Below are positions 1 through 64,000 of a stretch of DNA of 64,000 nt, piece after piece. A model generated the notes under the pieces. It was not told where the DNA came from. It saw only the letters and a program-made list of their open reading frames with translations, and made no database searches. The stretch's first letter is position 1, and every line of letters starts with the position of its first letter. Position numbers and translations under genes: made by a program. Source of the DNA: Mesaphorura yosii (taxonomy: Eukaryota; Arthropoda; Collembola; Poduromorpha; Tullbergiidae); assembly GCA_009869945.1 (NCBI GenBank), contig WIXG01000005.1, forward strand, positions 124,001 to 188,000, given 5' to 3'.

Positions 1-3000
1 TCTGAACTGGAGTTGGAGCGGATTGACTTGACTAGTCATTTAGATTTCCGAGTCTGATAGCAACACGTAATAATATGTAATGCACTAAACCATTCAGGAT
101 TTCGCTCAAAAGGTATGGCTTCAAAATGAGTAGGACTTCCGTGGAAGCTGGCATATTCAAAGACTTCGCAAGCGTTCGTTACCAAATTATGCATTGTTTC
201 GACGTAGGCGTGAGATTTCAGTCGGCCTCCATTTAATTAGCACCAGTTCATTTGGGGCTTTAAACTGGGTTCATTTGTCATTCGTATTCATCGTGTTGTT
301 CTTCCAGGAATTGTACTGCAGGCAGATTCGCAGATTTCAAGCCGTATGGCTTGAGGCTGACAATAATTCGTTAATAATGTTGAGTCCAAGATAGAAATGT
401 AGCTGTAGCCTTCTTTGTCAATGGAATTTAATGAATTTGTCTGCCTTTGTGTTTCATCCTTGCTTCCTCAGTCGTGAAGAAAAGGAAATCTGAGACGGAA
501 GTTGGCAAACCAACCTGCTGCCACTGCCGGTTGCCATTTTTACACATAGCAGAGGCCAGACTCAAGAATTTACCATGTTGATATGCGTTGCGAGTTGCAA
601 GTAATCGCCACATCGCAAAGCATCACAGGAAGGAATTGGTATAATATTTTGTGGAGAAAGTAGTTTGTAAGATAGTAAAAGTCAGGAAAAAGAAGAAGTA
701 ATGGCGGCGTGCTACCGCCATACTACGCGTACTGCGCGTGCATTGAATCTCTTGGCACAGCTGGACTACGATACGATAGGAAACTTGCTATACATAAAAC
801 AGCAGTACATGCTCGCGCTCATTACCAGCAGCACTAGCACATTGGCGACTGGTTTGCAAGGTGTTTGTGTTTGTGCTCGCCTTCTTTATTGTGCGCCCGC
901 TCGCCTTGTGAAAGTGTTGAAAAGCCAACTAAGTAGAAAATCCACTGTTTCCTTTCCGGACCCTGATACAAGCTGGATATGAAGGCGGCTACGAGTCAAG
1001 AGTTAAGTCGGGCGCGAGGCTGGAATTTAAAGTGCACACATTCTCGAAATGAGAGAAACTTTAACTTAACCTCCACACATTTCCGCTTCCTTCTCCTGGT
1101 CGGTCGGTTTTGTGTTCTCTCTTAATATCCAGTGTTAGCATAATGCAGAGCGGAATGAGTGGGCCCTCGGTCCAGGCTCAAGCAGCTTGGCATAGCATAG
1201 CTTGGACAAGGTGAGCGTAATGCCCAAAGTCAACAATCGATTTCTCAGACACATATGAGATGAAAGAAAGAAAACATTTGCTTAGCGAGTGAAGGACTTG
1301 GACTTGGCTTCGGCAGAAGTGGGAAATGAAAATAAGCGGATTCAAATAAAAATGGAAACTTTCTTCTGCAATGCAATGAATTTTTGCAGCTGTCCGGAAA
1401 TATCGAATATCGAAACTGATACTGGAAATTTTGGGCACAACCACGGACCGCAGCCAAAAAGTGTTGGATGAATTTACATTAACTCCACACACCCCTGGAA
1501 ATTGTGCCAATTCCCAGAGAGCGGGTGAGATTGTAATCAGGACTGGAATTCCAGAGGCTGTTGCCGAGTGAGGTTGAATTATGTGTCTGGCTGTCTCTGG
1601 CATAATGCATCAATTGTTCATTTGCGAATGCGACTGCCAGACTGCCACTACGACTACGACGCTTTGGAGTTTCTAGTGATTAGTGATTAGGAAGTGAATG
1701 AATGACTGGAGCCTGATTGCAACCATGCTACGAGCACGTTTCGAGCTGCTGAGCTCCAAGTCACAGTCACAGTCACAGTCACATTTTATTCTAAGCTACA
1801 CGTAGTCCTGCGGGTGTAAGCTTGTTGAGCCGAAACTTTTGAATGACAGCCGCATAATGCGTGATTGGAAGTACTTATGTACTTAATATATATTACGCTC
1901 CTCGCGAACAAGAACGACGAGGAAGGAAGGCGAAAGGCGAAACTGCATTAAGCACTCACATGATTATGATTGATAACTTCTCACTTTAAGTTTCTAGTTT
2001 GTTCCACAAACTAGGAGTAAAGTGGAACTCCAACGAAATAATTTCTCCGTCACGGCCACGTGGTTGCCTGCCGCGAACCAGTAATTACTTTGCAATACGA
2101 AATTATTAAAGTAAGTGCCTGACGACATACCGGGCACAAAACATTGTCAAGCGGACGCGTGTTGCAGCTGCCGCAGTACAACAACACGGGCAGTTAAGTA
2201 ATTACCGATAATGCATTATTATGGTGCCAGTTTTCTTCGGGCGTTCTGCTCAGTGAAAACGTACGTAGAACGGTTTTAACCAAGAAACATGTTTTGGTTG
2301 GAGAAATTGACTTCCGTAGTCCCGCTCGACGGGCAGAGCGTGCCTCAAATTATTTTCGCGTGGCAAGGCAATGAGTGCAATGCCAAGTTGTGCCACGTAA
2401 AGCGCAACCCCGCACTGGGCCAACCACATAAATTACATGCAATTTCGACCTGTTAACATTACAAGTTTATTACTTACACGTAGAATATTTTAGTACATGT
2501 AAATTACGATTCATTCCGTGCACACCGCACACGTGCTGGGTATAATTTGGATTTTGCATTTTGCATTTCGCTTTTTATTCCACGTGTTGGCAAACAGTTC
2601 GAAAGAAATACGACCGTGCTTTCCGTCGATAACTGCGGAATGCCATAATTAAAGCGCGTTCCTGTCGCATTCGCTCGCTCTCTCGCTGCTTTCGAACTGA
2701 AATGAGTAAATGAGATCTGGTTTGCAACATGCTTTATTCCAATCTCGTACTTTATATAAATAATGTCCCTGTAATAAATGTGCAATGTCAAACGAAGGCC
2801 ACGAGACATTGGTTCCTGGATATTTTGTATACTTTCTCCTTTAACGTTGTATGCATGCGGACTTGCAATTTGCTTTTGCATTCTGCCCTCGCTTCTCTTC
2901 GGTCCCCGTTCCTATAATTTACGAGGGCGGATAGAGCCGTATTACAAACAGTATCCAGGTATTTGGAAGTGAGACGACACAAAGCTGCACGCAGCTGCAG

Positions 3001-4638
3001 CTGAGCAACCATAAAACGAAACTTTATAAACGAGGATTTCGCTTTTCGCCTTTCTCTTCTCAGATACAAAACACAATGCAGCAGTGAAATGACAAATAAA
3101 CCAAATTGAGTCGCCTTGCCTTGCCTTACCTTGCATTTCTTTTACTCTACTAAATTCGCAACGTAGCGCAGTGCATTGTAAGCATAAAATGACATTTTAC
3201 ATTTTATACTTTCTCATTTTGTCCCGCATGTAGATAGCACTCACGCCTGTGGTTGGCAGTTGCGTGCAACCCTAATTGCACGTGCTTTTTAGTTTAGCAC
3301 ACGTTGCACATTTCCAGTCAGCCCGGTACAGCACAAGCACGTTTCTCGTATTGCGAATTGTGAATTCCTCGCAAATCGCAGTAAAAAGAGTAAAAGCAGT
3401 AAAAATGAAAAGTGGACATAAATCCGAGAATAAAAAAATGTGTACAAAAGAGAATCGGAAGAAATTTCCAACATGAAATGGGCAAATTGGAGCCTTGAAT
3501 ACTAAAAGGGTTAATTTTCCGTTCCGCTTAAGTGCGCATTAGTATTGGTTAATGCCAGCGTTGAGGTTTTACTTGCAAACTACCACAAATTTGGTTTTCA
3601 CAGAGTAATTAAATTCATCAGCGATTTGAGCTCGGCCACAAATAACAACAATGCCATCAGTGCTCCTTCATTAACCGCTTTCCCCCATGCGGTGCCGGTC
3701 ACGCTGTGCTGTGAGCAGTGAACAACGAATCCATAAAAGACTAATAAAAATTAATGATGTCGTATATTCCGGAGTTTTGTTTGCGAATTGCAGGCCAACC
3801 AGTGAGAGCCAAACATGCAAAAAGAAAGCATGCAACTTCCATTTGAATATTCGGTAAAACAGTGACAGTGCCGAGTTGATGATATTGTCCTTGTTATAAT
3901 TATTAACGAGGTACAACCGTCATTCATTCACACTTTGCTTGTCTCGTCTCCTGCCTACCCGACTTTCGAGCGCAGCCCATTCGTTCATCGTTGAGTCGTA
4001 CGCTTACGCAACATGACAGTTACAATGCTTCGTTAATGCTTAGTTTTACTACGACTGTCTGTCTAAATGAAATGAATTATAGGTCGGGCGCGCCAGCCCC
4101 AGGCCTCAATTTGCTATTTCCATTGCCATTTGCTTTCCCCATAATCAATACGCCATTAGCACCACTATTTAATTGGATATGTGTACATTGCGTTGTGCGT
4201 TTAAGTCAACAGAGTAAACAAGGTGGTATTTCATACATAAAAATTGACTTCATGCTGTGCACGGGGCATTAATAGTAATAAGGCGACTGGCAACGGCAAC
4301 CGGCGTGGTACGCCAATACAAACACAATGACACGCAGATTAAACTCATTGCTGCTGAAGCCGGTGTCAGTTATTAATAGGCTCTATGCGCGAGCGTGTAT
4401 ATGCCGTACGCAATTCAGCCGTTCAGTGCATCAAACACGAATCGATTGAATTCACAGAATAGCTGATAATGAGTGGGATAAAATAAAAGATTCGCGTTCC
4501 ATTCCAATTGTTCAAGAGAAGAAACGAATCGCATGATTCGCAGAATTTGTATTTAAGCGTCTGTGAATCGGCTCCCGCCCTGAAATGCTTAAAATACAAA
4601 AGATGCTCAACAATTCCTTCTTGTGTTTCTGTTCACAG
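1..4638. other. No exon found; probably upstream intron or 5' region of the mGluR gene
   Basis: I see no reading frame here with the signal peptide, the first ligand-binding lobe or other mGluR residues that must precede the exon at 4639, which opens in phase 2 (needs one base from an upstream exon). The missing N-terminal exons therefore probably lie left of the window. The only structure noted is a short tandem hexamer at 1761-1783. Confidence 0.5.
1761..1783. repeat. Short tandem repeat (TCACAG)n
   Basis: Nearly four perfect head-to-tail copies of the hexamer TCACAG. It is an ordinary microsatellite seed inside non-coding sequence. Confidence 0.85.
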
Positions 4639-7600
4639 GGTCGATAAGCAACATTGATGATGAGAACGAGCTGGGAACAAAATGCACAAATGGCTCGACT
4701 ACCGTCAAGAATAAAATCATAACCGGAGTCGTCGGAGCTGCGTCTTCAGTAACCTCGATCCAAGTGGCCAATCTTCTGCGTCTTTTTAAAATACCGCAGG
4801 TTTGAACTTTATAAATTAACTTTCTTCTTCTGGGAACAATGTGTATGGAAGTCGAACATGGCAGGCCAGACAGCAGGCACCATTAATCAAAGTCAGCGTA
4901 TGACACATTGCACTACGAGGGATAAGAAAACAATTGTACGGCTGTATTCTTGTATCATTGTTTTGTGCAAGCAACATTAACATTTTGTATTTTGTAGTTT
5001 TGCTTGCACAGCTGGCTCTACTTTCTGCTTCTTTCTTTTCCAGTATTTTCTGTATCCCTGGGAAATTGAATTATATGGTACCATAAAAGAATTGGACGAG
5101 AATATTCTTCGTTTTTTATTTAACTCAATAGCGTAAATGAGCACGGCAATTCAATTCAATGTGAATGCAATTATTTGACGATCGTTTTCCTGAATTTCAT
5201 TCACTCCCTGCTTGAACTCGTTTCCGACCTTTCTCTTACATTTTTATTCGCACATTCTCACGATAAATACTAGGCAGCGCAGTCTAGAATTGGAGCCAAT
5301 GCGTTGTGCGGGTCGTTTGTTCATTCGATGGATTGCCGCCTACAATTTCGTTCTCTTTTATTTATATGCGCTGGTCACGCCACTCGAGCTCATAAACAAT
5401 GCGCACAAATTGAAGTCAGAGTCATGGAATTAGTGTGCTTGATTTACAAGGGCTAAATTGCTGGTTGCCTGTTTCGACTGCATGCATGCGGAGATAAGTT
5501 ATTATTGCGGGTCATTCCGGTGCATAAATAAATGTTCACCTTTTATTGCTCTCCTGTCACAGATTTCCTTCTTCTCGACGAGTCCCGAGCTGAGCAACAA
5601 GAACCGGTTCGAGTACTTCAAGCGAACCATTCCATCAGATAAGAATCAAGTCCAAGTTATGGTCGATATTATTGAGCAATTTGGATGGAAGTATGTTTCA
5701 ATTATCTACGAGGAATCAAACTACGGAATCAAGGTACGTCTACTGTTTGTCTATTTACGAGAAAGGACTTGTTGCTTGCTTGGTTTGGCTTGCCTGTTGT
5801 GCTTGTAAGTAAACCTGCCATTTAACTTTGGTTCACTGAGCATATAAAATTAAATGTCAGTTCAAACTTCGACAATGAGCGCTTTTTACTTTCGCTGTAA
5901 CATCAAACGACAGTGATCAACGATAATAATAGTAACGGCGACTCACAACGCAATGTGAGGGCAGAGACAGAGAAAGTTGCCATACCCGTGCCGTGTATGA
6001 AAAAGACGCTCGGAATCCTCGGCTCACGATTTACGTGCTGTGGCACATATTAAGAAGGACCACGAAACTTTTCCTATAACTTTCCCAGAAAATAAGTTTT
6101 CTTTCTTTTTTTATAGCATTATTATTTCCCATTTTACGGACACAAAGACAGCAAAAAAGAAAGAGAACTGCCAATAATAAAAAAACCAGTTCATGTGAAC
6201 TGCGAACGCAAACGCACGCGAACGGGCTGCGCGTATTGAAATAGAATAAGGACTAGATTTAGAAGCAGCTCGGGTCGTGGGATGAGTTTAGACAGAGCCA
6301 TTGAATTTCCATATGGCACGGCACGAGTTGTTGACTCCTGATAAGTAGGTGTTCATTGAGCACAAAAGTTGGCAAGTGGTCCATTCAAATGTGAATTACG
6401 CATACAAAGAGTTGGTAGTTAGTGCACGTTTATTGCTTGCTGTTGCCAACTCAGAGCGGCGGAGGCCAAAGTTGGCCTGGCCATGGCACGGTACAGAAGC
6501 TGAAAAACAATGCGGACGCGGACGGCAGACCAAAACGGTACGGGAAGTGAAAGCTAACGACTTCTCTCGCCCTCGCCTTTGTTTTATTGTCTGCGGCAAT
6601 ATGTAACGTAGCATGTTTCATGTGCTCGATGCTCAATTATTATGGAGTTAGACTGTCGCTTCTGTTTTGAAGTTCATCTCACGCACCAGGCGATTCAAAC
6701 TCGTTCTTTTCGTTGTTCAAGTGGCAAAGAGAAAGTTCACGTTTTATCGAAAATGTTCACGCAGTGAGCAATTCACGAGTAAACACAATATGTTCATGTT
6801 CATGGCCATGGCCGCGCCGAATTGTGTGACATGCTCAACCAACCGTTTCGAATACTCGAGATCGTTTATGCCAGCTGCTCTTCGAACTTCGCACCCCATT
6901 CGCTGTGCTGTGATATGTGCGAAAACAAATTGAATTTTGATTGTTTCTTTTTCGCCAGGCTTTTGAAGAATTTGAGAAGAGTCTCCCTCAAAGACACATT
7001 TGCATCGCCGCGAAGGAGAAGCTGGTGAAGGACTCCGGGGTCGCTGGTGACAAAAGTTACGATCGGATTGTGGACAGACTCCAAGCTTATCCGAAAGCAA
7101 AAGGTACGACGTCTGGCTCCATTTGTTTCGCAATTATACTTGAAGGTCTCACATGGACGCGTGTGTCGTGCTCGCCGCCGTGTCAAATGTGCATGGCATT
7201 CTGCGTCTGGCATGAAGAATGCCGTCTGCACGCAATCAGCTGCTGATTGAGAAAACTTTTCCTATTGAATAGTAACTAATCTGTGCGAACAGTTTCCCAA
7301 TGCATGCGATTCCAGCAAACTTCTCGCGAATTGTAAGCTGTAAGTACACGCCGCGGACCCACAAAGCGTTAAGACTCCAGATTTCTCCGTAAACGGCTCA
7401 TTTCACACGAACAAAATGTTCTGCAGACATAAAACTGAAATGAAATCCTATTACGTGCGATATTTTCGAAAGTTTATCTCTTTAGAGTTCTCATGGGGCA
7501 ATTGTCATGATTTCTTTTTGAAGGAGTGATCATCTTTGGATCGGATCAGGAAGTTAAGGCATTAATGCGGGCAGTCGGACGACGAGGCACAAATACATGG

Positions 7601-10600
7601 AGCTTTATCGGTTCGGATGGATGGAGCAGTAGAACTTTGGTCTCCGATGGGAACGAGCGGACGGTGGAGGGCACGCTGAGCGTGCAGCCTCGTGCCAATC
7701 CAGTCAAGGGATTCGACGAATATTTCTTCAACCTGAACGTCAAAACTAATACTCGCAATCCGTGGTTCGTAGGTAAGCCGTAGCCAGGAGTTCCCACCAA
7801 AAACTTCGGTTAAGCATTACTCATGTCGAACTCTTTCCTTCTGCTCCGCATTTATTCTTTTAATTGTAGCCATCCCAGGCAAAAAGCTTGTCCTTGCCTT
7901 CTCTTGCCAATCTTAAGTCTAAATCTTGTAACCACTACTGCACGACTGTGCTGCCGTAATTCCATTCCAGCCAGTGGTTGGAGTCCACAGGGGGCTGACA
8001 TTTTTGCAGGATTAGAGGATGAGAAGTGGGCTCTTAAAGCCCCTTGAAACTCATTTTCCACAGACAACCAGAAACTTATGTTTTCCATTTCCAATCCTGA
8101 ATGCATCGTCCTCCTCTGTTCGGGATAAATGATATATGGACTCTCGAGTAACTGGAGGAGATTCCCACGCGCAGTTTGCGGTGGATTTAATGAGTTTTTA
8201 TTGTTCGAGGGCGCCGTTTCTCTTCATTTGACAGCTGAATTATAATACACAGGCTCAGAGTAAAGCACGGGATTTAATTATCAGGATTTAAATCGAGGAC
8301 GGATTGCAACCGCAGCGCGCTGATTGCGCACTTGTTTCGCGAAATGATTGAATGGACTCTAAAAAAACAGCTGAGCACGACTTAAAGCCTGAGGAATTCT
8401 GTCATATTAAAATTCCTTAAGATATTAGAAAAAAACCATTCTTCCGGCTTGAAACTCTGCCATTCCTTAATCACTCGTGCCTTTGAAACTGAGCGCAGAG
8501 TGTTTGCATGAGCGTAGCCCTGAATTGTTTAGCTTAATGAAAATTATTTAAGTTTTGATTAAATGCGTAGCTGAGAGTGGTAATTTTACTATTATCAGAT
8601 GGAAAACAGCTCAATTCAACGAGGCAGGGAACGGCACGGTTTCATACTCGTGTCAGTGCCGTGGCTGAGGCACTGAACCTGTGTCTAATTGATTTATTTT
8701 GAGGGATGTAATATGCCCCTGGGATATTTTCCCTACGCAGTATTTTGAGACTCGTATTTAGGCGCTGTTCTTCAATAATATTTTAATAGAGAAACTGGCG
8801 CACGTTCCATTCTGGGAATCTTATCTCTTCCAGCTGCTAAATAAATATCCTACAAATTGACGCAGTCCCGCGTAATGTATAACACGAATTCATCGACTAA
8901 TTACGTCCTCACACAATTTTGACCTTTGGTTTAATGACCTTTGCCTTTTTTCAGAATTTTGGGAGCATCACTTTCAATGCAAATATCCAAACTCTTCGCG
9001 CACTCTGTACAATCTCAATTTCACCAAAATGTGCACCGGAGAAGAAAAATTGACTGCGAAAAATACTCAGTTTGAGGCTCAACTTCAATTCGTCTCGGAC
9101 GCAGTGCTCGCGTTTGCGTATGCTTTCAGGTTAATTAGTTTTCGAATCTGTATTCGCATGCTTCATAAGATTATGCAAAGTTCAATTTGATGAGATTTTG
9201 CTCTTTTCGTGAATTCCACAGGGACATGCACGCGGTCAAGTGCAGAGGAGTCCCTGGACTTTGTCTTGCCATGAATCCTATTGATGGGACCGAACTATTA
9301 GACTACCTGACTAATGTGTCCTTCACAGGTACGTCTGAACTAATGAACTAATTAATGTAGTACGAAGGTCCATTTTCTCAGGGAACCAACCATTACACCT
9401 ACGATGAATCGTTGGATCATTTTTATCGCTTCATTTTGTAATTTGAAGTGCTTTTGTTCTAATAATGATATTGACTATCTTCTCAGCGTTACTGCAAATT
9501 AGGTTTTTACTACATAATGCTACAATTTAGTTGATTAAGAGCAAAGATTTGCAGATGTATAGAAATTAGCTGATTATATTTTTAAGCCGTGTCTAAGTCT
9601 TGTCGTGAAAAGAAAGTGGGCTTAGGATTTTTTCGGTGAAGGCAATTCGAAAAGTTCCGTATTTTGTTAATGGAAGCAGTTACAACCTTAACGACGTCTT
9701 CTTATCACTACAAAATATTTTTATGATGAGAAGTTTATCTTTAAGTTTAATCTAAAACTTGCTACATATTTATCTGAGGATCTCAGAGGAAAAGTGAAGA
9801 AGTCTTGGTAGTTACGCTCACACAGCTTTTAAGGCCACTAAAATATATACGATAAACGCGTCGTTCAAGTGAAGAACTTTCCTCTCCACTGCTCAACATT
9901 GTGAAAGGAACAATCTCAAAGATCGTGAGCCGTGTCTTGCCGCGACAAAGGGCAAACACCTTCCACTTGAACACTTTTTGGTTTCTTTCCGCAGGCTTCA
10001 GTGGTGATGAATTCCACTTTGACTCGTTTGGTGATGGACCGGCTCGTTACAACATAATCCATTTTCGGAGAATTGGTGACAACTATCGCTGGGTTCGAGT
10101 TGGGTCCTATAATGAAGGAAATCTTACACTCAACATGTCTCGTAAGCTTAACAAGATCCTTTTGATCTTTTCACTTTGGGTTCGCGCACTCAAGTACTTT
10201 CTACTTTGGTGTTACATACTCTTAAAGGTGAAGGAGCTGTGTCAGTGTTTTCTAGAGCTATATCGAAGTACGACTTGTAAAGCGTTGCGTCCACAATCCC
10301 CTTCAAACTTGGTTCTTGCATTCACACAGAATCGACACGTTTATGAAACGAGAAATGACCATCCAATTTCGTGTTAGCAAAAATAACACGATCGCTCGTC
10401 TCGATTATTAATAAAAATAACGAACCAGCTTGCAAATAGCACTGTAAAATTTAAGTTACAAGAAATAGTAACAATTATTCCATGCATTTCGCCTCTGAGC
10501 ACTGATTTCAAGAAAGAGTTTAATGTGAACGGGATCACACTCATTTCGCAATGATTGCGAGTTGCGAAAGACAAGAGAAAGCTGTCAACATAATAAAGAG

Positions 10601-13600
10601 AAGATGAAGCTTGGCAGACAGGCAGTGCGGTCGAGATCTCAGGCTCATTTGATGAACGGAGTTGGACCTTCGACAATAACAAGCTCAAACAGACTACTAG
10701 TAGTTGCCCATTTCTTCGTTCACAACTCGGAATCTTAGACATAGAAAATTATAGTTGGTAAATGCACGGCTATGGCATGGCGGACGAGGAAAAGGCACAC
10801 TGAGAAACGAATGGCCCGAAAAGTAAATCAACTCACTGCATGAAAAAAGAGGTCTTTACGGATGAACAATTCAAGAAAATGAAAAGCCTGCCTGATTATT
10901 CCATTTCATTGGGTTTCTTGATGTTTGCTCTCTTCTCAGACCGCTCTTCAATTACATTATTCAGGAAAATGAGTAAAACGAGAAACCAAAAAATTGCTTT
11001 CTTTCTCTCATGCATGTTTGATTGTTCGCATTTCACATCGCGTGAGGCTGAGCCTGAGCGAACGCAGATTTGCGGTGTGGCGAAATAAGTAAATCTGTTA
11101 AGCGTTGCATTGTGATGAAAGCAGCTGAGCTTTTGTATTGTGGTGGAGAGAGAGGAAAGACGAGCTGTGGTCGTAATAAGATTTGTAACGCAATTACGCT
11201 CATAAGAGCGAAATGAAAATGTAAACATTTTGTGTCCTTGGCGCAGGAAATAACTCTGATCCTCGCTATGATTTTATGACGTGAGATAAGTCGTTCGCAC
11301 TCGCATTCGGCCTTTAGCGGTTTATTAGCGGAAAATTGGAATTCTTTCATTCGAATTGTGATCGATTCATCCCACACAATTCTCTTTCGCAGAGGTCCAG
11401 TTCGCAGACAATACTTCAATTCCTCAGGCATCCGTCTGCAGTGAGCAATGTGATCGCGGATCGGCGAAGAAAATCAGCGACGTTCCCTGCTGCTGGAATT
11501 GTCAGAAATGCTTAAATTACGAGGTAATAAGTTTCCCATTTTTATCAGCGGGATTTGAATAGCGTCGCACAAGGCAGAGATTCTTTTTCTGCACCGCCAT
11601 CCATTTACTTCCTGCACACGAGATCATAAATAACGTCTCCACAACCCAGAAATCGTTACTCCATTTCAACCCGCTTGATTCTTATTATTATTGAATTACA
11701 CGAATAATTGACTTTCATGTTCTCGCTTTCACTTTCAGATTCGTGACAAGTTTGACGAGAGCCAATGCACGACATGCGCACTGGGCACGCTTCCAAATCT
11801 GCAGCATACTGAATGTGTTCCGATTCCTGAGATTTATCTCCGGCCCAGCAGGTATTTTAGAGATAGCAGTACAATTTTCTTTCACCCACGCAAAAGTAAG
11901 TAGCAATTGCAGTCAATATCATTCAATTGACCATGCCGCTGTTCGCCAATAACTCGCTGTTGTGCCCGAAGGCAGTGGGCCGCCAAATCTTGGCTTGACT
12001 TGAAGTGTCTTCCTATCTGAGTCAACAAAATGAATCTTGCATCAAACAATTTAAGAAGGGTTTAACATTCCTCAAGAACTTTCTCCGTGCCGTGCAGCAT
12101 TTGATACCACCAGACCATAAACAAATCCTGCCCATTTGCTTTGATGACTTATTTACTTGAAATGCAATTTTCAACTGGATACTTCGTACCAGAATTAAGC
12201 TTAGCCTCACAGTATTCTCTTCGAGTCAGCAGAAGTTTCTTGGCCGTAGTGACAAATGGTTGTCTTTTCTTCACCACTTGTATCCTCTCAAACTGTCTTG
12301 TTTAACATTTTATGCATTGCATTTCTCGTACGCTCCGACAATAGCTCTCTGCGGCTGCAGCACAGCAGCGTCTTTGTGCCAGAAGCATAAATTAAGCTCT
12401 GAGATTCATCTTCTTGTCCAGGAGACATTTTAGCATCATTGAATACGCTGGAGTATTGTGAGGCTACTTCATTTATAACTTAGCACAGGAAGAGAAAGCA
12501 GAATGGGCTTTCTCCGAGCTGGAAAGCTAAGTTATGATGCGTATGAATGGAGCTTTTCTAATAAAGAGCTCTTACTTCCAGCAATGCGCCTCGCCGCGCC
12601 AGCGAAAATTCAATCCTTTCATTTAGAACTCTTGTTTTTCTTTGATTTTCTCTTTTTTCCATTGCACTTCAACACTGGCGACTCGTTTCAGAGGTGCTCA
12701 GCCTCAGCCAGTCGTGTTGCTGCGCTGCTGTCAGGCCCGAATGAAATAATAATATCACTTTCATTTAATATTCTGCTTCCACTCTGCTGCCGTTGTGCGT
12801 CTCGAGAGCTGCTCTTTGTTTCCTATACATAATAAATTCGTCCGATTCATGGCCCCTTTCTTTCATTATCTCAAATAGCGTAATAGTGTTACTCTCATTA
12901 GCACAAGAAAGAGAAAATAAAATTGTACTTTCGGATTCCTCGGTTGACATTTTCTTCGACAACGACGGCGATTGCAGCCTGAAGAGTGGCAGAAGAGGGA
13001 TTCTCTGTACTGGAAGCAATGGGTTTAATTTATAAATGCAAGCCAAGCGTTTCCTTTGTATATAATTCAGTGCGCGTCATTAACAAATGCTAATACTCGT
13101 CGTACTTTTCTCTGACTTGTTTCGCAGTGGCTGGGCAATGGCTTCCATGACTTTTGCAGGACTCGGGATTCTATTAACTCTCTTTGTTCTCACTGTTTTC
13201 CTGTGCCACAACGACACTCCTGTCGTTCGAGCTTCTGGTCGAGAGCTGTCTTACGTGCTCCTCGTCGGACTCCTGCTCTGCTATGCCTTAACTTTCCTCT
13301 TTGTCTTTCGGTAAGTGACTTGCATTAATTGATTGACTAATTTCAGTTATTTCACCAACTCACTGTCCAATGGGAGGTAGAAACAAATCAAAGTCAACTT
13401 GTATCACATTCTGGCATTCTTGAATCAAAAAGCGCAGCGGAAACACAAACCCAAAATTTTAGGGCATTTGTTTGAAGTTGAGTCTAATCATTTCATGCGA
13501 TTACTCATATTTTAATTTCTAAATTCTGCCCTTCCGCTTTGAACATGCCAAAATGCGCCTCTGGCCGTAATACAGAACACAATACATGAAACACCTTTTG

Positions 13601-16600
13601 ATGTGGCCTGCCCGCCTTTTGAATCGTGCAAGCGAAGAATGAAAAAAGCAAATAAGTAATTTTAATTATGGCGCGCTTGTACACGTGCGTGCTCGAATTT
13701 GTTCAACAAATTCTTTGACGCGCACCGGATGATCTCGATCTCTGCTATCGTTTGCGTCGCGCGGATGGATGAAAAGAATGGCTGCTTTCATTTTAATTGG
13801 TATCCGGAGGCCCCAATTTAATTTTTGAAAGAATTCCCGCTGGTCGTATTTCAGGCAAAGTGCGCCATGGTCTGGTTAGCGTCCGACTAGCATTTAATGA
13901 AAGAACTCGAGACTCGTGGTGGCAGAAGCACTGCATTGCACTTTCGAGCACTTGGCCCTGTACAAAGTGTGTAATTTAAAGAATTGAAGAGAAATGTGGA
14001 AATTGCAGTGATAAAGTGGCACTTCTTGTTAGTTAACCATAAACCATTTGTTTTAACCCCGTTCATCATTTATAACGCTCGGCTGTTCCACTCGCGACTC
14101 GCTTTTATCTCGCACATGACAGAGACGGATAAAGCTCGAGATTTGTCGCGAATCCACACAAATTCTTTATTCTGACAGTCTTTTTCTATTTTTCGATTGA
14201 ACACTTTTACTATGAGACAGGAGACAAAGGTTACAGCGATCATGGCTTCTTGTGCTTTATCGTTTTCTTTCTCTTTCATTCGTTTTCCAGACCAAATGAC
14301 ATCATTTGCGGTGTGCAGCAGTTTGGAACCGGGTTCTGCTTCACTCTCGTGTACGCCGCTCTGCTCACGAAGACTAACCGAATTGCCAGAATCTTCAAGG
14401 CTGGAAAACAATCGGCACGAAGACCGTCATTTATCTCCCCGAGATCGCAGCTCGTTATCTGCGCCATGCTCCTCTCCATTCAGGTAAGGAAGCCTAAGGC
14501 TCAATCACCGTCAATTTTGCCTCATCCACGGCTGAAGTCAAAAATATGGCGATGCAATAATGATAAGACTGAAATATGCGAAAACGAATATCAGCTCAGC
14601 TCGAATTTTTGGCCAGTTATGCGTAGAATGAGACGTCATTTCACGAACTTGCGAAGCCGTCGGTCCAATTTGTTGTATCGAAATAAAACGCGTGCACAAA
14701 ACTGGCGACAGGATGCACGAAGGACGAGTGCCAATGAGATCCAATAAAAACGGGACATAAAATTTATTTGTTTCGCTTTCCTCATTTTAATGGCGCCTTC
14801 CTTTATTGGATGAAATATTGAGCTCACTTCCCAGTGTGGCTCTGCATTCATCTGCTACAGCACAGCATTTACAATGTTGATCGCGAATGTGTCTGGGGAC
14901 CATTTTATGGCTTTTGCAACTTCGCAAAAGCAAAAGCTTGCCACAGTTTTTGCGTTGCGTTGCGGCGCAGATAAAATATTACAAGTAGGCACCGAGTTCA
15001 TATGTGTAAATGATGAATGAATTCGATTCATCTCTTTAGCATGCCTGCGCTCCCTGTTTGTGGTGCCACTTTACATTGTTTATCAGGAAAGATTACACGC
15101 ACTTGGCTTGTGAGTACAAAATGGAAATTGCAACCTTTCACTTTATAAATGTGTTTTCTTCAGAGGAAATTAATCAAAAAACCAACCAAGTTTTCATTCT
15201 ATTATCGAATCACCAGCGTAATAGAACAAAGAGTGACTCAGCCACAACCGCCGACTCCATTCAAATCGGCTGCACCATATTGCAGCTGTAACAAAAAGAG
15301 CCATGGACGAGCACAGAAGCAGCTAGGCTGCGTATGGCAATCTGCCATTGCCCAATCACACTACCCGGTTTGGGATTCACAAGCTTCGTTTCGTGTGACC
15401 TGCGACTGTGGCTTTGTTCATTGTCAGACAATGTTTCATTGAAATTTTCCCCGAAAATTACATTCAATATGAAGACCAGCGAAGCGACTGCGACTGTTGT
15501 AATTGATGGGTTAAAATTAGATTGAAATTTTAATTCACTTTTGATATAATCAATTTTAAATTATGTTGATAAACGGCGCGGTGAATTATATCAGATTTTG
15601 CTTTCACTCAGCGCAGAGCGCGAGTGCGCGGCCTGCCGTCATAAGCTGGATAATCATTAATCACTGAGTTGAAGCTGGCCTTCAGCGACTTCGGCTTCGC
15701 GTCTTGTCGCGCCCGTGAAGGTCGCTGCGGAAATTAATTTCTTTCTTCTTTGCTAATGGTTCGCAGGTCATCATCAACGTGGTGTGGATGCTACTTCAGC
15801 CTCCAAAAGCAATGCACTTCTACCCCGTGCGCGAAATGAACCTGCTGGTATGCAACACGTTCCTGAACGCTGCCTACACGATCGCTTTTGCGTACCCCAT
15901 TCTCCTGATTGTCGTCTGCACCGTGTACGCCGTGATGACCCGTAAAATCCCAGAAGCTTTCAACGAGTCCAAGCACATTGGGTTCACGATGTACACGACC
16001 TGCGTGATTTGGATCGCGTAAGAAAATAGAACAGCAAAAGCAAAGTCTTCAAGATAGAAGCGTCTAGCATGTGATGATTTTCTTTATTTTTTCTCCCAAT
16101 TCTTAGGTTCGCCACCATCTACTTTGCTAGCAGTAACCAGGTAAGTAATCGAACAATTAAAAGTTTCGCGGAGAGATTTGCGGTCCCACAGCCGAGACGA
16201 GAGCTCCGAATCCCACTTTAATGAACCATTTCGCCAGTAAATTCTTTCAGAACAAGTTAGCTACTTCTCTGCATGTACAGGTCCATAGATTCCATGTCAG
16301 CAGCGGGCGAGACTGGCTCCACGCCACGATGCGGGAGAGAGCATTACAGCATTACAACTTTTGTCTTTTAATATTAAATTATTTCGTGCAGAATTTCTCT
16401 TTCCATCAGCATCTCGCATCGAGTTTCAGTTTCGCGTACGTGTACTCGTGCTCTCAGCAGAAAGTTAGTTTTGCCATCCCCTGGCCTTCTCTCTGCCAAC
16501 TAATCTCTGCCCAACTTTATTTGGCCATTCAATATAGATAATCACACTTAAAGCAGAGTTTGAGTTGAACTGAGTTTGGCTTGAACGAGAAGTAAATACT

Positions 16601-18218
16601 GCACTGCAGCGAGAAGCATTAGCGTTAGCTCAGGCTAAGTTTGGTGGATGGATATGGATTCTGGATGATTCTCGTCCAGGCCAGGCCACCCTGTGAGTCT
16701 GACTGAGGTTCCCTGTCTGCCCGTATTTGAGTATTTGCGGAGAAAGCTCATCGTCATAATGTGCAATGTGTCTGGCAGAGTTTGAGTTTACCCAGTCAAA
16801 AGAGTTTTAATCCTTCTCCGACAATATTAATGTTTTTATCCACCACGGCCACGAACGAACGGCCACGGTCAGCGCGGCGCCACGAACGCGGTCTAAATTA
16901 ATTTTGCTGTGGGTTTCGAATTGGATCGAGGAAGGTATAAAATACAGCTTCACCTTAATTATGCACTCCGCTCCAGCGGATCAGGCCACAGATTACCCAG
17001 CCACGCACCTTTTACGTGGGCATTGACTAATTTGCCTCGGATCCCAGCCACTTTTCAAATCCCTCTCATTCTTCACTGCCTCTGACGTCGACCGACTGAC
17101 AGCGGATTTGCATTTCGTATTTTGTATCTTTCACCTGCCTGCGACTTTGCCATCAAGCTAACAGTAACGGGCAAAACCAACTTTCTTAGGAGTCATAAGT
17201 TGATTAAGCTAATTTAAAGTGCGAGGTGAAGCTCGCCTGCTTAAAGCCTGAGAAATGGGGTCTTAAAGTGGGAAGTTTCGCACCGGTTTAAAACGGATGC
17301 AGCCGAGCGTTTTAATTAATGAGAGCTGGCGGAGATCCTTTCCTATTAAGCCTCGCTCCGCTCGACCGCTGAGCTGTTTAGCGGGCATCCTTGAGATTAA
17401 TGCCAGGAAAATTTCGAGCTCTGTCACTCAGTCGCCTTTCATTCTTGCAACGATGTATCTCATTTTCGACCTTGTCTGTTCAAGGTCGCTCTTCGCTTCA
17501 CGAGCATGACAATCTCAATTTCCCTGAGTGCCACTGTGATGATTATCTGCCTCTTCTCTCCGAAACTCTACATCATCCTGTTTCATCCGGAGCGGAACGT
17601 GCGACAGAGCATGATGCCAAATGCTAATCGACAATCAATGGGAACCAATGCGACAGGTTATCATGGCGGGCACGGGCCTCACGGCACACCGTCGCAAACC
17701 ACAGGTGGAGTCCCGACTATTCCACTGCACGTGATTCATCAAAATCATGTGGGATTTGTCGAGAAGATTGATTGCGGGACTCAATACGACGATGACGGTA
17801 AACAACTTCGCGAGAGATAATGATAATCCACTGCTAAGCGGTATTTTGTATGCGAAATCGCATTGTAGGTAAACTCGAGGTGGAATACGGGGCCTCAGGT
17901 GACGAGAAATTGCGGCAACTGCGTCAAGCCCCAGACTCTGCCGGTGACGGTGGGGGAGATGGAGATGCTACACAAGAGCAGAAGCACAACATCGGCACGC
18001 AAACGGAGAGCAACGTCAACAGCAGCAACTGTACCGACACTTCGCCGGAGCTGGAACTGAACGGATTAACCGATCCGTCTGTGAATACTCCCATTTCAAA
18101 TTGCTCAACGAATTATAGCAAAAATCAATTTAGTCCAAACGATCTCGTTAATCCAACAACGTTTATTATTGGTGCTCCTTCTCCGAGCGCGACGGACAAT
18201 GACAACGTGCTCGTGTAA
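4639..18218 (+). CDS. Metabotropic glutamate receptor, mXR/mangetout-like (5' partial)
   Basis: Class C GPCR of the neuronal plasma membrane. Exons: 4639-4799, 5563-5733, 6959-7103, 7524-7772, 8955-9129, 9222-9328, 9995-10141, 11393-11523, 11739-11851, 13128-13310, 14291-14483, 15767-16017, 16107-16140, 17485-17797, 17869-18218. All junctions are GT-AG and in phase, giving 906 residues to the TAA stop. Order: Venus-flytrap domain ([27 protein letters not shown]), cysteine-rich domain in exons 11393-11851, then seven membrane segments ([52 protein letters not shown]). The lobe sequence resembles group I mGluRs, but the lysine that holds the glutamate side-chain carboxylate (Lys409 in mGluR1) is Asn (9274-9276), as expected for the arthropod mXR class. 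The tail is about 160 residues, has no Homer-type PPxxF motif and ends in NVLV. Signal peptide and first part of lobe 1 are missing at the left. Confidence 0.93.
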
Positions 18219-21200
18219 ACGAACATGAAACTCCAGTGAGACTAAATTGCATTTGAGAGAGGGCAGACATTTTGAGAATTGAGATGCTGCTCCTGATAAG
18301 CAAAGTGCCTATTTATTATGCATATTGGTGATGGTGACACTTCTATTAGGGCCAAGTGAGTGCTTGAGCAAGAATGGAGATGCTTAAAATGGTGCACTGA
18401 GGAAGAAATATAAATTTAATTTCACATAACGTGTAATTCGACTACGACGCGAATAATGATCCTTTAAGTTACTTTACTCCGACGCGACGTGGAATTTTTC
18501 CAGCAAATTGCATTTCACAACTCCTCCGAGTCAAGTGCAACGTGTCACTTTCAAGAATGATGAATTCTTCCGACGCGTGCTCCACGTGCAGTTGAGTGTC
18601 GAGGTCGAAGTCGCACTGTAACGAAGGTGAGTTAATACTTCGTTATTCTTATTATTTTTAGGAAATTGCCAATTTACCTTTCAATCCTGCAACGTGGTGC
18701 TTTTACTTTCAACACTTCCACGCGCTGCTGCTTCTTTTTGTGGAGGCTGAACAAAATTGTCATTTCAGAAAATTACAAAGTTTTACGTGCATATTAATGG
18801 AGTAGACGGGATAAGTTATGCAAGGAGATTGTACAAACTCAATTTTTGCCGACTCGTCTCGACCCTCTTGCGAGAGAAGCATTAGTTATGCAAAATAGGA
18901 GTGACATGAAAAGTGCCTGGGCCTCAGCTTCTTAGCCACGGCAAGCCGCGACAGAGAAAGTTTTTCCAGGAAGACGCGAGGAAATACTTTGAATAGAGTA
19001 TTGATTAAGTGCAGAAGAAAAGAAGAAAATCGAAGAATGAGTCAATTCAAAAATCAACATTTGAAGATTCGAGCTTCCTTCCTGATTTCCTACGCATTAC
19101 GTATAAAGCCCAAAGCCGCAGTGGATTAGCTTTGAACTGCTTCGCTTTATGCCAGACTTCTACGTACACGAAACCATTTTTAAAAGACCATGTCGCACTG
19201 CCATTGTGCCTTGACTTGAACGTATGATTCATGGTTCCCAGATTTTTCCGACAAAAGAAATGCGGGAAAAGTACACCAACTGCCAACTTGCGATTTAGAT
19301 CGTCAGTGGCAAGGCAGAGAAAAGTACCGCTTCAGGAAGCAGTGACCACGACCACAAACGACAAAGTGGACCATTCGGGTCCGTAATGCCCATTTTTCCA
19401 TCCGCTTAGTCTCTGCCGGCTTGGGATCGAATCGAATAAAGTATCTTTGAGATTGTGCACCGGAACCACACAACTGGAAAGATATGTAGTCACTAGAGAA
19501 CTTGAAGTGGGGAATATTCAACAGAAGTGGCTTGGCACCGACCAGGGCTGGAAATTGGAGCTAGACCTGAGACTAACTTCGAGGCGAGTTGATTGAAACA
19601 GTGAATCAAAGGAAGCATTAACGAATCCGGAGAGGACAAACCTACATGCACAGATAGAGCAGGCAGAGTCATGGTGTCGTCGCCCCTAGTCATAGTTCAA
19701 AGGAGCCACAAAGTGTACTCTCATTTTCAAACGGCGAATGCTTCGGTGCATAATCAATAAGTCACTGACGCAAATAGTGCACTTTGCGCTTTCACGGTTT
19801 CGGCTCGGAGTCGTCCTGAAGTTTGAACCATTCCGATTTGGTCAACTTCAACAAGCGTGATAAATTATCTACAAGCGAGGCAGAGCATTTTACCTGAGAG
19901 TTAGTTGAAAGGCTGCGACTGTGACGCAATACTTAATTAAGGGAAATTCGTGCTGGCTTTTGTTTGTTCCTGAAGAGGCCCAATTAAGCCCGTCTTTTTT
20001 TAACTTAAAAGGCTAATTCTAGCCATTCTCTCAAGTAGAGTCGGGTCTTGATTAAACTGTCACAGGAATAAGCGCGTTATTAATTCAACTTTCTTCATTC
20101 AATTCTCTGTCCCTCTCTGACCATAAATAACTTTTTCTTGTACCTGTTGAAGGAGAAGACGAAGACATTTGAATCTGTAATGCTCATTTTGCAACTTTGG
20201 GCTTGGGAAATATTTCCATGAGTTGCCGTCCCGAACAAGCGCATTATTAGCGCTGCAGGGTGTATGCAAAAATGCTTTATAAGGAAAAATGTAAACTAAA
20301 GGAAAAGTAAAAAAGTTCAACTTTTCCTCTTTGCTTGCTTTTCCTGTCGAGTCGAGTCGAGAATATTCCTCAGAACGATCGCAAAAAGTGAATTCTTCAA
20401 AATCCACTCGCGTAGGAATACTTTCATTTAAATATTTTACCTCTTCTCTTTTTGTGCTTGCTGCTCTTTCCCTAAACATGCGAACGTGCCGCCACGGGCA
20501 CTTTTATTCAGTCAGATCAAAGCTGGTTGACTTTTTATTTATGGCCTGGGGCATCACCCCAAACACAATATTATCAATAATCCGTGCGCGGCGCTGTCCG
20601 ATCGCATTGTTCTTCAGTACTTATTCATCCAACGCGCTATTCAAAGCACTTAGAGGAATTCGAATTGAAATACGAATGCGATATTTGCACTTTGTTTCGT
20701 GTTATTGCATTTTGTATGCACGTGAGAGATGGACGGACGATAAAATTCGGGGAATGACATGACGAATGAGGCCTTGCCGTTGCTTTCTCTCGCTCTGGAA
20801 CAAAATGAATGCTACAAATTGAATATCAGTGATGCATATAGCGGATAGCGACACCACCTTCCTCTGGTATGTTCCTACTCAGGTGTCACGGAACTGCACT
20901 GCAGTTATCGTGTTTTATTGAATTTGCAATGCTTATGCATTGTACATGCAAGTGACCTCTGAAAAGTCCTAATAATTCAGTTAAAGTATCAATTGACAGT
21001 TACTCGCTTTTTTTTGTGTTAGGTTTTAATTATTCATACCTCTTGAAAATGTAAAGTGGACAGCCACGTGTGAAAAATTAAATTTTTAGTGTACAAATGC
21101 AAGAATATTGTCCCAGTGAACAAAGGCTTCGTTTTCGTTCTGGCTACTGCAATGTATCTTCTGTGCATGAGTTACGCTTGGACAAAGTGTTTCAGATGCA

Positions 21201-24200
21201 TAGGCTTGCTTTGCTCTTCCTTCCTTCTTTGTATGGTGGTGAAAGAAAATGGGAAAGGAAGTTTAGGGTTTCTCACGTTCCAATGATTTTCTCCACTTTA
21301 TTCCGCCCTGCTGCACACACATATGCAGTGCCTTGCCTTGGCTGCTGCCGCTTACTGGGACTGGGAGCCTCGTACTTAGCTTATAACTTAATGGTTTTTG
21401 GTTAGATCCGTGACATATTCTAGCATGTAGCCCATTTTCCCTGCATTATTACACTCTCAGAGTATTCGTGCTGGAGAAATGATGATAATAATACGCGCCC
21501 GTGTTCATACATGCATACATTACGCAGCCCTTCGCTTGAGATGCTGGTTTCTTTTTCTTTATTATATTTTTCATTTTGCATTAGTGTTTACTCACCTCAG
21601 CAGAAAATGGAAGCAACCTCCGCAAACAGCAGTCGGATGCAATGCGGAGGCACGTAAATATGAGGACCACCGAAAATGAGAATTGAATGGGACCACTGTA
21701 GCGTGTCTCCTAATGTATTCATTCAAAGGCAACCACTCGTGATGGTTGTCGCCATTCAGAGAAGAAATGCACAATGAGCCAAAGTCAGAGTAAATTGGAA
21801 GTTGTGTTGCTCGGTGCAGAAGTGCAGTTCGTGATAAGGCAGGCACAGGCACGGCTTTTGACAAGAAAATTCAAGAAAATATAAAATTGGGTCGTTCTTC
21901 CCCAGCAGCCAGCGTTCAGGAGCAGAAATGTTTTATTGCCTTACCTTTCCCGTCTGCATGCTCTGGCAAACTAAATGCTCACTTGTAAATCTTTCATGCT
22001 GAATGCAGATTCCGACGCAGAGGTACCCGGTTAAACACGGCAGCTCGGCGTGGCAATCGAGTTAAAATCTTCAGCTCGACTGAAGCGATGGCAATTTATA
22101 CAATTTATCGCGGATTAGAGTCGAAAATCGTGGCCTCACGACACAAGACGCAATAAATTGCGTCTCGCCAAGCCAAACGGTTGAATTCATGCATTCACTC
22201 ATCGAAGATCCACCATCCACTCGATTAGCGAAATGTCACGTGGCTGTGGCTGCACTCAGCGAGAGATAAGAAATACATATTGCTTGCGAAAAAATGAGCA
22301 GCAGGAGAAAGCTTCTTCAGTTCAGCGTTCAGCGCATAATGATGCTGAAAAGTGAAGAGGATAATACACTTAAGACGCCCGTGCCGTGAAAGAGACGAGA
22401 GAATGCATGGCGAGGCAGACGGCACTTCAAGCGATGTGAGACAGAAAACATTAGATTAGTGCCTGCAGTCTGTAACTATAACCCACAATTCATAGCTAAC
22501 GCTAACGCTGAGGAAAGCTAACGCACTGTGAATACCATTATACAATTTGATACGCTTACGCGGTGGAGGTGGTGGGACTACAACTGCAAATAAGCAATAT
22601 GAAAAATGCTGTGCGTACTTTTACTTTTCTTCCACTTTCTCCATGTCTCTACAAATATGAATAGGGAAATAAGTTGGTAAACTTTTTGAATGTCAACTCA
22701 ACCAAAAGTTAAATGTCTCTTATCATCTCCTTCCCGAAATATTTTCTATACATACGCAGGCAGGCGCCCATGCTGGTAGGCGTTTTAGCTTCTTTTCTTC
22801 CTCCTACTCGCACTCTTATGCAGAGTACAAGCAGCAGCTGCAGCTGCGTCATCATCTTGAAATGAGTTGAGGAAAATTCCGAAGCTCACTTTTGTGTTCT
22901 TGAAACGGTCCAATTATCCCAAATGACTCTGAGTAACCGGACAAAGGTGAACTGACGCTCTAGCTCATTTTTTCGGAGTAGAGTCGATGGAAAAGTTGTA
23001 AAAATGATGCGAAAGTAAAGATGATCAATATTGTTCTTGCATAGGTGAAAACTGCACAACCGCATCATGGAATGCATTTCGGTGTTCATTTTAATAATGC
23101 TATCGGCGAGTAGCTGTGGTGGATGATTTGCATTATGAAGAAAGGGAAGAAGCTACATTAACTTTTGCAATATAAAAAGTGATGATTGACCAAAAAAATC
23201 GAATTTGAGCTTAGTATTATAGAGAATCCGCATTATTCGAATATAATGCAGAAGAAAAGTAACAACGTTTGGTTTTTCTGTTTTAGTTGCCGCAACAGCT
23301 TTTGCATTATTCCTTGTTCGAATACAATAATACAACTCACTTAGGTTCAAAGAGAACTATAGGAATTTAATGCGTTGACACTCTCTTGGTCCGAATTTAT
23401 GACCCCTTTTTCTCTGTTTCTTTGTGCAATCATGTCTCGTAGTCGGACGGTGTTGTATTGCACTGGCCAATCATTAATTCTTAATGAAATCACTCCTTGG
23501 CTTGGGTGTTCTTTGGTATTTTCCCAATTGTAATTGATTCCAAGTCAGAAGTTCAGAAGTTAAGACAATCACTTTCTGCGCAAAACAAAAGTTGAGGTAC
23601 TTTCTGACCTTCCACAGGCTTGCAAGGTGAGGCTGTTAAATTGTGCCGTGGAGAGATAAATTTTACAACGCTACGATTAATTTCGTCGTAAACACTTGAA
23701 AGCTTTCTGATGGCTCACCACTCACGGTAAGGCACGGCGCGTTTCGTCAGATCACGCTGGTTGGTTTACCTGAATTGCTGCACTGCTCTTTGGGTAATGG
23801 TCACGGCAAGCGTTCCAGCATGTTGAGGTCGTATAAAACCAATGTCTTCATCGGATGTTAATCCAAGCCTTTATCTTTCTTTTAAGCCGCGGCTGCGGTG
23901 TCCCATAAAATTTTATGTGTTGGTTTCCAGACCGGCGACCACCCTGCCCCAGTTTAAGCACCACTGGTCGGTCGATGAGCTCACCCGTCGCCCGCTCTTG
24001 CTCCTTTCTTTTACCTTGCCAAACTTTGGCCTTTGGTCGGTGCACCACCGAATTTTAAGTTGGTTTCACTCGCATTTTCTCCAATAGTTTTCCCTGTCGA
24101 AGTAGAACAAAGAAATCAATTTGCAGAAAGCAATTTAAGCAGGGTAAGCAAGGGAAAGGTAGTGATGTTGTGTGGCAGGTGCGCAATACCTTTCAGGCAG

Positions 24201-27200
24201 TCTTTTTATTCAATTTTGTATGAAATGTAGTTATAAGTAACCTGTTACGACAAACAAACTGGCTGTCTTGATCTTTTTTGGGTTCCACTTTGCATTTTCA
24301 AGTTGCTGCTTGCGACTGTGACATTCCGAATTTAATAAAGGCAAAGTCGTCTCTCGCTCTCCGAGCGAAAAAGAATTTTATGAGTTCCTTCTTTAATCTT
24401 GGCTCAACTGCAATGCGATGCGAGTAAGAGTGGCTCTCAGAATTTGAGATTGGAGCTTGAGGTCGGTGAAATGTTGACCTAATCCGGGCTGCGTGCATGT
24501 GTCAGGGGATCTGAAATGATATCTTCATTACCATCGAACTGCGTGTGCACCTAGAAACTCTGACATCTCCTTCAAGAGGCAATTTTGCCATTGGAAATCA
24601 TTTCGAATGAGAGCTAGAATCGTACGTGTTCGTGTTATTGCGAAAATCGAAATGGGAATGAGATTGACAAATCGAAATCAAAGTCAAAGAAATATGTCAG
24701 GCAACATGTCAGCACATCTGAGTCACAGGCAGAGCAGATGAAAGGTGAAATTTGAATGTTGCTGCAGCACAAGAAAAAGAAATAAGAAAATGTGTATGTG
24801 AATGTGATTTGATTATTTTTTCCTGTTTCGTCTGCGTCTGTTTAAAATTCTAGATTTGCTTTACCCACCAAGGAAAGTCAAATGAGATGCGAGGTGCAGC
24901 GCGGAAAGGTTCATAATATTAGAAATTATGTTTCTCGGTGTCATTTTCTGTTTCTAATCTAAAAATCGCACGTAATCCACATAATCGTATTGTCAGTTGA
25001 ATCTGTGTGCATTGCTTTTATGCTCCTTCGTAATGTACACGTATCATTGCGAACCTATTCCAACAGTCATTTGCAATGACCATTTGCCATTACGAGAATC
25101 GCGAACGACCTGCGTCCGTGCGCCTTACCAGGAAGAAAAGGGCAAGCTGGCAAAGAAAAAAGAATACACGACGAGAATACAAATCATCATCATCACACGG
25201 GCTATCAAATAACAAAGAAGAAATAGCAATAATACACTTCACTACGGCATCGGTATTGTTATGTGCAGACAAAAATGCTCACTCCACCAGAAAGCAAAGC
25301 AAAAGTTGTGTCCAAGACTTTTGCGAATTCCCTCGAGGAACTCGTCTGTATTTTGTTCTCTTAAATATTGCCAAGGTACACGAAACGAAACAGAACCACT
25401 AAGACAAGGGAAATAGCTGAGTAAGATTTTTTATTTTCTTCGTGAAAAGTTCACGACTTTGCCTCGACGGGTATTACAAAGACAGAGATTGAAACGCTCA
25501 AAACTATAACGAGGGCACTAATCGTTAACATTGGGAATCCGCGACTGCAGCCACTACCAGCTGCATTAGTATTCGGCTCAGATTCATTCCACCTTTCTGC
25601 ACTACACTACCTGCACTGCGTTGCATTGTTTCAATGATGAATTAGGCTCGTGAGTCGCGACTACCTGCGCACTGATTTCTGCCGAATTGCCCAAGTATAA
25701 GTTGACTTCGACTTAGTTTCCGATCAGAGAGTACGTGACTCACAGTTGTGGTCTGCTAATTTCTAAATCCGACTGCGGATCCCGCTTCATTCATTATTCA
25801 TGCAATTTAGACGTTAATTCGTAATTCCGCTTCGCATTAAAAGTTTCAATGACAGACGGCAGCAGGCTGACGTTGGCATTTGCACGTACATTTCACTTAA
25901 CTTTCGCTAATCAGAGCAAATCTCTTGCGCCCAACGCCCGCAATACGCGCTATTCGCTCGCTAAGTGGCTGTCATTTCGGATTCTCCACCGAGACTCTGC
26001 TTCTGCAAGCAATTGAGCATTGCCTGAAACTAAACTAATTTACTGAGATGTCTGACAAGGCCATTTTGACGTCGTCGTTTATTAATTTAACACTGGCAGG
26101 AGAGGGCTCGTGTGGGTGTCAGTGCTCATTTTCTGGACATAACAGTACTCGAGTCAGCATCAGATTCAGCCTCAAGTGTGGCAGGAAGGAAAGCGGTTGC
26201 TTATTATTTGAGACGAGGAAACGAGAAAAGGAAGTACTAGTTTCATTTTTATGAGGAGTGAAATTTGACACGACGACTTGGAGAAAGTGTTGGATTGCTA
26301 CCAGCACCAGGAAAAGGGCTCACCGACGCGATGCAATGTGCGGATGAGCTTACAATAACAATACGTATTTATACCCGTGTTCTATTATCACAGAATGCGA
26401 TACAAAGTAGATTAGCAGAGCATAGCGAGCAGCAAATAGTCCCCGTATGCTCAGTTGAGAATGACTCTGACCGACCATACGGAAGCGTGCAGTGCAATTC
26501 GTTGTCTCGTTCTTTATTCGAGTCATACATCATCAAAAATCCAATTTCCTTCCTGTGTGTTTGATGCTTGCCTCTTGCTATTCCATTCTCTCATCTTCCG
26601 CAGACATCTTTCTTTGTGCTGCAACCCTTTCAAATGCTCCACCGTTCAAATGGGCTGGCTCACTTTTGGCCGTCGGTCTCTTCACTTTGGTATTCTTTTG
26701 ATTTGTATTCTCGTGCTACTTGATGTTCTCAGGCTCAGTCAGTCAGGCCCACTCGTACTCCATAACAAAGTAACTCGGAATTCTATTACTTTGCTTACAC
26801 AAAAGTTGAAATGGAATGTCCATCCCAGACATCTGCTGCTCTCGTATTCGTATTGATGGGTTCTGCTGGAATCCATCAATGGAGTAAGTGCTTGTTTGAG
26901 GTCTTTGTAAATTCCGTCTCGTGCTCCGCTCTGTCTTGTCTTGTTTGCTCTACAAATCTTGGAAGAAAATCCATTTCTCTTACGCACCGCACGAGATGTG
27001 CGCCGCTGCAACCCTGCCTTGACGTGGCGAAGCTGCGCCGCGAGTGCGGGTGCCAGAAAGACACTTGTTTGATTCCCATTTAATTTGGGTTGTAATTTCC
27101 CATTTGTTGATTAAAGTCCGGCGGGCAGAGACTTTAATGGAATAATCCGTGGAAAAATGGTAATCAAATCCGTCGATGTGCCGAGTCTTTAGGTGCGACG

Positions 27201-30200
27201 TGCGGCCCGGTAATGTGATATGTGATTCGCGAGTACTCGAGTTGTAAGCCGGAGTTGATAGAGTCAGTCATGCTCATCATAAAGTTACGACACGACTCCT
27301 GCTCCTGTGGCAGACGGTGAGTCTTTCTGTGATAGTCACGAGGGCAGGCCACCCTACAGGTTGGTTGGAATTTCACCATTTCGCATTTCACGGTTTCGAA
27401 TGATGATCTCACGCTAATGCGGGCTGGCGTGGCAGCCTTGCACGGAACGGAGACGGACGTGGACGCGGGAAATGATGACGGATGGTCCACATATTATTTA
27501 GGTCGCACTTTTCCTTCTCAGAGTAGTGATGCGGCGTGACTCGTAAAAAATTCATGATCTCTGAAAAATGAAATTGGCATCGCACTGCATGTGGCTCAGT
27601 CAGTCGCTTGAGTACTGCTGAGATGATACGTGCACGTGCAGTGCAATTGGATGTAATGTGAAAGCAAAGGGAATATTTTATTAAAACACAACCTCAAAAT
27701 GGCTGCTGGTTAATGAAGGGTGACAAGTTCATTACGCGCACAGGTGCACCTGAGAAGTTATAAACACGAGATTGTCAGCGTACTTTTCCGATGCGGGATG
27801 TCTAAAAGGCATGAAGTATGACAGCAAGACAACGTTCACCAGCGCCGGCACAAAATGCCTGCACCATTTTTGGAACCGATTCTCTTCTTTCTTCGTAATG
27901 TGATTAAAGAAGCTCGACGCAAATCTTCTTAAGGAATGTTCGAATGTTGAGACGAATATCCGTTTAAACTGATTCTATCTTGCGGAGTAGCAACCAGCAA
28001 TGATAAAACTAAAAGACTCGTTGCAGTTTTGCAGTGCTTCGTTTGAACTAGTACAAGTGAATGGTGAGTGAACAAATTAGCGAAGCACTTGAAGTGAAAT
28101 CTTTCCTTGAGCACGAGTTCACAGGAAATTAATTGAAAATCTTGTAATGTTGGTGAGTCGAGTGAGAACAGGCGCCACGCATTTCAGTCTCTACAGAAGG
28201 AAGGCTTCAGCTTGCGACATCTCTAATTAATATCAAATGCAATTACGACTGCAACCACTGCTTTCGGTCCTCTTTAAGTGGAGTAGAGCATAGGCTAGGC
28301 AGTTGTTGTGAGAGGCAGGATAAAAATGATGACCCATTTGGAGGATTGAGCGTGGCAGCAAGTCAAGCTCCGAATACTGAATGTCTCCAGCAAAAAATGC
28401 GGTCGGCGGGTCGGCTCACTTTTTTATTGCTGTATTGTTATTGTAGAGATGTCTGCCAGCTTGTCCAGCTTGGCTGCGTGCCCTTCTGACGATCAGAGGC
28501 CCGAGCGCCATATTGTGCCTATCTCTTTTCCTCCATCGGTATGGCACGCGAAAGTGACAGGTTGGAGCATCAATAAAATTTACTGCTCTCGTTTCTAATA
28601 ATAAAATATGAGGTGGAAAACCATTCTTTTATGATTGTCCATTGTTCCGGGCACGCATAAATCGTTGCAAAAGGAAATCGGTCTGCCGATTTGGCAGATA
28701 CAACTAGAGAAATAAGACTATACAAATATGCTACGTTGGTCAGGAAAAATTTAAACGTCCTGCTTCTGCTGTTTTATTCCGTACATGCGAGGATGGACGC
28801 CAACTCTTCCGAACCTGTATTTTGGTAATTTTCACGGCTCTGCCCCGCTAGATATGAGTCATGCGGCAAATGCAATGTGCATTGGCATTCAAATGATAGA
28901 TTTTTCGCATGAATAACAACTACGTGCATGTCACCAGTGAAAAATGGAGAGATTCTTTTGAATTTGAATTGCGCATTATGTGCAATGTCATGTGTCATAT
29001 CTTCTGCACGCAGGCATGGAATTTTTACGTGAAATTATTACACGAACGAGCACGAGCACTGAGACATTTGCCATCGCCATCACCATTCCTGCCGCATTTC
29101 GTCAAGTATTTCGCATGCTATCGCATGCAGAAGCAGCCAAAGCAAAAATCAAGCGCCAAGCCACGCCATACCAGGAATCAAACAATGCCAGGCTCTTGGC
29201 ACTTTTGTGCTTTCGGCTTTCCAAGATTTGTATATTTTTCTTTGAATATGAAAGCAATATGAAAAATTGCCTCGCCAATCCGAATAAATCGGAAGCATAT
29301 TCAACAGAGATATTTTTCTTCTTTCTTTTCTCTGGTGTTTGGGTGCTAGACAAACACAAAACAAGAGCCGAGCCACGACTTATTTATTTTCTCTGCCGCT
29401 CCGTGCGTTCGTGGCCGTGGCGCTTTCCGTGTGTCATTTTGTATGACTTCAAATTTGTAAGCCGCCTGCAGTCGCCAGAATGGTATTATAATTCAAGTTT
29501 CAAGAATTTATTTTGTTATTGTTATGTTTTGATATGACACATAAATATACAGAATACATCGTAACTTGAATTTTAATGTCTTCTTCCTTTCTCTCCTCAT
29601 TCGGATTGAAAGGTGGTTTTCGTATTCTGCGAAGGCTTGTCAGGTTTCATATTATTGAAAAGCTGCCTGCCTATCTATTTTCTGTCTTTGCAGGGTTCGT
29701 AATTCCTCTTTGAGGGATTTCGTTTTGCGTCTTCGATACGCCAATGTCGGCGTACGTAAGCCACCCAGCTTATAATTCCTTACGGCGGAAGGCGTAGAAG
29801 CCTGGAGAGTAATCTCTTGATCTTCTTATGCCAAACAAACGCAAAGCAACCAGTCTGATTTTATCGAGTGGATAATTTCCACATTATGCCAACTCCAAAC
29901 ACCAAATCGGGCAATGCAATGCAACAAATGATCGCCTGCCCTCTGTGATCTGCTCGACTCATAAATCAACGAAAGCAGTGCTCCAGCCTGTCTGTGCTGG
30001 ACACGAAATCTGGTTTACAAAGTTTCTGATTTTCTGCAATGCTTTAATCAATCTTCGTTGGCGAGTCCACCCCAACTTGACTTGACTCTGACCCTCATCC
30101 TTGAAATGTCATTCATGCTGTAATTGAATTCCTTTGTGTTTGTGCTCTGCACTGTGGTGCAGTGGGCAGTTTACAGTTTGTAGTGCCGGCCAGTCATTCT

Positions 30201-31179
30201 GTAAGTAGCAAATAGTAGTAAGGCCATCGAAAAATGGCAATATTCAATTTTCAACAGGCATACGAAAGGAAGAACTAAGTAAAACTTTGCGCGTCATAAC
30301 CATCGTCATAAGCGACATCATATATTGCGTGTCATAGGAAGCCAACTGAGTTTGTCCTTGTGTAAATAAGTGAAATAAAAAATAATGGGAAAATAATGTT
30401 TGCCGAATTTTTTGTCTTTGCTCCGGTCAAATCCCAGTCCCAGCGCGCTTCGCCATTGTCGTTTCTTCTCGGAAGGCATGGAAGTGATGCAGGTCATTTT
30501 GTCGTTGTCGTGAGCGGACGCGGACCGTTGAAAAGCAATAAACGAATTGCGCATCGGAGCCGGATTGTCGGCCGAGTCGGGTCCTTCAGGCACACTTTTC
30601 CCAATTTCAATAATAATGCTGGCATGTGTTGTGTCGCACTGGAGCACAATCCTGCTCATTTCTCGTAAAAACTGGGCACTGACGCAGCACCAGTGGTGGT
30701 GATGGCAATGACGTTGAGTTGACAAGTTGTGTTGTGTTAATGCCACATGGCATCATGTCATCCTTTCATATTTTGTAAACATGCCTAAGCCCAGCCGGTC
30801 CAGTAGCAGCAGCCCGTCAAACTAAAATTACAATGTGTAAGGATGAAAAATGGGAAGGCTATTTTAATTTTACAGTCCGACCATCCATCGGCAGCTTTCA
30901 TTCTATACTCAATTTCATTTTGCAATGAATTCCAGAATAGGAGTACACGCCAAGGAAACAAAGGGATAGTTAGTTCACACATTCTGTCAGACCGGCAGCC
31001 TTTCGCCTTAAAACCAAGCCTCATTGGCAGCGCCGTCGTTTATATGAACAGACGACTAGTGATATAGTTCGTGTCTGTGAGCTCCTGCCATGCCAAAGAG
31101 CAGAGCAGACATGCGGAGATAATTGAATGGTGTAAGCGCAAAGTGGGTGACGGATTGACAGGTTCTAAAACCCGGATCC
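18219..31179. other. Long stretch without a convincing gene
   Basis: Downstream of the mGluR stop I see no chain of phase-matched exons, no protein family motif and no RNA gene on either strand. Open frames here have the composition of translated non-coding DNA. The mGluR 3' UTR must occupy the first part, but no clear AATAAA lies just after the stop. The stretch could contain enhancers or introns of a gene I cannot recognise. Confidence 0.5.
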
Positions 31180-31602
31180 TACGAGGGCGAGTTCAAAAGT
31201 AATGCACATTACATTTTTATTCATAACTCAGGAGTCAATTAAGGACTTGTCTTTATTTCTTCACCATAACTTCCTTGAACACTGGGGCATGTATTCTGAT
31301 TATAAGACTAGCCAGAGATTCACTTATGGCAGAATGAGGGGGGGACCGCGATCTCACTGCGAAATTCGCTCTTGAACTTTTCGCTTTTTCGACTTTTCAA
31401 CATGTTAATTGCTCAGTTTTCATAGGGTACTTTTTTCACCATGGCTCCCACGCGACCGTTGACGAACGGAAACCTACCCGTTTCAGGCCTTAAACTTCAA
31501 TGCATAGTCTATGCATTGTTAACGATTTCCTATCCATAACTCTCACACAATTAGAAATACAACGTTTTGAAAATGTACATTACTTATGAACTCGCCCTCG
31601 TA
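31180..31602. mobile_element. Non-autonomous mariner-like element (MITE)
   Basis: A 419-base body (31182-31600) is flanked by TA on both sides and bounded by inverted repeats. The left end begins CGAGGGCGAGTTCAAAAGTA and the right end is its reverse complement, with about 28 of the outermost 30 positions (TA included) matching. TA target duplication and a CGAGGG-type terminus followed by TTCAAAAGTAAT are typical of mariner-group DNA transposons. The interior has no transposase-like frame, so it would depend on an enzyme made elsewhere. The well-kept ends suggest fairly recent insertion. Confidence 0.82.
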
Positions 31603-34600
31603 TAATGTTAACCACATCCCAAGCAACATGCGGATGCATAATGTATTAGAGTATAAGTTTATGAGAGAAGCACCTAATATGCTAACGCTTTATCTCTCTC
31701 TCGGGCGTCGGGCAGGCAAGACGCACGGTACAAAGCCTTGGATCTCGCTTCCTCTTCTTCGGATTCACTTTCGCTTGTCGGGGATAAAAAAAAATTGGAA
31801 AGCGGCACATGCAATTGATTCTTGATCGTCTTTCTCTCTAGACTTTCTTCTAAACACGAATTCACGTTGCGTTGCATGCATACATTGTATGGCTGTGGAC
31901 TTCAAGGAGATTGTTGTTGCAGACACCAGGCACTGGCCCACAGGCAGACAGTCATTGACTTTGGCATTAGCATCCTATCGAATCGAGTCCAATGTACCGT
32001 GCAGCAACGCTCTCATGCACATCGTTATAAATATTGCACAAACCAACACGAGCAAGCGAGAAAATATTTGTTATCGAAGGAATAAAGTTTAGGCGTAAGG
32101 AAATTTGCTTTCTCCTTGCCTTGCTCATGTGTTGCCTCGCTCCGTGTTCGACTTGGGCTTCGGCTGTACGAAAAACGATTAAAGGGAGCATGCTGCTCGT
32201 GTTTGCACAAGTGACAAGTCAGAGACGGATTTTATTTGCGCTTGTATTCTGCATCGAATTAATAAGAAACAAAAAATACTGAATATCGATTCTCAAAGAA
32301 ATCGCTCTCGTTACATTTTTGGCTTGTGTGTACCCAAAAGATTCGCGAGCCTGATTAATCGTAGTGAGTGATTTAATTGTATAACACCCCGAGAATGAAT
32401 GGCCTCACATAATTTGATTTGCATAGCGTCAACATTTCCAAACCGAGGCCAAATGCTTCCCATTCACATGATTTACGACCTCCTCTTCAGATCGTCATCA
32501 CTTCCTTTGTTTGCAGAATGAAAGGAGCTCAGCTCGACTTTGACTTCTTCTTGAAGAGGCTGAGGACTCAAAGAAAAGTGTCGAAGTCTCGCAGTGTTTT
32601 TGGTGCACGTAATCTTACCCGACTCACAATGCAATGAATGAATGAATGAGCCCGTATAAAATGTGCTGTGCTGTGCCAGCGTTGGTAATGTAAGCTCTTT
32701 CTTTGCCCATAATATTTCATCTTGACATTCTGTTCGGGAACAAGCGAACGGAGAAAAGGGAGAGAGTGAGAAGATGTAATTAAACTAGGAAATCTTGATT
32801 TAAAATCTTTTACACTTTCCTGAAGCCAAGAACAATGGAAACTGGTTACTATTACTGCATTTCTTCGTCTTGGGTTTGTATTGGCAGCTCAAAATTGGGT
32901 CAGCTTTTTCTTCTCGGCACAATTCAAATAGCCCTTGCCACATTGGCATTATTCAACTCGACACGACAATGGAAAAGGTGGCAGTAATAAATCTCTGCCG
33001 CTGCATGCCAGCGTGCTCCGACGCGATGATTGGATAAGATGAGACGTAAAACAAATAATTCGCATGCCCACGTGTTGGTTTCGTTAAACTTTGTCTATTT
33101 CGGCCGAGAGGAAATGAGAAAAGGTATGGAAATATCATCTCAGTCCAGATAGCACGAAAGTGGAAATTGGAAGAAATACGTCGTCCTCGTATTTGGTTGT
33201 TGTTCCATGCAATTTATCTATTATTGGTCATGCAGACGTGTGTCCTGTCAGCTTTGACATTTTCTATCTCATTTCCTCCGCCAAATTGAAATGGCTCGGC
33301 TCGTTCTGCGATGTGATTCTTGTGCCCGGTTTTCAAGGAACGCAATCGAGAACGAGCATTTCTGATGCGAAGAAATTCTGATATTCATTCATCATGCCCG
33401 ACGGTTCTTATATGTCCACCTTCTCACGATATTTGTGATAATATTTAATCTGCGGTGAAAGCCGACAAACAAGTGTGAAATACTCGGAATTGCCTCCATG
33501 AATTTAATATTTTGAGACTGCGCGTGGCAGAGAAATCCGGTTTAACGGTCGCCGACGCTGGTGCGATCGCATGAAGTCCTGTCAAATATTTCTTGAGGGC
33601 TCTTTTCCCAGAATTTGTCTCCATAAATATTGATTCTGTAAAGTAATTTCATGTAGCGTAATTTAGATGAAGATTGTACGTCAGATGGATGAGACGAGTG
33701 TCAAATTGGCAAAACAGAGTGGTTAATGTTTACTTAATTTTATGTACCACTCAACTGTATTTCATTTTGTTGATTTTCAGGTGGAGTTGGACTGGACGAC
33801 ACCACGAAGAAATAACGAAGGCGGCCGGACTCTATTTTCTCACCGGATTCATATTTTTGGACTCGATGGGCAGTGTACACAGTAAAAGCAAAAATGAAAA
33901 CGCGTGAGCGAACGAAATGAAGCAAACGTTTAAATTAGTTACTTGGGTCTATTACAATTTGTAATTTAGAGGTTTAATGCAAAATACCCTTTATAATTCT
34001 CAAGCTTTACTCACGTTAGCATATAAATTACTGATTTAGGAATTAGTACACATAGTTCATAGAGCCCCATTGAGTCTATGTGTACTATTTCTTAACATCA
34101 CGGAAATTGACCACAAAATGATGACATTTTATATTAGTTCGACTATATCTTACGAAAGCAAAATTGTACCCATGTACAAGAAAGTGTGCGTGAATGAATA
34201 CCACTGTGATGATATGTTTAATGTGCAACCTATTGTAACTATTGCTAGACCCGGGATCAAAAATCGCTTTATATCATTCAGAAATGGATCATTGATTGAT
34301 TGTGACTCGTGACTCAGAGTCTCTGTTGTCAAATTGTCAAATAATTTATTTAATTGCGATGTACAATGTAAATACAAATGCACATGATTAATTGCTTATG
34401 TATTCTCCTACGTGTTTGTAACCGCGAATGGATAATAAAGATTAATCGAGAACGTGCTAATCACTTTACTCGTAACTCATCTGCTTGTGAAAAGAACTTC
34501 AGGAAAATAGTCGTGTGCACTGGTGTCCTTATCCTTATGGAATTTGGAACTTCGACTAAACTGAATTGTGGTTCGCAGGTTAAAAACCGGATAAGAACTG

Positions 34601-36325
34601 CTGAATGTTACATTCGCTTGCTGAACCCAAATTGGATTAATTCACACTAATGAGAAATAAATAGGATTTTGTGTAAATACACGTTAGAACTAAGAGAGAA
34701 ACAGATCATTTCGTGTGTCGTTAGCCAAACTCGAAGTGAAACTGATGAAGCATTGATTTACATTTGTAATTGGAATCGGACAGCATTATTTATTCGGGCT
34801 GGTAGTAAAACTTCCGAACTTTTTGAATAGTACTTCAGATTCGTCGGGATGAAGCGTTGAAAGTGAGCAACAGCATTTTGGATACGTAGGCCTTTGAATC
34901 AGTGAGATTTACTGCGAAACAACTACAAAAACACGCTTTCTGCCCTTAAACAATGACATTTCAGGCTCTGGATTCCGGTACAGTGTTCTAGGTTGGCAAT
35001 ATTTCACTGACAGAAACTGCCGAGCTGTTGAAAAACAATTTCAAGTGCATAATCCACTTACAGAAAGTTAGCATGGGCAGCCGACCGATTACCCACTGGA
35101 GCGCGCCACAATGCTGTAATGGCAGCACACTGACGCTTAAACAACGGACGCGGCCATAGTAGAACTTTCATGACCTTAATTTTTATTCACAGTTTGAGTA
35201 GCTTATGTCTCAGCTCTCGTCACGGTAAACAAACTCCGGAGAAATGGCACGCAAAATGCAAAAACAATACAATTCAGCTCATCGACGAGTCGGTCTTTTC
35301 CCGAAGGAGCTGGCTTTCCTTGTATGCGTAATTTTGTTCTACGAGAAGTATTGTCCACGTTTGCGTTTCCCAACACATTGACGAAGTCAGTTTCATTTCA
35401 GATTTTAGTGTACGCAAATAAATTCTAAGCAAAAAAGTTTGTGGAAAGTTTTATTTAATGAGCTAATTTGAGCGCTCTTTTAGTTTCAGAAATTGGTGGC
35501 TTGGCTTAACTACGTTCGCTTGCACTTTCGCATCGAGGGCGGAGATGAAGCGAATACTGTACCGATCGATCCCTAGGATCTAGAATCTAGATTAGGAAGC
35601 TTTCCACTCTGCACTGGCGCTGCTGCCCTGGCCGTCCTCAAAATTGGAATTCTGAAAAGTTTGGACTCCTTTCCTATCATGTCATCGCTTGCCGAAAATC
35701 TTACAGTATCGTTTTAGCAAACGAAGGCACAGATTTATGGTGTGTCTGGGTCAGAGTTCACATAGAACACGTGAATAGTTAATTTAACCAACATCGGGCC
35801 CTTCCTACTCAAACTGAAGTTAGAGTTTCACCTTTTTTTCTATTCTCTTATAAAAAGACTTTCGGCATAAACGAAGCGGCGTGGACTTTGCTTGAAATTC
35901 AGAAAATCTCGCCCTTTGCGTAGGTTCATTCTTGTGATCTCGCGACATGACGACGTTGCGAGTTGCGATGTGACGTAGTTGTTTCCTGGACTTGGACTTG
36001 GGCGGTTTGGTTTTACTCTTGGCCTCGTGCTGTTAACATTTATCAATGTCGGGGTCGTGATCGTGACGTCTTAACTTAACTAGCCAAGGAGGTCGCGTAA
36101 ATTTGTGAAGCAGCTTCACACTTTCGGGTTATTTCCGGTAGCATACCAATTACAGCTTAATAGAGGACTACTCCTTCTCTTGACTGTCTTTACCAGTTGG
36201 ATTCAAGTAAGTACTCTGCTATCAAACTCTGGTAAACAAAATTAAGCATTCAAGTAAATCGTTAATTTACCTTGCCTTTTGGTTTCTTCATGTTGTGAAT
36301 AATATATTATAGATTACGCGCCATC
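31603..36325. other. Intergenic stretch without a recognised gene
   Basis: No supported exon chain was found. Isolated acceptor-like sites occur (for example just before 32518 and 33781) but the short frames after them have no partners. A 12-bp perfect inverted repeat lies at 34044-34087. The last few hundred bases should hold the promoter and 5' UTR of the TBP-like gene; I could not place a TATA box or initiator with confidence. Confidence 0.45.
34044..34087. repeat. Short perfect inverted repeat (hairpin-forming)
   Basis: TAGTACACATAG at 34044-34055 is exactly complementary to CTATGTGTACTA at 34076-34087, with a 20-base loop between. The stem is too short for a typical miRNA precursor. It could be a degraded element end or chance. 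Confidence 0.6.
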
Positions 36326-37561
36326 ATGGAGGACTCTACGTTTCCATTCAGTATGCAAGAAATTGTTTATGGTGGTGGAGAGATTGCCGATGGTATGATC
36401 GAAGCCGAATTGGATCCACGTGATGTTATGCCTGGCTGCAGCATGATTAAGATTAAAGGAACTATGGTATGTACACAGACCCAGCTAGGTGAATTGGGAT
36501 TCCTATTTGATAATATTGTGCAGGATGCTGCTGGGGCTAAAGCGTCCACTGGACGGAAGCAACCAGCACGAAAGCGGGGTAGAAGGAATTATCAGGAATA
36601 CGAAGATGATGAGGACGACGAAGATACCGAGGATGACGACGAGGAAGATGTTCAAGATACCATTCCTACTTATCCATCTGCTGAACAAGCTCAACGAGAG
36701 GACAGTTATGCTCAAATTCAACAAAAGGTGCTTTTTGCGGACTCACTTAAGTCACCATCGGCTCAGAAAGCCTGGGAAACGGAAAATGCACCCTATGACG
36801 CGAATGGCAAGCCCAGATTTGAAGCTGAAATATTGTAAGTAGCGGAATTTAGTTCTGTCCTGTCAATTTCGGCAAAGTCCAACATTTTGTAATGGAGTTA
36901 TTCTTTTAAAGAACTGTTGTTGCATCAGTTAACTTAGCCGACAAATTGGACTTGGCGAAGATTGCTGACAATTCGAGGAATGTGGAATACAATCCAAAAT
37001 ATTTCTCTCCACTCATCATGAGAGTTCGTGATCCAAAATCTACTGCTCTGTTGTTTGCATCTGGGAAAATGATTGTCGCTGGCACTAAAACAAAGGAAGA
37101 GTGCAAGTTGGCTGTTCGGAAATATGCTCGGATTGTTCAGAAACTTGGCTACGAAGTTAATTATGCTGATTTTGAAGTTCAGAATATTTCTGCTAGCGCA
37201 AACCTTCGCTTCGCTGTCCGAGTGCACGAAATGGCTAATGACGAGCGGATCAAACAGTTTGTGAGGTAAACAATAAATGGTAAAATTACGTACAAATTAC
37301 TGAAGTTTGACGTTCTAACAGTTATGAAGCTGAAATATTCCCTGGACTCGTCTATTCGCTGGTTTATCCAAAGGTGAAGGCGATAATCTTTGTGACTGGA
37401 GCTGTTTTGATGACTGGTAAGTAAATTAGTTGTTGGCGAAGCTTCTCAATTCTCAAGAATAACCCGGTTAAACTTTCTTCTACCCAGGAGCCAAATCCGA
37501 AGAACAAGTCTATGAAGCATTGGAAAGTATTTATCCCGTCGCACGGACATACATGCGCTGA
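36326..37561 (+). CDS. Divergent TATA-binding protein (TBP-related factor)
   Basis: Nuclear core-promoter DNA-binding protein of the TBP family. Exons 36326-36834, 36912-37265, 37322-37416 and 37488-37561, all GT-AG and in phase, encode 343 residues. The C-terminal half (from about residue 170) is the two-repeat TBP saddle: VNLADKLDL, NPKYF, TALLFASGKM, RKYARIVQKLGYEVNYADF, YEAEIFPGLVYS, FVTGAVLMTGAKSEEQ, IYPVARTYMR. The four DNA-intercalating phenylalanines are present (residues 201, 218, 294, 311, with the family's 17-residue spacing), as are the two Glu that contact TFIIB (290, 292). TBP-like factor 2 lacks those Phe, so this is TBP or TRF1-like, not TRF2. The core is far less conserved than any normal animal TBP. 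The N-terminus has no Gln tract; it carries a basic patch (77-87) then an acidic run (about 91-111). A possible ATTAAA signal is at 37753. Convergent with the next gene. Confidence 0.88.
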
Positions 37562-37829
37562 GGTTACGTGCTTCGACAGTTAAGCAAGAGGCAGAGTGAA
37601 AAGTTAAGGTGTTTAGTTAAAGGTTGAAGACGTTACATTTGTTTTGTGGATACTTTAGAGTTTAGAGCTAAGCGTTAGTTAAAGCAGGGTGGAATGTTAG
37701 AATGTAGATGGTCTGCTGGTTTGTGTTTTCTACTCGGACATTATCTTCAAAATTAAATTGTGAACACATGACTTAATTAAATTCTGATTAACTGGGCGAC
37801 TATTGTAATCTTGACTGCATAGTTTGACC

Positions 37830-37835
37830 TTTATT
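37830..37835 (-). promoter_or_regulatory. Polyadenylation signal AATAAA (minus strand)
   Basis: TTTATT on the plus strand reads AATAAA on the minus strand, about 54 bases beyond the stop codon of the minus-strand gene at 37889-38778. The short 3' UTR fits the compact spacing with the convergent TBP-like gene. Confidence 0.55.
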
Positions 37836-37888
37836 TCAAGATTTCAGTGATTGTCTAAAAATTCCACCCCGAAATCATGGAGCTATGC

Positions 37889-38778
37889 TCACAGTGTTGG
37901 AAATTCTTTAGTTGGTGACATATTAACAATGACAACGCCTTCTGGGAAGGGGCCTTCGTAGGTCACTTCTGCTGCATCTACTCCGGAGGGAACCTGAACT
38001 TGAATAAATCCAGCCGCCTCTCCAAAATCCAGGCACCAAGTTCCATCTCCCAACGTCAAGTGAGGCTCAAGAAATCTTCGTTTCATTTTACTGAATTTGG
38101 CAACGGCCTGCAATTGGTTTTGATTTTCGAAGTTTCGGCGCACACAATCCAAATGAATGAATCGTCCAGACACTAGAATCTTGTAGCCATTGAACATTAC
38201 ATTGTCCTCGTGACGTGGAATGTCGTCTTCATCATCGCTGAGACAAGACGACAAACCAAATTAAGTTCGTAATTCCACACCACAAACCCTCCAAAGCGCC
38301 GCAGTACTTTGAACTGTTGCTACCTGAGAATGATATGGGCAATGTCAAGCCCAACTTCCATGATCTTTGCTCCGTACAAGCACGCGGTGCTGATTAAATT
38401 CGGAGTAGTATTCTGCTTCCTGTTGGACAATCGACCCCAGAAGCCTTCACTTTTGTTGGAACTCTCTTGCGATTGTTTTTCTTCGTCGTCAATGGGTTTA
38501 GTCTCTGCATTGTCGTGGTCTGCGGCTGTCGTCGCCTTGATCTTGGCTTCGTCCCGAACTTGCTGCCGCTGCTGCTCGGTGGTTGCTCCTTCAGCCACAT
38601 CCTGCCGATCCTGCCTGGAACCCCCACCGAACAACATTATTAAATCTTCCACGTGCCCATGCGTCTTTGGCTTCTTTAGCTTGACCCAGCCATCCTCATT
38701 GTTGGTTGAGTCGTCGTCATTGCGTAGAGATTCAATTCCATCACCAGCCTTGTCCTCGGAGAAAATTGCGTCCATCAT
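37889..38778 (-). CDS. Unrecognised 267-residue protein
   Basis: Two exons, 38324-38778 and 37889-38237 (minus strand), are joined by an 86-base GT-AG intron that keeps the frame (ATTCTCAG then CGATGATGAAGAC). I do not recognise the family. The N-terminal half is charged and probably disordered: acidic residues 14-29, then EDGWVKLKK, a Gln/Ala/Lys/Glu-rich middle, then GFWGRLSNRKQ. The second half starts with SDDEDDIPRHED and then looks folded (FNGYKILVSGRF, CVRRNFENQNQ, GTWCLDFGEAAGFIQVQV). No signal peptide or clear membrane segment is visible, so it is probably cytosolic or nuclear. EDGWVKL resembles an LC3-interacting motif (acidic residues then W-x-x-L), but that is only a pattern match. 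It starts at the first ATG (MMDAIFS). A conserved-looking second exon, sound splice sites and a polyA signal support a real gene. Confidence 0.7.
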
Positions 38779-39373
38779 AAAAGGAGGTAATTTGACGGTG
38801 TCGGTGCGAGTTGAATAGAAAACAGGCTACATGTGCAGCCTTCTCATGGAACAATGGAGAATTTGGACAATGCGGAAGTAGTAATTAAGCACAATTTGGA
38901 ATTTTGTAGGGCATGCAGTCTTGCAAATATGGTGTGTTCGCCCCAACCACAGAGCTTTCATCAGCAGTTTGCCAAAGTCGTCGATGGAATTTCAAATGCT
39001 GGTGCGAGTTGCAAGGCGCACTCACTTTTGGCCATGGCGATTGTTACAGCAACTCCCAGCACTCGTTCGAGAAGGTTAGGTCGAGTTCCATTCGACGGGC
39101 CCGCTGACGATTTCTTAAAAATGACACACGCAATCTCGTAGTTTCTCGCTTGTAAATGTCAAGCCATTGTATTTGGACGTCCTTGATTTCATAAAATAGT
39201 TTGTTCGTTCACGATAAATAATACTAAAATTGTAAGGCATATATCAACAGTTGTTTTGTTTGATTGTACTGCAAGTCAGTAACTAATCATAATCATACAC
39301 TGTTTTGTATTCGCGTAAAGCGTTAATTAATGACTCTCAGTTGGAAGAATTTCGTTTGGTTTATGGCAATTGC

Positions 39374-40879
39374 TTATTGCTTCTTATTCGCCCAATTTAA
39401 ATCGTCAGATCTTGGCTTTGAACCAGTACACCTTTCTATCATAATCTCCAGGCGCGACCAAAACTTCAGTTTCTCTAACGGGTAGTTGAGCCAGCCAGTC
39501 GTGATGCAAAAGTAGGTTTCGTGTGGAGCTACGTGGTGGACTCTGTGATGCTTCTTTGGAAGAATAATGTGAAAATCCTGCAGAATTTCGACGTATCTTG
39601 GAAGTCCAAAGTAAGTGTGAGACCATTTGTGTATCTGCTCGAAGAAATCACAATCAGGAAATGGCTACAAATTATTTCCTAGTTCGATCTCTAAAGGGCG
39701 CTTTGTTCATTGTACACTCACCTGGTTCGTCATTGAGATAAAAATAGCCAACAGATAAAAATACCAGGAAACGAGTCCGTAGTTTGTATAAAAATCCTGA
39801 ATGCAGATCAGTCCATAACTCATGAAGGCAAGCGGAAGCACACATACGAGAAAATTGTCCCCATTTGTTTCGATGAAGTCGTGTCGTGTAATTGACGTTG
39901 GATCGATGTGGTGCTCTCGAAACGGGCGAATGAACGCTTTTCCAAGAATGAATGTCTCAACGGAGCCCCAAGAGTCGCACGACCAGTGCACAACCCTGAA
40001 ATATTCACATCTTTGTCTACAAAATCAGTGGAGGGCTGTGGAAGCGGCCACATGTTAATAATTAATGAGAGAATGACCACTAAAGCACGCAAAGTCAATT
40101 CGAGATTCGAGATTGACCTATTTAACATCTACGTCAATTGTTTCATGAATAAAATATCTGTACACGACAGAAGTGCCGACTTGGCATCTGAGCTGTTAAC
40201 ACCTTTGACCTTTTTAATCACGACGACGTTCATGACATTCGGTCGGTATCACGTACCAGAGACATTCTAGCATAAATAGTTTGAACTAGTAAGCAACTTA
40301 TTTACGTTGAGTGCATTTTTGCCTATGTATCACTTTTCATTTCCTGGCTGAATGTCACATGTCAGATTGACTCATCGCGTGGCACGCATTAAATTAAACG
40401 CCCCTAACTTTTGCGATATAATTTTACGAAATCTCTAAATTCATGAGAACAGTCGTCCGAGGACGAAATGCAATGTAGCTGGTGCTTGCGCTTGATGAGA
40501 AAAACATCGAGTACCAACAGTGTTAATTAATTACCCCGATAAAAAGTCCGCCGTCAGAATCCCAGCACCGCCGGTACAGATGATTAGGAGAAGCTGCTCC
40601 AGCGTCGCATTGTAAAACAGGAGGATTCCGTTTAGAAATAATAGAAATGTGCATAAAACCACAGATACAATTTCTTGGGCCCTCTTTCCTGTGGAATAGT
40701 AAACTTTCAACTATTTTAATATGCCACAAGCGCATGTGCACGCTGGCTAGTTTCGCCGAATCAAGTTAGTAAATTAACGTTCTCTTACCAGAAGAGTAGA
40801 GTTGTTGGAGTTCCACAGCACCGGGATGATTTTTGCCACCCTTGACTATGGTTCCCTCTGTTTCAGTAGTCGCTGGCAT
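39374..40879 (-). CDS. PEDS1: Plasmanylethanolamine desaturase (TMEM189/Kua family)
   Basis: ER membrane enzyme that introduces the vinyl-ether double bond of plasmalogens. Four minus-strand exons, 40789-40879, 40535-40688, 39722-39995 and 39374-39634, are in phase and give 259 residues; the human protein is about 270. After a short polar N-terminus come two membrane spans (IVSVVLCTFLLFLNGILLF; LLLIICTGGAGILTADF), then the desaturase core with the family's metal-binding histidines: VVHWSCDSWGS, KAFIRPFREHHIDPTSITRH, HKWSHTYFGLPR, PKKHHRVHHVAPHETYFCIT, TGWLNYPLEKLKFW. The last acceptor was placed at 39635-39640 so that MTNQ joins IHKWSHT as in known family members. Every His-rich block is intact, so an active enzyme is expected. 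It is transcribed in the same direction as the unknown gene on its 3' side. Confidence 0.95.
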
Positions 40880-43206
40880 TGAAGCTGATTTGAGCGAGAT
40901 TTACAACAGTTGAATCGTAAAAGTACGTAAAAATTAAGTAAGAATTTTGGGAGCCCTTCCTATTTTAGCAGCCTCGGCTCGTCTAAATATCTCATGCCTC
41001 GCTAATTTTATTAAGGCCAGTTTCACGTGCTATCACCAGTTTGAGTTGACGCGTTGTTTGATTGTCGCTGGTTCCGGTTCCAGGCACCATTAAGCGAGGG
41101 GTGGCAACGAAGGAGTGTGTGCAAACTTTAAGGTCACATTGCAGTAAAATCTCTAACCTAATTTGGCAAATTAGCTGCACATAGTATTGAACAATACTGG
41201 TTGCTCGTATTTGGCGTCTGGTAAGGTACAGCACTTAAAGCCAATTTATTAGGAAATATGAATTTTAAAGTGTTTATCAGCTTACGCGCGCAGCTCTCGT
41301 GTACAATCTCACCGAAGTGTTATGAAATGGGCGTAGGACGTAATCTAGTTAAAGGCACAAGCTTTTGCATACTAAAAATCTAAAACGTGAAAACAATACG
41401 AGAGCAATTTGCTCGTTATCTGAATGCGGTGTCTCTTTCGAGTCGAAAGCACAAGTCTCACATGACTCCAAATCCATTTAAACCTCTAATGACATTCCAA
41501 TTACTTTGTACTACTTTAGTTACTTACTATACGCTAATGCTAGTATCCAGTACCTATTGCATATGCACATTACAAATTATACGCATTATTCGTTATGCAC
41601 ATGTTAAAGCTTTGTTTACGTGACGAGAGTCAAATCCAGCAAATTAAACTTCTGTCATTGTTCGAATGTAGTCGATGTCCTGTTGCCGTTGCTGAGTCCA
41701 ACCCAAAGTAGTAAATGCTGGCTGAATTGAACACTGATGTGGTGTGGTTTAATAACACGACGGTTACACTTTGCCTGTTATTAATATTAATTAGCCAGTG
41801 CTCCCGGTCACATCACAATTCACAATTCTCGGGTTAAGTGCACGGACTACAGTACACTTCTCTTTTGTGCCCAACATATGAAAGCAAATGGCAAATACCG
41901 ATTCGATTACTGTTACTAGAAATTAGTAGTTCGAATCATGAATCATGTAGCGAGGACTTTATATAAAATACTTTGGTTTTGGCAGGAGTTTGCTAGTGTG
42001 CAGTCAAGTTACAGACACAGTCACGCATGGGACGATGCGAGTATCAAACGTGTACAAATATGCTAAAAGTAGATATTATAATGGGTTAATAGAGTATAAC
42101 AAACAACTACAACTACGGGACAAGTCCAAATAAAAATGATATGCAAAAGTGCAAGCGGAATTGTGTTTAAAAGCTCTTTCTCATAATGCTGTAAGTTGAA
42201 ACACCAATCACGCACCGCATGAGAGCATGACATAACACACCCTACGGGTAATCACTGAGAAATGCAAAAGCTAAAGTAGGTTATCTCGCTGGGTTGTCTG
42301 TATTAAACTAATAAAAGAGATATCTTGTAATCTAATATGCACACGCAAAAAACTGTCCGTGCTCTAGCTCGGCTGCTCTGCGGGGAAAGCACGTGGCACG
42401 AAATGCTAGCGGGTTCCAATGTGAATTCGGACCGGGCCGAGAGAACATCGATTTCGTTTGTCTTGTTCCATGTGAGACATGCGGCTGGCTGGTGTTTCAC
42501 GAAATATTAACCTCGCAAAATGCTAACTTGTAACGCGCTCTTAGAAAAGTCGCTGTATCTTCTAGTCACTCATAATTTTCTTTGTGACTCATTTTTGAGG
42601 ACGTAGATATCAATTGTCTAATGTTATTTTTAGAAGTGATGATGACATTCAGGTTTTAGTCAAACTGACAGCAAAGTAAAATCACAGGAGCAAGGTTGGC
42701 TCGCCTCGCACGATGATGCACAATTAATGCACATTTTGCTTTTACTGACCAAATGATACTAACTGTACACTTTTGCAGAAATTCGCAGTAAGCGTCTGGC
42801 GATTTATTCTTGCGAATGAAAAATGCAAATGCAAGTGCGAAATGAGAGAGCCAGGGTCAAACACGTTCTCGTACACATCGTTACGCATTTTAATATCAAG
42901 AGCATCGTCATAATCAAGAGTCAAGGAAAGTCACATTAAGTTTAATCAGTGCACAATTTGTTGCGTAGATGAGTTCATGAAAGGGTAAATAAACATGAAC
43001 CCTGGCCCCTGACTCCAGCTCGCCACGCAACTAAGCAAAAGGTCATTAATTGATTGACGACACTTGATGAATCTGTTTGCTCGCCGCCATGGTCAACCTC
43101 AAGCTCCATTCGTCATCACACAGGAATCACTCGTGTTCTAAAACAGAGAACAAAATAAAACACCTTTAGGAGATTACGGCTTGACTGTGCTTAAATTCTG
43201 CGTCAT
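40880..43206. other. Intergenic stretch; no supported gene
   Basis: This begins with the 5' side of PEDS1. A TATATAAAA sequence at 41960-41968 is about 40 bases upstream of a CAGT, slightly far for a TATA/initiator pair, and no good coding sequence follows at once. An ATG in a strong context (GCCGCCATGG, ATG at 43089-43091) opens only a short frame. If the candidate exon at 43207-43446 is real, its upstream exons may lie here. Confidence 0.4.
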
Positions 43207-43446
43207 GTGCGAATTCGGAGGCAGGCAGGCTTACGTCAGTTAAGCAATCCAAACCAACAACGGCTCAAGTTATTAAGCGATGACCATTGTCCATTGCTAA
43301 AGGAATTTGGAATGAATTACTCATCTACCCGAAATTCAATTTTGATGAACGGGTTCAGCAACAACACCGAGGAAATGGCCGAAACGGTTGCACCTCATCC
43401 TGAATCCTGCCATCACGAGACATCGGATCCAAATGACCTAGAGTAA
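43207..43446 (+). CDS. Candidate terminal exon of an unrecognised plus-strand gene
   Basis: A frame ending DPNDLE-stop shows ordinary coding composition (…LLSDDHCPLLKEFGMNYSS…, then an acidic, His-containing tail) and is followed about 100 bases later by AATAAA (43543-43548). An acceptor-like AG precedes it near 43237-43239, so the true 5' boundary may lie inside the stated span. I found no upstream partner exon and recognise no family. It is convergent with the RS-rich gene on the other strand. It could also be chance. Confidence 0.3.
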   Translation: MRIRRQAGLRQLSNPNQQRLKLLSDDHCPLLKEFGMNYSSTRNSILMNGFSNNTEEMAETVAPHPESCHHETSDPNDLE

Positions 43447-43623
43447 TATTTCATAGCATGAGAAGCTTGCATTGTAATCTTTCAATCGGCGGTGGTCTGC
43501 TGCTGGTTTTGCAATTAAATCACAAATTGCAGTTTAGTTGAGAATAAAACTGCATTACCTCACGTGCCCTGTCTCTGGGACAAAGACTGAACTAAGAACG
43601 TCTATTTTGATGCAAGTAATCAA

Positions 43624-43637
43624 TTTATTCCTTTATT
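43624..43637 (-). promoter_or_regulatory. Two overlapping-region polyadenylation signals (minus strand)
   Basis: TTTATT at 43624-43629 and 43632-43637 reads as two AATAAA hexamers on the minus strand, about 430 bases past the stop of the RS-rich gene. This gives a plausible 3' UTR length. Confidence 0.55.
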
Positions 43638-44061
43638 TTATAAGTCGAACAGGCTTAAGTTTACAATAACATGTTTTCGTGCCTTACGTTAGCCAGCACG
43701 TAACATGAAACAATAAATTAATACGCCCAAAACATGACTAATCAATGTGCTCATCTCATCACTTTTTTAACAACCGTTTATTACCTTTCAGTAATACAAT
43801 TTCCTACTTACAACGATGACAGTAATAATAATAAAAAAGCAAAAAAATATGGACAAAGACAAAGAGAAAAACAGGAACTTCAAGCTCCATGCTCCAGGTA
43901 TCCAACTGAGGGTGTCTGGTGTCTGGAACCTCATCAGCGTCACGACGAGAAAAACCTAAAAGCTGCTAATGGAATAATTTATGTTAAATACTTGCACTCG
44001 TATAAGCAAGAGGGTCAAAGCTCCATCCATCGTATGGTTATTGTGGCAATATTGAATTCAG

Positions 44062-47000
44062 TCATATTGGCTCATCATCTTCCGGGTAAGAGACGCCAGG
44101 TTGCCGGAACCAGCACACCGTTCCGTGATGACCTGTGGTCATGAAAACTATCCTGAGTGCACTACAAAAACTGTAGACCCATCTCATCAGAAAACTTACC
44201 CTTTTTACCGCAAACATAACAAACGAATGAGGCACCATTTCTAAGAATTCTCCCCAGTCGAAGCACGAGCGATGGATCATCAGTCGCGTTTCTGCTGGGA
44301 AGAGGGCTTGGGCTGATGCTCTCCCTTACTCTGCAATGAAACCATTTTTTCAATTGGTCAAACGTGTCAAACCTCGAGGTGAATGATAAATTGAATGAAC
44401 ATACCTTCTGGCTACAGGAGCTTCATATTCCAGAGGTTGCCCTCTGTAGCTTGTCGAACCAAATGAACTCCTTTCTGGGCTTGGAAAGTCATCCAAATCT
44501 ATTATTTGGTTTCCCCTGGAATGGCGAATTGCAAGATCTCGGACAAGTTGCTCGTTCCGTGATGGTCTTCCACGGCTTCGGCTTCGAGACCTACTTGATC
44601 TTGAATAACTTCTTCTCCTACGTCTTCTTATAATTGGTGATCGAGACCGCGACCTCGAGCTACTACGTCCTCGAAGGCGTGGAGAAGGCGAAGTCAGTAT
44701 TTGAATATCAACATCAGGGCTCCGACTCCGACTACCCATTCGCCGCATCTTCCTTTCCAATAGGATCCTTTCCTCTTCCAACTGTAGTTCTCGTAATCTT
44801 ATCTGTCTTTCTCGTTCAATGATTTCATCTTCAGTTGGGGTCGGGCTTCTGTCGCCGTCGACTGGCGGCAGAACTAAAGAAACTACGGGACTACTGAGAC
44901 GAAGTTTTGTATCTTTGTCATGTTTATGTCTGGAACTTTTGGTACTCTTGGAAGAAGACCTTTCACTGTGATGATGAGAAGATGAACCTCCGGGGGACTT
45001 TCGCTGTATGTTTTTATCCGTGTAGTTGGAAAATTTCTTTACAAATGCTTCCTGTTTTGCCGCATCGTCATCTTTTTGCTTGCCTCGCCACCTCGATTCG
45101 TCGCATCTGTGCGACGACGAGGACGATTCTACATGCTTTCGATGCTCATGACCTTTCTCAGAATGCTTATTCTCTTTTTTTAAATCCTTGTCTAATTTCC
45201 GTTTAGTGTCTGATTTTTCGGATTTACGCGAACGATTGCTGAATGAGGTAGAACTCAATTTTAGACCATGTTCCGTGGGCTTGGACTCCCTTTTGGATTC
45301 CTCCGGTAACTCGACATATTGTACTCGTACTGCAGGTGATGAAGTAGCTGCAGAAGCTCTCGACGAAGTTTCCGGCTTAGTCTTATTTTCCATATATCCC
45401 AATTTGATTGATATTTGCTTCAGTTTACTTAACGAGTGGGGAGTAGTACGTCCAAAATTGGCATCTTCAATTGGCATATTATTCTTTTCGGCCTTTCCGT
45501 TAGAAGCCTCGCCTCTTTCTTTCGTATTGTTCTTAGACGATTTCACATCAGGAAGTTCCGGAATTCCCCAAATGTTATAATCGAGCAAATCATTCAAATC
45601 AATATTAAGACCTGGAGTGTCAGAGGGTTTGCTCTTCTGTCTGGAATCTGTCGCAACTTTCGGAACCTCAACGAATGTTGGTCGGAACAAATTGTTTTGA
45701 GCCTGAATGTCAAGGTCAGATTTTACACGATTTGGACTTTCCAAATCTGACACGTCAATGATTTCAATGTTGGGTGCTTTATCTTCAAGCAAAGTATTGA
45801 TGTCTATATTCAGTCCTTTCACGCCAACTGGGCTACTACGCTCATCCTTAGATCGCTTCCGGTGACTCGATCTTTTAGGACTCTTCGAACGTGATCTTGA
45901 TTTAGAATTGCGTGGTCTTCTTCGGTTACGCCTTTGTTCATCTCTACTTCCACTTCCTCTTGTCCGTCGATCCGGTGTCTTACTTCGACTTCGGTCACGC
46001 CTAACACGGCCCTGTGGAAGTGGAGAGCGTAAGCGTGGACTTCTGTGTCCTCCTCGATGCCGTCGATCTCGACTCCTACTTCTGGACCTCGACGATTTAA
46101 CAGAAGACTTGGACGGTTTAGAAATAATTGGTGGTGGCGGAGGATTTCTCAACGGCTTGATAATTGGAGCAGGCGGAACGTTCCCCGGCACAGTTGCCCG
46201 ATCAGCTACGCCGTCAACATGGGCATTATGACTCTTTGGTGCCGCGTTCAATTTTAGAACTTGGACACGTTTCGCCACATATTGAAACTTCAGACCCTCA
46301 ACCATTTCAGCTTCGACAAGAACCAAATCTCCCTCTTGGGGCATTATATTTCCACGAACACAGCTGTACAAAAGGAAGATGGTTAACGCCGGTACCGTAT
46401 TACGTTTCAAGCTCCTTTCGTTAACCGTGCGTACCTTGTGGCGAAAAAAACATCTGGCCCCATGAATCCGTATTCCTTGCAACAAGCCGTAACTAAACCC
46501 TCCATGATTTTCACACTCTGGGAGTCGGTTTTTGCCTCACTCGTGTATCCCTTGGCCGAAGTGTGCGGGAGCTGGTCACTTCCTACGTTGTCTGTCCTGT
46601 CCGCACTTTTATGAGTTCCCATATAAGGTGTATTTTCTTGCTCATGCGTGTTCTGGGATTCTGTTCCAGGTGGAACCAGGAATGACTCTTCTTCACCGGC
46701 AGATATTGCATGATCCATAATTTGTGTTTGATTTTCAGCGTGCGGAAATTGATTAAATGCCATTGGACCGGGTTGCATTTGAGGATTCCCATAAGGCATT
46801 CCCAAAATTCCAGGCATTTGATTTGTTGTTTGGAATGCTGGTACTCTTTGAAACTGAAACTGATTTCCAAACCCTTGCCCAAATTGTGGTCCGGTAACAT
46901 ACATTGGCGGATAAAATGCCGTGTTGATTCCGTTTGACGCGTAGGGATCATTCCAATTATTTTGACTGCTGTTCCAGGTTTGATTTACTCCAGAACCATA

Positions 47001-47186
47001 CATCATGGGGTCGGTGAATCCTGCAACCCCTTGTACGCTTGGTGGCGGCGCCGAAGCAGGTTGAGTTTGATGTGCAGGAAGCTGGCCAGTTGTACTTTCA
47101 ACCTTTCCTGACCTCGCTACTCTGCCAAAGCTTTCCCCAAATCCATCGTAGCTATTCTTAAGTGTTGGCTTGCGAGAAAATTCCAT
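44062..47186 (-). CDS. RS-rich nuclear protein with CCAR-type S1-like domain and CCHC zinc knuckle
   Basis: Minus-strand exons 46435-47186, 44405-46363, 44200-44330 and 44062-44132 are in phase and encode 970 residues. Residues 1-220 are Gln/Asn/Pro/Gly/Met-rich and probably disordered. Around 225-290, spanning the first intron, is a stretch like the S1-like RNA-binding domain of CCAR1/CCAR2 (EYGFMGPDVFFAT, then PQEGDLVLVEAEM and FQYVAKRVQVL). A proline run (NPPPPPIISKP) leads into RS repeats; more charged, Ser/Lys/His-rich sequence, a Glu/Arg helix (ERERQIRLRELQLEEERILL) and a second RS block follow. The last intron splits a CCHC knuckle: C941, C944, H949, C954 (C-x2-C-x4-H-x4-C). Domain content points to pre-mRNA splicing or transcription-coupled RNA processing in the nucleus; this is inference. 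I do not know a named orthologue with this exact order. A repeated motif GLNID(I/L)N(T/D)LL occurs twice in the middle. Confidence 0.85.
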
Positions 47187-48593
47187 TCACTGGAAGATCA
47201 TGCCAAATATGACGAAATTGGTGCCAACAAATACGTAGAATTTTATGTGCTATATGTGGGCACACTTATCTTATCCAAAATTATTGGTCCTCCTTGGTGT
47301 ATTAAAATGTGATACGTTATGTTATAACTAGCAGTTGCAAAACCTAATGTGAGAATTAAATTAGCGAGTTCTTGTAGGATTCTGAAATGATTTTTCATTT
47401 TGACAACTTTGAGCAGCTGATCAAACTCCAAAACCGAAACATTTGATTTCAGCATAAATAGAAATAATAAGCTAAATAACATACCCCAACTTCCTGGACA
47501 CACAGGTCAGGGATGACAAATTATTAACTCATGCTGATATCCAATAAATCTTCAAAATTGAGCAGCCAATTTCCTGCACCAACAGATAAAGCGTATTTGG
47601 TGTATCTTAGGACCGGTAGGTAACAAAGCTGGCAGATAGTGCGTACCTTTTAGCTCCTGCTATCCTTCAGGATCAGTAATCAGTGCCTTTGGTGCCTCCT
47701 ATCCTTTCCGGCTTGAAGATCCTGAATTTGTGTGCTTATAATTTAGTAATCACTTTCGTATTCCATTTTCATTCCTTACTTTACTTCCTGCTTGCGCTTG
47801 TGCTAAAAGTTCGACTCGAAACAGGTCAAATCTTGAAGTTTAGCTGAAAAAGAGGGCAACAAAGAACTGCATTTTACCGTGTGTTGCCTTTGTTCTTAAC
47901 GGCGAGCAGTGTAGCATAAAATTATAACTATTAATATAACTGCCACTGAAACTGCAGGTGAAGACTGATCAATGTCAATGAGTGACGGGAGAAAACACTT
48001 GAAGACAACTTGTCTGAGTTAATTTGTCAAAGTTGGAAAGAATTAAAAATTGGAAGCAGTAAAGCTTATGGTAATTTTAAGAATAATAGCAATGGCGGAA
48101 CACGTGAGTGAAAACAGTCACAGTGCCATCATTTGTCGTATCGTCTATTCACTCCCTGTTGCTGAGCACCCTTACGCTTATCCTTGTTTAATTCAAGCCA
48201 GGCTCGACTTGACCTTTCTATTATTATAGTTGTAATTTTATGGTGTGTGGTGGCTCAATTGTCAAGCCTTGCTTTTATCCAATAGTCTCAAGTAGCTGAA
48301 AGTCTTCCCAAGCAGGCGGAAAGAAAATAAGTCCGTGCCTTGAACCGTGCCCTTTTTACTGAAACAGGATCCACCCGACAATGGAGGCAATATTGTCTTA
48401 GAACGACACAGAAGATTGTTATCGTGTCATCGCTCATTATTGGCTGAATAATTATTGCATGGGATCCTCCGGCAGGTACGCCAGTCACAAAATGCTTAGC
48501 GTTACTCTTATCTTTACATTCGCATTTCTACCAGTTCCAGTGTGAAGTAATTTTGACGAGAAATAGACTCCAGCAGCTGCTGATCCCCCAAGC
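47187..48593. other. Shared upstream region of two divergent genes
   Basis: About 1.4 kb separates the start codons of the RS-rich gene (minus) and the CatSper3-like gene (plus), so it should contain both promoters and 5' UTRs. I could not place core promoter elements. A minus-strand frame at 47243-47503 with one hydrophobic stretch is discussed among rejected items. Confidence 0.5.
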
Positions 48594-51500
48594 ATGGACA
48601 AGGGCACAAAGGGCAAGGCTCCTGTTAAAGGAAAACCCATCGCTGCTGAAGCTGACAAATCTAAGTCTGAACCAGCACCAGTGCTCGAATTCAAGGTGTA
48701 CCGTGAAAATCCAAGTGATCCGTTCAAGCCAACTTCAGAAACTGCGGTGAAGGCGTTGTCAACTCAGCCACGAAAAGAAATACTCGAGCCCGATGATGAG
48801 CAGCTCCTCCAAAGCGTTGCGGCTGACTTGGACAGGTCGCTCTCCGTTGAAGAAATTGTAACTCTGCCGTACCCAGACCCTAAAATCAACTTCGAATGCT
48901 CCGTGGAACTGGCTAAACTTCCAACATGGCTGAGATCTATGATACGAGCAAGGTTCTCCCTCATTCAAGATCATTTCAAACATGATACGGCAAAGATTAT
49001 TCGAAATTTGGCCACCAAAATTAATCAACGAAAATTATTAAAGTCGGACTATGGAGGCTTCGATTTTGGAAAGGAGGCAAAGGAGTTCGAGACGGGCGAA
49101 GAGGATTTGTTGGAAAAGGAACCTTCCTTCTTTGAGGCATCTGGTGCAAAAACGGTGCTGAGGGCGGTTCACGCGGGTTCGTTTTATTTTATATCTATCA
49201 AATGATCAGCCTCAGCTAAAGTAAAGCTCAGGCTTTCATCAACTAATTTTACAATTCATTGTGTAGTTGGAAAATTTAAGAGGAGGAGAATTGTTGGAAG
49301 TGCCTGGGATAGGCCCCAGGTTCAATTTGCATGTGAGATATTACGCGAGTGCCTTACCCTCAAGGCCGGGAAGACTGACTCGCTGCTGGTTGAAGAGGAC
49401 CAAAGCATACAACGTCAGGTCGACGATGAAGAACCATCTTCAGAAGAGGATGAAGAATTCAAGGCGAACAGACCAAAGTGGGAGACCATGTTTGCACCCG
49501 GGCAGTTGGAAGAAGAGACTGAAAAAGAAGTGGATAAAATATTGCTTCGACAGGAAGTCGCAATTGACGAAGAGGTAGGAGATGAATCGAAGGACGCCAA
49601 GAAGAAACTAGAAGAAGGGACGAAGAAGAAGCGTGCTAAGAAAAAGGAGAAAGAGAAGAAAAGCGCAAGAGTTGTTACGTTGCCAAAAATCAAGTGGCAG
49701 CAGAGGAAGCGAGAAAGAGACAAGGGATTTTCTAGACCAGCTCGGGGCCATTTTCGCGAACATGAAAAATTGTTTTACATTGGCTGTGGGGACCCTGTGT
49801 AAGTCGAAAGTATCGTATTTTTAAGCTCCAGTTAACTAAATTTTGACACTTATTGACCAGACGGCCACCTGAGCGTCTGGAGCACCATCACCGATTTGAC
49901 GAAAGCTTTCATGCATTTTGCGTGGCTTTTGTATCGTGGCGATGGTTTCAAGTGTTCATAATGTGCATGATCTTTTTGAATGCGCTGGTGTTGGCAGCAG
50001 AGACATTTGATGTTAGTGAAGATCATTACATCATTTTCGACGTCTTTGATGAAGTAGGCCGTATCAATATAATCATTTCCATTGCCATTGCCATTCGTAG
50101 TGTGAATAAGTTCCCTCGAATGACTTCAGTTCTTCCTGGCGATCTATTTGACTGAGGTGATTGTTAAAATTTACGCGCATCCCTTTCGCTACTGGACGTC
50201 CGGGTTCAACGTTTTCGACTTTATCATTGTAATGGTGTCAATCATAAAGGTAAGAACGAGCGAAGAAAGCACATCTTTGTTTTGAATAATAATTCATAAT
50301 ACCACTTTCTCAAATTTCTCTCTAGAGCATCATAGACTGGCTTAATGTTGCTGAAATTGCATTTCTCCGAGTCTTCCTCATCGTTCGAGCCTTGCGCGTC
50401 CTGCGCAGTATTTCACTGTCCATCCAACTTCAAGTAAGTGCATAGTTAACATTACAGATATTGTCTCTACTAAATATTAGTTAATTCTATCGTTTATGTG
50501 TGCCTTTATTCAGGTGTTGGTGACAGCGTTGGTTGAAACCGTGAAGAAGCATGTCCTGAGTGTAGTAATCTTACTAACTCTTTTAATCTACATAGCAGCT
50601 ATAGTCGCGTATTATTTCTTTGGAGAGAGAATGGTAGCGGTGTGGGGCTTCGTACCACAAGGAATGCTTCGTATGGTTTCATATGTCACGGTAAGTTTCT
50701 GGAAACTGGAAACTGCTCTGGAATGTGATCTTGGAAACTGGAATCAATTTTACTCTTGCAGCTGGATGGATGGGCAGATTTGCAAAAGGAATTTGAGGAA
50801 GCTGGCTTGTTGGTTGAAGGAAGAATCTTCAACCTAGTTTGCATTGTGCTTGGGAATTTCATGTTTTCAAACATTTTCATTGCCATCATTATTTTCAACA
50901 TCTCAGAGGCCACGGACCTGTTTCGTGTAAGTTGAGAGAACAATGTAGTAACCACCGACAAATTGCACCTGTTGAGGTTACAAAGTGAAGCCTTGCTATT
51001 AGCGTTATTACGTTATTAATGCTGCTCCTTAATGCCTCCTTGCTTGGCTTTCAAAGGAACGGATTCGAGAAGAAAGAGAAAACATTGTACAGCGGAAGAA
51101 AGAAACTGTGTTTCGTCGTCAGAAACTGGATATGAGGCAGCTGCTTGCCCGACAAAAGAAATCTTTCGCAGCAGACTTTTTCTACATGGCTAGCCAATTT
51201 CAAAAGTTACTCCGCCACGATGACTTGGTAGCCATGAGAGAAACGTGCACATCTCCCTTGTGGATTGACGCCGCGTATCAGACGCTGCTTCGAACTACTC
51301 ACACCTCCAACATGTAAGATGTGAAAGCATTATTTCCTGGAATGAGATGAACAAAATTGATCAGGTTCGTATAATCTCTATTAGACTACTCAACTTACAC
51401 CGCGAAATGGCAGACAATATTTTACGCTTACATCGACTTCATGGTGATAACAAAATGCAAGAGTATTCAATTTCACGTGGCCGCTACAATCGATATATGA

Positions 51501-51646
51501 AGATTAAAGCGAAGCTGGAACTCATCAAGAAAGAAATTCTGAGATTCCGAAACCCACCAAGCCAACCGCTGCGCGTCCGTTTTGAGAAAAGTGCTCCACC
51601 GCTACCGAAAGACAAAACCGACAAGAAGCGGAAGAGCAAATCATAA
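48594..51646 (+). CDS. CatSper3-like sperm cation channel alpha subunit, C-terminal frame broken
   Basis: Pore-forming subunit of a flagellar six-segment Ca2+ channel. Exons: 48594-about 49143 (donor uncertain; 49176 also fits the phase), 49267-49798, 49861-50053, 50130-50249, 50326-50433, 50514-50690, 50762-50926, 51057-51313, and a probable last exon 51365-51646. S1 WFQVFIMCMIFLNALVLAAET; S2 IIFDVFDEFFLAIYLTEVIV; S3 FNVFDFIIVMVSII; S4 FLRVFLIVRALRVLRSISL, with Arg at spaced positions; S5 from VLSVVILLTLLIYIAAI; the pore has T-L-D-G-W, matching the CatSper T-x-D-x-W filter, followed by ADLQKEF as in CatSper3 (TVDGWTDLQKQ); S6 ends NIFIAIIIFNISEATDLF, then a coiled coil (ERIREERENIVQRKKE). 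About 360 residues precede S1, far more than in human CatSper3; this part is charged and Lys/Glu-rich. Exon 51057-51313 ends in phase 2, while the next coding-looking stretch needs phase 0, so the last 90-odd residues are out of frame. Confidence 0.85.
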
Positions 51647-51834
51647 TTTTGTACGCACTCCTCGTATCCAACCGTCCGTTCCAAAGGAATTCATTCAGCC
51701 TTCAAATCCTGCAACTTGCAACATTTAAAATCAGTCGAAGCTTGTTCAATAAGCTTCTTGAGATAGATCAACTTGCAGTACTGCTATGCTATTGTACGAA
51801 TCTAGAGGAAGAGCATTGTGTTTCCATGCATGCG

Positions 51835-51840
51835 AATAAA
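51835..51840 (+). promoter_or_regulatory. Polyadenylation signal AATAAA after the CatSper3-like gene
   Basis: AATAAA lies 188 bases after the stop of the last CatSper3-like reading frame and about 215 bases before the EFHC start codon. It supports the 51365-51646 stretch being transcribed with this gene, and marks how tightly the two genes are packed. Confidence 0.65.
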
Positions 51841-52055
51841 GGTTCCTGATTTGTCAATACTTGTGTTTCGTTCTGACAAATCTTCGACCCTGCGATTGAT
51901 TTTTGGCTGATTCCCTTTTTATACGACGCATTGCATGTCCAAATATTACTAGTGCTAATTCGAACTTAAGTCTTGGCGCAGCCATCCCGCTTATCTCCGT
52001 AGGTGAAAACTTGACCTTGGTCCAATTTAGTAATAATACACAGTACATGTAAACA

Positions 52056-53688
52056 ATGACCAGCAGACGCATTGAAGGACTTCCATACTTGCCTGGAAAT
52101 ACATTCGTTGATCCGACGGTAAGATCTTTTCATTGACTGAACGCAAGAGGCAAGACGCGTAGCAATTAAAATGATTTTACACTTCTGATGGTTCGTAGTT
52201 GTGCGATTTTCGCCGGTGTCAAGTATTCCACTTCAAGAATGGGTTCCGTATGCCTAAAAACAACTACTTGGGAATAGGAAGTTGCCCAATTGAAGCCAAG
52301 GCCACGGTGAAAGATCTCTTTGACATTTATAAGTAAGTGCATTAATTAATCACATCGTACGAGTCTGTTATAATTCATCATAACTGCACGGACGGGAGTA
52401 ATCATAACGCATAACTGTACTGTACTAATGCTAATGCTTTCCCACAAAGCTACGATCCATCACTGACGTATGGCAAGCCGAGATCCAAGCCAAAGCCACC
52501 TGTCATCCCAGCATTTGTTAAATTGGCGCAGAAGGTACTGTCAGTTACAAGATCATTAATAGTACCGACTACAATTCAGCACTGTATCCAACCTCTGTAG
52601 ACTCTCCGCTTTTATGGATTTTACAAAGAAACTGTAAACGACTCGCCCGATGAGACTTACCGCGTTAGACCAGTTGAGATTTTGTACTATCTCGAGGATG
52701 ACAGCATGATGGTAATAGAGCCTAAAATTCAGGCAAGCTCAGACTCAAACTATGAACTTCAACTTATTAATAATGAATTAAATTAAGTTAAGAATGCATT
52801 CCTTTCTTTCTTCTAGAACTCTGGTCTGATGCAAGGCAAATTCCTTCAACGTCACCGAATTCCGAAGAACAGTCTTGGAGAAACGTACAACTGGAGGGAT
52901 TTGAACCTGAAGTGTGAACTGGTCTTCTATGGGAGAGCCTTCCGCATTGTTGATGCAGACCAGTTCACGAAGAACTTTTACGAGAGCGAGGGCGTTATAC
53001 TCAACGATCCGGAAGACATGCCCAAAGACCCGTACACGGACAAACGCTACTTGACTCTCCAAAAGAGAACATTCACTTCGCCATCAGTATGCATTTCTTA
53101 ATCATTCAAGCCCAACCGCTAGTTCACAATCTCATTTCGCTTTGCCAATTCCATTTCCAGGTTCTGAGCAATCCAATTAAGAAACTGATGGAATTTAACA
53201 ACAAAGCTCTGGGTTTCAAGTGCGTCTGGGATGATCGCCACGATGAAAATGATGAATTGAGGAAATACGAGTTGTTTTACTATCTGCAAGACGATTGTGT
53301 TGAAGTGAAAGAAATCCACGGGGTAAATTCTGGACGAGACCCTATCACCTTGTTGCTTCGCAAAACAAGACTTCCTAAGAATTGGAAAGATCTTCCAAGT
53401 AATAGATTCAACTCATTTGATTCATATTGATTAAGCTCTAAAGTTGTTTGGAACTTGATTTTCATTCTATTTCTTTTTGCAGTGCAATTCCCAATCATCT
53501 ATCTGGAAGCAACTGCTAAAGACTATGTCGAATACTACGAGCCGAAGGACTTTAAAATTGGGAATACAATCAGTGTTTTTGGACGTCGGTTCCTGATTTA
53601 CGACATGGATGAGTTCACGAAGCAGTTCTATCGAGACCATTTCGGCTACACCGATTTCCAGCCCATCTGCATCGACACGGCACAATAA
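52056..53688 (+). CDS. EFHC-family DM10 protein, short form with two DM10 domains
   Basis: Axonemal microtubule-associated protein of the EFHC1/EFHC2 family. Exons 52056-52118, 52199-52332, 52450-52534, 52601-52732, 52817-53086, 53161-53398 and 53483-53688 are in phase and give 375 residues. The N-terminus is typical (IEGLPYLPGNTFVDPT; compare the GLPFLPGTSF region of EFHC1). DM10-1 begins near residue 95 (LRFYGFYKE, YYLEDDSMMVIEP, NSGLMQGKFLQRHRIPKN, FYGRAFRIVDADQFTKNFY). DM10-2 begins near 245 (GFKCVWDD, YYLQDDCVEVKEIH, SGRDPITLLLRKTRLP, ISVFGRRFLIYDMDEFTKQFY). The protein stops about ten residues later; human EFHC1 (about 640 residues) continues with a third DM10 and an EF-hand region. Intron 4 (52733-52816) uses a GC donor. 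No frameshift is visible before the stop and a polyA signal follows, so this looks like a genuinely short gene. Confidence 0.92.
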
Positions 53689-53887
53689 TTTCAACCACCC
53701 TGTCAGGCTCCCGTAATTTATGCACTCAAAACCCGCGTTTCCACTCCCGAAAATTAAATTACAAGATTCCTCTTATTGATGTAAGGGGCACCTTTGTGAA
53801 CTTTATCGATTGAAAGTAGTCACACATTACTTTAGGAAAAGGTGTTGTCCAATATTGTATTAACCAGCCAATACTTTTGCAATGTAC

Positions 53888-53893
53888 AATAAA
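53888..53893 (+). promoter_or_regulatory. Polyadenylation signal AATAAA after the EFHC gene
   Basis: AATAAA about 200 bases after the EFHC stop. It argues that the transcript ends here, rather than running on to a third DM10 domain. Confidence 0.65.
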
Positions 53894-55502
53894 AGTGAGC
53901 AAGCATCTGTAACTTGAGTAGAATATCCACACGCACGATGCTGGAAGAAAGCATTTCCTATAAATTCAGGGCACATCGTATTTGAACAGCTGAAAGTCGA
54001 AAAGAAATGAAATAATGCACATTCCTGCTCAAAGTTGTTGAATTACTTTAGTTTACGATATTGAGGTTCGGTCAAGTGTGTTGCAGATAAAATTTACAAT
54101 TGCCATTGAAGCTAATGCCAAAATCCAAATCCCACGCACCGGATGGACTGGAACGTAGTTTGGCCAAGCTTAGAATGGACTCACCTTCGCGTTTCGCATG
54201 CCTAATTCCAAGCTTTCAGTGGCAGCTGCTTACCGTGAATGCCGAATGTCGTGGCCACTCGTGAATGGGCTTCTTATCACCGTGTAGTTCCGTAAATGTA
54301 AAACAATTTCTTTGAAATGAGCCATGAGCCACATGTGTGTTTGATGCGGTGACGGAGGCAATTTTCTTAATGCCCTTGTTCATATTACCGCCAACTTTCG
54401 TAGTAAACAGGTCCGTGCTTGAAGTTCAAGTGGATATAATGAAGACTTGCACTCGGCTGCATGAATTATTAATGACGACTGAATCTCGTATCTTGTACGC
54501 TCAACGGCTCGGCTTCTCCCTGCCACTTGCCGCCAGACCACAGAATTTATTTCCAATTCTGGCTCGGGATTGTCGGGAGCTTCAGCCCGGCTGCAGGTTG
54601 CGACAATTTGGAGGTCGTAAAACGCACGCACGCGGCACGCTTCCATGGACTTTGAACGTAATCCCAGGCGAACGACCGTATGAAAAATCATAAACGCGTA
54701 ATAATGCATTCAGAGAAGGCAGAAAATGTGATCACACTTACACTTGCCCAGAATTGGTTTGCTGGCTGAGTGTGTCGCTTGAAATTCGCTTAACTGCCTG
54801 TTCGGGAAGCACCTCACGTACAAAACGTCTCAACGTGACAAATACTCAGTAAAATAGGCGTGGGCTCGAGCTCCAGTCGCCCTTCCCCAAACAATGAAGA
54901 CAGGCGGCACGGAATATTAATGGCAAAGGTGAGAAATTTCTTGTCAGAATAAAGTTGTCAAAAAGTGACTCGACTCAGTGAAATTCACGGTCGACCGTTC
55001 GTGGATAATGGCCGCGCATATTGTAACCGACATGGCGTGGTAGCGTTAGCACCTGCATTTAGCTTGGTTTTGTATACCACCACAAACGTAAAGATATTTA
55101 TTTATTTTCTTCTCGGAATACTGAATTTTGAAATGTCAAAATAGTTTTGCTCCAATGAAATAAACTCTAGTTGATACGCAAGAGAATATTCTCAAGCTCC
55201 TGGCTCTGACTCTCCTCATGGCAAATCATCGGACGGACAGTATTGGTCCTGATGGCATCCATTCGATGAACAATCACAGCATTCTCTTTGGTGAATCAGC
55301 GAATACTTCCACTGAAATCGAGAATCGGGTACAGAATTCGTCACGCGAATTTTCTGTAGTCTTTCATGGTACAAGTACCTCATTTTTAGTGGATCCCAAC
55401 TCGAAGGACAACTTCTTGGTGCTATTTCGACTCATTCCATGGTACTGGGAACTGATTTCTGCAATTCCGTACAGCGAATAGTTAGAAATAAATCTCTATC
55501 CT
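53894..55502. other. Gap between convergent EFHC and opsin-like genes
   Basis: No coding region is supported. TTTATT copies near 55098-55107 read as AATAAA on the minus strand about 400 bases past the opsin-like stop and may end that transcript. The short plus-strand frame at 55218-55481 has no family features. Confidence 0.5.
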
Positions 55503-58500
55503 TTAATTAAGAAGCAAAAGCCAACCTGAAAACTTCCTGCTTCGATTATCCATCTCGTTCATCTCGAAGCTTTCCATTTTGACTGATGCCGTATCGCCGC
55601 ACGGGGAAGTGACCATAATGATTGAGCTCTCCTTCCGGCGGCCGCTGTCCTTGGAGTTGGATCTCTCTTTTTGCAGAACAAAATCAACTGTGTACTGAGA
55701 CTGCTTTCTACCACTGCATCCATTAAATGTTGGTGATGCCGAATTTGTCGTTGATGTCGAAGTGTAAACGCCACCGTCAGAATGGCGCTTGAATCTGGCT
55801 GGCAACTCCAGGAATTTGTGCGAACTTCCTGACCGCGTCGCTCGCATCGACTTGCTTCTACTTGGCAGATTGTTTGGGCCAGCTGGAATGAATACCAATT
55901 TCCCGCTCCCAGTTTTCTGCACGCGCACCGGTGACGTCGACGAGTTGGGCACGGACAGCGCATTTGATAGTCCATGGTGGGTTTCATTTACGAAGAATGT
56001 GCTTGGTCTTCGTTGCTCAAACGTGAAGGAGCCTGTCTGAGAGACTGTGGGTGACGGTGTCTTGCTCCGGGCCTCGCTTGTGCCACCGCTGCGGCAGAGC
56101 ACCGGCGAATTTCTCTGAAGTAATTTACTGCTTGAACAAAGCGATTCCAAGCAGTTTTCACTTAAGAACAAAGACTTTCTCCAGAACTCTGTTTTTCTCC
56201 TTTTGTATTCTCGGAATGGAATCAGCCCAGCGTTTTTAATAATTCTGTCGCTGAATCGAGGAAGATCCGGCTCAGAATAGTGATTTGCTTTTGTCATTCC
56301 ATTTCCTGCAAAGGAGGAAGCAAATAGACAACAGATTTAATTATTTTTCGTCAGCAAACACCATACGCCAGCTTGCTTAGCGTGGGGTTGAGAGAAAGTA
56401 AACGCATCTGCTCTCACTCAATCCGAGCACAATTTCTTTTGGCATTAGTGGCCAAGTCTTGCGTGCGTGCGTGCCTTGTGCACTGTGCACAGAAGGACGA
56501 TCCACGCCGCGCCAAGCCATGCTTAAGGTAAATAAATCTGAGTTAAAATCATTCTGGCTTGGGCTTTGAAGATTTTCTGCCTTTTATAATAACAACAATA
56601 TTGCATTGCTCCATCACTTCAATTTCGTGTTTCGGTAAAGAGTACAAAGTGTCTTTCTCTCGCATGAGTGTGATGCGATGGTAGAGATACTTTGCTAAAT
56701 TGGAGCGTGCAAGAGAGAGCAGAGCAGACACAGATGTGTCGCAGGCTCTCCTTTGCATGAGCATGGAATTGTGTACGGGATATCGATTTTACTTCGTATT
56801 TCATCTTTATCATGTCATACCTCACCATTTGTTATGCAAGATGTGAGAAAGTTGAAAGATGAAGCCAAAAATGTGAATTATATGAATACTCTTCGGAAAG
56901 AAAGGTGAATCTGAATACCATATTTGATATCAACATTCATAAGTTCAGCTGAGATGTAATTTGCATTTCCTTTCGTCTTTTGCATTATTGAGGGTTTTCA
57001 TCACTCCTAGTCGTCCCAACAGTAGTGCGAGCGTTCGCAAGAGCTTCTCGGTCAAAAGAGTGAAAGAACTCGTTTGCACACGTACGCCTACTTCAGACAA
57101 CACCATGCTAAGCTAGCTTCCTGGTAGACACTCGACACAGAGCGAAAAACATGCAATTAAATGCGGATCAAAAAGTATTAAAGGAAATTGAATCAAGGTG
57201 ACTGCTACTGCTGTGCTTTTGCTCATCACACCGGCGTGGTTGTGCCATTCGGAGAAGTCGCGATTGGAACAAAATTACCAATTACGGAAGGATCAACCTT
57301 TGCTACAGGTGCGACAAGAATCTGGCATTTGTGTAGAGCTTATTTTGCCTCCCGGCTAATGAAGGATGTTCGAGCGCAGAGGATATCACCAGTATTTACC
57401 TGGATGATGAAATAAAAACTTTACTCAGTCCCGTACGGATGGTTCTATCAAAAAGCGATTCAGTTAAAGGTCCACTCTTCTTTCCTGTTCTCATTCTCTG
57501 AATTCACTCTGCCCTTTCGATTTCCTTTGTTAAGATCATATTACATGACCGATCCCACGGCCCGGTAAAATTCCATTTTCATATCTCAAGAGGTTGCGTT
57601 CAATTTCCGTGATCAACAGGCACGAGGACGAGGACACGCTTCCTCGCGGCGCATGGTCGCCTGGTTTTTAGAATATTACCGCATTTGTAACCTGGAATTA
57701 TTATACCTAGTCTAATTTGACTGGGATACAATAGTATCCCAAAGTAGTAGTCAAATATGATACATCAACCAGTAACTGAATATGGAACTTTTCATAATTG
57801 AATGCGATCACCCGAGAGGAAGGGCAAATCGCACATGTTTCAATGTTCCATGTGCAATGTAACTTTGATCGCGACTTATATCTTTTGTCCATGCCACACA
57901 CGCAGACCAAGACAGGTTTCAATTCTTCCTTTGCCTGGGGACTGAGGACTACTACGCCACGAGGCACTCTGGCTTTCAGTGAAATTGAAACGCGAACTTT
58001 CGTGAAGCCCGAGTTTCTTCCAAGAATTTTTGGAATTCTAAACATTACATAAAGTGATGTTGATCTTGAGTTCTGCTCTGTCCTGTGCTGCATTGCGTAA
58101 TGAGAGCAGGTTGACTGAAGAAGAAAATAAATACGAGTCGGAAATATGTAAACTAATAAACAATATTGAAATAGTTGATGGAAAATGCCTGACTACTTCA
58201 AATGCACGCATTCAAGGTCTTTTAAATAAGTAAAGATAACGAATGAATGAATGATTCAAAGATTCAGAGAATACACGCGTGTACGTATTAATCATATGTA
58301 CGGAATAAAAACATTCGTTCCCAGAAAAGACGCAATTTGTTGAAATGAACTTAATTCATCAAAAGAAAGAATGAAGCGAATGTTATGAATTCTCTCAAAT
58401 GAATTCACGACACAAAATAATCATCATTCCTGAGCAGATAGTTTTGTTCTAACCTGATTGGAAAGCGAACTTTGGAATAAGCCTGCTGGAATGCTGTCTC

Positions 58501-61500
58501 GATGGAGAAAGGGCGGACGATGAGTTGCCAGAAGAGGAACAACAATTGCTCGGCCGTCTTTGTATTGCCCATCCGAATTTATGGAGAAGAATCTCTTGAC
58601 TGGTCCTTGAGTTCCAATCTTCTCGCCATTGTGATGAAGAGTCCTCAGCGTGACGGGACACATTGTACTGGATGTAGGGACGATGATGCGCGGCCTGTGA
58701 AAATGAAGACGGGAGAGTGGCAGCTGCTGAAGATGAAGAGCAGGAGGAATTGGTCCGATTCTGACGAAAAGTGTTGCTCGATGAAATGGTCGGTCTTCTC
58801 CCTCCACTTGTGATTGAGCTCCGTGCCATTTCACTGGTCCCGCTGCCACTTCGGCTCCTGTCCTGACTCGTGCTGCTCTGTCGGTGATAGCGTGAGTGAT
58901 GACTGTTGAAACTGGCGTGCGACTGACAAATACTGTTTGACGGAGTAATTCTGCTCCCGGGAATGCTGTTGGCACGATTGTAGCTGTTGAAGTTGTGCAG
59001 TCCAGCCCCGCTGCTAGGTCTCCGAAAGTCACAGCCAGAATTTTCGACTATCGAGGGCACCATCGAATGCTTATACGCCGGGTTGGCGTTGTGGGGAGCC
59101 TGCAGACTGAGCACGAGCAAGCCCCGAAATTCGGGATGAATAAGTATGTAAATGACTGGGTTACAGATCACATTCAATTTGGCAAATATCGAAGCGCCAG
59201 TGATGACGAGTGCAGGTACAGACGAAGAGCTTTCGTCGCTGGAGAGGCTAAACTGTTCAATCATGTTAATGATGAGGTATGGAAGCCAGGAGAGGATCAG
59301 ACATGACAGCATGATAAGCACCATCTGTAAAGAGACAGCACAAGGTCAAGATCAAAGCAGCGGAACAGATTATTTACTTCAAAAGACACGAATTAGTTTT
59401 AGTATTAATTAAGTGTCGCGTGAGCTATGAATCGTGTGGAACCTTTACTTTCTCTTTTCTCGTTTGATTATAACGTATGGTTTTCAATTTCATGATCCGA
59501 CCTCACAAAAGTTTTCCTTTGCTTTCATTTCGCGAAGGTTGAAGACGAATTTGTGTATGTGGTAATTTCCCACAACTTTTTTCCAATTTTTTTAAGGGAC
59601 GGGGGAAAGAAAGATGTGTTGGACATTGTTTCAATCGGGCAGCTGAGCCGCAGACGCAGTTACATGCACTTGGACACAGAAAAATTAGTTTGATGGAAGA
59701 TGATAATGCTTTTAACGTAAAGTAGAAAGTTGTGTATTTGTGAACAAGATTATTACTTTGCTGCATGTGTGGTGCAGTTTGGATTGTGCCTGTGCCAGTC
59801 TTTATTGACAGATGACAACGCAAATGAGCAGATGTAAATGAAGCCCGCTACGGTAATGCTGATGATGATATGTTGAAATTTTATCATGAAAAGACAGGCT
59901 TGACAAATGTTTACAAAGCCTCTAATCAAGAGTCTTTTATGGCATGATTGAAGGATGTTGAATTCGTGAATTCATTTCGGGCCTCTCTATTATGTCCTTC
60001 ACATTCATTTCCATTTCTCATGTCATTTTCTCGGGCAGATGAAATACGCTGGCTGGTGTTTGTTGATAGAGTTGTAATTTACTTTCCCACCAGCGTGGCA
60101 TAATGCATAAAATCAACTCAGCATGTTGATTATATGAGGTGCGTTTGCTTTGTTCATAAAATTGTGGACGAAAGAATATCCGGTTGACTGGTGCGAAAGC
60201 TGTAGGTGACTTCTGAAACGGTAATTTTTGTGGTACGAAATATGAAAAAAAAACATTTCCGTCTCGGCGTGGAATTAATAGAAACATTCTCGTCTAAATA
60301 TAGAATCTTCCAACGCATAAACAACATGCAACACTTTGAATAAGTGATGCATGGATGAACAAAGTTAGACTGGAATATCAACTCTCGTCAGACTCCAAAG
60401 AGCAACTCAAAATGAAAGTTAGTGCGGATTTTGAGCCAAGCGGAATAAATTGAACGAGATGCCGTAAAGTATTCAAACAAACTTTCGAATCACCGAATCA
60501 GGTATGATCTAATGTACTCTGGCATTTGCGTTACGCGGCTGACGAGCAGGCTTAAGATTGCTTATTTCGGCGTTGCAGTCAAAGCCATAAAATGGCAAGT
60601 TCCACGAATTCTTGGATTGGACTTTGGATTAAACTTTGAATCACAGGCTGAGATGAATGCTCACATACGTCACGTCACGTCACCTTCACCACTCGCCTCC
60701 GCAAACAAGATCACTTTTTCCTCAATTTAAAAGTTGTCGTGTCCGATTCCGTTCAGGCCTGTTGATCTCGCGAGGCTTCTATTGGCTCAGAACCTTTGTT
60801 GTTTTCCTCTCGGTCCGTCACATCACATGTCACTTCCACACATTTCATTATACACTTTCACCCACCTTATTTATATGTCTGGCTAAACTTTCCGTCATCA
60901 ACGAGTCCCGAACTTGCAGCAGGGAGTCCGCACACGCTACAGGAGATCGAAAGTAATTTCGGAATCTGAACTTCATTTTCAGACAAAAAGCATTTTCGTT
61001 CCGAACTGCAACTGTCGTTGCTATTTTCTGCCTATTCAGGAGTCGTCACTTGTCAATGATTGCAAATTCCATCGCGCAGCAGACGAAAATTCCTCCGCGT
61101 ATAATGCAAATTGGTGTTTTACCGTTCACGTGAAAGCCACGTCAGTTGTGAATGGGAATCCTGGCACTCCTGATTCGTGTTTATGAGTATAAAAAATTTG
61201 CCTTTTGTGCGAATGGTATATCCTCAAATCCACACCAGTATAATTGGCTACTGCCTACACACTGAGATAAGGATAAGATTCTTCTTAACATTTTTTAACA
61301 ACACCTTACGTATTAGTATTTATTTGAGTCACGGAATAAAGTACAGATGTAAAGTCTGTACAACGTCGACAATAAAAAGTATGTGGAGAAAGTTTGAAAT
61401 TACAAAGTGTTAAGAAAGTATTCACGCTTTTATCGTTAGATATTCATAATATTGTTCAGCTCTTCCTGGTTGGAGAAAAGTGATCTCATTCTTTTCATTG

Positions 61501-63880
61501 AAGAAGTTGGTCCATAATTTCTAATTTCTTTGCCAGCTGGATTATATTTTTCAAATGACGGTAATAATATTTTGACAGAGGATTGTCAAGTAAAGTTGGT
61601 AAACGTGAAACACAAGAAATCAAGACTACTGTTTCTTACCTGAAGCATCTTATGCTGGACCTGCGTCGGCGGATGAATCATTGTCAGCATTTGTGACACG
61701 GAGTCATGCTCCTGATAGTGACACACTTCGTTGAGCATGCTAATTGCAGTGTTCGCATTTGCGTTGGAATTCACATTGGGCGCTGACAACGCAGAAACTA
61801 ATCTCGTTTCCAGATGCTGACTTTCCACTCCGAGTCGATGAATTCCGACGTAGGTTGCGATGAGGAATATGAGTGATATGACCAGGCTGATAAGCCGCAG
61901 AAGAATATAAAAGTAATTATAGAAAAATTCTCGTGTCTTCCAGTTGTTTGAGCATGAAATTCCGATTCCCTCGAGTGCGAACTCAGACCAGCCGAGAAAT
62001 GGAGGACACATCAGAATGAAGCTCAGCGCCCAGATGCATTTGCAGGTCTACAGTGGGGGGCAAAAGTGTAAGAATTCAGTCATTAGCAATGTAAAGTATT
62101 AATTTACAAGAAGAACGACCAAAATACTTCTGCTTCCGAGCCCTTGCAGCTTTTTTTTTGTCGTTACAATCTTCCCAATCACTCAACGTCATGTGCTTCT
62201 CCGTTCACTATTGCCAAAGTTGCAACTTTTTCTTGGTGAATTCCCGTTAATTTTGTGCCGGTAATTAAATTTTATTTCAATTTTTTGCTCTGATACAGAT
62301 TTCATTCAATTCATTATGAATGGAGAAATAAAGAGTATAAAAAAGTAATAATTATTGGAGTTTCTCCATTTCATAAAACTTTCAAGACCCAATTATTCGA
62401 GTGCTTCTGTACGAAGCACTCGTTTTAAATTTCAACTGCGGGTCTTTTGTCCGCTTGAAGCTTCCCCTCATCATCGTCGTCAACACCTCATTTTCCGGTT
62501 TCAAGGTCTGCACTCTGAATCTCGGCTTGCATACATTATCTATTCATTGGAAGCCCAACTTGCCCTGAAACTTGTTTTTGTCCAATTATAAGTTTTCCTG
62601 CTCACGTCTCACGTCTCATGCCAAGATTTTGCACAGCATGAACATGTGTGCATGTACTTGTGTACTTGGACATGTACTTGTGTACGTGTGCTTGTAGCAG
62701 TTATGTGGTTAATTTTATATTAAATCTCAAACTTTTTCCCGACTTTTTCTACTTTTTATTAAAAATTAAATTTGCACGTGGAAAACACTCCTTCGTGTAC
62801 TGTGTCATGTTCGCAGTAGAAACGCAAGCAAATATGCACGCTATGTCTCAACGACGTCTCAAGGTTATGCATTTTTCTTCAATCGGGCGGTTGCCTCGTG
62901 TAATTATTTTTTATCTCATGTTTTACAGTGAAAGAAAATCAAGAACCCTCCTCATTGTAACACATTGCTTATGCTTTCACTACTCTGGCTGTGTTCAACT
63001 CTGTGCGCTCGTTGGTATTTGCATTTGGCACTTGAAAAGCTACTGTCTAAGACTTTACGATGACGCAGATTGGTTCAGACAAGCACAACGCAACAAGGTA
63101 CAAGGAAACCTAAATTATGGCACATTTCTTGGCTTTGAGTGAAAGAATTATTAATTTATGTCTTGTTACATCTTCTTAACGGTGGCGACGAGAACATGCC
63201 TGGCAAGGTGCAGTCTGCCAGCCAAGACACGCAAAACGCTAGGCGCGGGCAGCCGAGCGAAAAGCTATAAGTGAGTCAAGTTAAATATTTGCTTTCTTCT
63301 TAGCTCGCGTATGATGAGACGAGACAAAGAGGCAAACTGCGCGAGAAAGCTGCTGCCCTCAAACTCACTAACTACTCAACTTGTACACTGGAAAGCGTAC
63401 TTGTGCTATGTGCTGCGTTGAGTTGAGTGTCGGAAATTTTATATGACAAGAACTTCAATGTTAATATCGAAATTTCCACAAAAAGGCGCTTCTACATTGA
63501 CTTACGCGCTCATTCGCCCACCAAACCACTGAAAACCCATAAACTGCGCAAAATTGACTCAGCACGATGCCGAAGGTAGTCAACGTGGAGATCACAGTCC
63601 CAATACCCATTAAAGCACCATACAAACCACAACCTACGTTTGGCAATGTAAATTAGTACAAGGTTACACGTGTAATTAATACCGCCACATCTTTGCGTGG
63701 TGAAAATGCAAACTCAGTTTGCGGCATTGTGTATGACGTGACTTACCAATCGGTCCCACCATCCCCGGCTGAGTAAACGCGGAGTAAACTGATATAAATT
63801 GACATGCAGACACTATCAAGTCGTTGGCAGATAAACTCAAGATTAATGAGTTTGTTCCCTTTTCTTTCGCTTGAGGTGAT
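55503..63880 (-). CDS. Opsin-like rhodopsin-family GPCR with non-canonical DRY region (5' partial)
   Basis: Seven-membrane receptor. Minus-strand exons 63747-63880 (TM2), 63506-63633 (TM3), 61640-62047 (TM4-TM5 and third loop), 58454-59324 (TM6-TM7 and tail) and 55503-56305 (tail) join in phase, giving about 780 residues; TM1 lies beyond the right edge. Opsin marks: Cys of TM3 (GCGLYG); PPFLGWSEFALEGIGISC in loop 2, with Glu and Cys at the spacing of Glu181 and Cys187 of bovine rhodopsin; SWLPY in TM6; and FAKLNVICNPVIY in TM7, with Lys exactly five residues before NPxxY, the place of retinal-binding Lys296 (codon 59178-59180). Odd features: where ERY/DRY should end TM3 the sequence is SQF (63551-63559); the TM5 proline is replaced; HPEFR follows TM7; the third loop is about 70 residues and the Ser-rich tail over 450. 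Function, photoreception included, is unproven. It could also be an opsin-derived or parallel orphan receptor. Confidence 0.83.
56306..58453 (-). other. Intron in the opsin-like gene tail
   Basis: Donor after CAATCAG (GTTAGA) and acceptor TCCTTTGCAG, phase 1 on both sides. No other gene is supported inside. A plus-strand frame at 57188-57415 has no recognisable features. Confidence 0.65.
59325..61639 (-). other. Intron between TM5 and TM6 exons of the opsin-like gene
   Basis: Donor CTTCAG/GTAAGA and acceptor CTTTACAG, phase 0. I see no nested gene or repeat worth naming. Confidence 0.65.
62048..63505 (-). other. Intron between TM3 and TM4 exons of the opsin-like gene
   Basis: The donor is a strong GAGCGC/GTAAGT and the acceptor CCACTGTAG, phase 0 on both sides. 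I searched its minus strand for a small exon with a D/E-R-Y/F/H/W/C motif and found none in a hydrophobic context. An imperfect 20-base tandem pair lies at 62651-62690. Confidence 0.65.
62651..62690. repeat. Tandem pair of a 20-base unit
   Basis: CATGTACTTGTGTACTTGGA at 62651-62670 is followed directly by a copy starting CATGTACTTGTGTACGTG. This is a small local duplication in intronic sequence with no other feature. Confidence 0.7.
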
Positions 63881-64000
63881 CTGAAAAGTGAAAAGACGAA
63901 AGACACATAAGCAATGACACGGGGACTCTGACATTATGCACATGACAAAGACACGACATGAAGACAGGTATGCATTATTACTGCTAAAAGAACATCTTTG

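Follow-up and report, generated by a model that had tools for sequence, protein, structure and literature searches.

The right end of the window, by which we mean the whole stretch of 64,000 nucleotides of Mesaphorura yosii DNA that was analysed, holds a minus-strand gene for an opsin-like receptor in which Ser-Gln-Phe stands at the D/E-R-Y site of TM3. The locus raises the question whether this receptor is an opsin that truly lacks the motif, and what a retinal receptor of this kind could do.

Gene structure and the tripeptide at the D/E-R-Y site

Using flanking DNA from the same contig, we modelled the gene, here called SQF opsin, as five exons encoding an intact class A receptor of 589 residues, with the first exon just beyond the window edge. 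Every intron has GT-AG boundaries and the frame is open throughout. The features, in window numbering, are as follows.

64908-65131, minus strand: exon 1, outside the window; placed by GT-AG boundaries, frame and residues
63747-63880, minus strand: exon 2, with ICL1 and TM2, to GPIG; placed by GT-AG boundaries, frame and residues
63506-63633, minus strand: exon 3, with TM3 from the conserved Cys, SQF and the start of ICL2; acceptor CGTAG, donor GTAAGT
63551-63559, minus strand: Ser-Gln-Phe codons replacing D/E-R-Y (3.49-3.51), by alignment to bovine rhodopsin 134-136
62048-63505, minus strand: intron 3, where a phase-aware scan found no suitable exon bearing an Arg motif
61640-62047, minus strand: exon 4, with TM4, ECL2 carrying Glu181-, Ser186- and Cys187-like residues, TM5 in which Ser replaces Pro5.50, and ICL3
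61970-61972, minus strand: Glu181-like residue
61952-61954, minus strand: Cys187-like residue
58449-59324, minus strand: exon 5, with TM6, TM7 carrying the retinal-type Lys, NPVIY, an HPEF helix 8, a serine-rich tail and the stop codon
59178-59180, minus strand: codon of Lys7.43 (Lys296 of bovine rhodopsin)

The one receptor domain that Pfam finds in the product is 7tm_1 (E 4.1e-23), matched over the whole profile by residues 65-357. The C-terminal tail of 217 residues contains 54 Ser and 9 Thr. On synonymous codon use SQF opsin scores 0.010, at the low end of the range of 0.008-0.131 obtained by leaving one out over 12 receptor ORFs of the Mesaphorura yosii genome, and above all nine intron frames (-0.106 to -0.042). 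GC3 is 0.534 versus 0.377-0.430 in introns. A pseudogene was considered and rejected: frame and splice sites are unbroken and codon use lies within the coding range.

Exon 3 translates to (G)CGLYGALMGIGTVISTLTTFGIVLSQFCAVYGFSVVWWANER. From the TM3 cysteine it takes 24 residues to reach the Ser of SQF, the same as from Cys110 to Glu134 in bovine rhodopsin, and this spacing and the rhodopsin alignment agree in assigning Ser-Gln-Phe to the D/E-R-Y site, as the initial annotation had done. The GTAAGT donor that it had called strong ends the exon in the gene model as well. Between the same cysteine and the TM4 Trp there are 47 residues, against 51 in bovine rhodopsin, which makes ICL2 shorter by four residues where exons 3 and 4 join.

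The gene could have been misread, through a sequence error or by overlooking an exon or donor that restores D/E-R-Y. The SQF codons are AGT CAA TTT, several base changes away from any D/E-R-Y, and a single sequencing error is therefore no explanation. Replacement exons were sought between the end of exon 2 and the start of exon 4 (62048-63746) as single open segments of 90-179 bases, preceded by AG, followed by GT and preserving both splice phases of exon 3. Five segments fitted, three of them the SQF exon with other ends, and none of the five contained an Arg motif (D/E/G/H/N-R-Y/F/H/C/W). An alternative TM3 exon restoring D/E-R-Y was thus rejected for single exons of this size range and region, in keeping with the earlier claim, made from the Cys-Trp distance, that no ERY exon is obviously missing. 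Since one exon reads through TM3 with the right spacing, we regard a misread gene as extremely improbable.

The substitution also stands out within the genome. When an opsin profile was run on the ORFs of 56 genome loci, 31 other TM3 rows had a residue at the Arg position (profile column 135), and all 31 carried Arg, one of them (L042) in a doubtful alignment. In an alignment of 21 receptors, the 20 other rows all have Arg3.50 and Pro5.50, whereas SQF opsin has Gln and Ser.

Opsin kinship, retinal site and switch residues

When the first 406 residues were searched against solved structures, the top ranks went to rhodopsins (bovine 3e-14, Kumopsin 3e-13, squid 1e-12); receptors for neuropeptide FF, cholecystokinin and somatostatin came next, at 2e-11 or weaker. 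In a tree built, like the alignment, on uncurated reference sequences, SQF opsin fell together with nine opsins and apart from eleven other receptors, with support of 95/95. Without TM7 and helix 8 the grouping had support of 86/95, below the level starred by the tool. A non-opsin with a chance lysine was rejected as a candidate, because joining SQF opsin to the melatonin receptor was rejected (p-AU 0.011) and the opsin grouping persists, unstarred, without TM7. The initial description as an opsin-like receptor, for which phylogeny had been named as the check, holds, and both opsin kinship and a true absence of D/E-R-Y are supported by these comparisons.

The position with respect to the opsin classes is less sharply defined. 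Because the best tree sets SQF opsin outside the nine opsins, with weak support (75/20), it may be a sister of the opsins. Its end branch of 2.5 is the longest in the tree (median 0.94). Placement gave p-AU values of 0.428 with r-opsins, 0.323 with c-opsins including OPN3 and 0.337 with RGR and RRH, in a set without retinochrome. Where rhabdomeric opsins carry the HPK tripeptide and DRY, SQF opsin reads HPE and SQF.

The retinal-attachment residue Lys7.43 is present in FAKLNVICNPVIY, where it is followed by LNVICNPVIY. Glu181, Ser186, both cysteines and Tyr268 are retained as well. All four elements that the initial annotation had listed as kept (the retinal-type Lys, the Glu181-like and Cys187-like residues and NPVIY) could be located in the gene model. 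Its further claim that the receptor is able to bind retinal would agree with the Lys, Glu181 and the cysteines; the pocket as a whole, however, resembles opsins less than does that of any of the nine opsins compared. Over 31 pocket positions, an informal list, SQF opsin shares a mean of 9.6 with opsins, compared with 11.6-14.6 among the nine opsins and 3.7-7.9 for the eleven non-opsins. It has an Arg at the Phe208 position (5.43).

The loss of the D/E-R-Y site is accompanied by other changes in the class A switch. SQF opsin departs at 3.40, 3.43, 3.49, 3.50, 5.50, 6.30 and 6.44; the initial annotation had recognised SQF in place of D/E-R-Y but missed the departures at Pro5.50, 3.40, 3.43, 6.30 and 6.44. 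On a list of 18 switch positions, compiled after the target sequence had been seen, SQF opsin retains 11, RGR 13, the other eight opsins 17-18 and the eleven non-opsins 16-18, so that of the nine opsins used for reference the photoisomerase RGR alone is close to it. SQF instead of D/E-R-Y means that the Arg3.50 required of signalling opsins is lacking, while two further features of signalling opsins, Tyr5.58 and NPxxY, are present, as are D2.50 and the HPEF start of helix 8.

Opsins, retinoid genes and other features of the genome

The Mesaphorura yosii assembly (93.0 Mb, 1127 contigs) was searched for further opsins. Squid rhodopsin gave 40 matches (20 taken as loci), OPN3 25 (20 taken) and OPN5 18 (none taken), and these queries matched mainly apparent amine- and peptide-type receptors. 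A second retinal-lysine opsin was not found with protein queries, TM7 segments or the pattern FAK-x5-NP. From the listed part of a set of 158 matches, 40 TM7 places were taken, of which at least one (L068) is probably not TM7. With a loose expression position 7.43 was readable in 38 of these and was Lys in none, and none of the 24 places with a strict NPxxY carried Lys7.43. Of five further places inspected by eye, three show TM7, with Tyr, Leu and Tyr at 7.43. The FAK-x5-NP pattern occurs at 34 places genome-wide, against 11 in a reversed control, and one of these is SQF opsin. From the other 33, 29 were read and four have an in-frame stop; none was judged an opsin. One of them (L117) reads NPNLF but presumably belongs to something resembling a Sec7 domain. 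Lysine opsins with another residue before Ala-Lys were covered by the protein queries only, and a second opsin in short exons could escape, because the search went exon by exon and only the best candidates were scored.

Matches to genes for handling retinoids are many by comparison with the one retinal-lysine opsin found. The RPE65/carotenoid oxygenase family has 29 matches in the genome, mostly clustered on contig C3 (G000:C3:99024-131375) and also found on C54, C81, C84 and C392. Retinoid or carotenoid cleavage genes are thus apparently expanded, and the making and handling of retinal is therefore plausible.

Other features of the window and genome were recorded in passing. A fragment at 49847-50152 and 50481-50834 (plus strand) weakly matches an ion-transport protein (0.0009, under the Pfam threshold) and is taken by us to be CatSper-like. 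It adjoins a DM10-domain gene at 52954-53427 (plus strand), presumably EFHC1-like, and the pairing would be in line with genes of cilia or sperm. At 36299-37266 (plus strand) a TBP domain comes after a long acidic reading frame, possibly a divergent TATA-binding protein, and an exon of a class C receptor lies at 13084-13311 (plus strand; 7tm_3, 9.9e-19). Receptors with an N-S/F-x-I-Y-like TM7 and no Pro7.50 occur on C339 (at least five matches), C302, C456, C575, C604 and C824. Several of them share a contig, and they resemble a family of peptide receptors that has expanded, which we assume to be myosuppressin-type. Neither a TTAGGN telomere repeat of four units nor a COX1 family match was found in the whole assembly, and a search for a conserved 18S stretch was likewise negative.

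Possible functions and comparison with known receptors

In view of the above, our preferred reading, to which we assign about an even chance, is that SQF opsin is a real, intact and fast-evolving animal opsin that has kept the chemistry of retinal attachment and lost the class A G-protein switch. The lost switch would consist of Arg3.50 and the partner positions 3.49 and 6.30, as well as Pro5.50 with 3.40 and 6.44. Ordinary activation is unlikely because all six of these positions are changed, and ordinary G-protein coupling has likely been lost. Retinal would be bound to Lys7.43, and Glu181 would serve as counterion. Light, or occupancy by retinal, could then move the receptor, but the change would not reach a G protein by the usual route. 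Since the retinal site, NPxxY, Tyr5.58 and the long tail with its many serines remain, we infer an output other than G-protein signalling, which could be of the arrestin or kinase type through the serine-rich tail, or retinoid binding or photoisomerisation of the RGR kind. In passages of a published report, Arg3.50 touches the G protein in a complex of opsin with peptide, and C5L2, which lacks Arg3.50, is described as non-signalling (PMC3414077). Peropsin illustrates how equivocal such cases can be, since the wild type is described as giving no detectable G-protein response, while chimeras responded (PMC5824942, part of the text). Counted against an uncoupled opsin are the divergent pocket with Arg at 5.43, the long branch and the low-end codon score; the retention of Tyr5.58, NPxxY and D2.50 would fit some signalling. 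More specifically, the only retinal-lysine opsin found could work independently of G proteins, through arrestin or kinase on the tail or through retinoid sensing, which we put forward as a minority possibility; SQF opsin, unable to use the Arg3.50 switch, would then, equally tentatively, respond to light or retinoids as a receptor outside the classical opsin cascade.

The same residues allow other explanations. A photoisomerase like RGR or retinochrome would bind all-trans-retinal, have it isomerised by light and hand it on without a G protein. RGR is the only other compared opsin with a broken switch set, the two depart alike at 3.43, 3.49, 6.30 (a gap in RGR) and 6.44, and the 29 RPE65/carotenoid oxygenase matches would suit such a role. 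However, Arg3.50 and Pro5.50 are both retained in the uncurated RGR reference sequence, and a client opsin was not found within the limits of the genome search, which speaks against a pure supply role. We consider a photoisomerase, one of the functions proposed initially, possible but rather doubtful; for a scaffold or chaperone, also proposed then, positive evidence is missing. A comparably small share of our belief goes to a relic, an opsin under relaxed constraint with little or no function in an animal that has abandoned phototransduction by opsins. The divergent pocket and the longest branch in the tree leave room for it, as would the many changed switch residues and the failure to find another lysine opsin in the search described. 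Yet the 589 codons are free of stops, the splice sites are canonical, codon use and GC3 are unlike those of introns, and the key retinal residues are kept.

An unusual but working G-protein-coupled light receptor would need another residue to do the job of Arg3.50. The retained Tyr5.58, D2.50, NPxxY and HPEF would agree with this, and many opsins that couple to G proteins use Glu181 as their counterion. The departures at Arg3.50, 3.49, 6.30, Pro5.50, 3.40 and 6.44 together make it distinctly improbable.

Known systems share parts of this combination. RGR and retinochrome photoisomerases (PMC7910522, in the part consulted) have the retinal lysine and, in RGR, a broken switch set (13/18 compared with 11/18). 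They differ from SQF opsin in that Arg3.50 and Pro5.50 are intact in RGR, and the search brought up no client opsin beside SQF opsin. Kinship with RGR and RRH, at a p-AU of 0.337, is neither supported nor rejected. Gluopsins and nemopsins are also opsins that lost a hallmark residue, but according to the sections consulted (PMC9368030) it is their lysine that changed, to Glu or Arg, whereas SQF opsin keeps the lysine and lacks Arg3.50. Choanoflagellate rhodopsins, opsin-like receptors that lost E/DRY from TM3, are described as lacking the lysine and Glu181 as well (PMC12716839, in part). In scallop Gq-opsins with DRC or DRF the lysine is kept and D/E-R-Y is altered, but in the excerpts available only the third letter changes and Arg stays (PMC5114761, PMC10733189). 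For brittle-star opsins 'derived DRY-like' tripeptides are mentioned, with no letters given in the portion consulted (PMC4289182). C5L2, D6 and DARC are class A receptors without a charged 3.50, and C5L2 binds ligand without signalling, as stated in part of that source (PMC3414077). With their peptide or protein ligands they compare to SQF opsin in how they work, and no kinship is claimed. Atypical chemokine receptors belong in the same comparison. A literature search on opsins with altered D/E-R-Y, covering listings and text passages, found no lysine-bearing opsin without Arg3.50.

Published opsins with a changed lysine serve to ask what opsins do without light. SQF opsin poses the converse question, namely the role of a retinal pigment that lacks the trigger for G proteins. 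It would offer a natural test of how far the photochemistry of retinal can be told apart from the activation of G proteins, and of how light or retinoids are handled by an animal whose other opsins are few or absent.
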